A program made the translations under genes and the position numbers. This document shows, in pieces, positions 1 to 64,000 of a stretch of 64,000 bases of DNA. The stretch is taken from NCBI GenBank assembly GCA_024229935.1, contig JAAERX010000077.1, positions 186,001-250,000 of the forward strand, read 5' to 3'. The DNA is from Gammaproteobacteria bacterium. Its GTDB lineage: Bacteria > Pseudomonadota > Gammaproteobacteria > Steroidobacterales > GCA-2729495. Every line of letters begins with the position of its first letter. Position 1 is the stretch's first letter. The notes below the pieces were generated by a model. The model had not been told where the DNA came from. It saw nothing but the letters and a program-made list of their open reading frames with translations, and ran no database searches.

Positions 1-661
1 GTACCGTTATGGTCGTGCAGAAGATAATGATCAGGTTGGACAGGTAACCGGGCTGGCCTGGACTGAGGTGGGTGGCGAATTATTAACCATTGAAGCTATG
101 GTTATTCCAGGTAAAGGTAAATTAATGCATACCGGAAAGCTGGGTGAGGTTATGCAAGAGTCTATTCAGGCTGCGACAACTGTAGTTCGCAGTCGATCTG
201 AGTTGATTGGGATTGATGCGGATTTTCACCAGAAACTGGATATCCATATCCATGTTCCTGAAGGTGCGACACCCAAAGACGGGCCCAGTGCAGGCGTTGG
301 AATGTGCGCAGCTTTGGTTTCAGCCCTTACAAATATACCCGTACGCTCAGATGTTGCCATGACGGGTGAAATCACTCTCAGGGGGGAGGTGCTGCCTATC
401 GGAGGCCTGAAAGAAAAATTGCTGGCAGCTCATCGGGGCGGTATCACCACGGTTCTGATTCCAAGTGAGAATGAAAAAGATCTGGTCGAAATACCCAAGA
501 ACATCAAGGACAAGCTGACTATTGTTCCAGTACGTTGGATAGAAGAAGTGCTTAAATATTCACTCCAACATATGCCTGAATCCAAGGTTCAGGTATTGCC
601 AAAAGACGACAAGCAGGGTAAATCTGGCGAGTCAGATGAGAAGGGTGTGAGGCCACATTAG
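1..661 (+). CDS. lon: Lon ATP-dependent protease, C-terminal proteolytic domain (5' end outside window)
   Basis: Frame open from base 2; [11 protein letters not shown] catalytic Ser motif and [27 protein letters not shown]; followed by hupB as is common. Confidence 0.95.
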
Positions 662-870
662 AACCTCTCTAAAATTTTCTGTGGGACTTTATGTTGACAG
701 CGCTTTTTCGTGGCTGGTATAAGAAAAGGGTAGTAGCCAGAACCGTTGAATTTCTTGGGTTTGCGGTTTGGTATAAGGCCGCTTTGTAAGATTGATTGCA
801 AGGCGGTAGCTACGGGTGGTCATCACTAGATGACTTTTGAGTTTTTTTTAGTTCGTTAAAAGGTGGATTG

Positions 871-1143
871 ATGAACAAGGGTGAATTAATTGAGTCAGTA
901 GCTGCATCTGCAGGTCTTTCTAAAGCTGATGCGGGTCGTGCCGTTGATGCTGTAGTACAGTCTATTGCAAGTGCTCTTTCAGGTGGTAATCAGGTATCTC
1001 TGGTTGGATTTGGTACGTTTACGGTGAAGCATCGCGCAGCTCGTCAGGGCCGCAACCCCCGCACCGGTGAAACAATCCAGATTAAAGCCAGTAATGTGCC
1101 TGGATTCAAGGCTGGCAAAGCCTTGAAGGAAGCTGTAAACTAG
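871..1143 (+). CDS. hupB: DNA-binding protein HU-beta
   Basis: [28 protein letters not shown]...[45 protein letters not shown]. Confidence 0.96.
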
Positions 1144-1209
1144 CGCGCCTTTAGCGCATATAGGCCCTTTTGGGGGCTGGCGCGGATCTTTAATTTGGGT
1201 CTTGATGCC

Positions 1210-1243
1210 AAAAAAATCGGCGCTTAAGAGCGCCGATTTTTTT
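1210..1243 (+). terminator. Rho-independent terminator after hupB
   Basis: AAAAAAATCGGCGC-ttaag-GCGCCGATTTTTTT perfect hairpin with T run. Confidence 0.9.
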
Positions 1244-1310
1244 GGTCCGGAACGTTTAAAAGTAAGTTGTTAAACCAGTTGTAAAGCAAATGCGCAAGCA
1301 GCTTTACCCT

Positions 1311-1386
1311 GGGTGCTTAGCTCAGCTGGGAGAGCGGCGCCTTTACACGGCGTAGGTCGGGGGTTCGATCCCCTCAGCACCCACCA
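1311..1386 (+). tRNA. tRNA-Val (anticodon TAC), CCA encoded
   Basis: Cloverleaf GGGTGCTTAGCTCAGCTGGGAGAGC..., anticodon loop TTTACAC, T-arm GGTTCGATCC, 3' CCA. Confidence 0.95.
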
Positions 1387-1394
1387 GTTTATGC

Positions 1395-1471
1395 GGAGTG
1401 GTAGTTCAGTTGGTTAGAATACCGGCCTGTCACGCCGGTGGTCGCGGGTTCGAGTCCCGTCCACTCCGCCA
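1395..1471 (+). tRNA. tRNA-Asp (anticodon GTC), CCA encoded
   Basis: GGAGTGGTAGTTCAGTTGGTTAGAATACCGGCCTGTCACGCCGG...GGTTCGAGTCCCGTCCACTCCGCCA. Confidence 0.96.
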
Positions 1472-1506
1472 TTGATTATAATCGATGATTATTGATCGAG
1501 AATCCG

Positions 1507-1531
1507 GGCGTCCCAAATGGGGCGCCTTTTT
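1507..1531 (+). terminator. Terminator after tRNA-Val/tRNA-Asp
   Basis: GGCGTCCC-aaat-GGGGCGCC followed by TTTTT. Confidence 0.75.
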
Positions 1532-1599
1532 CGTTTCAGGTACGGCTACAATATAAGCCCATAAGCCGTTATAGATATGGAAATAAAACAGACAAGACT

Positions 1600-3519
1600 A
1601 TGCTGCAGATAATTAGAGAACGACTAACAGGCTGGTTCGCCATATTTATTCTTGGCGCAATTGCACTTACTCTGGTGCTAACCTTTGGCAATATTGATAC
1701 CGGGTTTTCTGGTGCTGGTACGGCAGCCACAGTGAATGGCGAAGAAATTCCTATCCAGGATTTTCGACGTGTGTATCAGCGACAACGCCAGCAATGGGAA
1801 AGAGATTACCGGGCGCAGATTCCTGATGCTATGGCACAGGATATGGCTGATCAGGTTGTTCAATCACTGGTAAGGAATCGTGTGTTGGCTCAGCATATTC
1901 ACTCCATGGGTTATCGAGTGAATAATGATGAGGTTATTGCCGCAATTGAAGCAATGCCTGGATTTTATGTGGGAGGCAAATTTTCCCGGCCCTCTTATAA
2001 GCAGCTCCTTGCATCTGAGGGTTTGAGTACCCAGCGCTTCGAATTTGAGCAACGCCAGAATATGGAGATGTCTCAGTTTGTTGAGGGAGTTGGGTACAGT
2101 GCTTTTTATACCCCAAGTGAGTTCAGGCGTTATATAGAACTGGATGGTGAGACTCGGGATATTGAATATCTGTTACTGCCCTCTGCTAATTGGATGGGTG
2201 AGGTGGTGATTGCTCCTGAACAGATTGCTGACCACTATGAGCTTAATCAACAGGCCTACATGAGTGAAGAAACGGTATCGCTTGAATATATAGAGCTTGA
2301 TTACAGTGCTGTATTTGCTGAGGTTAAAGTAGGCGAAGCCGAGGCAGAAGCATATTATGAGGCTAATCCACAAGAGTTTGTGGGGGTTGAGGATCGTAAT
2401 GCCAGTCATATTCTGATTCCTTTCGGTGATGATGAGGCCGCGGCAAGTGCTCTGGTAGCAGAGTTAAAGCTTAAGCTTGATGATGGTGAGGATTTTGAGG
2501 CCCTTGCTATTGAGTACTCGGCTGATAAAGGCAGCGCTGGTAATGGTGGCAGCCTGGGGTGGTTAGGTGCAGAAGATTCACCTGCACCTGAATTTGAAGA
2601 TGCCTTATTTGTGTTGGCAGAAGGAGAAGTCTCTGCACCGGTACGAACCGAGTTTGGTTTTCACCTGATTCGGCTTGATGGTTTGCGTGCGGGTCGCACA
2701 CTGAATTTTTTAGATGTCAAAGATAACTTGATTTTGCGGTTGCGTGAGAACAAGGCTGCAGATATCTATGCAGACAGTATAGATGAGTTGGATGAGAGAG
2801 CTCTTGAAAGTCTTGATGGGCTTGCTCCTGTGGCTGAGTCTCTTGGAGTTGAGCTTGGTGTAATTGATGAGTTTACTCGTGGTGGTGGAGACCCACTGGG
2901 CTTTTCTCCTGATCTTATTAGTGCGGCATTCAGCCTGGAAGTTCTGGAGGATGGTGAGAACAGTCCGGTTATAGACATTGGTGAAGGACGTGCAGTTGTC
3001 GTTCGGGTACGTGAATACCGTCCGTCTGAAGTGCTTCCTCTGGAAGATGTTAGCAATGCTATTGAGGTGCAACTAAGTGGTGAAGCGTCTATCTCACTTG
3101 CAGCAACAGCTGGCGCTAACATAGTAAAACAGTTAAACGAAGGGGCGGGGCGTGAGTTGCTTAGTTTGCCTGTGGGAACACAGTGGCAGCGTGTAGAGGG
3201 CGCCCACAGGGGCGCTCAGGAGTTACCTGTCGATCTGGCAGCAGCTTTGTTCAGTGCGCCTAAACCGGCAGCAATGTCTGCTCTGCGATACTCGGGTTTG
3301 TTACTGGCGTCTGGTGATTTTGCCGTGTTTGCCATTACGGCTTCAGATCTTGCGAGTCCTGAGTTTTACAGTCAGGAGGATCGAGACCTGCGTAAACAAC
3401 AGCTAGCAGGTAGGCTTGGCGGCAGCCAGGCAACAGCACTGGTGGAAACACTGGTTCTGGAATCATCTGTTGGTGTTACTCGTGATCTTCTGGGGCTTGA
3501 GGGCAGTAGCTTGCCATAG
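1600..3519 (+). CDS. ppiD: SurA N-terminal/PPIC peptidyl-prolyl isomerase, PpiD-like
   Basis: MLQIIRERLTGWFAIFILGAIALTLVLTF anchor; PPIC motif ASHILIPF...EYSADKGSAGNGGSLGWLG; ORF starts earlier but ATG at 1600 fits best. Confidence 0.9.
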   Translation: MLQIIRERLTGWFAIFILGAIALTLVLTFGNIDTGFSGAGTAATVNGEEIPIQDFRRVYQRQRQQWERDYRAQIPDAMAQDMADQVVQSLVRNRVLAQHIHSMGYRVNNDEVIAAIEAMPGFYVGGKFSRPSYKQLLASEGLSTQRFEFEQRQNMEMSQFVEGVGYSAFYTPSEFRRYIELDGETRDIEYLLLPSANWMGEVVIAPEQIADHYELNQQAYMSEETVSLEYIELDYSAVFAEVKVGEAEAEAYYEANPQEFVGVEDRNASHILIPFGDDEAAASALVAELKLKLDDGEDFEALAIEYSADKGSAGNGGSLGWLGAEDSPAPEFEDALFVLAEGEVSAPVRTEFGFHLIRLDGLRAGRTLNFLDVKDNLILRLRENKAADIYADSIDELDERALESLDGLAPVAESLGVELGVIDEFTRGGGDPLGFSPDLISAAFSLEVLEDGENSPVIDIGEGRAVVVRVREYRPSEVLPLEDVSNAIEVQLSGEASISLAATAGANIVKQLNEGAGRELLSLPVGTQWQRVEGAHRGAQELPVDLAAALFSAPKPAAMSALRYSGLLLASGDFAVFAITASDLASPEFYSQEDRDLRKQQLAGRLGGSQATALVETLVLESSVGVTRDLLGLEGSSLP

Positions 3520-3568
3520 ACTGTCCTTAAGATAACATTGGTTTGGTGAGGTTTATGGGCGGAGATAG

Positions 3569-4861
3569 ATGATGAAGCTAAAGCTCCACTGGCAAATATT
3601 AATTGCAATTTTTTTAGGTGGTCTGGCTGGCTGGTTAACGGGCGATACTTTTGCGCTTGCTGGAGTCACTGCCTACAGCGTGTATGAGTTTGTTGGTACG
3701 CTGTTTTTAAATGCTCTTAAAATGCTCATTGTTCCATTGATAGCATCTTCGATTATTGTTGGTGTGGCCGGTATAGGCTCAAGTGGCAACTTGGGGAGAT
3801 TGGGAAGTAAGACGCTGGGTTTTTATTTGCTAACGACGCTTGCAGCGATTGTCGTTGGCCTCATTTTGCTTAATCTTTTTAAGCCTGGAATAAGTGACGG
3901 GCAACCCGTTAGTAACTTACTTGCGCTCGATGCCTCAACAACTGAGGTTGCAGACAGTGTCGCCTCACATGGTGCGAACGACCTTGTTAATGTAGTGCTG
4001 CGTGCAGTACCTCCCAATATTATTGCAGCAGCAGCAGAAGGTCAGATGTTGGGTATTATTTTCTTTTGCCTGCTGTTTGGCTATTTCATGACCCGCCTGG
4101 AACATGATTATGCACAACCCTTGTTGCGTTTCTGGACCGGGGTCTTTCACGTCATGATGCATATTACTGAATGGGTCATGCTATTCGCACCTATTGGTGT
4201 GTTTGGTCTGGTTGCACGGGTAGTCGCCCGCACCGGCTTTGATGCTGCCGCTCCGTTGCTTGCCTTTGCCGCAGTAATTCTGCTGGCTTTAACAGTGCAT
4301 ACCTTTGTGACCTTGCCACTGCTGTTACGTTTTGTGGGTGGAATACTGCCATTTCGCTTTATCCGCATGATGAGTCCGGCGATGCTAACGGCTTTTTCTA
4401 CAGCGTCATCATCGGCCACACTGCCTATAACAATGGAATGTGTTGAAGATGGAGCGAAGGTGCCCAATCAGATCAGTAGTTTTGTGCTGCCACTGGGTGC
4501 TACGGTAAATATGAATGGTACTGCCTTGTATGAATGTGGTGCGGTGTTATTTCTTGCACAGGCCTATGGGGTTGAGTTGGGGGTCATGACACAGCTTTTG
4601 GTGGTGTTTACTGCGCTCATTACTTCTATAGGCGTTGCGGGAATTCCTTCTGCCTCATTGGTAGCAATTGCAATTATCCTGGCTGCTGTCGGACTCCCAG
4701 TAGAAGCAATAGCAGTATTGTTTGTCTTTGACCGGGTGCTGGATATGGTGCGTACCAGTGTAAATGTTTTTGGGGATAGCTGTTGTGCGGTTATTGTGGC
4801 CAGGCTTGAAGGTGTGTCGGTAGCTGATGAGTTAATGACAGCCCCTGAAACAAACGGATAG
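3569..4861 (+). CDS. Dicarboxylate/amino acid:cation symporter (DAACS family)
   Basis: Multiple TM segments; TAFSTASSSATLP and GATVNMNGTALYE motifs. Confidence 0.92.
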   Translation: MMKLKLHWQILIAIFLGGLAGWLTGDTFALAGVTAYSVYEFVGTLFLNALKMLIVPLIASSIIVGVAGIGSSGNLGRLGSKTLGFYLLTTLAAIVVGLILLNLFKPGISDGQPVSNLLALDASTTEVADSVASHGANDLVNVVLRAVPPNIIAAAAEGQMLGIIFFCLLFGYFMTRLEHDYAQPLLRFWTGVFHVMMHITEWVMLFAPIGVFGLVARVVARTGFDAAAPLLAFAAVILLALTVHTFVTLPLLLRFVGGILPFRFIRMMSPAMLTAFSTASSSATLPITMECVEDGAKVPNQISSFVLPLGATVNMNGTALYECGAVLFLAQAYGVELGVMTQLLVVFTALITSIGVAGIPSASLVAIAIILAAVGLPVEAIAVLFVFDRVLDMVRTSVNVFGDSCCAVIVARLEGVSVADELMTAPETNG

Positions 4862-4906
4862 GTGTTGGTCAAAGAAGAGGCCCGGTAGACGCTACAGGTA
4901 CACAGT

Positions 4907-5713
4907 CTAGGCAAGAACATCCTCATCATCATCAATGCTAAAGGTCATGCCAACCGTGCTGTAGCCACAGTCAACGTGCAATATTTCACCGGTGATGCCT
5001 GCGGCAAGATCTGAACACAGAAATGCAGATGCATTACCTACGTCCTCGATGGTGACATTCCGCTTCATTGGACTCCCTGCAGCACTGTGTTGCATCAGCT
5101 TGCGGAAATTGCCCACACCAGAGGCGGCAAGAGTCTTTATAGGCCCGGCGGAAATACCATTAACACGAATGTTATCCGGACCTAGGTCATATGCCATGAA
5201 CCTTACATTAGCTTCCAGGCTGGCTTTAGCAGGCCCCATAACGTTGTAGTTTGGAATGGAGCGTTCTGCACCCAGGTAACTCATGGTCAGCAGGGCGCCG
5301 CCGGACCGGAGCATGCCCAGGCTTTCTCTTGCAATAGCGGCAAAGCTGTAGGCGCTGATATCGTGAGCAATGGTGTAGCCCTCACGTGTCACTGAATCAA
5401 CGTACCGGCCAGCAAGCAGTTCCTTCGGCGCAAATCCGACAGAATGGACAATAATGTCGAGTTCATCCCAGTCTTTCTTTAACTCAGTAAATACAGCTGT
5501 AATTTCTGAGTCACTTGAAACATCAAGAGGCAGAACAATGCTGGAATCCAGTTCAGCCGCGAATTTGGTTACTCGGTCTTCGAGCTTTTCATTCTGGTAT
5601 GTAAATGCCAATTCTGCACCCTCACGATGCATAGCTTCAGCAATGCCCCAGGCTATAGAACGTTTGCTGGCTAAACCGATGATCAAGGCGCGTTTACCGC
5701 TAAGAAACCCCAT
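4907..5713 (-). CDS. fabI: Enoyl-[acyl-carrier-protein] reductase (NADH) FabI
   Basis: [64 protein letters not shown]. Confidence 0.96.
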
Positions 5714-5863
5714 GTATATTCCCGTTAGTCATTTAATATCGGCTATTAGAGCGACTTTATGTGCAGCATACAAGCGGCTTGGTGTATTTTGTATGCTATT
5801 TCTTGAATTTTGGCTTGGGTATGATTTATGCCATAGCCTGTAGGCGGATTTAGAGGTGAGTAC

Positions 5864-6544
5864 TTGCAGATTGAGTGGTTGGAAACAAGTGTGGGTCAAA
5901 ATCTGCTTCTGCAGGAGCAGCAACTTGTGGGCAAGGTGCTGGATCGTGTTTTTGGTGATCAGATTGTCCAGATAGGCAACTGGGGAGCGCCTGAGTTATT
6001 TTTAACTCAGGCACGCACCCAGTTTGCGGCATTACTGGGTAATGAGTTGCTGCCAGGTGTGGGTGCAATAGTAGCGCCTCAGCGTTTACCAGTCATAACT
6101 GACAGTATTGATGCTGTATTGCTGCCTCATACTCTTGAGCTTGGTCTGGAGCCCCACGCTGTTTTGCGTGAGGTCCATAGGGTATTAAGACCTGATGGCA
6201 AATTAATTGTGCTTGGGTTCAATCCGTTAAGCTGGTGGGGGCTAAAGCATACGCTTTCTCCATCGGGGTTTCCTCCTGGTTTACGCCGCCAGATACCCAA
6301 ACGCCGTTTAAGCGACTGGTTGCGCTTGCTCAATCTGAATATAGAGAGTGTTACTGGTTGCTATGCATCAGTTTCAGCAGGCAAGGCGGGTAAGTTATTG
6401 CGCCGCTGGCATTGGTTTGCGAGCGCCTATTTACTGGTTGCAACTAAGGAAACAATTCCAATGACCATTATTCGCCCTCGTGTTATGCATCGGGCACGAT
6501 TGGTAGGTGGTTTGGTCAACCCAACAACAAGGAATATTGTGTGA
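5864..6544 (+). CDS. SAM-dependent methyltransferase, YafS-like
   Basis: Class I MTase-like region (DAVLLPHTLELGLEPHAVLREVHRVLRPDGKLIVLGFNPLSWWGLK); lies next to the rnhA/dnaQ position; TTG start after GAGGTGAG. Confidence 0.8.
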   Translation: MQIEWLETSVGQNLLLQEQQLVGKVLDRVFGDQIVQIGNWGAPELFLTQARTQFAALLGNELLPGVGAIVAPQRLPVITDSIDAVLLPHTLELGLEPHAVLREVHRVLRPDGKLIVLGFNPLSWWGLKHTLSPSGFPPGLRRQIPKRRLSDWLRLLNLNIESVTGCYASVSAGKAGKLLRRWHWFASAYLLVATKETIPMTIIRPRVMHRARLVGGLVNPTTRNIV

Positions 6545-6671
6545 ATGAAATATTACTTCATATGGATGGATCTAACGGCAGCTGACAGTATTAAAGCTGA
6601 ACTGTAAAGTGCTTGTGTGTACGGATTTGCAATATGCATGTAAGGGTATTACCAAATGGATCATGCAGTGA
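6541..6671 (+). pseudogene. rnhA: Decayed relic of RNase HI
   Basis: 6541 frame reads VNEILLHMDGSNGS* (cf. VEIFTDGSCLGNPG); 6588 frame reads VLKLNCKVLVCTDLQYACKGITKWIMQ* (cf. [28 protein letters not shown]); position between methyltransferase and dnaQ is canonical for rnhA. Confidence 0.85.
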
Positions 6672-6759
6672 AAATGGTGTGATTGGTGAAATAACAACTC
6701 AATAGCCTGATAGAGGTTATGCTTGTGCAACAGCTTGTGATTATCAATAGGAAGTAATT

Positions 6760-7476
6760 ATGCGTCAGGTAGTGCTGGATACGGAAACTACGGGTTTGGA
6801 CTGGGAGCGAGGTCATCGTATTATTGAGATAGGCTGCATCGAAATCCTTAACCGTCGTAAGACGGATGTTAACTTTCACTGCTATATTAATCCTGAACGT
6901 GAAGTGGATGAAGCGGCTCAGGAAGTTCATGGCATGTCGCATCAGGATCTGGTTGATAAGCCAGTTTTTGCTGATATTGCTCAGTCATTTCTGGACTTTA
7001 TTGGTGATGCTGAACTCATTATTCACAATGCTTCATTTGATGTTGGCTTTTTGGATAATGAGCTTGGGTTGGCCGGTCGGGATGAAGCGAAGCTGATTAA
7101 TAAGAATCAAATTCTGGATACACTGACATTGGCACGACAAATTCACCCCGGGCAACGTAATAGTCTAGATGCTTTGTGCAAGCGCTATGGCGTTGATAAC
7201 TCCAAGCGTGATCTGCATGGTGCTCTGCTGGACGCGCGTTTGCTAGCCGATGTTTATCTGGCCTTAACTGGTGGGCAGGGTGCTCTATCACTGGATGCTT
7301 CCATTGATGGAGGGCAAAAGACAGGCCCGGGAGTCACACAGCGTGTGGATCGTAATGGTATGGACCTGGTTGTGGTGCACGCAACACCCAAAGAATTGCA
7401 GCAACATAATGCGCAGCTGGATCTTATAGAGGCAGCTGGTACGGATGGTGCGCTCTGGCGGAGTGCTAAAGCCTGA
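6760..7476 (+). CDS. dnaQ: DNA polymerase III epsilon subunit (proofreading exonuclease)
   Basis: MRQVVLDTETTGLDWERGHRIIEIGCIE; HNASFDVGFLDNEL; RDLHGALLDARLLADVYLALTGGQ. Confidence 0.97.
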   Translation: MRQVVLDTETTGLDWERGHRIIEIGCIEILNRRKTDVNFHCYINPEREVDEAAQEVHGMSHQDLVDKPVFADIAQSFLDFIGDAELIIHNASFDVGFLDNELGLAGRDEAKLINKNQILDTLTLARQIHPGQRNSLDALCKRYGVDNSKRDLHGALLDARLLADVYLALTGGQGALSLDASIDGGQKTGPGVTQRVDRNGMDLVVVHATPKELQQHNAQLDLIEAAGTDGALWRSAKA

Positions 7477-7578
7477 TAAACTCCCCAAATCTGATTTGTA
7501 GTGATTGGTTGCCTTTGTGGTATATCGGTGCTGCAATTGTCTGTCACTAAACAAAATTTACAAAGCTAAGTAATTAAT

Positions 7579-9081
7579 ATGAATCAATCACTGCGCTCTG
7601 CGTTTGTACATAATTTTCTGGGTAATTCACCGGAGTGGTACAAACTGACAATTGTTGGGTTTCTGGTGCTCAATCCATTGCTGATGTATTTTGCTGGCCC
7701 GGTAGTTGCTGGCTGGGCACTTGTAGCTGAATTTATTTTTACCCTTGCCATGGCACTCAAATGTTACCCGCTGCAACCAGGTGGATTGCTGGCTATAGAG
7801 GCTGTCATTATTGGTATGACCACTGCAGAAGCGGTCTATCATGAGGCTGAGCATAATTTTCCGGTCATCATGCTGCTGATGTTTATGGTGGCAGGCATAT
7901 ACTTTCTTAAAGACATGCTGCTGTATGTTTTTACCAAGATTCTGCTGGGCATACGTTCAAAAAAGACCCTCTCACTGCTATTTTGTTTTGTGGCAGCCGT
8001 GTTATCTGCTTTCCTTGATGCATTAACTGTTACTGCTGTGGTGATAGCAGTGGCGGAAGGCTTTTATGCGGTCTATCACAAGGTTGCGTCAGGTAAGGGC
8101 TATGACCATAGCCATGATTCAGCAGATGATGATCAGGTGCATGAACTGCATAAAGAAGATCTTCTCGAATTCCGAGCTTTTCTACGCAACCTGATGATGC
8201 ATGCAGCAATTGGAACTGCATTAGGTGGTGTTATGACGATGGTGGGTGAGCCACAGAACCTGTTGATTGCAGAAGAGGCAGGTTGGGGGTTTATTGAATT
8301 TGTTATTCGTATGGCACCAGTCACGTTGCCGGTGCTTTTCATAGGGTTGCTGACCTGCTTGTTTGTCGAGACAACAGGCTGGTTTGGTTATGGGACCCAG
8401 TTAAGGCCTGCGGTGCGAGAAATATTGCAAAACTTTGCGGCTCATGAAGATGAGCGACGTACATCAAAGGAATGGGCTGCCATTATTGTGCAGGCATTAA
8501 CTGCTGTTTTTCTGGTGATAGCACTGGCGTTTCATCTTGCTGAGGTAGGTATTATCGGTTTGTGTGTCATTATTCTGGCAACGGCTTTTGCGGGCATTAC
8601 AACTGAGCAGCAGGTTGGTCACGCATTTGAAGAGGCATTGCCATTTACTACCTTGTTAGTTGTGTTTTTTGGTGTTGTGGCTGTTATTGATCAGCAGAAC
8701 CTTTTTTCACCAATTATTCACTGGGTGTTTACTCTGGAAGGGCAGATGCAGACAGCTATGTTTTATATAGCTAATGGCGTGCTCTCTATGATTAGTGACA
8801 ATGTTTTTGTGGCAACCATTTATATTTCTGAAGTTAAAGAAGCACTGGATACGGGCCAGATTAATCGAGAAACCTTTGAGTTACTGGCTGTTGCGATCAA
8901 TACCGGAACCAATATTCCCAGTGTGGCAACGCCTAATGGCCAAGCTGCATTCCTGTTTTTGCTAACTTCTGCTTTGGCGCCACTGATACGCCTATCTTAT
9001 GGGCGTATGGTATGGATGGCATTGCCATATACGGTTAGCATGAGCATTACAGGATTTCTGGCAGTTTATTATTTGTTGTAA
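7579..9081 (+). CDS. nhaB: Na+/H+ antiporter NhaB
   Basis: [36 protein letters not shown]...; [38 protein letters not shown]. Confidence 0.93.
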
Positions 9082-9242
9082 CGTAACCCGGGTTCCTTGT
9101 TGATGGGTAATGGATAACATGCTGTTAACTGTTAATTACTAACTGTTAGATGGTTGAGGTTGCGGTATGTGCGCTGTTCATGCAGGGCTGGTTTACTCAC
9201 CTTTTTTATTAAAGAAAAAATGCAAAATAATTAGCGACTAAC

Positions 9243-9497
9243 ATGCATGATTTGAATGAAACAAAAATTGCCATAAGCGGGTTGGGCTACGTTGGCTTAC
9301 CACTGGCTTTTGAGTTCAGTAAGTGCATTCAAGCCATTGGTTTTGATGCAACTCCCGTTCGTATTGATAAGTTAGCAGTAGGTAAAGGCTCCATCTTTGA
9401 TATTTTTAAAGAGGAGATTGCTGCAACCGATAAATTTTCCTTTGTTAGAGATGTTTAAGATGTGCTGCCTGCAGGACAAGCTGATGGTCGACTTTAA
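9243..9497 (+). pseudogene. Internally deleted TviB/WbpO-type nucleotide-sugar 6-dehydrogenase
   Basis: N-terminal Rossmann part KIAISGLGYVGLPLAFEFSK...EEIAATDKFSFVRDV, then TAA, then same-frame DVLPAGQADGRL* resembling the family C-terminus; catalytic centre missing. Confidence 0.88.
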
Positions 9498-9500
9498 CTT

Positions 9501-10523
9501 ATGAAAGTTCTCGTTACTGGCGCTGCTGGATTTATAGGTTTCCATGTTTCCCAACGCCTGTTGGCACGGGGGGACACGGTAGTGGGTCTTGATAACCTCA
9601 ATGATTACTACGATCCGTCACTTAAGGAATCCAGACTGAATGTGATCCTTGATAATCCTGCCTTCAGCTTTACCCGCATGGATTTGGAAGATGCTGATGG
9701 GCTCATGGCGTTGTTTGCTGATGAAGGTTTTGATCGTGTTGTGCATTTGGCAGCACAGGCAGGTGTTCGTTATTCCATTAAAAATCCACGTGCTTATATA
9801 GACAGCAATATAGTGGGTACCCTGAATGTCCTTGAAGGATGCCGGCATCACCCTGTGGAGCATCTGGTCTATGCGTCATCCAGTTCTGTGTATGGTTCCA
9901 ATACCACCATGCCGTTTTCTGTACATGATAATGTTGACCATCCATTGTCACTCTATGCGGCTTCAAAGAAAGCCAATGAATTAATGGCCCATACCTATTC
10001 CAATCTATATGGCATTCCAACTACAGGGTTAAGATTTTTTACTGTCTATGGCCCTTTTGGAAGGCCTGACATGGCGCTGTTTTATTTCACCAAATCAATT
10101 CTTTCTGGCGAACCCATTGATGTATTCAATTATGGTAAACATCGCAGGGACTTTACTTATATAGATGATATTGTTGAAGGAGTACTGCGTACGCTGGACC
10201 ATACGGCCACTCCGGCACCTGAATGGGATTCAGATAATCCGGATCCTGGTACCAGTAGTTCGCCATACCGTATTTACAATATTGGTAACAGTAAGCCCAT
10301 TGAGTTAATGCATTACATTCATGTAATCGAGGATTGCCTTGGTAAAAAGGCCGAAATGAACCTGCTACCAATGCAACCAGGTGATGTGCCTGATACCTAT
10401 GCAGATGTAGAGGCGTTGGTGGCCGATACCGGCTATCAGCCTGAGACTACGGTTGAAGAAGGTGTTTCCTGTTTTATCAAGTGGTATCTGGATTACTATG
10501 GTGATCAGAAAGGCAATGGTTAA
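9501..10523 (+). CDS. NAD-dependent epimerase, UDP-glucuronate 4-epimerase type
   Basis: [100 protein letters not shown]. Confidence 0.92.
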
Positions 10524-12180
10524 AAAAATATCACAGATGACAGCGGATAACCTATTAAAAAGCCCCCGTCAGACGCCTGCATGGGCTCTACTGGAAAAAC
10601 ATGCTGCAGACTTGCAAGGCACAAGCCTGCAGACACTTCTTGATACCCCTGACCGCTATAGCAGTTGCTCCTTGCAACTAAATGAACTTTGCCTTGATTA
10701 TTCTCGTCAGCTAGTCACATCTGAGACCTTAAATCTGTTGTCAGAGCTGGCAGAGCAGACAGCTTTGGCCGAGCATATAGAATTAATGTTCAGTGGGGCG
10801 CACGTTAATTTAAGTGAGGACCGGGCAGCTTTGCACACCGCATTACGTGCGGCTGCTTCATCGAACATTACGCTGAATAATGAGGATATTTACCCGCTGG
10901 TTGAGACAGAGCGAGAGCGCTTTCTCAGCTTTGCTGATGCAGTCCGTGATGGCCAGCTTAAGGGTTACGGTGATACGCGTATTCGGCAGGTTATTAATAT
11001 TGGTATAGGTGGTTCTGACCTTGGTCCGCGCATGCTTAGTAGGGCGCTAGCAGTTGCTGATGGACCGGTGCAGGTGGATTTTGCGGCTGGACTGGATGGC
11101 ATAGAGTTGCAGGAGTTACTACACAAAGCCGACCCGGCTGCTACATTATTTATTATCTGTTCCAAAACATTTACCACGCTCGAAACACGTACTAATGCAG
11201 ATATGGCTCGGGCCTGGTTGTTACAACGCCTGCCGGAAGATGCTGTTGCGAGCAATTTTGCTGCAGTTTCTGTTAATCATTCCGCACTTGATGACTTTGG
11301 TATTGCCCCGGATGCTCGTTTTTGCATTTGGGATTGGGTTGGTGGGCGATACTCAGTCTGGTCTGCGATAGGGCTTGCTGTGGCAATGACAACTGGCAGT
11401 AAGGTGTTCCGTGAGCTGTTAGACGGTGCTGCACAAATGGATGAACATTTTCGTGTTACATCTTTTAGCAGCAACTTGCCGGTCATTACTGCCTTGCTGG
11501 GTATCTGGAATCAGAACTTTCTTGGGCTTGGGCAGAATGTAGTGCTGCCCTATGACCAGCGCCTTGAGTACCTGCCTGATTATTTGCAACAGCTGGTGAT
11601 GGAAAGTGAAGGGAAGGGGGTGCGGCGTGATGGTATGACCCTAGATCACACTACTGGCGGTGCGCTTTGGGGCGGCCCTGGCTCTAATGCCCAACATTCC
11701 TTTGCTCAGTGGCTTCAGCAGGGTAATGCATCGGCCTATATCACCTATATAGCTACGGCTAATGGTTCAGATGCTGCCTTGTCAGGTGCTCACCTGCTCT
11801 CACTTGCAAACATGATTGCTCAGGCAGAAACGCTGGCACGTGGCCAGGATGAAGCTGATGTTCGAGCAGGTCTCGCTGCAGATGGTCTTACGAGTGAGCA
11901 AATAAAATATCTGGCGCCACAAAAGGTTCATCCGGGCAATCGCCCATCCAGTATTATTCTTTTGCGCAGTCTTAGCCCTGCTAATCTGGGTATGTTGCTG
12001 GCGCTTTATGAGCATCAGGTTTATGTGCAGAGTGTGATCTGGGGGATTAATCCTTTTGATCAGTGGGGTGTTGAACTGGGCAAACTGCAGGCTAAAACCT
12101 ATGCTAGCGCACTCACAGATAAAGCCAAAGATGTATTGCCCGGTATAGGTGAACAGCTACTTAACTGGTCTGATACCTGA
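10516..12180 (+). CDS. pgi: Glucose-6-phosphate isomerase
   Basis: [60 protein letters not shown]; start codon overlaps the epimerase stop. Confidence 0.96.
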
Positions 12181-12284
12181 TCAGGCTAAAAACATGTTCG
12201 TAGTCGCGATACAGGGCGCTAATCAATACCAATAGCGGCTATAATTCTGCAAATTTTCTAAAAGTACGCTTAAGGTAGTCTGAA

Positions 12285-13610
12285 ATGAAAATTACATTTC
12301 ATGGGACAGGGTATGTAGGTCTGGTTACTGGAGCCTGTATTGCTGATACAGGTAATCACGTGATGTGTGTGGATGTAGATGCTGACAAGATCAGCAGTTT
12401 GCAGCAGGGTAACATACCCATTTACGAACCCGGTCTTGATGCCATTGTTCAGCGAAACTGTGGTAATGGCCGTCTCCAATTTACCACTGACATAGCTAAA
12501 GCCATCAGTTTTGCTGATGTACAGGTAATTGCAGTAGGAACCCCACCTGATGAAGATGGTTCAGCAGATATGCAGTATGTACTTGAGGTTGCTAATTCTA
12601 TTGGCTCTGAAATGGATAGCTACAAGGTTATAGTTAATAAATCTACTGTGCCGGTGGGTACTGCTGACAAGGTTCGGGAAATGGTTTCCAGTCAGCTTGC
12701 ACAGCGGGGTGTAGATTTAGATTTTGATGTGGTGTCAAACCCGGAGTTTCTAAAAGAAGGTGCGGCTGTCAATGATTTTATGAAGCCCGACCGGATTGTT
12801 GTTGGTACAGACAGTGATCGTGCTAAAGCCCTCATTAAGGAAATGTATGAGCCCTTTAATAGGAATCATAATCGTAGTATTTTTATGGATATTCGCTCAG
12901 CAGAACTGACCAAGTACGCTGCCAATGCCCTGCTTGCCACTAAGATCAGTTTTATAAATGAACTGGCGGGTATAGCTGATCGTATGGGTGCTGATATTGA
13001 GCAGGTACGTGTAGGTATAGGCTCAGATCCGCGTATAGGTTATGAGTTTATTTATCCTGGTTGTGGGTTTGGTGGGTCCTGCTTCCCTAAAGATGTGCGG
13101 GCGCTTGCACATGCCTCTGCAGAAATTGGTTTTGATGCTGAACTGATCAATGCAGTAGAAAGAGTTAATAACCGGCAAAAAGAAGTTGTCTTTGGCAAGC
13201 TGATGCAGCATTTTGATAATGACATTAAAGGTCGGACCGTCGCGCTGTGGGGGCTGGCGTTTAAGCCTAATACAGATGATATGCGGGAAGCTCCCAGCCG
13301 TAACTTAATGGAGGCTGTCTGGGCAGCAGGTGCCACTATTCAGGCTTATGATCCGGTAGCGATAGAGGAAGCTAAACGTATTTATGGCGACAGGCCAGAC
13401 CTTTTGTTGTGTGATTCGGCAGAGAGTGCGCTTAAATCAGCGGATGCCTTAGTAGTTGTTACTGAATGGCGTGAATTTCGTAGTCCGGATTTTGAGCAAA
13501 TGAAAATTGCTTTATCTGCTGCAGTTGTAATTGATGGGCGCAATATTTATGACCCGGCCCACATGCAGGAACTTGGCTTCAGCTATTATGCGATCGGGCG
13601 GGGCGCCTGA
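12285..13610 (+). CDS. ugd: UDP-glucose 6-dehydrogenase
   Basis: [73 protein letters not shown]. Confidence 0.96.
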
Positions 13611-13726
13611 TTTTTATGCTCTTCACCTTTGATCTGGTTGAACCTGAATGGCCCTGCCAAAATACTTTGTAAGCCCAGCCCGGTGCGGTTTTTTGCTACT
13701 AATTGAAGAAGGTCCCTGAACTAACC

Positions 13727-13954
13727 ATGTCAAACTTAACTCATAATAAAACCCTACAAAAATTTCAATTGCTTGGCATGGTTCTGACAATTTGCGCTCT
13801 GATTCTTAGTGTTGTTGTGGGTGTGTTCTGGCTGGTTTCACCAGAACTCAAGTTTATTGAGATGGGGCTTATGCTAAGTGCATTTTTGGGTGTATTTGGA
13901 TTTGTTATTCTTGGGAGCAGGGTGATATTTGGCTATAAGGGTGACCCGGAGTAA
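13727..13954 (+). CDS. Small two-TM membrane protein of unknown function
   Basis: 75-aa ORF with two hydrophobic segments; longer start at 13703 also possible. Confidence 0.5.
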   Translation: MSNLTHNKTLQKFQLLGMVLTICALILSVVVGVFWLVSPELKFIEMGLMLSAFLGVFGFVILGSRVIFGYKGDPE

Positions 13955-14261
13955 AAGGTTGAGCGGTCTTTTCCTGGATACTGGTTGCCAGTAATCATTA
14001 ATTGTAAGTCTTGTGTATTTAAGGATGTCCTGGAAAATATAGTAAATATTGTCATTATGTTGAGGGCTGGTCCGCAGAAAAGGGCTTTTTTTGGTCAGAT
14101 ACTGAAAATACTTGGCTAAATACATATGTATGAATAGAATCAACGGCTTCTTATTTTGTCTATGATTGGACTTTTGTGTAACGACTTCTGTCACTACGTG
14201 CGTATTTATAATCAAATACTATTAACCCTAGAAATGATTGCTGCTTGTCGAGAATTAATGA

Positions 14262-15104
14262 ATGAATGAAGCTGATATTGACTTGCCAGAGACTCGTATA
14301 GTTCCAGTAGCTTCCTGGGGGGGTATAGATTTAAGGGAAGTTTTTGAGTACCGGGATTTGCTGTACTTTATGATTTGGCGGGGGCTAAAGGTTCAGTATG
14401 CACAAAGTATAGGAGGCCTTGCATGGGCGCTTATTCAGCCTGCGATGCAGATCATTCTGTTTGCTGTTGTTTTTGGTGGGCTGCTTGGTTTGGATGCAGA
14501 TGGTCGTAATTACTTCCTGTTGGTGACATTGGCTGTTATTCCATGGAGTTACATGTCTTCAACGCTTGATGGAACCAGTCAGTGTCTGGTTACTAATTCA
14601 GCACTCATGGCAAAAGTCTATTTCCCTCGTGCTACGTTCCTGCTCATTCAGGTATTTGGCAACCTAGTGCCATTCCTTGTGTCGCAGGTTATCACCATTG
14701 CGGTAATGTTTTATTATCAGGTTCCCCTGACATCCCAGATATTTCTATTACCAGTTGTATTGCTACTTATGATGTTGGTTCCCCTGTCTATTGGGGTTTG
14801 GCTAGCTTCATTAGCTATTCGTTTTCGTGATTTCAGAATTGCTATGGGCATGGTTATGCGCATGCTTATCTATACAGTTCCGGTGATGTACCAGAGTGAT
14901 AAGATTCCTGATGATTTGCGTCAGTGGTACATCCTCAATCCTTTTGTTGGAGTAATAGAAGGCTTCCGTGCATGCTTTTTAGGCTATGACTATCCAATAC
15001 AGTGGGATTCATTACTGACAAGTGCCGTTATAACATCAGTTTTACTGATAAGCGGCTCAGTTTATTTTCGACGCATGGAGCGAGTCATTGTTGATGTCAT
15101 TTAA
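14262..15104 (+). CDS. ABC-2 type polysaccharide/O-antigen exporter permease (Wzm-like)
   Basis: LREVFEYRDLLYFMIWRGLKVQYAQSIGGLAWALIQPAMQIILFAVVFGGLLG; paired with ATPase. Confidence 0.93.
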   Translation: MNEADIDLPETRIVPVASWGGIDLREVFEYRDLLYFMIWRGLKVQYAQSIGGLAWALIQPAMQIILFAVVFGGLLGLDADGRNYFLLVTLAVIPWSYMSSTLDGTSQCLVTNSALMAKVYFPRATFLLIQVFGNLVPFLVSQVITIAVMFYYQVPLTSQIFLLPVVLLLMMLVPLSIGVWLASLAIRFRDFRIAMGMVMRMLIYTVPVMYQSDKIPDDLRQWYILNPFVGVIEGFRACFLGYDYPIQWDSLLTSAVITSVLLISGSVYFRRMERVIVDVI

Positions 15105-15119
15105 CAAAGGTATACGGCG

Positions 15120-16454
15120 ATGAAGGCTCTGAAGGTCGAGAATGTTAGTAAGCTTTATCGGCTTGGAAACTCCACAGATCTTGACGATACCAGTGCAAAC
15201 CCTGTTGTTCGTCTTCTCAAACGCCCACTAAACAATCTACGAAAATATCGCTCCTTGTATCGATTTTCAGATGAAGAGTTGAATAGTTCTGAGTCAAGAA
15301 AGGATATTTTATGGGCTCTTAATGATGTTTCATTTGAGGTTGATTCAGGTGAGGTGATTGGGTTGGTTGGTGCCAATGGTGCGGGTAAGTCGACCCTGCT
15401 TAAGGTGATTTCCCGAATTACCCCACCAACCAGAGGCATCTGCACAACACGAGGGCGACTCAGCTGTTTAATTGAAGTGGGAACTGGTTTCCACCCTGAA
15501 TTAACGGGCCGGGAAAATATTTACATGAGCAGTACCATCTTGGGTATGCGTAAGCGTGAAGTAGATGCCAAATTTGATGAAATTGTCGATTTTTCAGGGG
15601 TGGAAAAATTTATTGATACACCTGTTAAACGTTATTCGAGCGGTATGGCGGTACGTCTTGCATTTGCTGTAATGGCTCATCTTGAGCCAGAGATACTGGT
15701 TGTCGATGAGGTTTTGGCCGTTGGTGATGTAGAATTTCAACGTAAGTGCCTTAATAAAATGAGCAATGTAGGTAAGGACGGAAAAACTGTACTTTTTGTG
15801 TCTCATAATATGGCAGCGATCACACGTTTGTGTGACCGAGGTTTTCTGATGAAAGGTGGTCGTATTATTCAGGATGGCTCGGCTGCTGATATTGTGCACA
15901 GTCATGTGACTGCCGGGAGTCTGACGACGTCTTGGCGAGAGTGGCTTGATATTGCTGAGGCGCCAGGTGATGACAGTGTCCGGCTGCGTAGGGTTGGCAT
16001 TGTGACTGAGTCCGGAGTCGCGGCAGGTATGATCAATGCTCATGACCAGATTGGCATACAAATGGTATTTGATGTTTTGGAGGAAGGTCAGGTACTTAAC
16101 CCATATGTGACAGTGATCAGTGAAACAGGAATTGATTTATTTTCCAGTATAGATGCCGACAAACGGTATGAATCAGAATTCCGCAAGCCAGGACGTTATA
16201 CTGTAACGGCCTGGGTTCCTAAAGGGCTGCTTGCTGCAGGGACTCATTACGTCCGTGCTGTTATGCGTTCAGTAAAACGCCAATATCGCCCCTTTACTGA
16301 AAGGGATGTGATCTCATTCAACGTTCTTGATCCTGAAGGTGAAGCTATAGGCGCTGGCTGGTGGGAAGGGCGTCCGGGTGGTGTCATTCGCCCGAGTCTG
16401 AACTGGACTACAGAATATATATCTGCAGAAATGCTTATTGAAGGCCAGCTCTAG
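15120..16454 (+). CDS. Polysaccharide ABC transporter ATP-binding protein with C-terminal Wzt-like domain
   Basis: Walker A GANGAGKSTLL; RLSCLIEVGTGFHPELTGRENIYM; YSSGMAVRLAFAV; about 170-aa C-terminal extension. Confidence 0.93.
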   Translation: MKALKVENVSKLYRLGNSTDLDDTSANPVVRLLKRPLNNLRKYRSLYRFSDEELNSSESRKDILWALNDVSFEVDSGEVIGLVGANGAGKSTLLKVISRITPPTRGICTTRGRLSCLIEVGTGFHPELTGRENIYMSSTILGMRKREVDAKFDEIVDFSGVEKFIDTPVKRYSSGMAVRLAFAVMAHLEPEILVVDEVLAVGDVEFQRKCLNKMSNVGKDGKTVLFVSHNMAAITRLCDRGFLMKGGRIIQDGSAADIVHSHVTAGSLTTSWREWLDIAEAPGDDSVRLRRVGIVTESGVAAGMINAHDQIGIQMVFDVLEEGQVLNPYVTVISETGIDLFSSIDADKRYESEFRKPGRYTVTAWVPKGLLAAGTHYVRAVMRSVKRQYRPFTERDVISFNVLDPEGEAIGAGWWEGRPGGVIRPSLNWTTEYISAEMLIEGQL

Positions 16455-16463
16455 TAAGAATTT

Positions 16464-17846
16464 CTAGCGTATTTCTTTAAATTTATAGGTCAGGTTAAGC
16501 TGAAGGCTGTTTGATGTGGCTAGTCTTGAAGGTTCAACAAGACCTTTTTCTTGGAAACGTCGGCGATAGGTGTAAGTGCCGCTTACGCCCCACTTCCTTG
16601 TAAAAAGCCATGATAGAGATAAATTTCCCTGCAGATATCTTGTTTTTCTTTGAAAATTAGTCGGGTTACTTTCAGAGGCCAGAAAAATAGATTCCCGTTC
16701 CCATGCGTTTATATAGAGCTCACTTGTTAGACGCGGAGATAGTTTTACTTTGCCATTAAAGGTGAGTTGGTCTTTATCCTGTGGTGTGCCTTCCACACTG
16801 GGCTGTACGCTGCGTCGGGCGCTCAAATCAAACTCATACAATTCCATCCTTTTGTTAAAAGTAATGTTGTAGGAGGTGCTGTCATAGACAGTAGCAATCT
16901 CTTCTGAGGGGCCATCTGCGTTAGCTATTAACGTGTTGCCATTTGCATCTCTCCATTGCTGGGTTGAGTCAGATTGCTGTAGGCCATACCTAATTTTTAA
17001 GTTTGATGTTGAAGATACAGCAAATTGGTAATCAAATGACAGGGTTAAAGAATTTGTTTTATTCTTAGTAAATGCATTAACCAACCCCGGCGGCAAACCA
17101 TCATTGTCGCAGGGTGTGAATCTAGGTGGAGGAAGGGGAATAAATGGATTGAGGTTTAATATACAATTCTCACCTTTAGCTGTGCTGTCACTGTAATACC
17201 CTGATAAACCTACTTTCTGCCGGGTGCTAAGCGCATGACTATAAGCTGCATTTGCTGAATAGTTTTCTAAGTCTGACCGTCCTGTGTAATCCAGGTCGTA
17301 GTTTGTGACACCGGCATTAAAAGCCAGTTGGAATTGGTCTCGTTCAGTTATTGACCATGTAAAGTTAGGGCTTAGGGTAAAATTGTGTACGATGTCATCT
17401 TCCCTAAAGTTGCGAGAACCGTCTTGTGCTATTGAGTTGTCGTCACTCAAAACACTTTCCTGGCTTGCACTAAATGATAAGCCCCAAGTTATAGTTTGGC
17501 GAATGTATTGAGAGCGACCAATTATGTAATAACCCGTGTTTTCCAGGTCTTTATTTTTCTTGTCAGGGTAGAAGCTGCGAGTTACTCGAGGGGTGAGGGT
17601 GAACCTACTGTTACCTGATGTTCGCGTAATGTCCATTTCATAGGTAGCTAATAAACTAAATAAACTCGGCTGCTCACGATCATCTGACTGCAACGTTGGG
17701 TTTTCTCTGTAAAAAGATGAAACAGATGCTTTGGAGCCCCAATCCCATGCACTTGCATCCACTGTGCTGTAATGAAATAACAGTGGAAATAAAAATGTAC
17801 ATGTTTGTGCAAGTTTGTACAGGTTTTGGTGTGACCGGAAAAACAT
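16464..17846 (-). CDS. Outer-membrane beta-barrel protein of the EPS/PEP-CTERM-associated type
   Basis: N-terminal hydrophobic leader, alternating beta-strand pattern, terminal LQLNLTYKFKEIR; adjacent to OPX gene. Confidence 0.7.
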   Translation of the reverse strand: MFFRSHQNLYKLAQTCTFLFPLLFHYSTVDASAWDWGSKASVSSFYRENPTLQSDDREQPSLFSLLATYEMDITRTSGNSRFTLTPRVTRSFYPDKKNKDLENTGYYIIGRSQYIRQTITWGLSFSASQESVLSDDNSIAQDGSRNFREDDIVHNFTLSPNFTWSITERDQFQLAFNAGVTNYDLDYTGRSDLENYSANAAYSHALSTRQKVGLSGYYSDSTAKGENCILNLNPFIPLPPPRFTPCDNDGLPPGLVNAFTKNKTNSLTLSFDYQFAVSSTSNLKIRYGLQQSDSTQQWRDANGNTLIANADGPSEEIATVYDSTSYNITFNKRMELYEFDLSARRSVQPSVEGTPQDKDQLTFNGKVKLSPRLTSELYINAWERESIFLASESNPTNFQRKTRYLQGNLSLSWLFTRKWGVSGTYTYRRRFQEKGLVEPSRLATSNSLQLNLTYKFKEIR

Positions 17847-17887
17847 TATCAGTTGGCGACTATATACGGGTGTTTGAGCCGTGTCCG

Positions 17888-18475
17888 TTAGGGTACAACA
17901 ACAACATCACCTGCTTGCAGCTGGATATTTTGTTCCAGACGCTTACCTTTTTCTATATCCCCATATCTAAAGGGAATTGATTTCTGGCCAGTAGGAGTGC
18001 GACGTAATATGGATATATTATTCAGGTCTGCATAAGGGGTTGCCCCGCCAGCAACCGCGAGCGCCTGAACTATATCAATATGTGGGTTGACAATAATTTC
18101 ACCAGGCCTTGCTACCTGGCCAATTACATAGATTTTATTACCGTTTATCTGCATTACAGAAACACTAACCACAAGGTCAGGGATATAGCGCGATAAACGT
18201 TTGGCTACCTGTTCCCTGACTTCCTCAATACTGCGACCGCTAGCAGTGATATCGCCAGTCAGTGGAAATGAAAATTTACCGTCAGGCCGAATAAGGACTT
18301 CCTTTTGCAAATCTTCCTCTTTCCAGACCGAGATTAAAATGATGTCGCCTGGGTTTAATCGGTAGTCATCACTTGAGACTGATGGTGCAGGCGAGTTGGT
18401 TTCCTGTGCGCAGACGATAGATCCCATAAATGAGAAAATTATCACGATTATGCTGCTAACTACTTGCTTATACAT
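17888..18475 (-). CDS. Polysaccharide export protein (Wza/OPX family)
   Basis: YRLNPGDIILISVWKEEDLQKEVLIRPDGKFSFPLTGDITASGRSIEEVREQVAKRLSRYIPDLVVSV; signal-peptide start at 18475 favoured. Confidence 0.92.
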   Translation of the reverse strand: MYKQVVSSIIVIIFSFMGSIVCAQETNSPAPSVSSDDYRLNPGDIILISVWKEEDLQKEVLIRPDGKFSFPLTGDITASGRSIEEVREQVAKRLSRYIPDLVVSVSVMQINGNKIYVIGQVARPGEIIVNPHIDIVQALAVAGGATPYADLNNISILRRTPTGQKSIPFRYGDIEKGKRLEQNIQLQAGDVVVVP

Positions 18476-18608
18476 TATTTTATCTCTGCTTGTGTTGGCC
18501 AGTAATTCATATCGAGCGGGGGATATTACGCGAAAAGCCCAAACTTCGCTGCAAACCAGTTCGCACTCGCAAAACTGCAGGGCGGGTGATGCGGTGCAGT
18601 ATAATAAT

Positions 18609-18650
18609 ATCACTACAATTAATTAGGTAATCACTACAATCAATTAGGTA
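18609..18650. repeat. 21-bp tandem direct repeat x2 in divergent intergenic region
   Basis: ATCACTACAATTAATTAGGTA / ATCACTACAATCAATTAGGTA (one mismatch), directly adjacent. Confidence 0.9.
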
Positions 18651-18718
18651 TGGCTAGTTCTGTTTGTTAATTGGTTTTAAACTATACGTGGTTGATGAAT
18701 TGTTGTTTAGTGCTGCGA

Positions 18719-18734
18719 TGTGACAAGTTTCACG
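18719..18734. promoter_or_regulatory. Candidate CRP/FNR-family binding palindrome
   Basis: TGTGA-CAAGTT-TCACG versus TGTGA-N6-TCACA, about 80 bp upstream of the WecA-like gene. Confidence 0.5.
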
Positions 18735-18813
18735 TAATTTACGTTCAGGATGTAACATAGTTCATCGACTGCAAATTCATCAGTTTTCATATATTACTTA
18801 AATATATATATCA

Positions 18814-20010
18814 ATGAATCTTCTAGGTCCAATTTTGGCGTTCGCCACCACAGCGGTTCTTATCGTGCTGCTTAGACCTTTGGCAAAAGCTATTGGCCTT
18901 GTTGATATCCCCTCTGGCCGGAAAAATCATGCAGGTAATATACCGCTTATTGGCGGGCTGGCCATATTTTTTGGTGTGCTGATATCAATTTTTGTGCATG
19001 AAAAATTTATACCTTCAGAAGCATTAACAACTTCACCGCTACCTTCTTTTTTTCTTGCTGGCTTCATTCTTCTGGTTGTTGGTGCGCTGGATGATTATCG
19101 TCCTATGCCTGCATCAGTCCGGTTATTGGCGCAGGTTATTGCCAGCCTGGTTATGATTTATGGTGGTGGAACTGTATTAACAGATCTTGGCTATCTTAGT
19201 TTCAACAGTACCCCCTTAGCGCTGGGCATGCTAGCTGTGCCATTTACTGTATTTGCATGTCTTGGCGTAATAAATGCCATGAACATGTGTGACGGGCTTG
19301 ATGGTTTAAGCGGTAGCATGGCATTGATCGCTCTGCTTGGTTTCGGCATTGCAAATACCCTGTGGGGTGACATGGGGAATCAGTATCTGATAGTGGCATT
19401 TGCCGCATGTGTCGCCAGTTTTTTAATGTTTAATTTGCGTACTCTGTGGTTCTCGAATGCCTGGGTTTTTCTTGGTGATGCGGGCAGCATGTTTCTGGGT
19501 ATGGCCTTGTCATGGATGGCCATTAGTCTGTCGCAGGGTGCTGAAAGGGCTATTACCCCAGCTTCTGCGCTCTGGTTTCTGATGCTGCCCGTCTATGATG
19601 CTGTGTGCATGATGGTGCGACGAATTCTAAAGAAGCATTCGCCATTTGCGGCTGACCGTGAACACCTTCATCATATTTTCCTGCTGGCAGGTTTTTCGGT
19701 AGGTGAGACTGTCACGCTCATGTCAGGTATTGCTGTTGCTGGTGTTGTAGTCGGCTTAGGTAGTATCTATTTTCAACTTCCTGATTTATTAGTGGCAGTA
19801 TTATTTCTCAGTGGAGGCGGACTTTACTACTTTGCTGTCAGCCGGGCCTGGCGGGTTATGCGATTCCTGAGTCGCTCAATATGCCGTCGTAAGCAGATTG
19901 AACGAAGGTCCCCCATCGCTCGCAGGAAAGGTTTAAATGTTAATTATACTGGACCGGAACGAAGGTCTAATATTGATCGCCGTCAGGAATCTATACGTCG
20001 TACTAATTAA
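18814..20010 (+). CDS. Undecaprenyl-phosphate sugar-1-phosphate transferase (WecA/TagO family)
   Basis: VDIPSGRKNHAGNIPLIGGLAIFFG; NAMNMCDGLDGLSGSMALIAL; FLGDAGSMFLGM; DREHLHHIFLLAG. Confidence 0.93.
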   Translation: MNLLGPILAFATTAVLIVLLRPLAKAIGLVDIPSGRKNHAGNIPLIGGLAIFFGVLISIFVHEKFIPSEALTTSPLPSFFLAGFILLVVGALDDYRPMPASVRLLAQVIASLVMIYGGGTVLTDLGYLSFNSTPLALGMLAVPFTVFACLGVINAMNMCDGLDGLSGSMALIALLGFGIANTLWGDMGNQYLIVAFAACVASFLMFNLRTLWFSNAWVFLGDAGSMFLGMALSWMAISLSQGAERAITPASALWFLMLPVYDAVCMMVRRILKKHSPFAADREHLHHIFLLAGFSVGETVTLMSGIAVAGVVVGLGSIYFQLPDLLVAVLFLSGGGLYYFAVSRAWRVMRFLSRSICRRKQIERRSPIARRKGLNVNYTGPERRSNIDRRQESIRRTN

Positions 20011-20027
20011 CCTAATCAATTTTTAGG

Positions 20028-20696
20028 TTAATGGCTTTGTGAGATCCATGCGCTGCTAACTATAAGTTCACTGTTTTTATAGTAGCGCCCCTGTAACTTA
20101 TCAACCAGAGATGCATCAAAGTTTTCGCTGTGTGATTGAGCACTGAAGCTTGCATCCTGTTCATGCAGCACTATTTCCATTTCCTGAAAGTCTACAAAGC
20201 AATTAACCAGTGGGTAAATACATTTGTAAACAGCTTCTTTAATGCTGAATAGCAGCTTTGCATGTTCATTAATTATATAGGTCGATTGTTCTTCAGGGCG
20301 GCAGATCATTTTTGCTACCTCAGGGCTTAGTGTTTCTGCGGATTCAATGTCCAGGCCTATGCCCGTTATTACTGAGCGGTAAGCAATAACTGCAGCAGCA
20401 TGGCCACCACTATGGCTGATGCTGCCACAGATGTTATTCGGCCAGACTGGGGCACGATCAGGCCCTTTTGGTATTGCTGTCATGGGTAGATTCAACTGTT
20501 GCATTGCCTGATGCGCACAGTATCTGCCGTGTGTGAATTCCAGCAGACGTTTCTTGATCATATTGTGAGTACAGTCCGCTTCAGCAGGCAGTAAGCTCGC
20601 ATGCTCGGGTAGGGCCCTTGAGTAATGCGCTGCGATATCTTTTGGAAACAGGCTTAGCAGCTGGATGTCTGTATTTGGGATAATGTTGCTGTTCAT
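20028..20696 (-). CDS. 4'-phosphopantetheinyl transferase (EntD/Sfp-like)
   Basis: GSISHSGGHAAAVIAYRSVITGIGLDIESAETL; FSIKEAVYKCIYPL. Confidence 0.9.
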   Translation of the reverse strand: MNSNIIPNTDIQLLSLFPKDIAAHYSRALPEHASLLPAEADCTHNMIKKRLLEFTHGRYCAHQAMQQLNLPMTAIPKGPDRAPVWPNNICGSISHSGGHAAAVIAYRSVITGIGLDIESAETLSPEVAKMICRPEEQSTYIINEHAKLLFSIKEAVYKCIYPLVNCFVDFQEMEIVLHEQDASFSAQSHSENFDASLVDKLQGRYYKNSELIVSSAWISQSH

Positions 20697-20789
20697 ATGT
20701 TGCAGTTTGCCGAAAGACAGCCGCTTCTGCCAATGCATGTGCCTGCTCTGCTAGAATTGCCCGCCCTGACAAGATCTGGCCGAGTAAAT

Positions 20790-22202
20790 ATGACTCTTAA
20801 AACACGTTTTGCCCCCAGCCCAACCGGCTATCTGCATATAGGAGGTGTCCGTACGGCATTGTTTTCCTGGTTGCATGCCAGAAGGCATGGAGGCTCATTT
20901 GTGCTGCGTATAGAAGATACGGACCGGGAACGCTCTACCCAGGTGTCTATTGATGCGATTCTTGAGGGCATGAAGTGGCTTGGGCTGAGCTGGGATGAGG
21001 GTCCGTATTACCAGACAGACCGCTTTGACCGCTATAAGGAACTGGCTAACAAGCTGCTTGCTGATGATAAAGCTTACCGTTGTTATTGCAGCAAGGAAGA
21101 GCTGGATAGGATACGTACAGAGCAGGTTGCTCGAGGTGAGAACCCTCGTTATGACGGCCGCTGTCGAAAGCGTACAGAACCTTGTGGGGATGTGAGCCCG
21201 GTTATCCGTTTTCATATACCTGAAACCGGGCATGTGGAGATCGATGACCTTGTGCGCGGGAAAGTGACCTATGAAAATGACATGTTGGATGATCTGGTCA
21301 TTATGCGTCCGGATGGCACACCCACATTTCATTTTGGTGTAGTTATAGATGATGCGGATATGGGGATAACACACGTTATTCGTGGGGACGACCATCTCAA
21401 CAATACAGCCCGTCATGTACACATTATCGAAGCGCTTGGGTTTACACGTCCGGTCTATGCACATCTGCCGATGATTCTGGGGGCTGATGGTTCGCGTTTG
21501 TCAAAACGCCATGGTGCAGTCAATGTGCTGGAGTACCGTGAAGAGGGATATTTGCCAGAGGCAGTACTGAATTACTTGGTTCGTCTTGGCTGGTCTCATG
21601 GTGATCAGGAATTATTCAGTCTTGATGAAATGATTGAGTTATTTGATGTTAGTGATGTCAATGCATCAGCCTCAAAATTTAACCCGGAAAAACTGACTTG
21701 GTTAAACCAGCAATACATCATGGCGGCTGACCCTATTGATCTGATGCCGCAATTTCTTGAGCAGATGGGTAAGGTGGGTGTAGACCCTTCTAAGGGACCG
21801 GCGCCACAAAGGGTGATTGAAGCCTATCGTGAGCGGGCTGAAACGCTTAGAGAGCTGGCTGCTAGTGTGCGTTACCTCTATGAGGATGAGGTGCCGCTGG
21901 ATGAGAAATCTGCCAAAAAGAATCTTCGCCCGGTTATTAAGGATGCGCTTGAGGCATTAAGCGATGAGTTTGCAACTATCGATACGTGGAGTGCTGCCAA
22001 TATTCATGCAGCTATGGAAAAAGTGGCCAACAAACGTGAGCTTAAATTTGGCAAAATTGGTCAGCCCTTAAGGGTTGCTGTTACGGGAGGGCCGATAAGT
22101 CCTCCGATTGACATAACGGTTGAGTTGGTTGGCAAGGAGCGAACGCTGGCTAGGCTGGGTAAAGCTGTGGTGTATATAGATGCTAGGATTGCGGCAGGGT
22201 AG
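20790..22202 (+). CDS. gltX: Glutamyl-tRNA synthetase
   Basis: TRFAPSPTGYLHIGGVRTALFSWLHAR; GSRLSKRHGAVNVLEY; start at 20790. Confidence 0.97.
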   Translation: MTLKTRFAPSPTGYLHIGGVRTALFSWLHARRHGGSFVLRIEDTDRERSTQVSIDAILEGMKWLGLSWDEGPYYQTDRFDRYKELANKLLADDKAYRCYCSKEELDRIRTEQVARGENPRYDGRCRKRTEPCGDVSPVIRFHIPETGHVEIDDLVRGKVTYENDMLDDLVIMRPDGTPTFHFGVVIDDADMGITHVIRGDDHLNNTARHVHIIEALGFTRPVYAHLPMILGADGSRLSKRHGAVNVLEYREEGYLPEAVLNYLVRLGWSHGDQELFSLDEMIELFDVSDVNASASKFNPEKLTWLNQQYIMAADPIDLMPQFLEQMGKVGVDPSKGPAPQRVIEAYRERAETLRELAASVRYLYEDEVPLDEKSAKKNLRPVIKDALEALSDEFATIDTWSAANIHAAMEKVANKRELKFGKIGQPLRVAVTGGPISPPIDITVELVGKERTLARLGKAVVYIDARIAAG

Positions 22203-22506
22203 AAAATATAGCCACAAAAAACTCACCTATTAAAATGGAGATGGGGCGACAGTGCAGATTAAATCAAATGGACCTGATTACCTATGCGCTCAACAGGAAG
22301 CAGATTTAGATCATTTTAATGCCCCCTGAGTGCTCTTATGTGGCCTCTCTGGTTGCAGTCTGCTTTTACTCCCTCACTAAGGGAAAACCTCAGTTTGAAT
22401 AGCAAACCTAGCAGGTTTAGCCCTTTGGGAGTTGCATCTATGTATAGCAATGGACAACAGCTAAAGGCTTACTTGAGATCGTCTGTGTATTATCTGTACA
22501 AAGAAT

Positions 22507-22537
22507 AAAGGGCTTACAGTGTAAGCTGTAAGCCCTT
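22507..22537 (-). terminator. Terminator downstream of tRNA-Ala/tRNA-Glu
   Basis: Minus strand AAGGGCTTACAG-cttaca-CTGTAAGCCCTTT then ATTCTTT. Confidence 0.75.
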
Positions 22538-22545
22538 GAATTGTA

Positions 22546-22620
22546 TGGCGTCCCCAAGGGGATTTGAACCCCTGTTACCGCCGTGAAAGGGCGGTGTCCT
22601 AACCACTAGACGATGGGGAC
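22546..22620 (-). tRNA. tRNA-Glu (anticodon TTC), CCA encoded
   Basis: GTCCCCATCGTCTAGTGGTTAGGACACCGCCCTTTCACGGCGGTAACAGGGGTTCGAATCCCCTTGGGGACGCCA. Confidence 0.96.
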
Positions 22621-22647
22621 GAGACGGTAGCAAAGCTATCGCAAACT

Positions 22648-22723
<76 letters not shown>

Positions 22724-22943
22724 AAGCTCGTCGCGGCGAGACTGTACGCGAGCCCCCAGGGGGTGTCAAGGAAGGCAGAGGCTTCTAGCCCCTGTAATCA
22801 GAGTACCTGAGGGGTTTGGTGAGTTTCTCCTTTTGAGTCCGTGAGATATTCTAAAGGGTGTATATGTTGTGTTGGTAACACCCTGTCTGCTATGTGAAAA
22901 TACAGGCAATGCCGTAATTCGTGTTGTAGGTGGATACAACAGG

Positions 22944-25019
22944 ATGTGGGCGGTGTTACTAACGGGTGTGGGTTTGAATCAGATATTTCCGTATATCGCT
23001 GTTGCGGCTGTTAGCCTGATATTGGCTTGTTATGTATTGACTGCAGGAGCGGGTCTTATTTTTCGTTCCCAGGTGCTCGGTGCCGCACTGGCTGGCCTGG
23101 TCTGGGCTTTGTGGTATGGCCTTGTCCCTCAGGACTGGGACCGTGGTGTCGGATCATTTCTTGCTGAATTAATACTATTGATAGGCTGGTTCGGTTTACT
23201 GGAACGTATTTTACGTGGCCCATATCTGCAATCAATGCCTGAGCTGGTACGCAGAGGGGTACGCTGGGTATGGCTGTTGGTGTTATTGCTGGCAACCGTT
23301 GTGCTCCTATCACCGGCCAGTCTGCAGCAAATCCTGCCGCTTTATGAAGTTCTGCCTGCGGGTTTACTGACACTAAGTCTGCTTGCCTTTGTTTTATCTG
23401 CCCAGTTATACGGTGATGCCACTATTGAGCCATACTCAGCTCTGCGCGCTTTTTGTCTTGCGGCCGTGCTGATTCTTGGTAGTCAGAGTTTTATGTATGC
23501 TCTTGTGTTACTGATGCCGGTTACACCGGACTGGCTTAGTTTGCTAAGGGTTGTGGCTTTGCTGATTGCAGCAGGCTTGCTTGCGTTTTGTGTCCATATT
23601 AATCCTCAGTGGTCACTGGCTATTTTTGTGTCCCCTGAGGCTCGGGTATATGCGCCACGCTTACTGACAGCGGGGGGTGTTTTATTGCTGGTGCTGGTAT
23701 CCATACCACTGTTCCGTGCCCTTAATCCGGATACAGTTATTTGGGCTGCCCCATTTTATGTCGTGATGCTGGCGCTATTTTTTCTGCCGGTGCTGTTCTC
23801 AGAACAATTGAGGGCTCAGTTGCGTGTATTTGTCAGTAAGCACTTTCTGCCGTTTCGGTATGACTACAGAGAAGAATGGTTACGTTTGATTGATACGTTG
23901 GCCTCCCCTGGACAAGAAAAGCCTCTACCTGAGAGAGCTATTCAGGCGCTGGCACAGATTGTTGGCAGCCCTGCCGGTGTACTTTGGATGCGTACCTCTG
24001 AGGAGGGTGCCTTTCAGTGTATAGAGTCCTGGAACACTAAGCTGTCATCAGATGTCATGGTTGACCCTGCTGACCCGGTCATCATGTTTATGCGTGAACG
24101 TCAATGGATTCTGGATACAGCAGAGCTTAACCGTCAGCCAGATTTGTACCCGGGTTTAAGTCGTCCTGGCTGGCTGGAATCTTTTCCTGATGTTTTATTG
24201 ATTGTGCCGTTGATTAGCAGTGAAACAGTAATTGGTTTTGTAGTTTTACTTCAATCAAGTTCTGCTTTTCGACTGACGTTTGAAGAGATTGATCTGTTAA
24301 GAACATCAGGACGACAGGTTGCTGCTCATTTGGCGCAATACCATGCTGACCGGCAGTTGGCAGAGTCACGTCAGTTTGAGGCTTTTAATCGTTTGACTGC
24401 CTTTGTCATGCATGACCTCAAGAATCTTATTGCCCAGCAGTCCCTGATGGTAAAGAACGCTACAAAACATAAGGGCAACCCGAAGTTTTTTGAAGATGCG
24501 ATGGCGACTATTGATAATTCAGTTGCACGTATGAATAAGTTGTTGCAACAACTGCAGACGGGTGATGCCAGTGGTCCCTGTCGTGTAGTTAGCATGGCGT
24601 CATGTATACAAGATGCACAACGAAAATGTATAGGCCAGGAGCCTGAACCTATATTTACTGAGCCATCTTTGGACATTGAGGTGAACATTGATGCTGAGCG
24701 TTTGACAAGCATTCTTGCGCACTTGATCCGTAATGCGCAGGATGCTTGTGATGCGTCAGGAGAGGTGTGCATTGAACTTGATATTTCAGATAACCGTATC
24801 TGTCTGGATATTCGTGACAATGGCTGTGGGATGGAAGAAGAATTTGTTCGTAACCGATTATTTCGTCCTTTTGATACGACCAAGGGAAGTCAGGGTATGG
24901 GCATAGGTGCCTATCAGGCCCGATCATTTATTGTTTCAACAGGTGGTTCAATGCGGGTAGATTCAGCTCCTGGTGAAGGGACCTTGGTGTCTATACAGCT
25001 ACCACTTGCAGAAATCTGA
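22944..25019 (+). CDS. prsK: PEP-CTERM system histidine kinase PrsK-like
   Basis: Multi-TM N-terminus, GAF-like middle, HK core (FVMHDLKNLIAQQSLMVKNA, DNGCGMEEEFVRNRLFRPFDTTKGSQGMGIGAYQ); adjacent PrsR; start uncertain (ORF from 22869). Confidence 0.85.
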   Translation: MWAVLLTGVGLNQIFPYIAVAAVSLILACYVLTAGAGLIFRSQVLGAALAGLVWALWYGLVPQDWDRGVGSFLAELILLIGWFGLLERILRGPYLQSMPELVRRGVRWVWLLVLLLATVVLLSPASLQQILPLYEVLPAGLLTLSLLAFVLSAQLYGDATIEPYSALRAFCLAAVLILGSQSFMYALVLLMPVTPDWLSLLRVVALLIAAGLLAFCVHINPQWSLAIFVSPEARVYAPRLLTAGGVLLLVLVSIPLFRALNPDTVIWAAPFYVVMLALFFLPVLFSEQLRAQLRVFVSKHFLPFRYDYREEWLRLIDTLASPGQEKPLPERAIQALAQIVGSPAGVLWMRTSEEGAFQCIESWNTKLSSDVMVDPADPVIMFMRERQWILDTAELNRQPDLYPGLSRPGWLESFPDVLLIVPLISSETVIGFVVLLQSSSAFRLTFEEIDLLRTSGRQVAAHLAQYHADRQLAESRQFEAFNRLTAFVMHDLKNLIAQQSLMVKNATKHKGNPKFFEDAMATIDNSVARMNKLLQQLQTGDASGPCRVVSMASCIQDAQRKCIGQEPEPIFTEPSLDIEVNIDAERLTSILAHLIRNAQDACDASGEVCIELDISDNRICLDIRDNGCGMEEEFVRNRLFRPFDTTKGSQGMGIGAYQARSFIVSTGGSMRVDSAPGEGTLVSIQLPLAEI

Positions 25020-25113
25020 GTTTAAGGTATTGAATAGTATGGTCAAGCAGGTAGGTATATCGGTAAACTAACTTTGTGTGTTGATATATATCTAAGTCGA
25101 AGCATGCGTACAC

Positions 25114-26490
25114 ATGGAGATGAAGTTGAGTAAGCCCACAAGAAAATTACTTGTAGTGGAAGATGACCCTGGCCTGCAGAGTCAGTTACGCTGGTGCTTT
25201 GAAAATTATGAGGTGCTTGTTGCTGAGGACAGGGAGTCTGCGCTGGCTCAGTTGAGACGTCATGAGCCGGCTGTGGTTTTGCAGGATTTGGGTTTGCCAC
25301 CTGATTCAGAAGGTGTGGCTGAAGGGTTCGCAACGCTGGAAGAAACGCTATCAATCTCACCTGATACCAAGGTCATAGTGGTTACCGGGCATGGTGACCA
25401 GGAAAATGCCTTACGTGCAGTCAGTCTTGGTGCATATGATTTTTATCAAAAACCGGTAGAGACAGAAACTCTTCAGTTAATTGTTGATCGTGCTTACCAG
25501 ATGTGTGAACTGGAGCAGGAAAATCAACGTTTGTTGCGACAGGAGAGTACATCTCCACTCGATGGGATTATTGCGGCCAGTGAAAAGATGTTGGAAGTTT
25601 GTCGTATGGTTGAGAAAGTGGCACCGACTAATGCGACAACGCTGCTTTTGGGGGAGAGTGGTACAGGTAAAGAGTTGCTTGCACGTGCACTGCATTCACT
25701 GAGTGACAGGGCCGACAAGCCTTTTGTGGCAATAAATTGCGCTGCGATTCCGGACAGTCTGCTGGAAAGTGAACTATTTGGGCATGAAAAAGGCGCATTC
25801 ACAGGTGCCGTTAAGCAGACACAAGGGCGCATAGAAACGGCAGATACGGGTACATTATTTCTAGACGAGCTAGGCGATATGCCGCTCGCACTGCAGTCCA
25901 AGTTATTACGCTTTTTACAGGAACGCGTTATCGAGCGTGTTGGTGGACGTGAGGAAATCAATGTAGATGTACGGGTTGTTTGTGCGACAAACCAGAATCT
26001 TGAGACTGCCATCCAGGATGGCGGGTTTCGAGAAGATTTGTATTACCGTATTAGTGAAATAACAATTGATATACCACCTTTGCGTGAGCGTAAAGGTGGG
26101 CGTGTCATCCTTGCCCGAAGTTTATTAGAGAAATTTTCGGCCCAGCAGGGGAGGGCTTTTAAAGGCTTTAGTACAGATGCACAGAATGCTATCCAAAATT
26201 ATCACTGGCCTGGTAATGTACGTGAGCTGGAGAATAAAATTAAAGGTGCCATCATTATGGCAGAGGGCAAGCAGATTACAGCAGTAGACATGGCGTTGAC
26301 TGACGTTGATGACACTCCACCGAGTCTGAACTTGCGAGAGGTGCGCCGGAATGCTGAAGGTCAGGCAATTCGACGGGCACTGGTACATGCATCCGGCAAT
26401 ATTTCTAAAGCCGCTAAAACGCTGGGTATTACTAGACCGACTTTGTATGACTTATTGGAAAAGTACGGTATTAGGTCAGAGAAGAGCTGA
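25114..26490 (+). CDS. prsR: Sigma-54-dependent response regulator, PEP-CTERM-box PrsR-like
   Basis: Receiver KLLVVEDDPGLQSQLRWCFENYEVLVAEDRESAL; AAA+ GESGTGKELLARALH, KGAFTGAVKQTQG; C-terminal Fis-type HTH ISKAAKTLGITRPTLYDLLEKYGI. Confidence 0.9.
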   Translation: MEMKLSKPTRKLLVVEDDPGLQSQLRWCFENYEVLVAEDRESALAQLRRHEPAVVLQDLGLPPDSEGVAEGFATLEETLSISPDTKVIVVTGHGDQENALRAVSLGAYDFYQKPVETETLQLIVDRAYQMCELEQENQRLLRQESTSPLDGIIAASEKMLEVCRMVEKVAPTNATTLLLGESGTGKELLARALHSLSDRADKPFVAINCAAIPDSLLESELFGHEKGAFTGAVKQTQGRIETADTGTLFLDELGDMPLALQSKLLRFLQERVIERVGGREEINVDVRVVCATNQNLETAIQDGGFREDLYYRISEITIDIPPLRERKGGRVILARSLLEKFSAQQGRAFKGFSTDAQNAIQNYHWPGNVRELENKIKGAIIMAEGKQITAVDMALTDVDDTPPSLNLREVRRNAEGQAIRRALVHASGNISKAAKTLGITRPTLYDLLEKYGIRSEKS

Positions 26491-26507
26491 AAGCTTTGCT
26501 CGCTGCT

Positions 26508-27503
26508 TTACTCTGCAGGATATTTGAGCAGGTGTTTTTCCCAGTCCAGTTGTGATTGCACAATGATATCAAGGTCGTCATATTTGGGTTTCCAGCCAAG
26601 CATTTCCTGAATGCGGTCGGCTACGGCGATTAACATGGGTGGGTCACCAGCACGGCGTGGGCCTTCTTCGATAGCTAATGATGAACCATGTGCCTTTTCA
26701 ACTGCTGCAAGTACTTCGCGGACACTGTAACCATGCCCATAGCCGCAATTGAGCGTAGCTGATTCGCCACCTTTGCGAAGATACGTGAGCGCATTAAGGT
26801 GTGCGCTGGCAAGGTCTTCTACATGTATGTAGTCCCTTAAACCAGTGCCATCAGGTGTTGGGTAATCAGTACCAAAAATATATAGTTTGTCCCGTTTCCC
26901 TACAGCAGCTTCACAAGCAACTTTTACCAGCAGGGTAGATTTACTGGTGGAGAGCCCTATACGACCACCTGGGTCTGAGCCAGCAACATTAAAATAACGT
27001 AAGGCAACATGCTTTAGCTCAGTTGCACGACTGGTGTCCCTGAGCATCCACTCAGTCATAAGTTTAGAGCTGCCATAGGGGTTGATGGGCTGGTTCGGAG
27101 ACTCTTCTGAGGCGTGGCCTGTTTCTGGTATTCCGTAGACAGCAGCCGTAGAAGAAAAAATAAGATGTTTAACCTTAGCATGGACAGCACAGCTAAGCAG
27201 GTTATGGCTGGAACATGTGTTATTACCATAGTACTTAAGGGGGTCTTCGACAGATTCCGGTACAATAATATGAGCAGCGAAATGCATGATCGTGTCGACG
27301 TTATAGTCAGCTAACACTTTTGTTACCAGATCGTGATCACCCGTATCTCCGACAATGAGCTCGGCACCAAGTACAGCTGATTTGAACCCGGTGGATAGGT
27401 TGTCAAGTACAACAACGTTCTCACCTGCCTCAATAAGTTGACGCGTGACATGGCTGCCGATATAACCGGCGCCTCCTGTAACAAGAATGCTAGTTGAGCT
27501 CAT
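26508..27503 (-). CDS. galE: UDP-glucose 4-epimerase
   Basis: ILVTGGAGYIGSHVTRQLIEAGENVVVLDNLSTG; NPYGSSKLMTEWML; RDYIHVEDLASAHL. Confidence 0.95.
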   Translation of the reverse strand: MSSTSILVTGGAGYIGSHVTRQLIEAGENVVVLDNLSTGFKSAVLGAELIVGDTGDHDLVTKVLADYNVDTIMHFAAHIIVPESVEDPLKYYGNNTCSSHNLLSCAVHAKVKHLIFSSTAAVYGIPETGHASEESPNQPINPYGSSKLMTEWMLRDTSRATELKHVALRYFNVAGSDPGGRIGLSTSKSTLLVKVACEAAVGKRDKLYIFGTDYPTPDGTGLRDYIHVEDLASAHLNALTYLRKGGESATLNCGYGHGYSVREVLAAVEKAHGSSLAIEEGPRRAGDPPMLIAVADRIQEMLGWKPKYDDLDIIVQSQLDWEKHLLKYPAE

Positions 27504-27666
27504 ATGCGAGTTTGTCTCTTTAAGTTATTATTTTAGTATGGCGGTAGAATACCAATAATTCTGTACCGGTTGTCTTATATTCTGTCACTATTAGTAAAAT
27601 CTTTTGTCTGACATAAGTCAGATAGTTATCGTTAAATACCAATGTGCTGGAGTTAGAGCTGTTTTG

Positions 27667-28458
27667 ATGGTGACTTCTTGCTATTCCCAATATGATACCC
27701 ATGTCCTTCTGAATTGTGATGCTCAATATCCTGTATTGCTTGGGTGTGATCATGCCAGTTCACACATACCGCAAGAACTGCACAATCTTGGGGTTACTGA
27801 AGAGCAGTTAACTGAACATATAGCCTGGGATATTGGTGCCGGAGCGGTAGCAGCTGAACTGGGGCAATTGCTGAATGTACCGGTTGTGCTTGGCGCCCAC
27901 TCCCGTCTGGTTGTGGACTGTAATCGTAATCTTGATGATCCAACAGCATTTCCTGTTGAAAGTGATGGTGTAAATGTGCCGGGTAATCAGTCTATAGCTA
28001 CTGAAGAGCGGGAAGCACGGGCCAATGCTTTCTACTGGCCCTATCATCATGCTGTGCGGGATGCATTACGCAATCTTGAACAGTTGGTAGCGGCACCTGC
28101 TTTATTAGCTATTCACAGCTTTACCCCGCAGATGAATGGCTCACTCCGCCCCTGGCATCTGGGGGCTTTATGGGATAAAGACGACCGAATGGCATTACCG
28201 TTCATCAGGCACTTTCGTGAGACGACTAATGTTGTAGTTGGTGATAATGAGCCCTACTCAGGGCGTCACCCGGCTGATTTTACGCTTGACCATCATGCTG
28301 AAGCAGAAGGTTTGCCGCATCTGGGTATAGAGATTAGGCAGGATCTTATAGACAGTGATACCGGAGCAAAATACTGGGCAGCCATTCTGGCAAACGCTCT
28401 GAAACCTATACTTGAGGATAATACCTTGTTTACTCATCGTGCTGGGAGTAGGTCATGA
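27667..28458 (+). CDS. N-formylglutamate amidohydrolase family protein
   Basis: GCDHASSHIPQELHNLGV; HSRLVVDCNRNLDDPTAFP; AIHSFTPQMNG; start at 27667 favoured. Confidence 0.9.
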   Translation: MVTSCYSQYDTHVLLNCDAQYPVLLGCDHASSHIPQELHNLGVTEEQLTEHIAWDIGAGAVAAELGQLLNVPVVLGAHSRLVVDCNRNLDDPTAFPVESDGVNVPGNQSIATEEREARANAFYWPYHHAVRDALRNLEQLVAAPALLAIHSFTPQMNGSLRPWHLGALWDKDDRMALPFIRHFRETTNVVVGDNEPYSGRHPADFTLDHHAEAEGLPHLGIEIRQDLIDSDTGAKYWAAILANALKPILEDNTLFTHRAGSRS

Positions 28459-28474
28459 AGGGAGGTGATAGCGT

Positions 28475-29623
28475 GTGACGAATGTTGAGCCACAATTTAC
28501 ACTGGGTATTGAAGAAGAGTACCTACTTGTTGATACACAGACTATGGAGCTGTCTGTAGATCCACCTGCTGCAATAATCGAAGAGTGTGCCCGACAAAGT
28601 GGTGGGCAGGTAACGCCTGAGTTACTTCGCTCACAGATAGAAGTAGGTACAAAAGTTTGCGCTGATATCCATGAGGCTCGTGAGGATCTGACCAGGTTAA
28701 GGCAGATTGTGGTGAATGTGTCTCGAGAATATGGCTATGCACCTATAGCGGCATCAACACATCCTTTTGGACACTGGACAAAACAACAACCCACCACTCG
28801 TGACCGCTACAGTCATCTTGCTATGGAGATGCAGGCTGCAGGCAGACGATTACTGACCTGTGGTATGCATGTGCATGTTGGTATCAGTGATGATGAATTA
28901 CGCAATGATCTTATGAGTCAGGCGCGCTATTTTTTGCCCCATTTATTGGCTCTAAGTACTTCATCACCTTTTTGGGAAGGTCAGGATACAGGGTTACGCT
29001 CATATCGCCTGACAGTTTTTGATGCTTTGCCGCGTAGCGGGTTGCCAGAGGAGTTTGATAGTTTTGCAGAGTACCAGCGTCATGTTGATAAGCTGGTAAG
29101 TGCAGGCATTATTGAAGACAGTACGATGGTCTGGTGGGATATGCGGCCAAGTGGTCGTTATCCAACATTGGAGACACGAATTTTTGATGTGTGTACCAGT
29201 ATTGATGATGCGGTTGCTCTGGCCGCACTCAATGTTTGTGTTTTACGTACTTTATACCGGCTACGCTTACAAAATCAGCGTTGGCGGATTTATAACCGTA
29301 TGCTCATTAACGAGAATCGCTGGCGGGCAATGCGTTATGGCCTGGATGAAGGCTTGCTTGACTTGGTGAAGGGTGAGCTTGTGCCTTTTGCCGAGTTGTT
29401 ACAGGAAATTATTGAGCTTATTAGTGAAGATGCAGCAGCATTGGGTTGTGAGCAGGAAATAGCACATTTGTTTACCATTATGAAGAGGGGTACCAGTGCA
29501 CACCGACAAGTTGCAGTGATGGAGGCGGCACTAGGAGATGGTGCTACGCAAGAGGATGCTTTGAGGTCTGTTGTACATTTTCTTGTTGATGAAACAGCTG
29601 GAGGCGCAAAGAGTGCGCAATAA
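28475..29623 (+). CDS. Carboxylate-amine ligase, YbdK/GCS2 family
   Basis: FTLGIEEEYLLVDTQTMEL; LTCGMHVHVGI; ETRIFDVCTSIDDAVALAAL; GTG start with GGAGGTGATA. Confidence 0.9.
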   Translation: MTNVEPQFTLGIEEEYLLVDTQTMELSVDPPAAIIEECARQSGGQVTPELLRSQIEVGTKVCADIHEAREDLTRLRQIVVNVSREYGYAPIAASTHPFGHWTKQQPTTRDRYSHLAMEMQAAGRRLLTCGMHVHVGISDDELRNDLMSQARYFLPHLLALSTSSPFWEGQDTGLRSYRLTVFDALPRSGLPEEFDSFAEYQRHVDKLVSAGIIEDSTMVWWDMRPSGRYPTLETRIFDVCTSIDDAVALAALNVCVLRTLYRLRLQNQRWRIYNRMLINENRWRAMRYGLDEGLLDLVKGELVPFAELLQEIIELISEDAAALGCEQEIAHLFTIMKRGTSAHRQVAVMEAALGDGATQEDALRSVVHFLVDETAGGAKSAQ

Positions 29624-29719
29624 TAAGTTATTAAGCTCGTTATCTTCTGGTTTCATATTTGTGCGAAAGAAAATATTGTTTGCGCAGCAAATATTATTAA
29701 AACAACTGGCTTTCAAGAC

Positions 29720-30697
29720 ATGATTTCTCCGCCGGTAGCAAAGGAAATATCTATTGCACCCATGATGGAACGTACTGACCGTCATTGCAGGTATTTTCAT
29801 CGCTTGCTTGCTCCAGATGTTAGGTTGTACACAGAGATGGTCGTTGCTCAGGCCGTTATAAAAGGGGATCGCCAAAAATTACTGAGATTTGATCCAGTGG
29901 AAAGCCCGTTAGCCTTACAACTTGGAGGTAGTGATCCTGCATTGCTTGCCAAAGCAGCCCGGATAGGTGAACAGTGGGGCTATGATGAAATTAATCTTAA
30001 TATTGGTTGCCCCAGTGACAGGGTGCAGTCGGGTCGTTTTGGTGCATGTCTGATGGCTGAGCCGGAAATTGTAGCAGCAAGTGTCAATGCTATGGGTGAG
30101 GTTGTCAGTATCCCAGTAACTGTTAAAACGCGTATTGGCATTGATGATCATGATGAGTATGAATACCTGGCTCATTTTATAGAAACTGTTGCCGCTGCCG
30201 GTTGCACAATGTTTATTGTGCATGCTCGTAAAGCTATTCTTAAGGGTCTGCTTAGCCCCAAAGAAAATAGATCTATTCCTCCGCTGCACTATGATGTTGT
30301 ATATCGTCTCAGACAGGAGTTCCCAGAACTGCGCATTGTTATAAATGGTGGGGTGCGCACAACTTTAGATGCCAAGTTACACTTGAAAGAAGTGGAAGGG
30401 GTGATGATAGGGCGGCAAGCCTACAGCGACCCTTATTGGCTTACAGAATTACAAGGTCTTTTGTTACCTGTTGGTGCAAAATGGAAAGCCCCGTCACGTG
30501 AGAGCATTGTTAAGCAAATGGCCGAATATGCTGGACGTGAGCTCAGCAGCGGAACACGTTTACATCATATTAGCCGACATATGCTGGGCCTCTATAGTGG
30601 GCAACCGGGTGCAAGAGCCTGGCGCAGATTTCTCAGTGAAGGAGCTGTTAATCCGGATTCAGGTCCTGAGATTCTTCTTGAATCGCTGCGTCATTAA
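29720..30697 (+). CDS. dusA: tRNA-dihydrouridine synthase DusA
   Basis: IAPMMERTDRHCRYFHRLLAPDVRLYTEM; NIGCPSDRVQSGRFGACLM; VHARKAILKGLLSPKENRSIPPLHYDVV. Confidence 0.95.
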   Translation: MISPPVAKEISIAPMMERTDRHCRYFHRLLAPDVRLYTEMVVAQAVIKGDRQKLLRFDPVESPLALQLGGSDPALLAKAARIGEQWGYDEINLNIGCPSDRVQSGRFGACLMAEPEIVAASVNAMGEVVSIPVTVKTRIGIDDHDEYEYLAHFIETVAAAGCTMFIVHARKAILKGLLSPKENRSIPPLHYDVVYRLRQEFPELRIVINGGVRTTLDAKLHLKEVEGVMIGRQAYSDPYWLTELQGLLLPVGAKWKAPSRESIVKQMAEYAGRELSSGTRLHHISRHMLGLYSGQPGARAWRRFLSEGAVNPDSGPEILLESLRH

Positions 30698-30800
30698 GCT
30701 TATTTCTATTTGTAGTTGGGTAATGTTAGCTATATATATACAATTATACGATTGGACTATATGAACGGGTTTCTTAAACCTTAGATAAAGGGATAAACGA

Positions 30801-31640
30801 ATGGCTGTGCGTAGTGATGATATCTTGGAAAAGAAGGAAATAGCGGGCCCGACAATGGCGGAGCAAGCTGACCGACATGAACTCTATGAGGCATCAGTCC
30901 AGAATGTTGAGGAAGAATGTCGCTTCATTACAAATACATTTAAGGCTTTGCGGGGACGAGAGCCACAGAGTTTGCGTGAGGATTTTTGTGGTACGGCAAG
31001 TGCTGCCTGTCACTGGATCACACTTGGCCCAGAGCGTGTTGCTATAGGTGTGGACTTTGATCCAGAGGTGCTTGACTGGGGCCGAAAAAATCGACTGAGT
31101 CGCCTGACAGCTGAGGAACAAAGTCGTGTCAAACTTATAGAGTCAGATGTGCTGGATGTGTCGACAGAGCAGGTGGATGCTGTTGGGGCCATGAATTTCA
31201 GTTATTGGATATTTCAGACCCGTCCCCTGATGATTCAGTACTTCTCTCAAATTCGTGAAGCACTAAAAGATGATGGGTTATTTTTCCTTGATGCCTTTGG
31301 TGGTTATGAGTCGATGGAAGAGATGAAGGAAAAGACCAAGTATGAAAACTTCACTTATGTATGGGATCAGGCCAGGTATTCTCCGGTAAGTGGAGAAATG
31401 GAATGCCATATTCACTTTAAATTTCCTGATAAATCCAAACTGAAAAAAGCATTTTCATATACCTGGCGTCTATGGACTTTGCCGGAAATAAAGGAATTAT
31501 TGCTTGAGGCAGGATTCCGGAACCCAACTGTGTACTGGGAGGGTACGGATAAGGATGGGGAAGGTGACGGTGTATTTACGCCCGATGACCGTGGCGAAGC
31601 GGATGCAGGTTGGATTGCCTATATAGTTGCTGAGAAATAG
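30801..31640 (+). CDS. Class I SAM-dependent methyltransferase
   Basis: LREDFCGTASAACHWI; GVDFDPEVLDWGRKNR; FLDAFGGYESMEEM. Confidence 0.8.
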   Translation: MAVRSDDILEKKEIAGPTMAEQADRHELYEASVQNVEEECRFITNTFKALRGREPQSLREDFCGTASAACHWITLGPERVAIGVDFDPEVLDWGRKNRLSRLTAEEQSRVKLIESDVLDVSTEQVDAVGAMNFSYWIFQTRPLMIQYFSQIREALKDDGLFFLDAFGGYESMEEMKEKTKYENFTYVWDQARYSPVSGEMECHIHFKFPDKSKLKKAFSYTWRLWTLPEIKELLLEAGFRNPTVYWEGTDKDGEGDGVFTPDDRGEADAGWIAYIVAEK

Positions 31641-31767
31641 GCGGTAATTTACTCTGTGTGTAGCTAGATTTTATCATTAAAATCAGTCACTTTGGTGGTG
31701 CGGTTGGCCCGTTACCGTATAATTTCTTGTTTGACTTTACATATTCTCATGATGCTTTCATTTCCAA

Positions 31768-32673
31768 ATGGCTAAAGACAAGGAATTAGCGATTGTATTT
31801 GCTGATGTAGTTGACAGCGCGGAGTTGTATGGAGCTCTGGGCGATGATGATGCCAGTAAGACTGTACAGCGGTGTGTAAAGTGCATGAAAGATTGCACAT
31901 CTGAGTTTGATGGCAACATTATCAAAACAATGGGTGATGAGGTTATGTCTACCTTTGCTACGGCTGATGAGGCAATGAAGGCTGCCAGTCAGATGCAACA
32001 ACGCATTACCAGTGGCAACTTATCCGGCAAAGATGATGTTCAGGTCTCAATACGCATAGGTTGCCATTTTGGCCATGTTGTCATAGAGGAAAGTGATGTT
32101 TTTGGTGCCTCTGTTTCAACTGCAAACAGGATGACATCACAAGCCAAGGCAGGGCAGATCATTACCACGGAAAGCACTATTGAACTGCTGAGCGAAGAGT
32201 GGAAGGCTGTTGTCCGTCAGATCGGTGTAGCAACTTTACGGGGCCAGATTGATGAAGTCGGCTTATATGAAGTGCTCTGGCAGCCAGAAGAAGCGACCAG
32301 TATGCTACCTAAAATGGACTGGAGCGATACTGAGGTTAAGCAACCCGGGAAGCTGTCATTAAAATTTCAGGGTGAAGAACTTTTTTTGTCCTCAGAAGGG
32401 CTTCGTAAGGTGACACTGGGGCGTGCTGATGAGAATGATGTCACGGTCAAAGGTAATCTTATTTCTCGTGTACATGCACGCATAGAACTCAATAAATCTA
32501 CTTATATGATTATTGATGAAAGTACTAACGGTACTTTTGTGCAGCGATTTGATGGCGAAGAGGTTTATGTACGCAGGGACAGTGCGCCGTTAACGGGCAG
32601 TGGTTTAATTGGTCTTGGGCGTGTAGCTGCTCAAGGGACAACACTTGCTGTTGAGTATGAGTGTGAAGAGTAG
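31768..32673 (+). CDS. Class III adenylate/guanylate cyclase domain fused to FHA domain
   Basis: IVFADVVDSAELYGALGDDDA; IIKTMGDEVMSTF; C-terminal FHA GRADENDVTVKGNLISRVHARIE...DESTNGTFV. Confidence 0.9.
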   Translation: MAKDKELAIVFADVVDSAELYGALGDDDASKTVQRCVKCMKDCTSEFDGNIIKTMGDEVMSTFATADEAMKAASQMQQRITSGNLSGKDDVQVSIRIGCHFGHVVIEESDVFGASVSTANRMTSQAKAGQIITTESTIELLSEEWKAVVRQIGVATLRGQIDEVGLYEVLWQPEEATSMLPKMDWSDTEVKQPGKLSLKFQGEELFLSSEGLRKVTLGRADENDVTVKGNLISRVHARIELNKSTYMIIDESTNGTFVQRFDGEEVYVRRDSAPLTGSGLIGLGRVAAQGTTLAVEYECEE

Positions 32674-32742
32674 TGTATTGCAGATGAGACTATAGGCTTT
32701 TTTGTTCTTACTATAGCCAATTCAGCTAGTACCTTTTCTTGT

Positions 32743-32984
32743 TCATTCTGTACAGATAAAAGTCAGATGTTCTACGCGGGCAACATCAGATGGGTTTGAA
32801 TGATGCAGGTAACTATCGGGGTAAGAATCTTCATTCAGTTCCAGTAGTTCTTCTGAGAGCAGCATTTGCTGGACACGTTTGTTGTATTTGTCCTCTGAGC
32901 TGCCGCTCCCGTACAACTGATTTGGTTTAGCCAATGCCTCTACTCATTTGCCCACTGCTGAAGGTTTTTGTTCTGCGTGCTCAT
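32743..32984 (-). pseudogene. pckG: Truncated, frameshifted N-terminal relic of phosphoenolpyruvate carboxykinase (GTP)
   Basis: Minus strand ATG at 32984: MSTQNKNLQQWANE*, then -1 shift into ALAKPNQLYGSGSSEDKYNKRVQQMLLSEELLELNEDSYPDSYLHHSNPSDVARVEHLTFICTE*; GTP-PEPCK N-terminal signature; RBS AAGGAAAC upstream. Confidence 0.88.
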
Positions 32985-33074
32985 CAGTTTCCTTGGCCTG
33001 TAAACGAACTTTTGTAGTTCAAACTATGGAGATTGCAATGATAAATCTTTGAGCCCCGGCTTCGGGGAGTGCGT

Positions 33075-33103
33075 ATTATAGAGACCGCTTCGCTTAGAGT
33101 CGT
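33075..33103 (-). promoter_or_regulatory. Candidate sigma-70 promoter of the pckG relic
   Basis: Minus strand TATAAT at 33080-33075; only a weak -35 upstream; about 90 bp before the relic ATG. Confidence 0.4.
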
Positions 33104-33247
33104 AATATCAGTGAAACCCCTATGGGCATTTTATAGTTCTGTGTATTTAGCTTTATTTACTTGGTTATTGGTCTATTTTTGATCTTTGACTTATGTCTGA
33201 AAAAAAGTACTTAAAACTATGAATAGAAAGAAAATATTAGGTTTTTT

Positions 33248-35245
33248 ATGGATTCTTTTTCAGCCAATATACCCCCATCTATAGCGGAGCTGTTTGGAGC
33301 TGCCAGCCCTTTATCGGCCTGTCTGGATGGTTTTGCTCCAAGGCCAGGTCAAGCTGCTATGGCTGAAGCTATCGCTCAGGTAATGGATGAAGGTGCCAAC
33401 TTGGTGGTTGAAGCGGGTACTGGAACGGGTAAAACGCTGGCTTATCTGATTCCGGCACTGCTATCGGGACGCAGGGTGATTTTGTCCACGGGAACAAAAA
33501 CACTCCAGGATCAGTTATTTCATCGTGATTTACCTATGGTGACAGCTGCCATTGGACGGCCTGCAAGAACTGTACAGTTAAAAGGTCGCAGTAACTATCT
33601 TTGTCTGCACCGACTGCGTGCGGTTTATGAGCAGCCACAGGCCCATCATCAGTTGGCACGCGAATTAAAGGAACTGCATAACTGGAGTCTTGCTACACGT
33701 ACTGGCGATATCGTTGAGGTGGATGGTATACAAGAAGATTCACCGGTCTGGCCGCAGGTAACCTCTACACTGGAGAATTGCCTGGGTAATCAGTGTGAGC
33801 TGTATGATAGTTGCCATGTTGTTATTGCACGCCAAGCTGCTTTGGCTGCTGACATAGTGGTGGTTAATCACCATCTGTTACTGGCAGATCTGGTGCTTAA
33901 GGATGAGGGCTTTGGTGAGTTATTGCCCGGTTGTGAGGCTGTAATTATTGATGAGGCGCACCAGTTTCCTGATATTGCACAGGGGTTTTTCAATGTTAGT
34001 CTCGGTAGCCGTCGTTTGTTTGATCTTGCCAGTGATCTGCGCAGTGAAGCATTACACGCTATGCCTGGAGATACTTTACCCGCCAGACTGGCTGATGCAC
34101 TGGTAAAGGCGGTTCGTGATGTGCGTCTGAGCCTTAGATCAGAGAACCAGGGTTCCGAGAGTATAGGTTCAGGCGGCAATAACTTAATGTGGGATCGTAT
34201 TGATGCCGGGTTCTTCCGACGACTGGATGAGTGTATAGAAGCACTGGATGACATCATTAGCTGGTTGCAGTCAGTTGATGAGTCTCTTAAGGGTTTACAG
34301 CGTTGTCGTGAGCGTGCCTGTGCAGCTGTGGATAGTATTGAACTCATTACAACAGCTGATGAGACTGCCGGTTTACGGTGGGTAGGCCTGACACGGCTGG
34401 GTTTTGTGTTGAACTATACACCTATGGAAGTAGCTGATAATTTACGAAAATTATTGGATGCACAAGCCTGTAGCTGGATATTCACATCAGCAACTCTCAC
34501 AGTTGCAGATGATTTCAGCCATTTTCTGATGCGCATGGGCCTGGAGGATCCACGTACACTTATGATTCCAAGTCCCTTTGATTTCTCCAGTTGCGGCTTA
34601 CTTTATTTGCCCCAGGGTTTACCAGAACCTGCAGATCACAGTTATACCGTCCAAATGCTTGATGAGTTACTGCCGTTATTAGATGCAAGTGAGGGCAGGG
34701 CATTCATACTGTTTACTAGTCACAGGGCCTTACGTGAGGCAGCTGGTTTATTACGCCAGCGTGATGACTTTCGTTACCCGTTGCTGGTGCAAGGAGAGGC
34801 CGCTCGATCTAAGTTACTTGAACAGTTCGCTGAACGTGAAAACCCTGTGTTGCTGGGAACCTCAAGTTTTTGGGAAGGAGTGGATATGCGTGGTGATCGG
34901 CTGGTATTGGTAGTCATTGATAAATTACCCTTTGCCTCGCCAGGCGACCCTATGTTGAAGGCAAAACTTGAGGCTATTACACGTCGTGGCGGCAAAGCTT
35001 TTAATGAGTATCAATTGCCACAGGCAGTGCTTGGTTTAAAACAGGGTGTTGGTCGGCTGATTAGAGATCATAGCGATTATGGTGTTGTTGTAATTTGTGA
35101 TCCTCGTATGACAAGTAAAGGTTATGGCAAGCGTTTTCTGGCAAGCCTGCCATCTTTTCCTGTTACACAGGATGCGGAACAGGTGATGTGTTTTTTTGAT
35201 GAATATTCTGCTAACAGCTCTGCTGGTCCTAAAGGGGGGGTCTGA
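33248..35245 (+). CDS. yoaA: ATP-dependent DNA helicase YoaA/DinG family
   Basis: FAPRPGQAAMAEAI; EAGTGTGKTLAYLIPAL; CLGNQCELYDSC; IIDEAHQ; GVGRLIRDHSDYGVVVICDPR. Confidence 0.93.
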   Translation: MDSFSANIPPSIAELFGAASPLSACLDGFAPRPGQAAMAEAIAQVMDEGANLVVEAGTGTGKTLAYLIPALLSGRRVILSTGTKTLQDQLFHRDLPMVTAAIGRPARTVQLKGRSNYLCLHRLRAVYEQPQAHHQLARELKELHNWSLATRTGDIVEVDGIQEDSPVWPQVTSTLENCLGNQCELYDSCHVVIARQAALAADIVVVNHHLLLADLVLKDEGFGELLPGCEAVIIDEAHQFPDIAQGFFNVSLGSRRLFDLASDLRSEALHAMPGDTLPARLADALVKAVRDVRLSLRSENQGSESIGSGGNNLMWDRIDAGFFRRLDECIEALDDIISWLQSVDESLKGLQRCRERACAAVDSIELITTADETAGLRWVGLTRLGFVLNYTPMEVADNLRKLLDAQACSWIFTSATLTVADDFSHFLMRMGLEDPRTLMIPSPFDFSSCGLLYLPQGLPEPADHSYTVQMLDELLPLLDASEGRAFILFTSHRALREAAGLLRQRDDFRYPLLVQGEAARSKLLEQFAERENPVLLGTSSFWEGVDMRGDRLVLVVIDKLPFASPGDPMLKAKLEAITRRGGKAFNEYQLPQAVLGLKQGVGRLIRDHSDYGVVVICDPRMTSKGYGKRFLASLPSFPVTQDAEQVMCFFDEYSANSSAGPKGGV

Positions 35246-35916
35246 TGTCACAATTTAGATGTGTTGCACTGGAAACAGCAACAGCTCAGGGTTCTGTAGC
35301 AGCCTGTTCGGGTGAGCAAGTAGCTATACGTATGCTGAAAGATTCCAAAACAAGCTCAAGGGAAATATTTGGTGTAGTTGCAGAAGTGCTTGCGGAATTG
35401 GAACTGCATCCAGGTGATCTTGATTGTATTGCTTATGGTTCTGGGCCTGGTAGTTTTACGGGTGTACGAGTCGCTGCCAGTGCGGCTCAGGGCCTCGCAT
35501 TTGCTCAGGCCTTGCCCGTATGCCGGGTCTCATCTCTTGAAGCGATGGCGGCATCTGTAATGCGAGAAAAGTCAGTCTTAATGGTGGCAGCCAGCCTGGA
35601 TGCACGTATGGATGAGGCATACCTGGGTGTTTACACTATGCTTGGTAATGGTCGGCTTCGTTGTGAATTTAAAGATGCGCTCATTAATCCTAAGGAATAT
35701 AAGCTGGTTGCCAGGTACCCGGATGCATTTGCTGCAGGTAATGGCTGGGAAATCTGGCCGGCTATGTTAGTTGACCATAACGCAGATGCGGACTTTACTG
35801 TATGGCCTCGGGCCTTTGATGTTCTGGAGTTGGCTCGAAATCAGTTTGCTGATGGTTTATCCATATCTGCACACCAAGCATTACCTAATTATGTTCGGGA
35901 TAACGTGACGCAATAG
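35245..35916 (+). CDS. tsaB: tRNA t6A biosynthesis protein TsaB
   Basis: CVALETATAQGSVAA; IAYGSGPGSFTGVRVAASAAQGLAFA; 1-base overlap with yoaA stop. Confidence 0.93.
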   Translation: MSQFRCVALETATAQGSVAACSGEQVAIRMLKDSKTSSREIFGVVAEVLAELELHPGDLDCIAYGSGPGSFTGVRVAASAAQGLAFAQALPVCRVSSLEAMAASVMREKSVLMVAASLDARMDEAYLGVYTMLGNGRLRCEFKDALINPKEYKLVARYPDAFAAGNGWEIWPAMLVDHNADADFTVWPRAFDVLELARNQFADGLSISAHQALPNYVRDNVTQ

Positions 35917-35939
35917 ATTTGCAGGTATGTAGTGACCTA

Positions 35940-36458
35940 ATGAATATTCCAGATAAACGTATTCTTAATTTGGCAGGTTTTAGTGCTTGTGCAGGGCTCA
36001 TGATGTATGCACTTTATGCACAGTATTTTCTTGATTTGTCACCCTGCCCATTATGTGTCTTCCAGCGAATATCAGTTATTGCATTGGGTGTTATTTTTCT
36101 TATTGCGTCACTACACAATGTAGGCAGAGTAGGGTCTGTGATCTATGCGCTGCTTGTTTTTCTGGCAGCATCTGCTGGCGTTATTGTGGCAGGCCGTCAT
36201 ATTTGGTTGCAGAGTCTGCCGCCGGATAAAGTTCCTGCATGTGGTCCGGGTCTTGATTTCATGCTGGATGCTTTTCCGGTTGCTGAGGCTTTGATAATGG
36301 TCTTTAGTGGTTCTGGGGAATGTGCTGAGATTAGTTGGTCTTTGCTGGGTTTAAGTATGCCTGCGTGGGTGCTGATTGCATTTGTCTTGCTCGGTTTGTA
36401 CGGAGTATGGGTGAATTTGCGCAGAGGAAAGAAATACAGGCCAGAGATCTGCAGGTAA
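35940..36458 (+). CDS. dsbB: Disulfide bond formation protein DsbB
   Basis: LSPCPLCVFQRISV; ASAGVIVAGRHIWLQSLPPDKVPACGPG; four TM segments. Confidence 0.92.
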   Translation: MNIPDKRILNLAGFSACAGLMMYALYAQYFLDLSPCPLCVFQRISVIALGVIFLIASLHNVGRVGSVIYALLVFLAASAGVIVAGRHIWLQSLPPDKVPACGPGLDFMLDAFPVAEALIMVFSGSGECAEISWSLLGLSMPAWVLIAFVLLGLYGVWVNLRRGKKYRPEICR

Positions 36459-36474
36459 AAAATGCAGGTCTGTT

Positions 36475-37623
36475 TTACAGCATTAGCAGTCTTAATATCT
36501 CGGCATGTGTGGCGCGCATACTTTCAATGTCATCAATGAGTATTTCTTCATTGGATTTATGAATGGTTGCATTCACTGTGCCAAATTCCACAACTTGTGC
36601 GCCTGCTGGAGAGATAAAGCGCCCATCAGATGTTCCACCACTGGTTGATAGCTCAGGATCCAGCCCCGTTACTGTTTTTACGGCTTGTTGCATAGCGGGT
36701 ATTAATTCACCACCTTCAGTCAGGAAGGGCTCGCCAGACAGATGCCAGTCCAGTGTGAATTCCAATTTGTGTTTGTTGAGTATTGTGCTGACATGTTCTT
36801 TTAGTTGCTCATGATTCCAGACAGTTGAGTAGCGAAAGTTAAAGCGGGTGAAGAGCTCACCGGGTGTTACATTTGGAAAGCCAGTGCCACTTTGTAACTG
36901 AACTACCTGAAAGCTTGATGGTGGGAAATAGTCATTCCCTTTATCCAGGGTCATTGCATAAAGTTCAGCAAGTGCTGGTGCAAAACGTTCTATAGGGTTG
37001 TCTGCTAATTGTGGGTATGCAACATGACCCTGAACACCATGTACGGTAAGCATCCCACTAAGTGAACCTCGTCGACCCACTTTAACTGTGTCCCCCAGTT
37101 TATTGCTGCTGGATGGTTCACCAATGACGCACCAGTCTATATGGATCCCGCGTTCATTTAATGTGCGTATAGTTGACTTGGTCCCGCCCTGAGCGCGACC
37201 TTCTTCATCACTTGTTATAAGGAATGCTATAGTGCCTTTGTGATCAGGGTGGTTATTTGTAAAACTTGCGGCGGCATCAACCATGGCTGCAAGTGAGCAT
37301 TTCATATCTGCTGCACCTCGCCCAAATAATTTGTCGTCACGGATTTCCGCCTTGAACGGGTCGCTTTGCCATTCTTCCAGTGGGCCGGTCGGTACAACAT
37401 CAGTGTGGCCAGCGAAGCAAAGCACAGGGCCACCTGTGCCATGGGTAGCCCATAGATTACTAACATCATCCCCTGGGCCACCTTCTTCGCCAAAGTTCAG
37501 CCGCTCGGTGGTAAAACCCGCTTCCTTAAGGCGTGTGGTAATAAGGTCCATGCAGCCGGCATCATCCGGTGTGATGGATTTTAGTTCGATCAGGTCTATG
37601 GCAAATTGCAGGGTAGAATTCAT
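36475..37623 (-). CDS. dapE: Succinyl-diaminopimelate desuccinylase
   Basis: LCFAGHTDVVPTGPLEEW; RGAADMKCSLAAMV; ITSDEEG; STSGGTSDGRFI. Confidence 0.96.
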   Translation of the reverse strand: MNSTLQFAIDLIELKSITPDDAGCMDLITTRLKEAGFTTERLNFGEEGGPGDDVSNLWATHGTGGPVLCFAGHTDVVPTGPLEEWQSDPFKAEIRDDKLFGRGAADMKCSLAAMVDAAASFTNNHPDHKGTIAFLITSDEEGRAQGGTKSTIRTLNERGIHIDWCVIGEPSSSNKLGDTVKVGRRGSLSGMLTVHGVQGHVAYPQLADNPIERFAPALAELYAMTLDKGNDYFPPSSFQVVQLQSGTGFPNVTPGELFTRFNFRYSTVWNHEQLKEHVSTILNKHKLEFTLDWHLSGEPFLTEGGELIPAMQQAVKTVTGLDPELSTSGGTSDGRFISPAGAQVVEFGTVNATIHKSNEEILIDDIESMRATHAEILRLLML

Positions 37624-37636
37624 ATTTGTATATACA

Positions 37637-37978
37637 TTAGCTTAATTTTGCCCAGGCATCTGTATCATAACCGACCATGAGGGCGGAGCCACTAACAACT
37701 AGCGGACGGTTGATCAGGGTAGGGTATTCAAGAACCAGCTTCCAGGCAGTTGAATCATTCAGCTGTTTTCGGGATGTATCTGGCAGGTTGCGCCAGGTTT
37801 TACTACGGGTATTGATTAACGTTTTGTAGCCCACCTGCCTGAGCCATTTATCTACGAGGGTTGTGCTAAGGCCGTCTGAGCGCAGGTCGTGAAACCTGAA
37901 TTCAAACCCATGAGCAGAAAACCAATTTTTGGCGGCCCTGCATTTATCGCAGTTAGGTATCCCGTAAAGGGTGAGCAC
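37637..37978 (-). CDS. ArsC/Spx-family protein (YffB-like)
   Basis: MLTLYGIPNCDKCRAAKNWFSAHGFEFRFHDLRSDGL; RPLVV; common between dapE and dapD. Confidence 0.9.
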   Translation of the reverse strand: MLTLYGIPNCDKCRAAKNWFSAHGFEFRFHDLRSDGLSTTLVDKWLRQVGYKTLINTRSKTWRNLPDTSRKQLNDSTAWKLVLEYPTLINRPLVVSGSALMVGYDTDAWAKLS

Positions 37979-37982
37979 GTCC

Positions 37983-38804
37983 CTAATCTTCCCGTAGCAG
38001 TTCGTTTATGCCGGTTTTAGCACGTGTTTTTGCATCTACACGTTTCACAATGATGGCTGCATAAAGGCTGCAATTGCCGGTGCTGGAAGGGAGGCTGCCA
38101 GGAACAACTACTGCCCCTGCAGGAACTCGTCCATAAAGAACCTTATCTTTCTCACGATCATAAATTCGTGTGGACTGACCTATATAGACGCCCATGGAAA
38201 TAACGGCACCTTCCTCGACAATAACACCCTCTACAATTTCAGAACGTGCACCGATGAAACAGTTGTCTTCTATTATGGTTGGGCTTGCCTGTAATGGCTC
38301 AAGGACGCCACCGATACCAACCCCGCCGGATAAATGAACGTTTTTACCAATCTGTGCACAACTACCAACTGTTGCCCATGTGTCCACAAGTGTGCCACTG
38401 TCTACATAGGCACCAATATTTATATAGGAAGGCATTAATACAACATTGCGTGCGATATATGCGCCTTTACGTACACCGGCATCCGGTACAACACGTATGC
38501 CTGACTCGGCAAATCGTTGCTGTGTCCAGTCGGAAAACTTCAGCGGAACCTTGTCGAAATAATTTGTATGGCCAGTCTGTATGGTCTGGTTTTTTTCTGT
38601 TGCAAAAAATAGTAGGACAGCTTTTTTTAGCCATTCATTAACCTGCCAACCTGTATTGGTGGGTTCAGCAACACGAGCTGCACCAGAATCCAACATTTCT
38701 ATGCTGGTCTGAATGGCATCATGAAGCTCAGGGGTAGGGTTACTTAGATCCAGTGTGTCGCGTTCATCAAATGAAGTTTCTATTAATTTTTTTAGGTTAT
38801 CCAT
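37983..38804 (-). CDS. dapD: 2,3,4,5-tetrahydropyridine-2,6-dicarboxylate N-succinyltransferase
   Basis: [59 protein letters not shown]. Confidence 0.96.
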
Positions 38805-38857
38805 GCCATTTCCGGTTAAATCGTTAGCTGCTTAACTGTTGATAGTGAAATATGATA

Positions 38858-41590
38858 TTACAGATTGCTTTGGTCTGCGGAAACCAGTGCGTGACAAAGC
38901 TTATTCTGTATTTCTTCTGATAGGGGTTTGCCCTGATCATCAGTGATATAAAAAACATCTTCTGCGCGTTCACCGACAGTAACAATTTTTGCCATCTGTA
39001 TGTAAATATTCATGTCCCGCAAAACTTGGCCTGTTTCGGCAAGTAAACCAGGTCTGTCACCTGAGGTTAATTCCATAACTGTTCTGTTATTGGTTTGATC
39101 TTTAGCAAAACTGACTACAGTGGATGTGGTAAACATACGTACTTGTCTTGGTGCTTTGCGGGTAATTAAAATAGGGTTTTTATCACTGACTTTAAGTTCG
39201 CTGAGTAAGCGAGACCGAATTTTTTCGCGGCGGTTTATATCTTCAACTGCCTCACCATCCCGCTCAAGGATGGTGTAGATGGACAGACTTTGCTGATTAG
39301 TTAAAGGGATGATGCGAGCATCTGCAATTGACAGTCCAAATTCATCCAGTACGCCAGTTGCAATAGCAAAGGTAAATTGTCCCTGAGGGGCGTGCACCAT
39401 AACTTCAGTACCTCCAGTACTTGTTGCTTCCCTGACATCCACTGTCAGTTTTTCAGGTAAATCAGGTAAATCTGCCAGTAGTTTAGTGTGCCAGGCTATC
39501 TCCTCCGGGCGACAACGCAGTAGATAATCATCGCCAAATGCATGCCAAAGCGTTCTCGCCTGATCGGCCGTTGTTTCAGATGCCTGCATAAGTAACAGGG
39601 CTTTTTGTTGTTTTTCCTTTATGAGCACATCTTTATCTATCGGTGTCTCTAGCCCATGGAGTAATGCTCGTTTGGAAAGCTCATAGGTCTCATGGAAGAG
39701 TTGCGCTTTCCAGTTGTTCCACATTTGTGGGTTGGTTGCACGTACATCTGCAATAGTCAGTAAATAGAGGTAGTCCAGATGTTTTTCATCACCAATAAGA
39801 TGGGCAAACTCCCGTATAACCACCGGGTCACTGATGTCCTTTTTTTGTGCTGTCAGTGAGAGTGTCAGATGATGCCGTACCAGCCATGCAACAAGTCTGG
39901 AGTCATAGCGGCTCATGCCATGCTCCAGACAGAATGCTTCAGCGCTTACTGCGCCGAGTTTGGAGTGATCTCCACCGCGGCCCTTGGCAATATCATGAAA
40001 TAAACCAGCTAGATAAATAACTTCCGGAGATTCCAGTGTTGCCATGATTTCTGTACAGCGGGGAAACTCATGATTAAAGCGTTCCAATGCAAAACGCCGC
40101 AGGTTACTTACTACAAATAATGTATGTGCATCTACTGTGTAGGCATGAAACAGGTCATATTGCATACGACCAACGATGCGACCGAAGCTTGGGATGTACT
40201 GACCCAGAACTCCATAGAGGTTCATTCGTCGGAGTTCATGTGTAACACCTGCAGATGCAGCCAGAATTTTTAGAAATAAACGATGGTTGCGTGGGTCCTG
40301 CCTAAATGCATCATCAATGAGGTGCAGGTGGCGTCGAAGTAGGGCAATTGTATTGGCGCTAACACCCTTAAGTTCGGGGTGTTGTTGCAGCATTAGGAAA
40401 ATCTCTAGTAACGCTGATGGGTTGTCTGGGAATACGTGATCATGGGCAATCTGTAAAAAACCATTTTTTACTTCAAAATCTGCATTTAATGGTTTGGCAG
40501 GTGCATCTGGGTTCATCAGGATGGCTTCCTGAAAAAGCTGCAGCAGCATTTCGTTCAGCCGGCTCAGGTCCATAACTGTTCGGTAATAGCGTTGCATGAG
40601 CTGTTCTACGGCCAGGGTGTAGGCAGCATCTTCATAGCCAAATAAATTTGCTATTCGTTTCTGATAATCAAAGAGCAGTCTGTCTTCACGCCGATCAGTC
40701 AGGATGTGCAGGGCAAAGCGTATTTGCCAGAGGAATTTTCGGCCCTGGCGCAGAATTCTGAGTTGGGCCTCAGTTAGGAAGCCTGCTTCTACCAGGCTGG
40801 ACAGATTTCCCGTCCCAAAATGACGACGGGTAACCCAGCTAATAATCTGGATGTCTCTCAAGCCACCAGGGCTGCCCTTAATATTGGGCTCAAGGTTATA
40901 GGCAGTATCATCATACTTGAGGTGGCGAGCCTGCTGTTCAATTAGCTTGGCTTCGAAAAAAGCTCGTGCAGGCCATATAGCAGGTGGTTCAATTGCTTTG
41001 GTAAGCTTTGTATAGAGCTTCTCTGGACCATGCAATAAGCGTGATTCCATGAGAGTGGTGGCTATCGTGAGATCATTTTTACAGGCAGATTTAGATTCAG
41101 CAATATTACGGGTGCTGTGACCAACCTCGAGTCCGATATCCCAAAGAAAGGCCAGAAATTCTGCAATGGCACTGCGTTCCTTGCGTGCATTCAGTCCAGT
41201 TAACAAGAGTAAATCAATATCTGAGCCTGGGTGTAGTTCGCCACGCCCATAACCACCCACTGCAATCAGGGCAATTCGGCTGTTGTACCTGTTGCTGAAG
41301 TGCAGCCAGGCAGCCACAATAACCCGGTCTATGACGGTTGCTCGGTCACGTACCAGACGTTCAACAGAGTCACCATGGAGAAAACGTTGCTTTAGTGCTT
41401 CACGGGTAGATTTGAGTAGCTGGCGATATTCACTCAGATCAGCGCCATCTATTTCTACGAGCCATGTGTCTATGCCTTCCCAATCCAGCGATGTACCGTC
41501 TTCTGTCAGGCAACGCTGCGCAAGAGCTGCATCTTCGGGGGTGATTGTTAGTGCCGGATCCTGTGTGTCTTGCCTGGTTTTGTTGCTCAT
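38858..41590 (-). CDS. glnD: [Protein-PII] uridylyltransferase/uridylyl-removing enzyme
   Basis: ALIAVGGYGRGELHPGSDIDLLLL; LFHDIAKGRGGDHSKLGA; C-terminal ACT domains. Confidence 0.96.
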   Translation of the reverse strand: MSNKTRQDTQDPALTITPEDAALAQRCLTEDGTSLDWEGIDTWLVEIDGADLSEYRQLLKSTREALKQRFLHGDSVERLVRDRATVIDRVIVAAWLHFSNRYNSRIALIAVGGYGRGELHPGSDIDLLLLTGLNARKERSAIAEFLAFLWDIGLEVGHSTRNIAESKSACKNDLTIATTLMESRLLHGPEKLYTKLTKAIEPPAIWPARAFFEAKLIEQQARHLKYDDTAYNLEPNIKGSPGGLRDIQIISWVTRRHFGTGNLSSLVEAGFLTEAQLRILRQGRKFLWQIRFALHILTDRREDRLLFDYQKRIANLFGYEDAAYTLAVEQLMQRYYRTVMDLSRLNEMLLQLFQEAILMNPDAPAKPLNADFEVKNGFLQIAHDHVFPDNPSALLEIFLMLQQHPELKGVSANTIALLRRHLHLIDDAFRQDPRNHRLFLKILAASAGVTHELRRMNLYGVLGQYIPSFGRIVGRMQYDLFHAYTVDAHTLFVVSNLRRFALERFNHEFPRCTEIMATLESPEVIYLAGLFHDIAKGRGGDHSKLGAVSAEAFCLEHGMSRYDSRLVAWLVRHHLTLSLTAQKKDISDPVVIREFAHLIGDEKHLDYLYLLTIADVRATNPQMWNNWKAQLFHETYELSKRALLHGLETPIDKDVLIKEKQQKALLLMQASETTADQARTLWHAFGDDYLLRCRPEEIAWHTKLLADLPDLPEKLTVDVREATSTGGTEVMVHAPQGQFTFAIATGVLDEFGLSIADARIIPLTNQQSLSIYTILERDGEAVEDINRREKIRSRLLSELKVSDKNPILITRKAPRQVRMFTTSTVVSFAKDQTNNRTVMELTSGDRPGLLAETGQVLRDMNIYIQMAKIVTVGERAEDVFYITDDQGKPLSEEIQNKLCHALVSADQSNL

Positions 41591-42354
41591 GGACGTTCTG
41601 CTGCGCCCAGTGTAAGAACCTCGTAGCTATCATGGGTTACCAGAATAGTGTGCTCCCATTGGGCTGAGAGCGAATGATCTTTGGTTACTACAGTCCAGCC
41701 ATCCTTTAAGAGTTTTACATGTCGTTTGCCTGCATTCAGCATTGGCTCTATGGTGAAAGTCATACCTTCGACCAGTTCAATGCCAGAGTTGGCTTTTCCG
41801 TAATGTAGAACCTGCGGGTCCTCATGAAAGCTACGGCCTATACCGTGTCCGCAGTATTCACGGACAACAGAAAAGCGTTCTGCTTCGGCAAAGCTTTGTA
41901 TGCAATGGCCTATATCTCCCAGTCTGGCGCCAGGCCGGACGGCCTGTATGCCTAGCCATAAGGCGTCATGGCTAACCCTTGCCAGTCTCTCAGCCTGAAC
42001 AGTGGGTTTGCCCACAAAGAAAATCCTGCTGCTATCGCCATGATAAGAGTCTTTGATGATAGTAATATCAATATTAATCATATCGCCGGTGCGTAATTTC
42101 TTATCGCCGGGAATTCCATGGCAGACAACGTGATTGATGGATGTGCATATGGACTTGGGGAATCCGCGATAATTTAAAGGCGCAGGAATCGCTTGCTGCT
42201 GCCCGACAATAAAGTCATGACAGATTTGGTCCAGTTCAAGGGTGGTCACTCCTGGTTGAACGTGTGGGCCAATCATGTCAAGTACATCAGCCGTCAGGCG
42301 TCCGGCAAGCCGCATTTTTTCCTGTTCAATAGGATTCTTAATAGTAATTGGCAT
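41587..42354 (-). CDS. map: Type I methionine aminopeptidase
   Basis: INHVVCHGIPGDKKLRTGDMINIDIT; YCGHGIGRSFHEDPQVLHYG; FTIEPML; 4-bp overlap with glnD. Confidence 0.96.
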   Translation of the reverse strand: MPITIKNPIEQEKMRLAGRLTADVLDMIGPHVQPGVTTLELDQICHDFIVGQQQAIPAPLNYRGFPKSICTSINHVVCHGIPGDKKLRTGDMINIDITIIKDSYHGDSSRIFFVGKPTVQAERLARVSHDALWLGIQAVRPGARLGDIGHCIQSFAEAERFSVVREYCGHGIGRSFHEDPQVLHYGKANSGIELVEGMTFTIEPMLNAGKRHVKLLKDGWTVVTKDHSLSAQWEHTILVTHDSYEVLTLGAAERP

Positions 42355-42697
42355 ATATTTGAATTATATAAGTAATTTGCATAGATGGCTGCCCATCGTT
42401 ATCTGTGTTGCCTCTGTAGGCTGTAGAGGGCCTATTTTCAGGCTGTATGCATCAAAACTGTGTTTTAAAAGGCTGTCTGGGGTGCCTTTAAGGTTAGTTA
42501 TGGGGTGCTGAATGATAAACCATACAGCCAGAGCGAGAAATCATTGTTGCCGATGGGGTCCTATGGTATAAAGCGCGCGCATTTTAAGCAATCAAATCCA
42601 CACATGTATCGACACATATGGCTGGGTGCTGCTGCAGAGTTTCTGTTAGTGGTTGCCGTATGGGGTACATGGAGGCAGAACCCTAAGGAGTTACAAA

Positions 42698-43735
42698 ATG
42701 TCAGAAATATCCATGCGTCAGATGCTGGAGGCTGGTGTGCACTTTGGACATCAGACCCGTTACTGGAACCCAAAAATGTCACCCTACATTTTTGGTCACC
42801 GTAATAATATTCATATTATAAATCTTGAACAGACAGTTCCCCTGTTTAATAAAGCTCTCGATTTCATCAAGAGTGTTGCTGCTGATAACGGCACAGTTCT
42901 GTTTGTTGGGACAAAACGGGCGGCCCGTGATGCCATAAGAACTGAGGCAGACCGTTGCGGCATGCCTTTTGTCAGTCATCGCTGGCTTGGCGGCATGTTG
43001 ACGAACTTTAAGACAATCAAACAATCAATCAAACGGCTTGAAGACCTTGAAGTAATGTCTGAAGACGGTAGTTTTGCCCTGCTGACAAAAAAAGAAGCAC
43101 TTGGCCTACGGCGAGAGAAAGAAAAGTTAGAGCGCAGCCTCGGAGGTATCAAAGAGATGCGTTCATTACCGGATGCTATTTTTGTGATTGATGTCGGTCA
43201 CGAAAAGATTGCCGTACATGAAGCCCGTAAACTGGGTATACCCGTAGTAGCAATAGTTGATACTAATTGCTCACCAAATGATGTTGATTACATTGTTCCG
43301 GGAAATGATGACGCTATGCGTGCGTCTAAGCTTTATGGTTTGGGTGTTGCAGAGGCTGTACTGGAAGGTAAAGCAATGTTGCCAGAGGTTCCTGATGGGG
43401 ATGATGAGTTTGTCGAACTAGACAGTGAAGGGCGCCCAGCAACCAAAAGAACAAAATCGCGCAAGCCTGCAGCAAAGAAGAAGTTGGTAACCAAAGCCTC
43501 TGAAGAGGTAGCTGCTGAGGTTAGGGCTGATGCAGCACCAGAAGTTGCTGAAGAAGCTGTGGTTGAGGTTGAGGCTGAGCCTGAAAAAATAACTGCAGTT
43601 GAGGTTGAAGCTGAAAAAACACCTGCAGCAGTCAAAAAGAAGGTTGCTAAAAAGGCTGCAACAAAGAAAAAAGTAACTAAGAAGGCAGCAGCAATGAAGA
43701 AAGTAAGCAAAAAAACTGCCGCTAAGGATGATTAG
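42698..43735 (+). CDS. rpsB: 30S ribosomal protein S2 with long Ala/Lys/Glu-rich C-terminal extension
   Basis: [46 protein letters not shown]; core plus about 100-aa tail ending [34 protein letters not shown]. Confidence 0.97.
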
Positions 43736-43814
43736 TGTAACCCTCGTGCACCATGGGTCACTGACATGAAAATATGTTTGTGATGTGTGCTGTCTGATTT
43801 ATGAGAAAACAAAA

Positions 43815-44696
43815 ATGACTATTACAGCAAGTCTTGTTAAAGAACTACGCGAGCGCACTGGTGCTGGCATGATGGATTGCAAGAAAGCGCTCGTTGAAAC
43901 TGGTGGAGATAGTGAGGCCGCTGCTGAATTACTGCGTATGAAAGGTCAGGCCAGCGCTGAAAAGAAAGCTGGCCGTATTGCTGCAGAAGGCTGTGTTGAG
44001 ATAGCAGTTGATGAAACTGGCAAACGTGTCGTTGTAGTTGAGATTAATAGCGAGACAGACTTTGTTGCGAAGGATGAGGGCTTCCTGGCATTTGCCAAAT
44101 CAGCATCTGCACTAGCCCTTGACTCACAGCCAGGTGATATTGAGGCATTGCTTGCAAGCAGCCTGCCTTCAGGTGAAACACTAGAAAATGCACGTAAAAG
44201 CCTGATTGCTAAAATTGGCGAAAACATTGGTGTGCGGCGCTTCGAGGCTATTAATGCCGTTGGTGAAATTGGTCATTATGCACATGGAAGTCGTATTGGG
44301 GTCATCATTGATGTAACTGGTGGTGATGCTGAGTTGCGTAAGGATCTGGCTATGCATATTGCAGCCGCTGCACCAGTCTGTCTGGCAGAGCAGGATGTAC
44401 CTGTGGATCAGCTTGAGCGAGAGCGTCGAATACTGACTGAACAGGCTGAGCAGGAAGGTAAGCCAGCTGAGATTGTCTCTAAAATGGTCGAAGGCCGATT
44501 ACGAAAGTATCTTGCCGAGATTACATTAGTGGGCCAGCCTTTTGTGAAAGACCCGGATATTACTATCGCCAAGCTCCTTAAGCAGAAAGATGCAACCGTA
44601 AATGCATTTGCTAGGCTGGAGGTTGGTGAAGGTGTTGAGAGAAAACAGGAAGATTTTGCTGCAGAAGTAGAAGCTCAGGTTCGTGCCAGTCAGTGA
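43815..44696 (+). CDS. tsf: Elongation factor Ts
   Basis: MTITASLVKELRERTGAGMMDCKKALVETGGDSEAAAELLRMKG. Confidence 0.97.
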   Translation: MTITASLVKELRERTGAGMMDCKKALVETGGDSEAAAELLRMKGQASAEKKAGRIAAEGCVEIAVDETGKRVVVVEINSETDFVAKDEGFLAFAKSASALALDSQPGDIEALLASSLPSGETLENARKSLIAKIGENIGVRRFEAINAVGEIGHYAHGSRIGVIIDVTGGDAELRKDLAMHIAAAAPVCLAEQDVPVDQLERERRILTEQAEQEGKPAEIVSKMVEGRLRKYLAEITLVGQPFVKDPDITIAKLLKQKDATVNAFARLEVGEGVERKQEDFAAEVEAQVRASQ

Positions 44697-44767
44697 GTTA
44701 GTTCCGGTGCAAGCAATAGCTTTAAGTGTATTTTGGCCATACCGTTTTTGATCCTCTGGATAGACCT

Positions 44768-45493
44768 ATGATAGACACTGACCTTCCATACAAGCGCGTA
44801 GTCCTGAAACTTAGCGGGGAGGCATTGCTGGGTAAACAGGATTTTGGTATTGATCCTGAAGTGCTAAGTCGAATGGCCAATGAAGTCAGGGATGTAGCTG
44901 CCTTAGGTGTGCAAATTGCAGTTGTTCTCGGCGGGGGCAATATTTTCCGTGGTCAGGGTCTTGCACGTGCTGGTATGGATCGTGTGACCGGTGATCATAT
45001 GGGCATGCTTGCCACACTTATCAATTCACTTGCTTTTCAGGATGCTTTAGAGCGTGTGGATGTTATGGCGCGTGTCATGTCAGGGTTGCAGGTTAATGAG
45101 GTTTGTGAAGATTACATCCGGCGACGTGCAGTTCGGCACCTTGAGAAAGGGCGGGTAACCATTTTTGGTGCAGGTATGGGGAATCCTTTTTTTACGACAG
45201 ATACAGCCGCAAGTTTACGTGCAATCGAAATTGGTGCCGATATTCTCGTTAAGGCAACACGTGTTGATGGTGTTTATGATGCTGACCCGGAAAAAGTACC
45301 TGATGCCAAGCGTTACAAAAAGCTGTCATTTAATAAAGTTATTGATGATCGTTTGAATGTTATGGACACGACGGCTGTTGTTATGTGCAGGGATAATAAT
45401 TTGCCAATACGGGTGTTTGACCTTGATGTGCAGGGCAATCTTATGCGGCTAATAAAGGGAGAAGACATTGGAACGCTGGTTGTGCCAGATTAA
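44768..45493 (+). CDS. pyrH: UMP kinase
   Basis: [53 protein letters not shown]. Confidence 0.97.
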
Positions 45494-45526
45494 GTTTTAT
45501 CATCAGAGTATGCTGAGGAGAACCAA

Positions 45527-46084
45527 GTGATTGAAGACCTGAAAAAAGATGCTGATCAGCGTATGCAGAAAAGTGTTGCTGCGCTTACACAGGCATTAAT
45601 CAAGTTGAGAACGGGCCGTGCCCATCCCAGCTTGCTTGAGCAGGTTTCCGTTTCCTATTATGGTTCAAACACACCATTGAATCAGGTTGCTAATGTGGCT
45701 GTTGATGACGCACGAACATTGTCAGTAACGCCCTGGGAGCAGCAAATGATTCCGGATATTGAAAAAGCAATTCAGAATTCAGGGCTCGGTCTCAATCCAG
45801 TTACAGCCGGTAAAGTCATACGTGTGCCTCTTCCAGACCTTACTGAAGAACGACGTCGTGATCTGGCTCGGTTAGTTAAGCACGAGGCAGAGCAGGGGCG
45901 GGTTGCTGTTCGCAACATACGCCGTGATGTTATTAGCGATATCAAGACACTGCTTAAGGAAAAAGAAATATCCGAAGATGATGAGCGACGAGCAGAACAG
46001 GATATCCAAAAGATAACAGATAAGTATGTTGCAGAAATTGACAAAATTTCTGAGGATAAACAAAATGAAATTATGGATTTCTAG
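45527..46084 (+). CDS. frr: Ribosome recycling factor
   Basis: [53 protein letters not shown] start. Confidence 0.97.
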
Positions 46085-46110
46085 GGTATTGAGATTCTTT
46101 TGACTAGATC

Positions 46111-46866
46111 ATGTCTGCGAAGAAATCACAAAACCCTGACGTGTTACCTCAACATATTGCGATCATTATGGATGGTAATGGGCGTTGGGCACGAGCTAAT
46201 GGACGTATTCGTCATGCTGGGCACCGTGCAGGTGTTAAGGCAACCAGAAATATTGTAGAAGCAGCTGCTGAAAGAGGAGTTAAGGCTCTGACGCTGTTTG
46301 CCTTTAGTAGTGAGAACTGGAATCGTCCGAGAGAGGAAGTGACTAGCCTGATGCGCTTATTTCTTGAGGTGCTGCAGCGGGAAGTTGACGCATTGGATAA
46401 AAATAATATTCAGGTTAAGTTTGTTGGTGCTAGGAATGAATTACCTGAGCGTTTGCAGAAGCATTTAGCTGCCGCAGAGAAAAAAACAGCCACCAACACA
46501 GGAATGCAGCTTATTTTGGCTGTAGCTTATGGGGGGCGCTGGGATATTCTTCAGTCTGTTAAGGCGGTTGCTACTAAGGTGGAGCAGCAGCAACTTAAGG
46601 CAGCAGATATTGATGAGAATGCGATTGCCAGTAACTTGTCTCTTGCGGGTATGGCGCCACCCGACCTGCTTATCAGAACGGGAGGGGAGCATCGTGTCAG
46701 TAATTTTCTCTTATGGGATATTGCCTATTCAGAATTATATTTCACTGACACTCTGTGGCCTGATTTTTGTGATCAGGATTTAGACTTGGCGATTGATTTT
46801 TTTCGTAGTAGGGAGCGTCGCTTTGGTCGCACTGGTGAACAGGTCCGTGTCAGTGCTGACGGTTAG
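46111..46866 (+). CDS. uppS: Di-trans,poly-cis-undecaprenyl-diphosphate synthase
   Basis: HIAIIMDGNGRWARANGRIRHAGHRAGVKATR; LTLFAFSSENWNRP; LLIRTGGEHRVSNFLLWDIAYSELYF. Confidence 0.96.
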   Translation: MSAKKSQNPDVLPQHIAIIMDGNGRWARANGRIRHAGHRAGVKATRNIVEAAAERGVKALTLFAFSSENWNRPREEVTSLMRLFLEVLQREVDALDKNNIQVKFVGARNELPERLQKHLAAAEKKTATNTGMQLILAVAYGGRWDILQSVKAVATKVEQQQLKAADIDENAIASNLSLAGMAPPDLLIRTGGEHRVSNFLLWDIAYSELYFTDTLWPDFCDQDLDLAIDFFRSRERRFGRTGEQVRVSADG

Positions 46867-46875
46867 ACATGCAGC

Positions 46876-47673
46876 ATGTTGAGTAATCTAGCTACACGAA
46901 TTATTACTGCGGTGGTGCTCGTTGCCGTAATACTTGTCACTTTGTTTGCCCTGCCATCACCTGCGGCATTAGTGCTGGTTGGTGGTTTCTTTGTTGTGGC
47001 AGCCTGGGAGTGGTCGGGTTTCTTTTCTGCTGGTGCTATAACTTGGCGATTAGTTTTTGTGATCTTTGTAATGGCACTGGCAGTTATTCCCCTTATTTAT
47101 CCAGAGTACCAGAGTGTATTGCCTAAACTCCTGTGGGCAGCTTCTTTCTACTGGTTTTTAGTATGGGCATCTTTCCTTTTCAAGGTTCGTATATCTGGTG
47201 CATTGTTAACAGCTGTTGCAGGTTTGTTTGCTTTGCTTCCTGCTTGGTATGCTTTTACGATATTTGCTCAGGGAAGTTCTGGTTACAGGCCTTTCTTAGC
47301 GTGTATATTGATTGTTGCTGCAGCCGATATTGGTGCTTACTTTGCGGGCAAAAACTTTGGGCGCCGTAAACTTGCCCCCCAAATCAGTCCGGGCAAAACC
47401 TGGGAGGGTTTTGTAGGAGGGATGATTTGTGGTGTGGCAACAATGGTACTGACATCCGGGCTCTATACTGATGAATTTAGACTGAGCTTTGCATTACTCG
47501 GATTTCTTTTTGCTGCCTCATCTGTGCTGGGGGATCTCTGGGTAAGCAGCTTTAAACGGACAGCTGGGCTTAAGGACAGTGGTGTGTTATTGCCCGGACA
47601 TGGCGGTGTGCTTGACCGAGTTGATGGCCTGATTGCTGTGTTACCCATGTTTGCGTTGTCCTTTGCCAGCTAA
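46876..47673 (+). CDS. cdsA: Phosphatidate cytidylyltransferase
   Basis: DIGAYFAGKNFGRRKLAPQISPGKTWEGFVGG; KDSGVLLPGHGGVLDRVDGL. Confidence 0.95.
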   Translation: MLSNLATRIITAVVLVAVILVTLFALPSPAALVLVGGFFVVAAWEWSGFFSAGAITWRLVFVIFVMALAVIPLIYPEYQSVLPKLLWAASFYWFLVWASFLFKVRISGALLTAVAGLFALLPAWYAFTIFAQGSSGYRPFLACILIVAAADIGAYFAGKNFGRRKLAPQISPGKTWEGFVGGMICGVATMVLTSGLYTDEFRLSFALLGFLFAASSVLGDLWVSSFKRTAGLKDSGVLLPGHGGVLDRVDGLIAVLPMFALSFAS

Positions 47674-47726
47674 TTTTTATACTTATATACATGCCTCTGC
47701 GTAACTGACTTAGTACTATTGGGTTT

Positions 47727-49097
47727 ATGAATACAGTCTTGTTTTCAATTAGTGCTTTTCTTCTGGCTATTGGAGTGCTGGTGGCGGTCCATGAGTGGGG
47801 GCATTACATAGTTGCGCGTATGGTTGGAGTGAAAGTGCTCCGCTTTTCCATAGGTTTCGGTCGACCTGTATGGACAAAAACTTCCGGCCCTGATGCAACT
47901 GAGTATTGCTTGTCTGCTATTCCATTGGGTGGTTATGTCAAATTGCTAGACGAACGTGAGGGGGATGTTGCTCAACATGAACTATCCCGTGCGTTTAACC
48001 GACAGTCAGTACGTGCACGTATAGCGATTCTTGTTGCAGGTCCACTGATGAATTTTGTGTTTGCCATTTTTGCCTACTGGGCCATGTTTTTGGTTGGTGT
48101 GCCAGGACTGTTGCCAGTTATTGGAAATGTTGAGCCCTCAAGTATTGCTAGTAAAGCAGGTTTGCTTAGTGGCGACAGAATTGTTTCTGTTGGTCAGCAA
48201 TCTGTAGCAACATGGGAAGGAGGGGTGCTTGCTATTCTGGACAATATGCTCAGTAGCGAGAATGTGTCATTAACAGTTCAACATGAAAACGGCCAGGAAC
48301 AAGAGATTTATCTGGAGCTCGCTGGCAAGGTCAGTGAGTTAACTGAGCCGGGTGCACTTTTTACTGGGCTTGGTATGCGTCCCTGGGCACCATCTTTGGA
48401 ACCCATAGTCGGTGAGTTGTCACCAGACGGGTCAGCACAAGGATCGGGTTTATTGCCGGGCGACAGAGTTTTGATGGCCGATGGCTTAGTGATGACTAAC
48501 TGGGTCTCCTGGGTTGAGTTTATTCGTGAGCGTCCAGATCAGACCGTGGATATTCTTATTGACCGGAATGGTGGCCAATTGGAACTTGCCCTTAAAATTG
48601 GAGCGACAGAGCTGGAGGATGGCAGTCGTATTGGTCGTATTGGTGTGGGCCCCTTTGTTCCCGAGGGCTTCTATGATCAATACCGCGCTGAACAGCGGTA
48701 TGGTGCCTTGGCCGCAATACCGGTTGCTGTCGAGCGTACCTGGAGTATGTCAGAGCTTACGGTGCGTATGGTTTTGCGTATGCTTACGGGTGATGTTTCT
48801 GTTAAAAACATAAGTGGCCCAATTAATATTGCCCAATATGCTGGTTACTCAGCATCTATAGGCTTTGCTTCATTCTTGAATTTTCTTGCGGTGGTTAGTC
48901 TAAGCCTTGGTATTCTTAATTTATTTCCTGTGCCAGTACTGGACGGTGGGCAAATTGTTTATCAACTGGCTGAAGCAATTAAGGGCCAGCCGCTATCGGA
49001 GCGTGCTCAGTTGGTCGGTCAGCAAGTTGGAATTATTCTTCTAGTGCTGATAATGAGCATTGCGTTCTATAACGATTTATCACTTTTTTTCAGCTGA
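47727..49097 (+). CDS. rseP: Site-2 RIP metalloprotease RseP
   Basis: VAVHEWGHYIVARMVGVKVLRFSIGFGRP; two PDZ-like regions; NLFPVPVLDGGQIVY. Confidence 0.95.
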   Translation: MNTVLFSISAFLLAIGVLVAVHEWGHYIVARMVGVKVLRFSIGFGRPVWTKTSGPDATEYCLSAIPLGGYVKLLDEREGDVAQHELSRAFNRQSVRARIAILVAGPLMNFVFAIFAYWAMFLVGVPGLLPVIGNVEPSSIASKAGLLSGDRIVSVGQQSVATWEGGVLAILDNMLSSENVSLTVQHENGQEQEIYLELAGKVSELTEPGALFTGLGMRPWAPSLEPIVGELSPDGSAQGSGLLPGDRVLMADGLVMTNWVSWVEFIRERPDQTVDILIDRNGGQLELALKIGATELEDGSRIGRIGVGPFVPEGFYDQYRAEQRYGALAAIPVAVERTWSMSELTVRMVLRMLTGDVSVKNISGPINIAQYAGYSASIGFASFLNFLAVVSLSLGILNLFPVPVLDGGQIVYQLAEAIKGQPLSERAQLVGQQVGIILLVLIMSIAFYNDLSLFFS

Positions 49098-49104
49098 CTC
49101 TCTA

Positions 49105-51519
49105 GTGACACTAATACTTACAGGCAATTGGAGTTGTCGATCAGTAGTGCGGGCAGTTCTGCTCATGCTGGTCTGTAGTGCTCCAATTTTGGCTCAAGAG
49201 TCTACTGACTTTGTAGTCAGGGATATACGAATTGAAGGTTTACAACGGATTTCAGAAGGTGCCGTATTTAATTACCTCCCTGTAAGTATTGGTGATGAAC
49301 TTGATAGACAGCGCGTACAAGAAGCAATGCGGGCCATCTTTGCTACTGAGTTTTTTGCCAATGTGGAGTTCAGGCAGGATGGATCAACGCTTGTTATTTC
49401 TGTAGTAGAACGTCCTACTATTGCAAACTTTGAGATAGCCGGTAATAAAGATATAAAAACAGAAGAGCTCATGGAGAGCCTTTCGCTTATAGGCCTTAAA
49501 CGCGGCCGTATTCTTAACCAGTCTGTACTTGATGATGTAGAGCGTTCTCTGACAGATGAGTATTTCTCTCAGGGTAAATATTCCGCTGTTGTGAAGGCAG
49601 ATGTCAAAGAACTTCCGGATAATCAGGTTGAAGTCAACATCAATATTAAGGAGGGTGAACGAGCGCGCATCAGGCAGATCAATATTGTTGGTAATACTGT
49701 ATACGATGATGATGAGCTTCTGGAGTTTTTCCAGTTACGTACGCCGCATTGGCTATCATTTATCCGTCAGGATGATCGCTACTCACGTGAAGCATTACAG
49801 GGTGATCTTGAGTCGTTGCGTTCATATTATATGGATCGTGGCTATGCAGACTTTGGTCTTGATTCAACTCAGGTTGCTATTTCACCTGACAAAAAAAATA
49901 TATTCATAACTATAAATATTGTTGAGGGCGTTCTTTATACGGTATCTGATGTCAAGCTGGCCGGTGAACTCATTGTGCCTGAGTCGGCTCTTGCACCTTA
50001 TATACAAGTACGGCCGGGGCAAATTTTTTCTCAACGCCTCCTAACCAATACTGAAGAGCTTATTCAGTTACGCCTTGGTGAGGAGGGCTATGCTTTTACT
50101 GATGTAGAGCCAGTTACAGAACTCGATAAAGATACCCATGAAGTTGAAGTAACATTCTATGTCGATCCCAAAAACCGTGTTTATGTGCGTCGCATAAATT
50201 TTGATGGTGCAGATGCTGTAAACGATGAAGTTTTCAGGCGAGAAATGCGCCAGTTTGAAGCTGCTTACCTGTCCAAAAATAATGTTGACAGGTCCCGTGT
50301 ACGCCTGCAAAGGTTGCCGTATATTGAGGCCGTGACGGTAGATACCAATCCTGTACCAGGTACATCAGACTTGGTAGATGTGGATTTTGATATAACTGAG
50401 GGTTTGCCGGGTCAGTTTGGCGGTGGGCTAGGTTACTCTGATTCTCAGGGTATAATATTTAACGCAAATTTAGTGCATACCAATTTTATGGGTACGGGTA
50501 ACCGGGTTCAGACCGATTTAAATATAGGCGACTACACTAAAGTTATTTCTGCCTCATATACAAACCCCTATGTCAGTTTAAATGAAGTAAGCCGTACACT
50601 GAGTGCGGCCTATAGTAAAACAACCCAATTCACTTCTGATTCTTCTGACCTGGATGCCAAGAGCCTTAGTTTGGGTGTGAACTGGGGGTATCCACTTACT
50701 GAGTATCAGCGTATTAATTTTGGGGGTGGTTTCCAGAATCAGACTCTCAGAGCAAATAGTATTTCAAGTTCCCAGCAGGCATATGACTGGGTTAGGGACA
50801 ATGGTAATGCAAGTTTTAGTGGTTCAGCTTGGACAACTGAATTTGATACATATGAATTCAACATGGGCTGGAGCCTTGATACACGAAATCGCGCTTTGTT
50901 TGCCAGTCGTGGTGCTCGTCATTCTCTTAATGTTAGTTTATCAATACCTATTAGTGAGGTTGAGTATATATACTCAAGATACCGCTATAACAAGTATATT
51001 CCCCTTAATCGTTATTTTACTTTTGCCTTTAATGGCAACCTGGGTTATGGCCAGGCCTTTGGAGATACAACATCCTTGCCGCCATATAAAAATTTCTATG
51101 CGGGTGGGCCAGACACGGTACGTGGGTACAAGGAAGACTCTTTGGGGCCATTGGATGAACTAAATAATCCCTATGGTGGTAATTTGCTGGTTGTAGGACA
51201 AGCTGAACTTATATTACCCATTCCAGCAAGTTGGCAGTCACGTTCACGCTTTGTGCTGTTTTATGATATTGGCAATACCTTCTCCACTGAGAATGTTGTT
51301 TTTTATGCGTCTGATGGAATAACCCGGTTGCCAAATGACTTTTATGCATTTGATTTTGATGAACTCAGGCAGTCCTATGGTATTGCTGCACAATGGCTGG
51401 CTCCATTAGGTTTATTTAAGTTCAGTTATGGTATACCGGTTAATAATTTTCAGGGTGCGACTCTTCTCCTTCCTGATCAGACAGAGAATTTTCAATTTTC
51501 TATAGGTGGTGCTTTTTAA
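49105..51519 (+). CDS. bamA: Outer membrane protein assembly factor BamA
   Basis: FVVRDIRIEGLQRISEGAVFNYLPV POTRA; GGPDTVRGYKEDSLGP; terminal FQFSIGGAF; GTG start chosen (ORF from 49060). Confidence 0.95.
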   Translation: MTLILTGNWSCRSVVRAVLLMLVCSAPILAQESTDFVVRDIRIEGLQRISEGAVFNYLPVSIGDELDRQRVQEAMRAIFATEFFANVEFRQDGSTLVISVVERPTIANFEIAGNKDIKTEELMESLSLIGLKRGRILNQSVLDDVERSLTDEYFSQGKYSAVVKADVKELPDNQVEVNINIKEGERARIRQINIVGNTVYDDDELLEFFQLRTPHWLSFIRQDDRYSREALQGDLESLRSYYMDRGYADFGLDSTQVAISPDKKNIFITINIVEGVLYTVSDVKLAGELIVPESALAPYIQVRPGQIFSQRLLTNTEELIQLRLGEEGYAFTDVEPVTELDKDTHEVEVTFYVDPKNRVYVRRINFDGADAVNDEVFRREMRQFEAAYLSKNNVDRSRVRLQRLPYIEAVTVDTNPVPGTSDLVDVDFDITEGLPGQFGGGLGYSDSQGIIFNANLVHTNFMGTGNRVQTDLNIGDYTKVISASYTNPYVSLNEVSRTLSAAYSKTTQFTSDSSDLDAKSLSLGVNWGYPLTEYQRINFGGGFQNQTLRANSISSSQQAYDWVRDNGNASFSGSAWTTEFDTYEFNMGWSLDTRNRALFASRGARHSLNVSLSIPISEVEYIYSRYRYNKYIPLNRYFTFAFNGNLGYGQAFGDTTSLPPYKNFYAGGPDTVRGYKEDSLGPLDELNNPYGGNLLVVGQAELILPIPASWQSRSRFVLFYDIGNTFSTENVVFYASDGITRLPNDFYAFDFDELRQSYGIAAQWLAPLGLFKFSYGIPVNNFQGATLLLPDQTENFQFSIGGAF

Positions 51520-51551
51520 GCGCTGACAGATTTAATAAAAAAGGTTTGAAT

Positions 51552-52085
51552 ATGAGACTCTTCAATAAATGCTTTCTGGTTCTATTTTTAGCGGCTGCAT
51601 TTCCCGTTATGACGTTTGCCCAGACATCAGCTGCGCTGAAAATCGGCGTGGTTGATATTAATCGTCTGATGTCTGAATCACCCCAGTTTCAGGCTGCCCG
51701 TGCAAAGCTGGATGACGAATTTGCTCCACGTCGTCGTGAGATTATTGCTATGCAAACAAGCTTGGAGGAGCGCGCGGCTGAATTGCAAAAAGACCTTGAA
51801 GTGATGGGTGAAACAGAGCGTGAAACTGCACAACGAGAACTGCGCAATGAAGAACGTTCCATTGTTAGAGCACAGAATGAGTTTCGTGAGGATACGGAGT
51901 TGCGAAACAATGAGGTGCTTCGAGTCGTACAGCAAGACGTGATTGGTGAAGTTGTGGCTTATAGTGAGAGTGAGGGTTTTGACCTGATGCTTGTAGAGGG
52001 CATTGTGTTTGCAAGTGATAAGGTTAATGTGACCCAGGCAGTTCTTGAGCTTCTGTTGGCCAAAGATAAGGCTGCCAGGCAGTAG
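51552..52085 (+). CDS. skp: OmpH/Skp family periplasmic chaperone
   Basis: Signal peptide; KIGVVDINRLMSESPQFQAARAKLDDEFAPRRREI; located between bamA and lpxD. Confidence 0.93.
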   Translation: MRLFNKCFLVLFLAAAFPVMTFAQTSAALKIGVVDINRLMSESPQFQAARAKLDDEFAPRRREIIAMQTSLEERAAELQKDLEVMGETERETAQRELRNEERSIVRAQNEFREDTELRNNEVLRVVQQDVIGEVVAYSESEGFDLMLVEGIVFASDKVNVTQAVLELLLAKDKAARQ

Positions 52086-52118
52086 ACTGTATTGGATACT
52101 GATAGGAATTTTGCATAA

Positions 52119-53153
52119 ATGACAATCCTGCTTGCTGAACTGGCGGTGCGTTATGGCTGTGAATTGCACGGCCATCCTGACACTGAAATCTCTGCTGTTG
52201 GTACTCTTAAGGATGCTCGTGAGGGTGAAATAAGCTTCCTTGCTAACCCGGGTTATCGTAAATTTCTTGCTACAACACAGGCGAGCGCAGTCATACTTAG
52301 TAAAGAACTGGCCGCAGAATGTCCGGTAGCCTGTCTTGTTGCCGCTGACCCATACCTAGCCTATGCCCGGATAGCAGCTGAATTGCATCCATTGCCTGAG
52401 CTCAATGCGGGTGTGCATCCAGCGGCTGTGGTGAGTGAATCTGCTGTCATACCCTCTAGCTGTGAAATTTCAGCAGGAGCCGTACTTGCCTCAGGTGTAA
52501 AATTAGGTGAGCGTGTATCCATTGGACCAAATTGCGTGATTGGTGAGAACTCGGTTGTGGGAGATGATTCCTGCCTGCTGGCAAATGTTTCTGTTTATGA
52601 TGGTTGCGAGATCGGTAGTCGGTGTCTGCTGCATGCCGGAGTTGTAATTGGCTCTGATGGTTTTGGTATAGCCAAAAGTGAACAGGGTTGGGTGAAAGTG
52701 CCTCAAATAGGAGCTGTCATACTGGGTGATGACGTTGAAATAGGGGCGTTATCAACTATTGATCGTGGTGCAATAGAAAATACTGTTCTTGGCAACGGGG
52801 TTAAAATTGATAACCAGGTGCAGATTGCGCATAACGTTACAGTAGGTGACCATACGGCGATTGCAGCTCAAAGTGGAATTTCAGGTAGTACCAAAGTGGG
52901 TGCCCGCTGCATTATTGGCGGTAAGGCTGCAATTGCGGGGCATATAGAGATAGCGGATGATGTTTATCTGCAGGGTGGCTCGGGCGTTGCCAATTCAATA
53001 AAGGACTCAGGAATCTATTCCAGTGCAATATCGGTAGAGCCAGTTACTAAGTGGCGTCGTATTGCAGCCCGGCTCAAGAATATTGATAAAATTGCTAAGC
53101 GCCTGGCAGCATTGGAAAAGCGTGTGGCTAAAAACAAGAACCGGAGCGATTAA
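52119..53153 (+). CDS. lpxD: UDP-3-O-(3-hydroxymyristoyl)glucosamine N-acyltransferase
   Basis: Hexapeptide repeats; IDRGAIENTVLGNGVKIDNQVQIAHNVTVGDHTAIAAQSGISGSTKVG. Confidence 0.96.
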   Translation: MTILLAELAVRYGCELHGHPDTEISAVGTLKDAREGEISFLANPGYRKFLATTQASAVILSKELAAECPVACLVAADPYLAYARIAAELHPLPELNAGVHPAAVVSESAVIPSSCEISAGAVLASGVKLGERVSIGPNCVIGENSVVGDDSCLLANVSVYDGCEIGSRCLLHAGVVIGSDGFGIAKSEQGWVKVPQIGAVILGDDVEIGALSTIDRGAIENTVLGNGVKIDNQVQIAHNVTVGDHTAIAAQSGISGSTKVGARCIIGGKAAIAGHIEIADDVYLQGGSGVANSIKDSGIYSSAISVEPVTKWRRIAARLKNIDKIAKRLAALEKRVAKNKNRSD

Positions 53154-53158
53154 GGATA

Positions 53159-53935
53159 ATGGCCTCAATTCATACAACAGCAATAGTTTCAACAGATGCG
53201 GAGCTTGCATCAGGTGTAAGTGTGGGTGCGTATACAATTATTGAAGCTGGAGTGACTATCGGTGCCGATACTGAGGTGGGTTCTCATTGTGTGATCAAAG
53301 GCGATACCACTATAGGCGAGCGTAATCGAATTTTTCAGTTTGCCTCAATTGGAGAAGACCCGCAGGATAAAAAATATGCCGGTGAGCCCACCAGCCTGGT
53401 AATTGGGGATGGCAATACGATTCGTGAATATTGCAGCCTGAACCGAGGTACCGCACAGGATAAGGGTGTCACTCAACTAGGCAATAACAACTGGCTTATG
53501 GCCTATGTGCATATAGCGCATGACTGCATTATTGGTAATGAAGCAATATTTGCTAATAACGTGACTCTTGCCGGCCATGTCACTGTGGGTGATTATGCCA
53601 TCTGGGGTGGTTTTTCCGGGGCACATCAGTTTGCCCGGGTTGGGGCACATGCATTTATTGCCAATAATACGGGTGTTGCTAAAGATGTACCGCCGTATGT
53701 AATGGCTGCAGGATTGCCGGCTGCACCACGCGGTATTAATTCCGAAGGATTAAAGCGCCGGGGTTTCGATGCTGATCAAATGAAGGCTATAAAAGATGCC
53801 TTTAGATTGTTGTACCGTTCCGGTTTGCGTTTGGAAGAAGCTCGGGAAAAGATTGCTGAGCTTGCACAAGAGCGTTCTGAAATCCAAATATTGGCTAAGT
53901 TCTTGGAACATTCCGAGCGCGGTTTCGTGCGCTAA
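53159..53935 (+). CDS. lpxA: Acyl-ACP--UDP-N-acetylglucosamine O-acyltransferase
   Basis: IHTTAIVSTDAELASGVSVGAYTIIEAGVTIG; FQFASIGEDPQDKKYAGEPTSLVIGDGNTIREYCSLNRGT. Confidence 0.96.
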   Translation: MASIHTTAIVSTDAELASGVSVGAYTIIEAGVTIGADTEVGSHCVIKGDTTIGERNRIFQFASIGEDPQDKKYAGEPTSLVIGDGNTIREYCSLNRGTAQDKGVTQLGNNNWLMAYVHIAHDCIIGNEAIFANNVTLAGHVTVGDYAIWGGFSGAHQFARVGAHAFIANNTGVAKDVPPYVMAAGLPAAPRGINSEGLKRRGFDADQMKAIKDAFRLLYRSGLRLEEAREKIAELAQERSEIQILAKFLEHSERGFVR

Positions 53936-53946
53936 GCGCCTGCAGC

Positions 53947-55092
53947 ATGCCACGACGCATTGTCATCATAGCGGGTGAGGCATCGGGAGATCAGCTTGCT
54001 GGTGGGCTTATTGAAGCTCTGCGTATTCGCTATCCGGATGCTATTTTCGAAGGAATCACCGGCCCGCGCATGCGTGCAGCAGGCTGCCAGTCCTGGGGTG
54101 ACTTTGAACAGCTCGCTATTATGGGGATCTTTGAGGTTATTCGGCATATTCCCCGTCTGCTACGCCTGAAGCGTGATTTATTAAAGCGTCTTCTGGATGA
54201 ACCACCTGACTTGCTTATTGGTGTTGATGCACCGGATTTTAATCTGCGTCTGGAAAAGGCTGCCAGAGCTGCCGGTATAACGACTGTTCATTATGTTTGT
54301 CCTTCAGTCTGGGCCTGGCGTAGTAGCAGGGTAAATGCTATTCGGGCGTCCTGTGATCTGGTGTTGTGTTTATTGCCATTTGAGGGTGATTTTCTGGCGC
54401 AACACGGTGTGCAAGCCAGATTTGTTGGTCATCCAATGGCAGATGAGATTGCTACAACCCCAATTAAAGCGGATGCCAGGCGCTTACTTGGGCTGGATGA
54501 CAGTGATCTTGTGGCCTTACTGCCGGGTAGCCGTATGGGTGAAGTTAGGTATATAGGACCAGCATTTATCCAGGCTGCTTTGTGGTTAAGAGAGCGTTTG
54601 CCGGAATTAAAATTTGTTATTGCTGCAGCGTCACCAGCGATTCATGAATTGATGCAGGCTGAAATTACTGCTGCTGAATTAGAGAGTTCGGTGAGCATTA
54701 TTGATGGTAGGCCACGGGACGTTATTGCTGCAGCCGATAGTGTCTTGCTTGCATCAGGTACAGCGACGTTGGAAACCATGTTGGTGAGGCGGCCTATGGT
54801 GGTAGCCTATAAGGTGTTCTGGTTAACCGCCTGGTTATTGAGAAAAAGTGGCCTGGTCAAAGTAGACCGGTTTTCTTTGCCTAATCTGCTGGCTGATGCC
54901 AGCCTGGTGCCTGAACTCCTACAAGAGGAGGCAACGGGTCCTCACCTTGGGTCTGCCGTTCTAAATCAACTTAAGAATCCGGATGTTACAAGGGATATGG
55001 TAGAAAAATTCGAGGAATTGGCCACTCTGTTGAGATGTGGTGCCAGTGAGCAGGCTGCTATTGGTATTCAGGCGTTGCTCGAACGTACCTGA
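53947..55092 (+). CDS. lpxB: Lipid-A-disaccharide synthase
   Basis: IVIIAGEASGDQLAGGLIEAL; VHYVCPSVWAWRSSR; LLPGSRMGEV. Confidence 0.96.
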   Translation: MPRRIVIIAGEASGDQLAGGLIEALRIRYPDAIFEGITGPRMRAAGCQSWGDFEQLAIMGIFEVIRHIPRLLRLKRDLLKRLLDEPPDLLIGVDAPDFNLRLEKAARAAGITTVHYVCPSVWAWRSSRVNAIRASCDLVLCLLPFEGDFLAQHGVQARFVGHPMADEIATTPIKADARRLLGLDDSDLVALLPGSRMGEVRYIGPAFIQAALWLRERLPELKFVIAAASPAIHELMQAEITAAELESSVSIIDGRPRDVIAAADSVLLASGTATLETMLVRRPMVVAYKVFWLTAWLLRKSGLVKVDRFSLPNLLADASLVPELLQEEATGPHLGSAVLNQLKNPDVTRDMVEKFEELATLLRCGASEQAAIGIQALLERT

Positions 55093-55253
55093 GCTGTTCT
55101 GTCCTTTTTTAAGCTGATTGCTCTTAAGGGCTGGTGTCTGTTTGCTCACTGCGTATGATTGACCCACTAATTTTTCCTTATATTAATTGTGTCCGCCTGT
55201 TTTAGCTGAGAGTACTCAGACTAACGATTAAAGGTTGGTGGCTGGAGAGAAAT

Positions 55254-55844
55254 GTGAGTTTCCTTGCAGGGGTAGATGAGGCTGGGCGGGGGCCTCTTGC
55301 TGGGCCAGTCGTTGCTGCAGTAGTAGTACTTCAGGATGGGCAAATAATTGAAGGCGTACGGGATTCAAAAAAAATAACTGCGCGGCGACGTGAGGAATTG
55401 CTGATAAGAATTAAAAGTGAAGCTGTAGCCTGGGCACTTGGTACCGCTGATGTAGAAGAGATTGACCGACTCAATATACTTGGTGCAACAATGCTGGCTA
55501 TGCAACGGGCAATTAAAAAACTCGATGTAATGCCACAACGCTTGCAGATCGATGGTAATCAACGCCCGGAATTGCCGCATGAACTTGATAGAGTGACGCA
55601 TACGCTTGTTGGTGGTGATGATATTTGTCCAGCTATAGCTGCGGCATCAATTATCGCCAAGGTGGAGCGAGATCAAATGATGGAGGAATTACATAATCAG
55701 TACCCTGATTATGGCTTTGACCGTCATAAGGGATACCCTACTGCTGCACACCGACAGGCTCTTATGGACCTGGGTGTCACACCAGTACATAGAATGAGTT
55801 TTCGGCCGGTTCGTGAAGCTGCTGAGACCGCTGGCCTGCGTTAG
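55254..55844 (+). CDS. rnhB: Ribonuclease HII
   Basis: FLAGVDEAGRGPLAGPVVAAVVVL; AAASIIAKVERDQMMEELHNQYPDYGFDRHKGYPTAAH. Confidence 0.96.
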   Translation: MSFLAGVDEAGRGPLAGPVVAAVVVLQDGQIIEGVRDSKKITARRREELLIRIKSEAVAWALGTADVEEIDRLNILGATMLAMQRAIKKLDVMPQRLQIDGNQRPELPHELDRVTHTLVGGDDICPAIAAASIIAKVERDQMMEELHNQYPDYGFDRHKGYPTAAHRQALMDLGVTPVHRMSFRPVREAAETAGLR

Positions 55845-55864
55845 CCACTGGGAGTTTAACTGCG

Positions 55865-58800
55865 TTGCAATCCGGGTTTATACATCTACATCTGCATTCT
55901 GAATACTCGCTGTCAGACAGTGTTATACGCTTGCCTGCATTGCTGCAGCAAACGGCAAGCAGTGGCATGCCTGCAGTTGCACTTACTGATCAAAACAATC
56001 TCTTCGGTCTTGTTAAATTCTACAAGGCAAGCCTTGTGGCCGGAATTAAACCCATTGTTGGCGCTGATTTATTTGTTGAGGCACCGGGTACACGTGATGG
56101 CTATGCGTCTCTTGTATTTCTCTGTCTCAATAACACGGGCTATCGAAATCTAAAATGCTTGATTACACGCTCATATGTTGAAGGCCAGAAGAATGGTGTC
56201 CCGGTTGTTAAGGCAGATTGGCTTGATAATGACAGTGTTGAAGGGCTTGTCGTTTTATCAGGGGGCTATGATGGTGCTGTCACCCAATGGCTTTTGGATG
56301 AAAGGTATGAACAGGCAGAGCAGCAGGTTCGTGATTTTATGGAGAGGTTCTCCGGTAATTTCTTCCTTGAATTACAGCGTACCGGCAGAGAATCAGAAGA
56401 CCGCTATGTTAAGGCGGCTGTAAAACTTGCGGTCAAGTTACAGTGCCCTGTAGTTGCAACTAATGACGTGCGTTTTCTTACCAAGGGTGATTTTGAGGCA
56501 CATGAAGCACGTACATGTGTGCAGGGTGGTTACACCCTTGAGGATCGCTCACGACCACATCACTACAGTGAGCAGCAATATCTGCGAAGTCCTGCTGAGA
56601 TGCATGAACTTTTTAGTGATCTGCCGGAGGCTCTGGAAAATACAGTAGAAATTGCCAAACGTTGTAATGTTACCTTGGAACTGGGTAACAGTGTTTTACC
56701 TGATTATGATATTCCTGCTGAGCAAACGCCTGAAGAGTATCTGAGCAGTAATGCCCAAGCCGGATTGATCACCAGGCTGGAGGGCAGGCCACAATCTGCC
56801 CACGAGCGGGCAATTTATGATCAGCGCCTGGAGCGAGAACTTTCCGTTATTGCCGGCATGGGTTTTGCTGGATACTTTCTAATTGTTGCCGATTTTATAC
56901 GCTGGGCTAAAGAAAATGGTGTGCCTGTTGGACCCGGTCGTGGTTCAGGTGCTGGTTCACTCGTTGCATGGGTACTTGGGATTACGGATATTGATCCACT
57001 GGAATTTGATTTGCTCTTTGAGCGCTTTTTGAACCCCGAACGTGTATCCATGCCGGATTTTGATATTGATTTTTGTATGGATGGTCGTGACAGGGTCATA
57101 GAGTATGTTGCCAGCCGTTATGGTGCTGATCGGGTTTCCCAGATCATCACCTATGGAACGATGGGTGCAAAAGCAGTAGTCCGTGATGTAGGCAGGGTTA
57201 TGGGGCACCCCTATGGCTTTGCTGATCGGATAGCGAGGTTAATACCACCCACACCAGGTATGACTCTTGAGAAGGCCTTTGAGGAAGAGCCTGAACTCGG
57301 TCAGATTTATGACTCTGATGAAGAGGTAAAAATTGTTATTGATATGGCCAGGCAGTTGGAAGGTCTAGCCAGAAATGCAGGTACACATGCGGGTGGTGTT
57401 GTAATTTCACCAACAGCATTGACTGATTTTGCCCCGCTTTACCAGCCAGATGGTGAGACCGGTACAGTCACGCAGTTTGATATGAAAGATATTGAATCTG
57501 TTGGGCTGGTTAAATTTGATTTCCTCGGTCTGCGAACACTTACAGTTATCGATAAGGCATTAAAGATAATTAATGCAAGTGAAGGTATGTCTGGACAAGC
57601 CCCAGTGGAGCTTGAGGAGATACCAAGAGACGATCCGGCCACCTTTGAATTGTTACAGGCAAGTAAAACACATGCGGTTTTTCAGCTTGAATCACGAGGT
57701 ATGCGGGATCTGATCAAGCGCCTGCAACCCGATTGCTTTAATGACATTGTGGCTTTGGTCGCTTTGTTCAGACCTGGGCCTTTGCAGTCAGGCATGGTTG
57801 ATACGTATATCGAGCGTAAGCATGGTGGCAATGATGTAGCAATTGATTTCCTGCACCCTGATCTTGAGCCTGTACTGGCGACTACCTACGGTGTCATCCT
57901 GTATCAGGAACAGGTTATGCAGACGGCCCAGATTCTGGCGGGTTATTCACTGGGACAAGCGGATCTGCTGCGCAGGGCAATGGGTAAGAAGATTGCTGCA
58001 GAGATGGCCAAGCAACGTGACATTTTTATTCAGGGTGCTACTGATAATGGTGTCGATAAGCACCAGGCTGCCCATATCTTTGGACTCATGGAAAAGTTTG
58101 CTGAATATGGTTTTAACAAATCACATTCTGCCGCTTATGCATTACTGGCCTATCAGACAGCCTGGCTTAAGGCTCATTATCCTGCTGCATTTATGGCATC
58201 CGTTTTAAGTGCTGATATAGAAGCGACAGACAAACTGAAAGACCATCGCCGTGAATGCAAAGAAATGGGGTTGACACTAATGTGCCCTGATATCAATGCC
58301 TCATTTACCAGTTTTACCGTAGCAGGGGATAGGCGTATAGCCTATGGGTTGGGTGCTCTGAAAGGATTGGGGCGACAGGCGGCAGACACTATCGTGGCAG
58401 AGCGTGAGGCAAATGGTTTATACCAGAGTCTGCATGAGTTCTGCTTACGAGCAGATAGTTTAAAAGTTAATAAACGGGCGGTTGAATCACTGATTAAAGC
58501 GGGTGCTTTTGATGCTCTGGGGGTAAATCGCCCCAGCTTGTTAGCTGATATGTCTATTGCAATGACTGCTGCTGAACAACATGCACGGGCGCAGGAAGCT
58601 GGGCAAAACGATATGTTTGGTACAGATGAAGCACCACCGCCATCACCAGCCAGGGCTTCCATTTTGCCTAAATGGAGCCCCAAGACCCTTTTTCTTAAAG
58701 AACATGAGGCACTGGGGTTGTTTCTTAGCGGTCATCCTTTTGATCAGTATCGCGATGATTGTCCTTATATATGTTCTGGGCCTATTACTTCAGTAGTAGG

Positions 58801-59359
58801 GGGGCTTAAGAAGCCGGGCAAAGGTGAAGATGCATGGCGATCTGCCAAGGACATTTCCCTGGCAGGTTTACTAACCGATATTCGTAAGCGAGGAAACCGT
58901 GTCACGATGTATCTGGATGATGGTATTAGCCGTATTGAGCTCACAATGTTTAGTGAGGCATTTCAGGAGTACCGTCATCTGATTGCTGAGCATGCCCTGC
59001 GAGTAGTAAGCGGTAAGATTCGTTACGATGATTTCATAGGCGGGTGGCGCCTAGCAGTAAAGGATATTAAGGATATTGACCGAGTAATCGAACAACGAGC
59101 TTCACATCTGACGATACACTGGCTAACTGCTGAAGCATCGGGTATGGATTCTGATACCCTGCGGGAAATATTAGCCCCATTCAGGCCCGGGCGTTGTGAT
59201 GTTGAGCTTCATTACCGAAATAATGATGCTCAGGCTAGGTTGCCACTTGGTGGTGACTGGCGAGTGCGACCCAGTGGTGAACTGCGCGACAAGCTGGCAG
59301 AGACTGTAGGCATTAATGCATTCAGATTTGATTATGAAAAAAGCGCTGCACCCGGTTAA
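55865..59359 (+). CDS. dnaE: DNA polymerase III alpha subunit
   Basis: FIHLHLHSEYSLSDSVIRL; GPGRGSGAGSLVAWVLGITDIDPLEFDLLFERFLNPERVSMPDFDIDFCMDGRDRVIEYV; PHP and OB domains; TTG start apparent. Confidence 0.97.
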   Translation: MQSGFIHLHLHSEYSLSDSVIRLPALLQQTASSGMPAVALTDQNNLFGLVKFYKASLVAGIKPIVGADLFVEAPGTRDGYASLVFLCLNNTGYRNLKCLITRSYVEGQKNGVPVVKADWLDNDSVEGLVVLSGGYDGAVTQWLLDERYEQAEQQVRDFMERFSGNFFLELQRTGRESEDRYVKAAVKLAVKLQCPVVATNDVRFLTKGDFEAHEARTCVQGGYTLEDRSRPHHYSEQQYLRSPAEMHELFSDLPEALENTVEIAKRCNVTLELGNSVLPDYDIPAEQTPEEYLSSNAQAGLITRLEGRPQSAHERAIYDQRLERELSVIAGMGFAGYFLIVADFIRWAKENGVPVGPGRGSGAGSLVAWVLGITDIDPLEFDLLFERFLNPERVSMPDFDIDFCMDGRDRVIEYVASRYGADRVSQIITYGTMGAKAVVRDVGRVMGHPYGFADRIARLIPPTPGMTLEKAFEEEPELGQIYDSDEEVKIVIDMARQLEGLARNAGTHAGGVVISPTALTDFAPLYQPDGETGTVTQFDMKDIESVGLVKFDFLGLRTLTVIDKALKIINASEGMSGQAPVELEEIPRDDPATFELLQASKTHAVFQLESRGMRDLIKRLQPDCFNDIVALVALFRPGPLQSGMVDTYIERKHGGNDVAIDFLHPDLEPVLATTYGVILYQEQVMQTAQILAGYSLGQADLLRRAMGKKIAAEMAKQRDIFIQGATDNGVDKHQAAHIFGLMEKFAEYGFNKSHSAAYALLAYQTAWLKAHYPAAFMASVLSADIEATDKLKDHRRECKEMGLTLMCPDINASFTSFTVAGDRRIAYGLGALKGLGRQAADTIVAEREANGLYQSLHEFCLRADSLKVNKRAVESLIKAGAFDALGVNRPSLLADMSIAMTAAEQHARAQEAGQNDMFGTDEAPPPSPARASILPKWSPKTLFLKEHEALGLFLSGHPFDQYRDDCPYICSGPITSVVGGLKKPGKGEDAWRSAKDISLAGLLTDIRKRGNRVTMYLDDGISRIELTMFSEAFQEYRHLIAEHALRVVSGKIRYDDFIGGWRLAVKDIKDIDRVIEQRASHLTIHWLTAEASGMDSDTLREILAPFRPGRCDVELHYRNNDAQARLPLGGDWRVRPSGELRDKLAETVGINAFRFDYEKSAAPG

Positions 59360-59436
59360 GTCTTACAGGCACCTGTCCATTCAGTGGGGAGGTCAGGTAT
59401 GATTCTCTTCTTGTTTTTATAGGGCAGGTTTAGGCG

Positions 59437-60396
59437 ATGGACCTTAATTTTCTTGACTTTGAGCAACCGATTGCCGAGTTAGAGGCAAAAATTGACGAAC
59501 TGAGGTTTGTCGGTGATGACTCCAAGCTCAATATCAGTGATGAAATTGATCGACTCAAAAGTAAAAGCGAGTCGCTAACACAAAACATTTTTTCTAATCT
59601 GAGCCCCTGGCAGGTTGCACAGATTGCACGTCACCCACAGCGGCCTTATACCCTGGATTATCTTAAGTTCATGTGTCCTGACTTTCAGGAGTTACATGGC
59701 GACCGGATGTATTCAGATGATGCTGCAATTGTTGGTGGACTGGCTCGAATTGCTGGTAAACCCGTTATGCTTATCGGTCATCAGAAAGGCCGTAACACTA
59801 AGAGTAGGGTTACCCGAAACTATGGTATGCCCAAACCAGAAGGCTATCGTAAGGCGCTGCGCCTAATGCAGCTTGCGGAACGCTTTGGGTTGCCGATTGT
59901 GACATTAATTGATACTCCAGGCGCTTACCCGGGTATTGGTGCAGAAGAACGCGGCCAGAGTGAAGCCATCGCTCGTAATCTTTTTGTCATGGCAAAGCTT
60001 AAGACACCTATTGTTAGTGTCGTGATTGGTGAAGGTGGTTCAGGTGGTGCACTGGCTGTGGGTGTCTGTGATCATCTTATTATGCTTGAGTACAGTATCT
60101 ACTCGGTTATCTCACCAGAAGGCTGTGCCAGTATCCTGTGGAAAGATGCGGAGAAGGCAGAGTTGGCTGCTACGGCAATGGGGGTTACTGCACAACGCCT
60201 GCAAAGTCTTAATCTCGTTGATGAGGTTGTGCCAGAACCTTTGGGTGGTGCACACCGTGCCCCACAGCTGATGGCTGAGACATTGCAGAATGCCTTGGTA
60301 GATACTCTATTGAAACTGGAAAGTATGAGTGCCAGTGAGCTTGTCCTGCGTCGGGAAGATCGTCTGGAGTCAGTAGGGAGCTTCAGCGAGAGTTAG
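59437..60396 (+). CDS. accA: Acetyl-CoA carboxylase carboxyltransferase subunit alpha
   Basis: [94 protein letters not shown]. Confidence 0.97.
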
Positions 60397-60432
60397 GTGC
60401 AGGGGTCATCACAGCTGTGTAGCACTACCACC

Positions 60433-61803
60433 ATGAAAGATGACTCAAATCCACAAGATGTTCTTGTAACGGCCTTTTATGATGTGCTGAATGCTTGTCT
60501 CAGGCCAGAGCAGCCCCTTTGTATTGCCTACAGTGGCGGAATGGATTCTGCAGTATTGCTGCATGTGGCTGTACAACAAACAGTTTATCCGCTGAGAGCC
60601 ATTTATGTGGATCATGGCTTGTCACCGGAAGCCGGTGACTGGGCGGCCCACTGTGATCAGGTCTGTAAACAACTGGATGTTCCGTTCACAGCCGTAAAGG
60701 TTGAGGTTGATAGTGCTGGGGGGCAGGGCCCGGAAGCTGCGGCAAGAGAGGCCCGCTATACCATTCTCAGGGACATGCTAGGTGATGATGAGGTTTTACT
60801 GACTGCACATCATGAACAGGATCAGATGGAAACATTTCTTTTGCAAATGTTACGCGGCAGTGGTTTGCAGGGATTGTCCGGGATGCCTTTGTGCACCATG
60901 AGTAATGGTTATACGCATGTACGACCGATGTTGAACGTACCTGCTGAAACTGTTCAGGCTTATGCAGAAAAGGCTGGCTTGAGCTGGGTGGAAGACCCGA
61001 GCAATGCAGAAGATCATTTCAACCGAAATTTTTTGCGGCATAAAGTGCTACCAAAAATAAGGGAACGTTGGCCAGCTGCAGCCAGAGCAACAGTCCGATC
61101 AGCGCGGTTAAATGCAGAAGCAGCTGAACTACTGGATGAGTTGGCAGCTGAAGATTTGCAAGGTCAGGTTGCAGGACATCAGCTCAAGCTGACTAAGCTG
61201 CTACCTTTATCAACAGGCCGGAAAAAGAATGCACTTCGTTATCTCCTGCGCCACTGGCACATGCCGGTGCCCTCGGAAGCACAACTATCACAGGCATTGC
61301 ATGCATTATTTGCTGCCCGGGTCGACGGTCAACCTGAGGCAGCATGGCCAGGCGTTCGTATCCGTCGTTATCGGGATTTACTTTGGTTTTTTACTGAGGA
61401 GGATGACCCGCTGGCACCTACAAACCGACTGCTTGGGACCTATAACTGGGATGGCATGCTTCCACTAGATATGGGGCCAGTGCGCGGCAGGCTGGAATTA
61501 ACTAATGTTGTAGGTATGGGCATCTCTGCCTCTGCCACCTCAAAACCATTGGTGGTGAGGTTCAGGCACGGGGGGGAGCGTCTGCGTCCTGCACCGAGGT
61601 CACGAACCCGCCAGCTGAAGAATTTGCTGCAGGAATCTGACATAGTCCCATGGATGCGTGGACATATTCCGTTGATTTATTCTGGAGAACAGTTACTCGC
61701 GGTAGGTGATTTATGGGTAGATGCAGCCTGTGTGGCTGGGCCCTCAGAGACTGGTCGTATGGTTTGCTGGACAGGTTATTCACCTATTCGAGAAACAGAT
61801 TGA
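60433..61803 (+). CDS. tilS: tRNA(Ile)-lysidine synthase
   Basis: CIAYSGGMDSAVLLHVAV; YVDHGLSPEAGDWAAHC; LTAHHEQDQMETFLLQMLRGSGLQGLSGM. Confidence 0.95.
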   Translation: MKDDSNPQDVLVTAFYDVLNACLRPEQPLCIAYSGGMDSAVLLHVAVQQTVYPLRAIYVDHGLSPEAGDWAAHCDQVCKQLDVPFTAVKVEVDSAGGQGPEAAAREARYTILRDMLGDDEVLLTAHHEQDQMETFLLQMLRGSGLQGLSGMPLCTMSNGYTHVRPMLNVPAETVQAYAEKAGLSWVEDPSNAEDHFNRNFLRHKVLPKIRERWPAAARATVRSARLNAEAAELLDELAAEDLQGQVAGHQLKLTKLLPLSTGRKKNALRYLLRHWHMPVPSEAQLSQALHALFAARVDGQPEAAWPGVRIRRYRDLLWFFTEEDDPLAPTNRLLGTYNWDGMLPLDMGPVRGRLELTNVVGMGISASATSKPLVVRFRHGGERLRPAPRSRTRQLKNLLQESDIVPWMRGHIPLIYSGEQLLAVGDLWVDAACVAGPSETGRMVCWTGYSPIRETD

Positions 61804-62044
61804 TTGTGAGTGACCGGGCTATCTGGTAATTTGTACTACCAACCTGGTGGTCAGTTTGGGTGTTCTGAAGGCCGGAGCGCGCTTTATCCCCGGGCCCCTT
61901 TACGGGTGGTTTAGGTAATCAAAGCGACTCTGGCTTTATTTGTATGTGCATGAAGCGCATATACTGATTTATTAGCGCCCCTGATTTTAGAATTTTATAG
62001 CCTGAAGGCTCAGTAACTATGGATAATGTGCAAGTGATCGGTAA

Positions 62045-63712
<1,668 letters not shown>

Positions 63713-63731
63713 ACCCAAGAGTAAGTAATCA

Positions 63732-64000
63732 ATGAAGTTGCTCGATTTTAATGTAGGGTTTGACCAGCCATTCTTTCTTATTGCAGGTCCTTGTGTCATT
63801 GAGAGTGAGTCATTAGCCCTGTCTACAGCGGAATATTTGCGTGACCTGACGGCTAAGCTGGGGATTCCCTTCATCTATAAATCATCCTTTGATAAAGCCA
63901 ATCGTTCCTCGGTAAATAGTTTTCGCGGGCCTGGTATAGAAGAGGGCTTGAGGATACTTGAGAAAGTAAAGTGTGATATTGGTGTGCCCGTGTTAACGGA
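63732..64000 (+). CDS. kdsA: 3-deoxy-8-phosphooctulonate synthase (3' end outside window)
   Basis: [76 protein letters not shown]; open to window end. Confidence 0.95.

Follow-up and report, generated by a model that had tools for sequence, protein, structure and literature searches.

A frameshifted and truncated N-terminal part of a gene for GTP-dependent PEP carboxykinase (PckG) lies on the minus strand at positions 32743-32984 of the window, that is, the whole stretch of 64,000 nucleotides that was analysed. Very probably, the ATP-type enzyme PckA has displaced PckG in this lineage, and the stub is the non-functional, decaying relic of the ancestral GTP-PEPCK gene of the family. The window's own genome (G000) is a draft of 2.71 Mb in 189 contigs, 99.5% complete.

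Sequence and position of the pckG stub

The stub and its neighbourhood comprise the following features:

31768..32673, plus strand: cyclase-FHA gene (Guanylate_cyc and FHA domains; synteny), the convergent neighbour of pckG in relatives
32674..32742, no strand: spacer of 69 bases from the end of the cyclase-FHA gene to the stub, with the deletion junction and no recognisable pckG remnant (shuffle test)
32743..32942, minus strand: remainder of the stub, PckG codons 15-80 in a shifted frame
32943..32984, minus strand: stub codons 1-14, MSTQNKNLQQWANE, read directly and aligned to MTTQNEALQQWIEE of the intact G001 gene
33248..35245, plus strand: yoaA-type helicase gene (Helicase_C_2, DEAD; synteny), the divergent neighbour of pckG in relatives

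The reading frame is as the preliminary description had given it. The ATG at 32984 opens 14 codons that run into an immediate stop, the frameshift lies in codon 15, and the rejoined frame continues for 65 residues, EALAKPNQLYGSGSSEDKYNKRVQQMLLSEELLELNEDSYPDSYLHHSNPSDVARVEHLTFICTE, closed by the TGA at 32743-32745. This continuation matches PEPCK_N (Pfam PF17297) with E 1.6e-11 and 44.7 bits, which exceeds the curated cut-off of 23.8 bits, and the match covers only positions 8-69 of the 218 of the profile. Solved GTP-PEPCKs were matched at E 3.8e-9, and the intact PckG of a species of the same genus (G001) was matched at E 2.6e-20 over residues 15-80. By these scores, the likeness of the stub to PckG is not due to chance. 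Moreover, a complete pckG of ~580 codons is located between the cyclase-FHA and yoaA-type genes in G001 and G003, both of the same genus, as well as in G009 and other family members. Since the stub occupies the exact position of these intact genes, it is their orthologue and, judged by sequence and synteny, a pckG pseudogene.

After the stop of the stub, ~500 PckG codons, the catalytic remainder of the gene, are missing, as had also been proposed. The profile search of the whole genome revealed no PEPCK_GTP domain (PF00821), the C-terminal catalytic part of the enzyme, either at the locus or elsewhere, and no PEPCK_N match besides the stub, and so no other pckG. The stub thus shares with functional PckG (EC 4.1.1.32; PF17297 and PF00821) a part of the N-terminal domain and the syntenic position, but it carries the frameshift, has nothing beyond residue ~80 and lacks the catalytic domain. 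The reading of NKKRY*LNWL as a further 3' remnant of pckG was not borne out. When the 69 bases past the stop were aligned with codons 81-110 of pckG from three relatives, the scores did not stand out from those of dinucleotide shuffles, as 249, 149 and 94 of 300 shuffles scored as well as the real alignments. The lone low value, obtained with the 3' end of the G003 gene (4/300 shuffles), was one of nine comparisons and is not notable after nine tries.

Three states were found at the pckG site, namely the intact gene, the stub (G000) and a scarless site. In the scarless genomes, the gap between the cyclase and yoaA-type genes is ~12 bp (G004), 39 bp (G005) or 109-121 bp (genus g8), and pckA is carried instead. 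G028 was considered as a second stub and rejected, the gene being cut by the contig end. In G042, a mosaic pckG relic (L185:1541-1801, contig C29) consists of an N-terminal part in which a fragment of codons ~287-313 is embedded. It precedes an intact pckG by ~0.6 kb and represents a partial copy in a PckG-keeping genome. G014 apparently contains two full-length divergent pckG genes (contigs C93 and C11; L186, L187), 66% and 74% identical to the G001 gene, which may reflect bin contamination or a true second copy.

Upstream of the stub, two further elements are retained:

33054-33067, minus strand: GC-rich leader hairpin CCCCG-AAGC-CGGGG, with an equivalent hairpin in G001, G003, G009, G016 and G022
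33071-33080, minus strand: putative -10-like promoter box of pckG, TATAATACGC, identical to the box upstream of intact pckG in the same genomes

The combination of TATAATACGC with a close GC-rich hairpin occurs in six genomes (window 33054-33080 and loci L003, L006, L007, L015 and L019), 122-139 bases ahead of the matched PckG start, and a broader scan found the pattern in 8 of 20 loci against 0.4 expected from shuffles. The two elements together may constitute a pckG leader element. The possibility that the leader is a structured RNA was rejected, as the Rfam search of it gave no match and its fold was no more stable than those of shuffles.

Decay of the stub

An alignment of 20 intact PckGs has 19 invariant columns; the stub breaks six of them, while intact PckGs left out one by one break 0-3. 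Compared with G001, the first codon positions of the stub differ at 29/79 and the second at 15/79, whereas in the neighbouring cyclase gene the corresponding values are 62/301 and 33/301; third positions are alike in the two genes (49/79 and 183/301 differing). Constraint is therefore relaxed in the stub, as both the broken invariant columns and the excess of differences at first and second codon positions indicate, although with 79 codons this is a rough measure. The simplest reading would be that selection maintained the gene during much of the time since its lineage separated, and that it has then been decaying for a while. The loss had been described as recent, which can be upheld in a relative sense at most, given the invariant columns already broken. 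The GC contents of the stub (0.45) and of pckA (0.48) are both close to the genome-wide value, and therefore composition provides no date.

PckA and the distribution of the two enzymes

The one PEPCK gene kept in G000, an ATP-type pckA such as the preliminary description had considered, is intact (697 bits, 536 aa). Its product, which is full length, is colinear nearly end to end with the E. coli PckA structure 1AYL (EC 4.1.1.49; PF01293; E 2.7e-275), and the P-loop and other motifs are conserved. It is located elsewhere in the genome and is the replacement, not the stub. Its identity to the PckAs of G004 and G005 is ~75%; the nearest named PckAs, from Yersinia, Idiomarina, Vibrio and Oceanimonas, each share ~73-75% identity with it, and no donor was identified among them. 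Since PckA is intact, gluconeogenic PEPCK activity has probably been kept in G000. The earlier wording, loss of a gluconeogenic enzyme, is thus correct for pckG, which this lineage has lost while the closest relatives compared keep it, but, judged by sequence, the enzymatic step itself is still represented by PckA. At the start of a G024 contig (L064:1-45), the translation CLLSRGLGDVYKRQ is unlike other PckAs and looks like adapter read-through.

Three chromosomal sites of pckA were found, namely prfC|rnr (G000, contig C51), DUF1838|GST (G004, G005; putative neighbour names, taken from reading the sequences and not from a domain search) and dsbB|dapE (genus g8). The last of these is represented in the window by an empty junction:

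36459..36474, no strand: dsbB-dapE junction, empty in the window; the same junction holds pckA in genus g8 (neighbour comparison)

This junction is without pckA in G001, G003, G004 and G009 as well. The distance between prfC and rnr is ~2.4 kb in G000 (L059, C51), with pckA between them, and ~23-27 kb in G001 and G005. The surroundings of pckA in G000 have therefore been rearranged too, and the distances point to a large rearrangement or deletion at this site.

The distribution of PckG and PckA in the sample is complementary. Among 59 relatives, 49 carry PckG only and 8 PckA only, while 2, namely G041 and the 87% complete G002, lack either form and no relative has the two together. Within the family (40 others) the corresponding numbers are 34, 5, 1 and 0, although these counts are not independent, the genomes being related. 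An overlap stage with pckG and pckA both intact, which displacement would require, was thus found in none of the 59.

Number of exchanges within the family

Five genes did not settle the position of G000 within its genus. In the 13-gene tree (4924 columns), G000 groups with the pckG-bearing G001 and G003 (support 98/98), apart from the same-genus PckA species G004 and G005, and the grouping of G000 with G004 and G005 was rejected by a modest margin (p-AU 0.034). According to this placement, there were separate losses of pckG in G000, in the line of G004 and G005 and in genus g8, unless the gene was regained at the same spot; the exchange of pckG for pckA therefore appears to have taken place at least three times in the family.

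The history of pckA itself may have involved separate gains, transfer inside the family, or a single old gain that was followed by loss and relocation. Several gains or within-family transfer are favoured because of the different pckA sites and the lack of any genome with both genes. It may be tentatively suggested that pckA moves laterally in the family, has replaced pckG on three or more occasions and never stays with it for long, which would point to selection in this lineage that favours PEP formation driven by ATP rather than GTP, or that disfavours the presence of two PEPCKs. A single ancestral gain before the split of genera g1 and g8, with long coexistence and differential loss, is a doubtful alternative that agrees with the focused PckA tree, which unites the PckAs of the family (93/99). 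It would require the loss of pckG in g8, G004/G005 and G000, the loss of pckA in G001/G003 and relocation of pckA by rearrangement. However, the three sites differ, no genome holds both genes, no trace of pckA is left in G001/G003, a wider quick tree does not join the family's PckAs, and the PckA branch of G000 is long. This history is a variant of the displacement proposed here, and the stub would be a relic in either case.

Alternative explanations of the stub

An intact pckG misassembled or misread at this place is extremely improbable. Although the genome is a draft, the contig that contains the stub is 358 kb long, the genes flanking the stub are conserved on either side, and PEPCK_GTP is found nowhere in this nearly complete genome. 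A base-call error cannot explain the ~500 codons that are gone together with the changed invariant residues, and further PckA-bearing relatives are also without pckG. A residual role of the stub or of the transcript from its promoter, as a small protein or as an antisense RNA to the convergent cyclase-FHA gene, would fit the survival of the promoter box and leader hairpin and of the still recognisable SNPSDVARVEHLTFICTE stretch. Such a role is nevertheless highly unlikely, as the frame breaks after 14 codons, change is raised at codon positions 1 and 2 with invariant residues lost, the leader shows neither an Rfam match nor unusual stability, and the promoter lies within the upstream region of yoaA, which is kept anyway.

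Displacement of pckG by pckA thus remains the preferred explanation. The lineage would have gained pckA first, between prfC and rnr, which would have made pckG redundant and enabled its loss; a frameshift would then have arisen in codon 15 of pckG and a deletion would have removed everything from codon ~81 onwards, probably in this order, and PckA would now bear the gluconeogenic flux.

Patchy exchange of isofunctional enzymes accompanied by gene losses, known as non-orthologous gene displacement, has been described for the phosphoglycerate mutases dPGM and iPGM, where species of one genus differ and one genome contains a truncated N-terminal pseudogene; whether any genome shows early stages of displacement was left open (PMC2964296). 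PckG and PckA are likewise patchy alternatives that differ within one genus, with a truncated N-terminal pseudogene, but their mutual exclusion is complete in the present sample. ATP- and GTP-PEPCK have a remote common origin (PMC8100219), and therefore they are distant homologues rather than non-homologous enzymes. With an intact alternative enzyme in G000 and no relative carrying both forms, the present case is a well-supported new instance of an already known phenomenon, isofunctional enzyme displacement. Displacement between PckG and PckA was not found in the literature searched, where only papers of a general kind came up, which is no proof that no report exists. To our knowledge, there is no explanation for the use of ATP versus GTP by PEPCKs. 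Close relatives that differ in the form of PEPCK, one of them with a relic that represents a late stage of displacement, provide natural comparisons of genomes, growth and nucleotide levels for this question.
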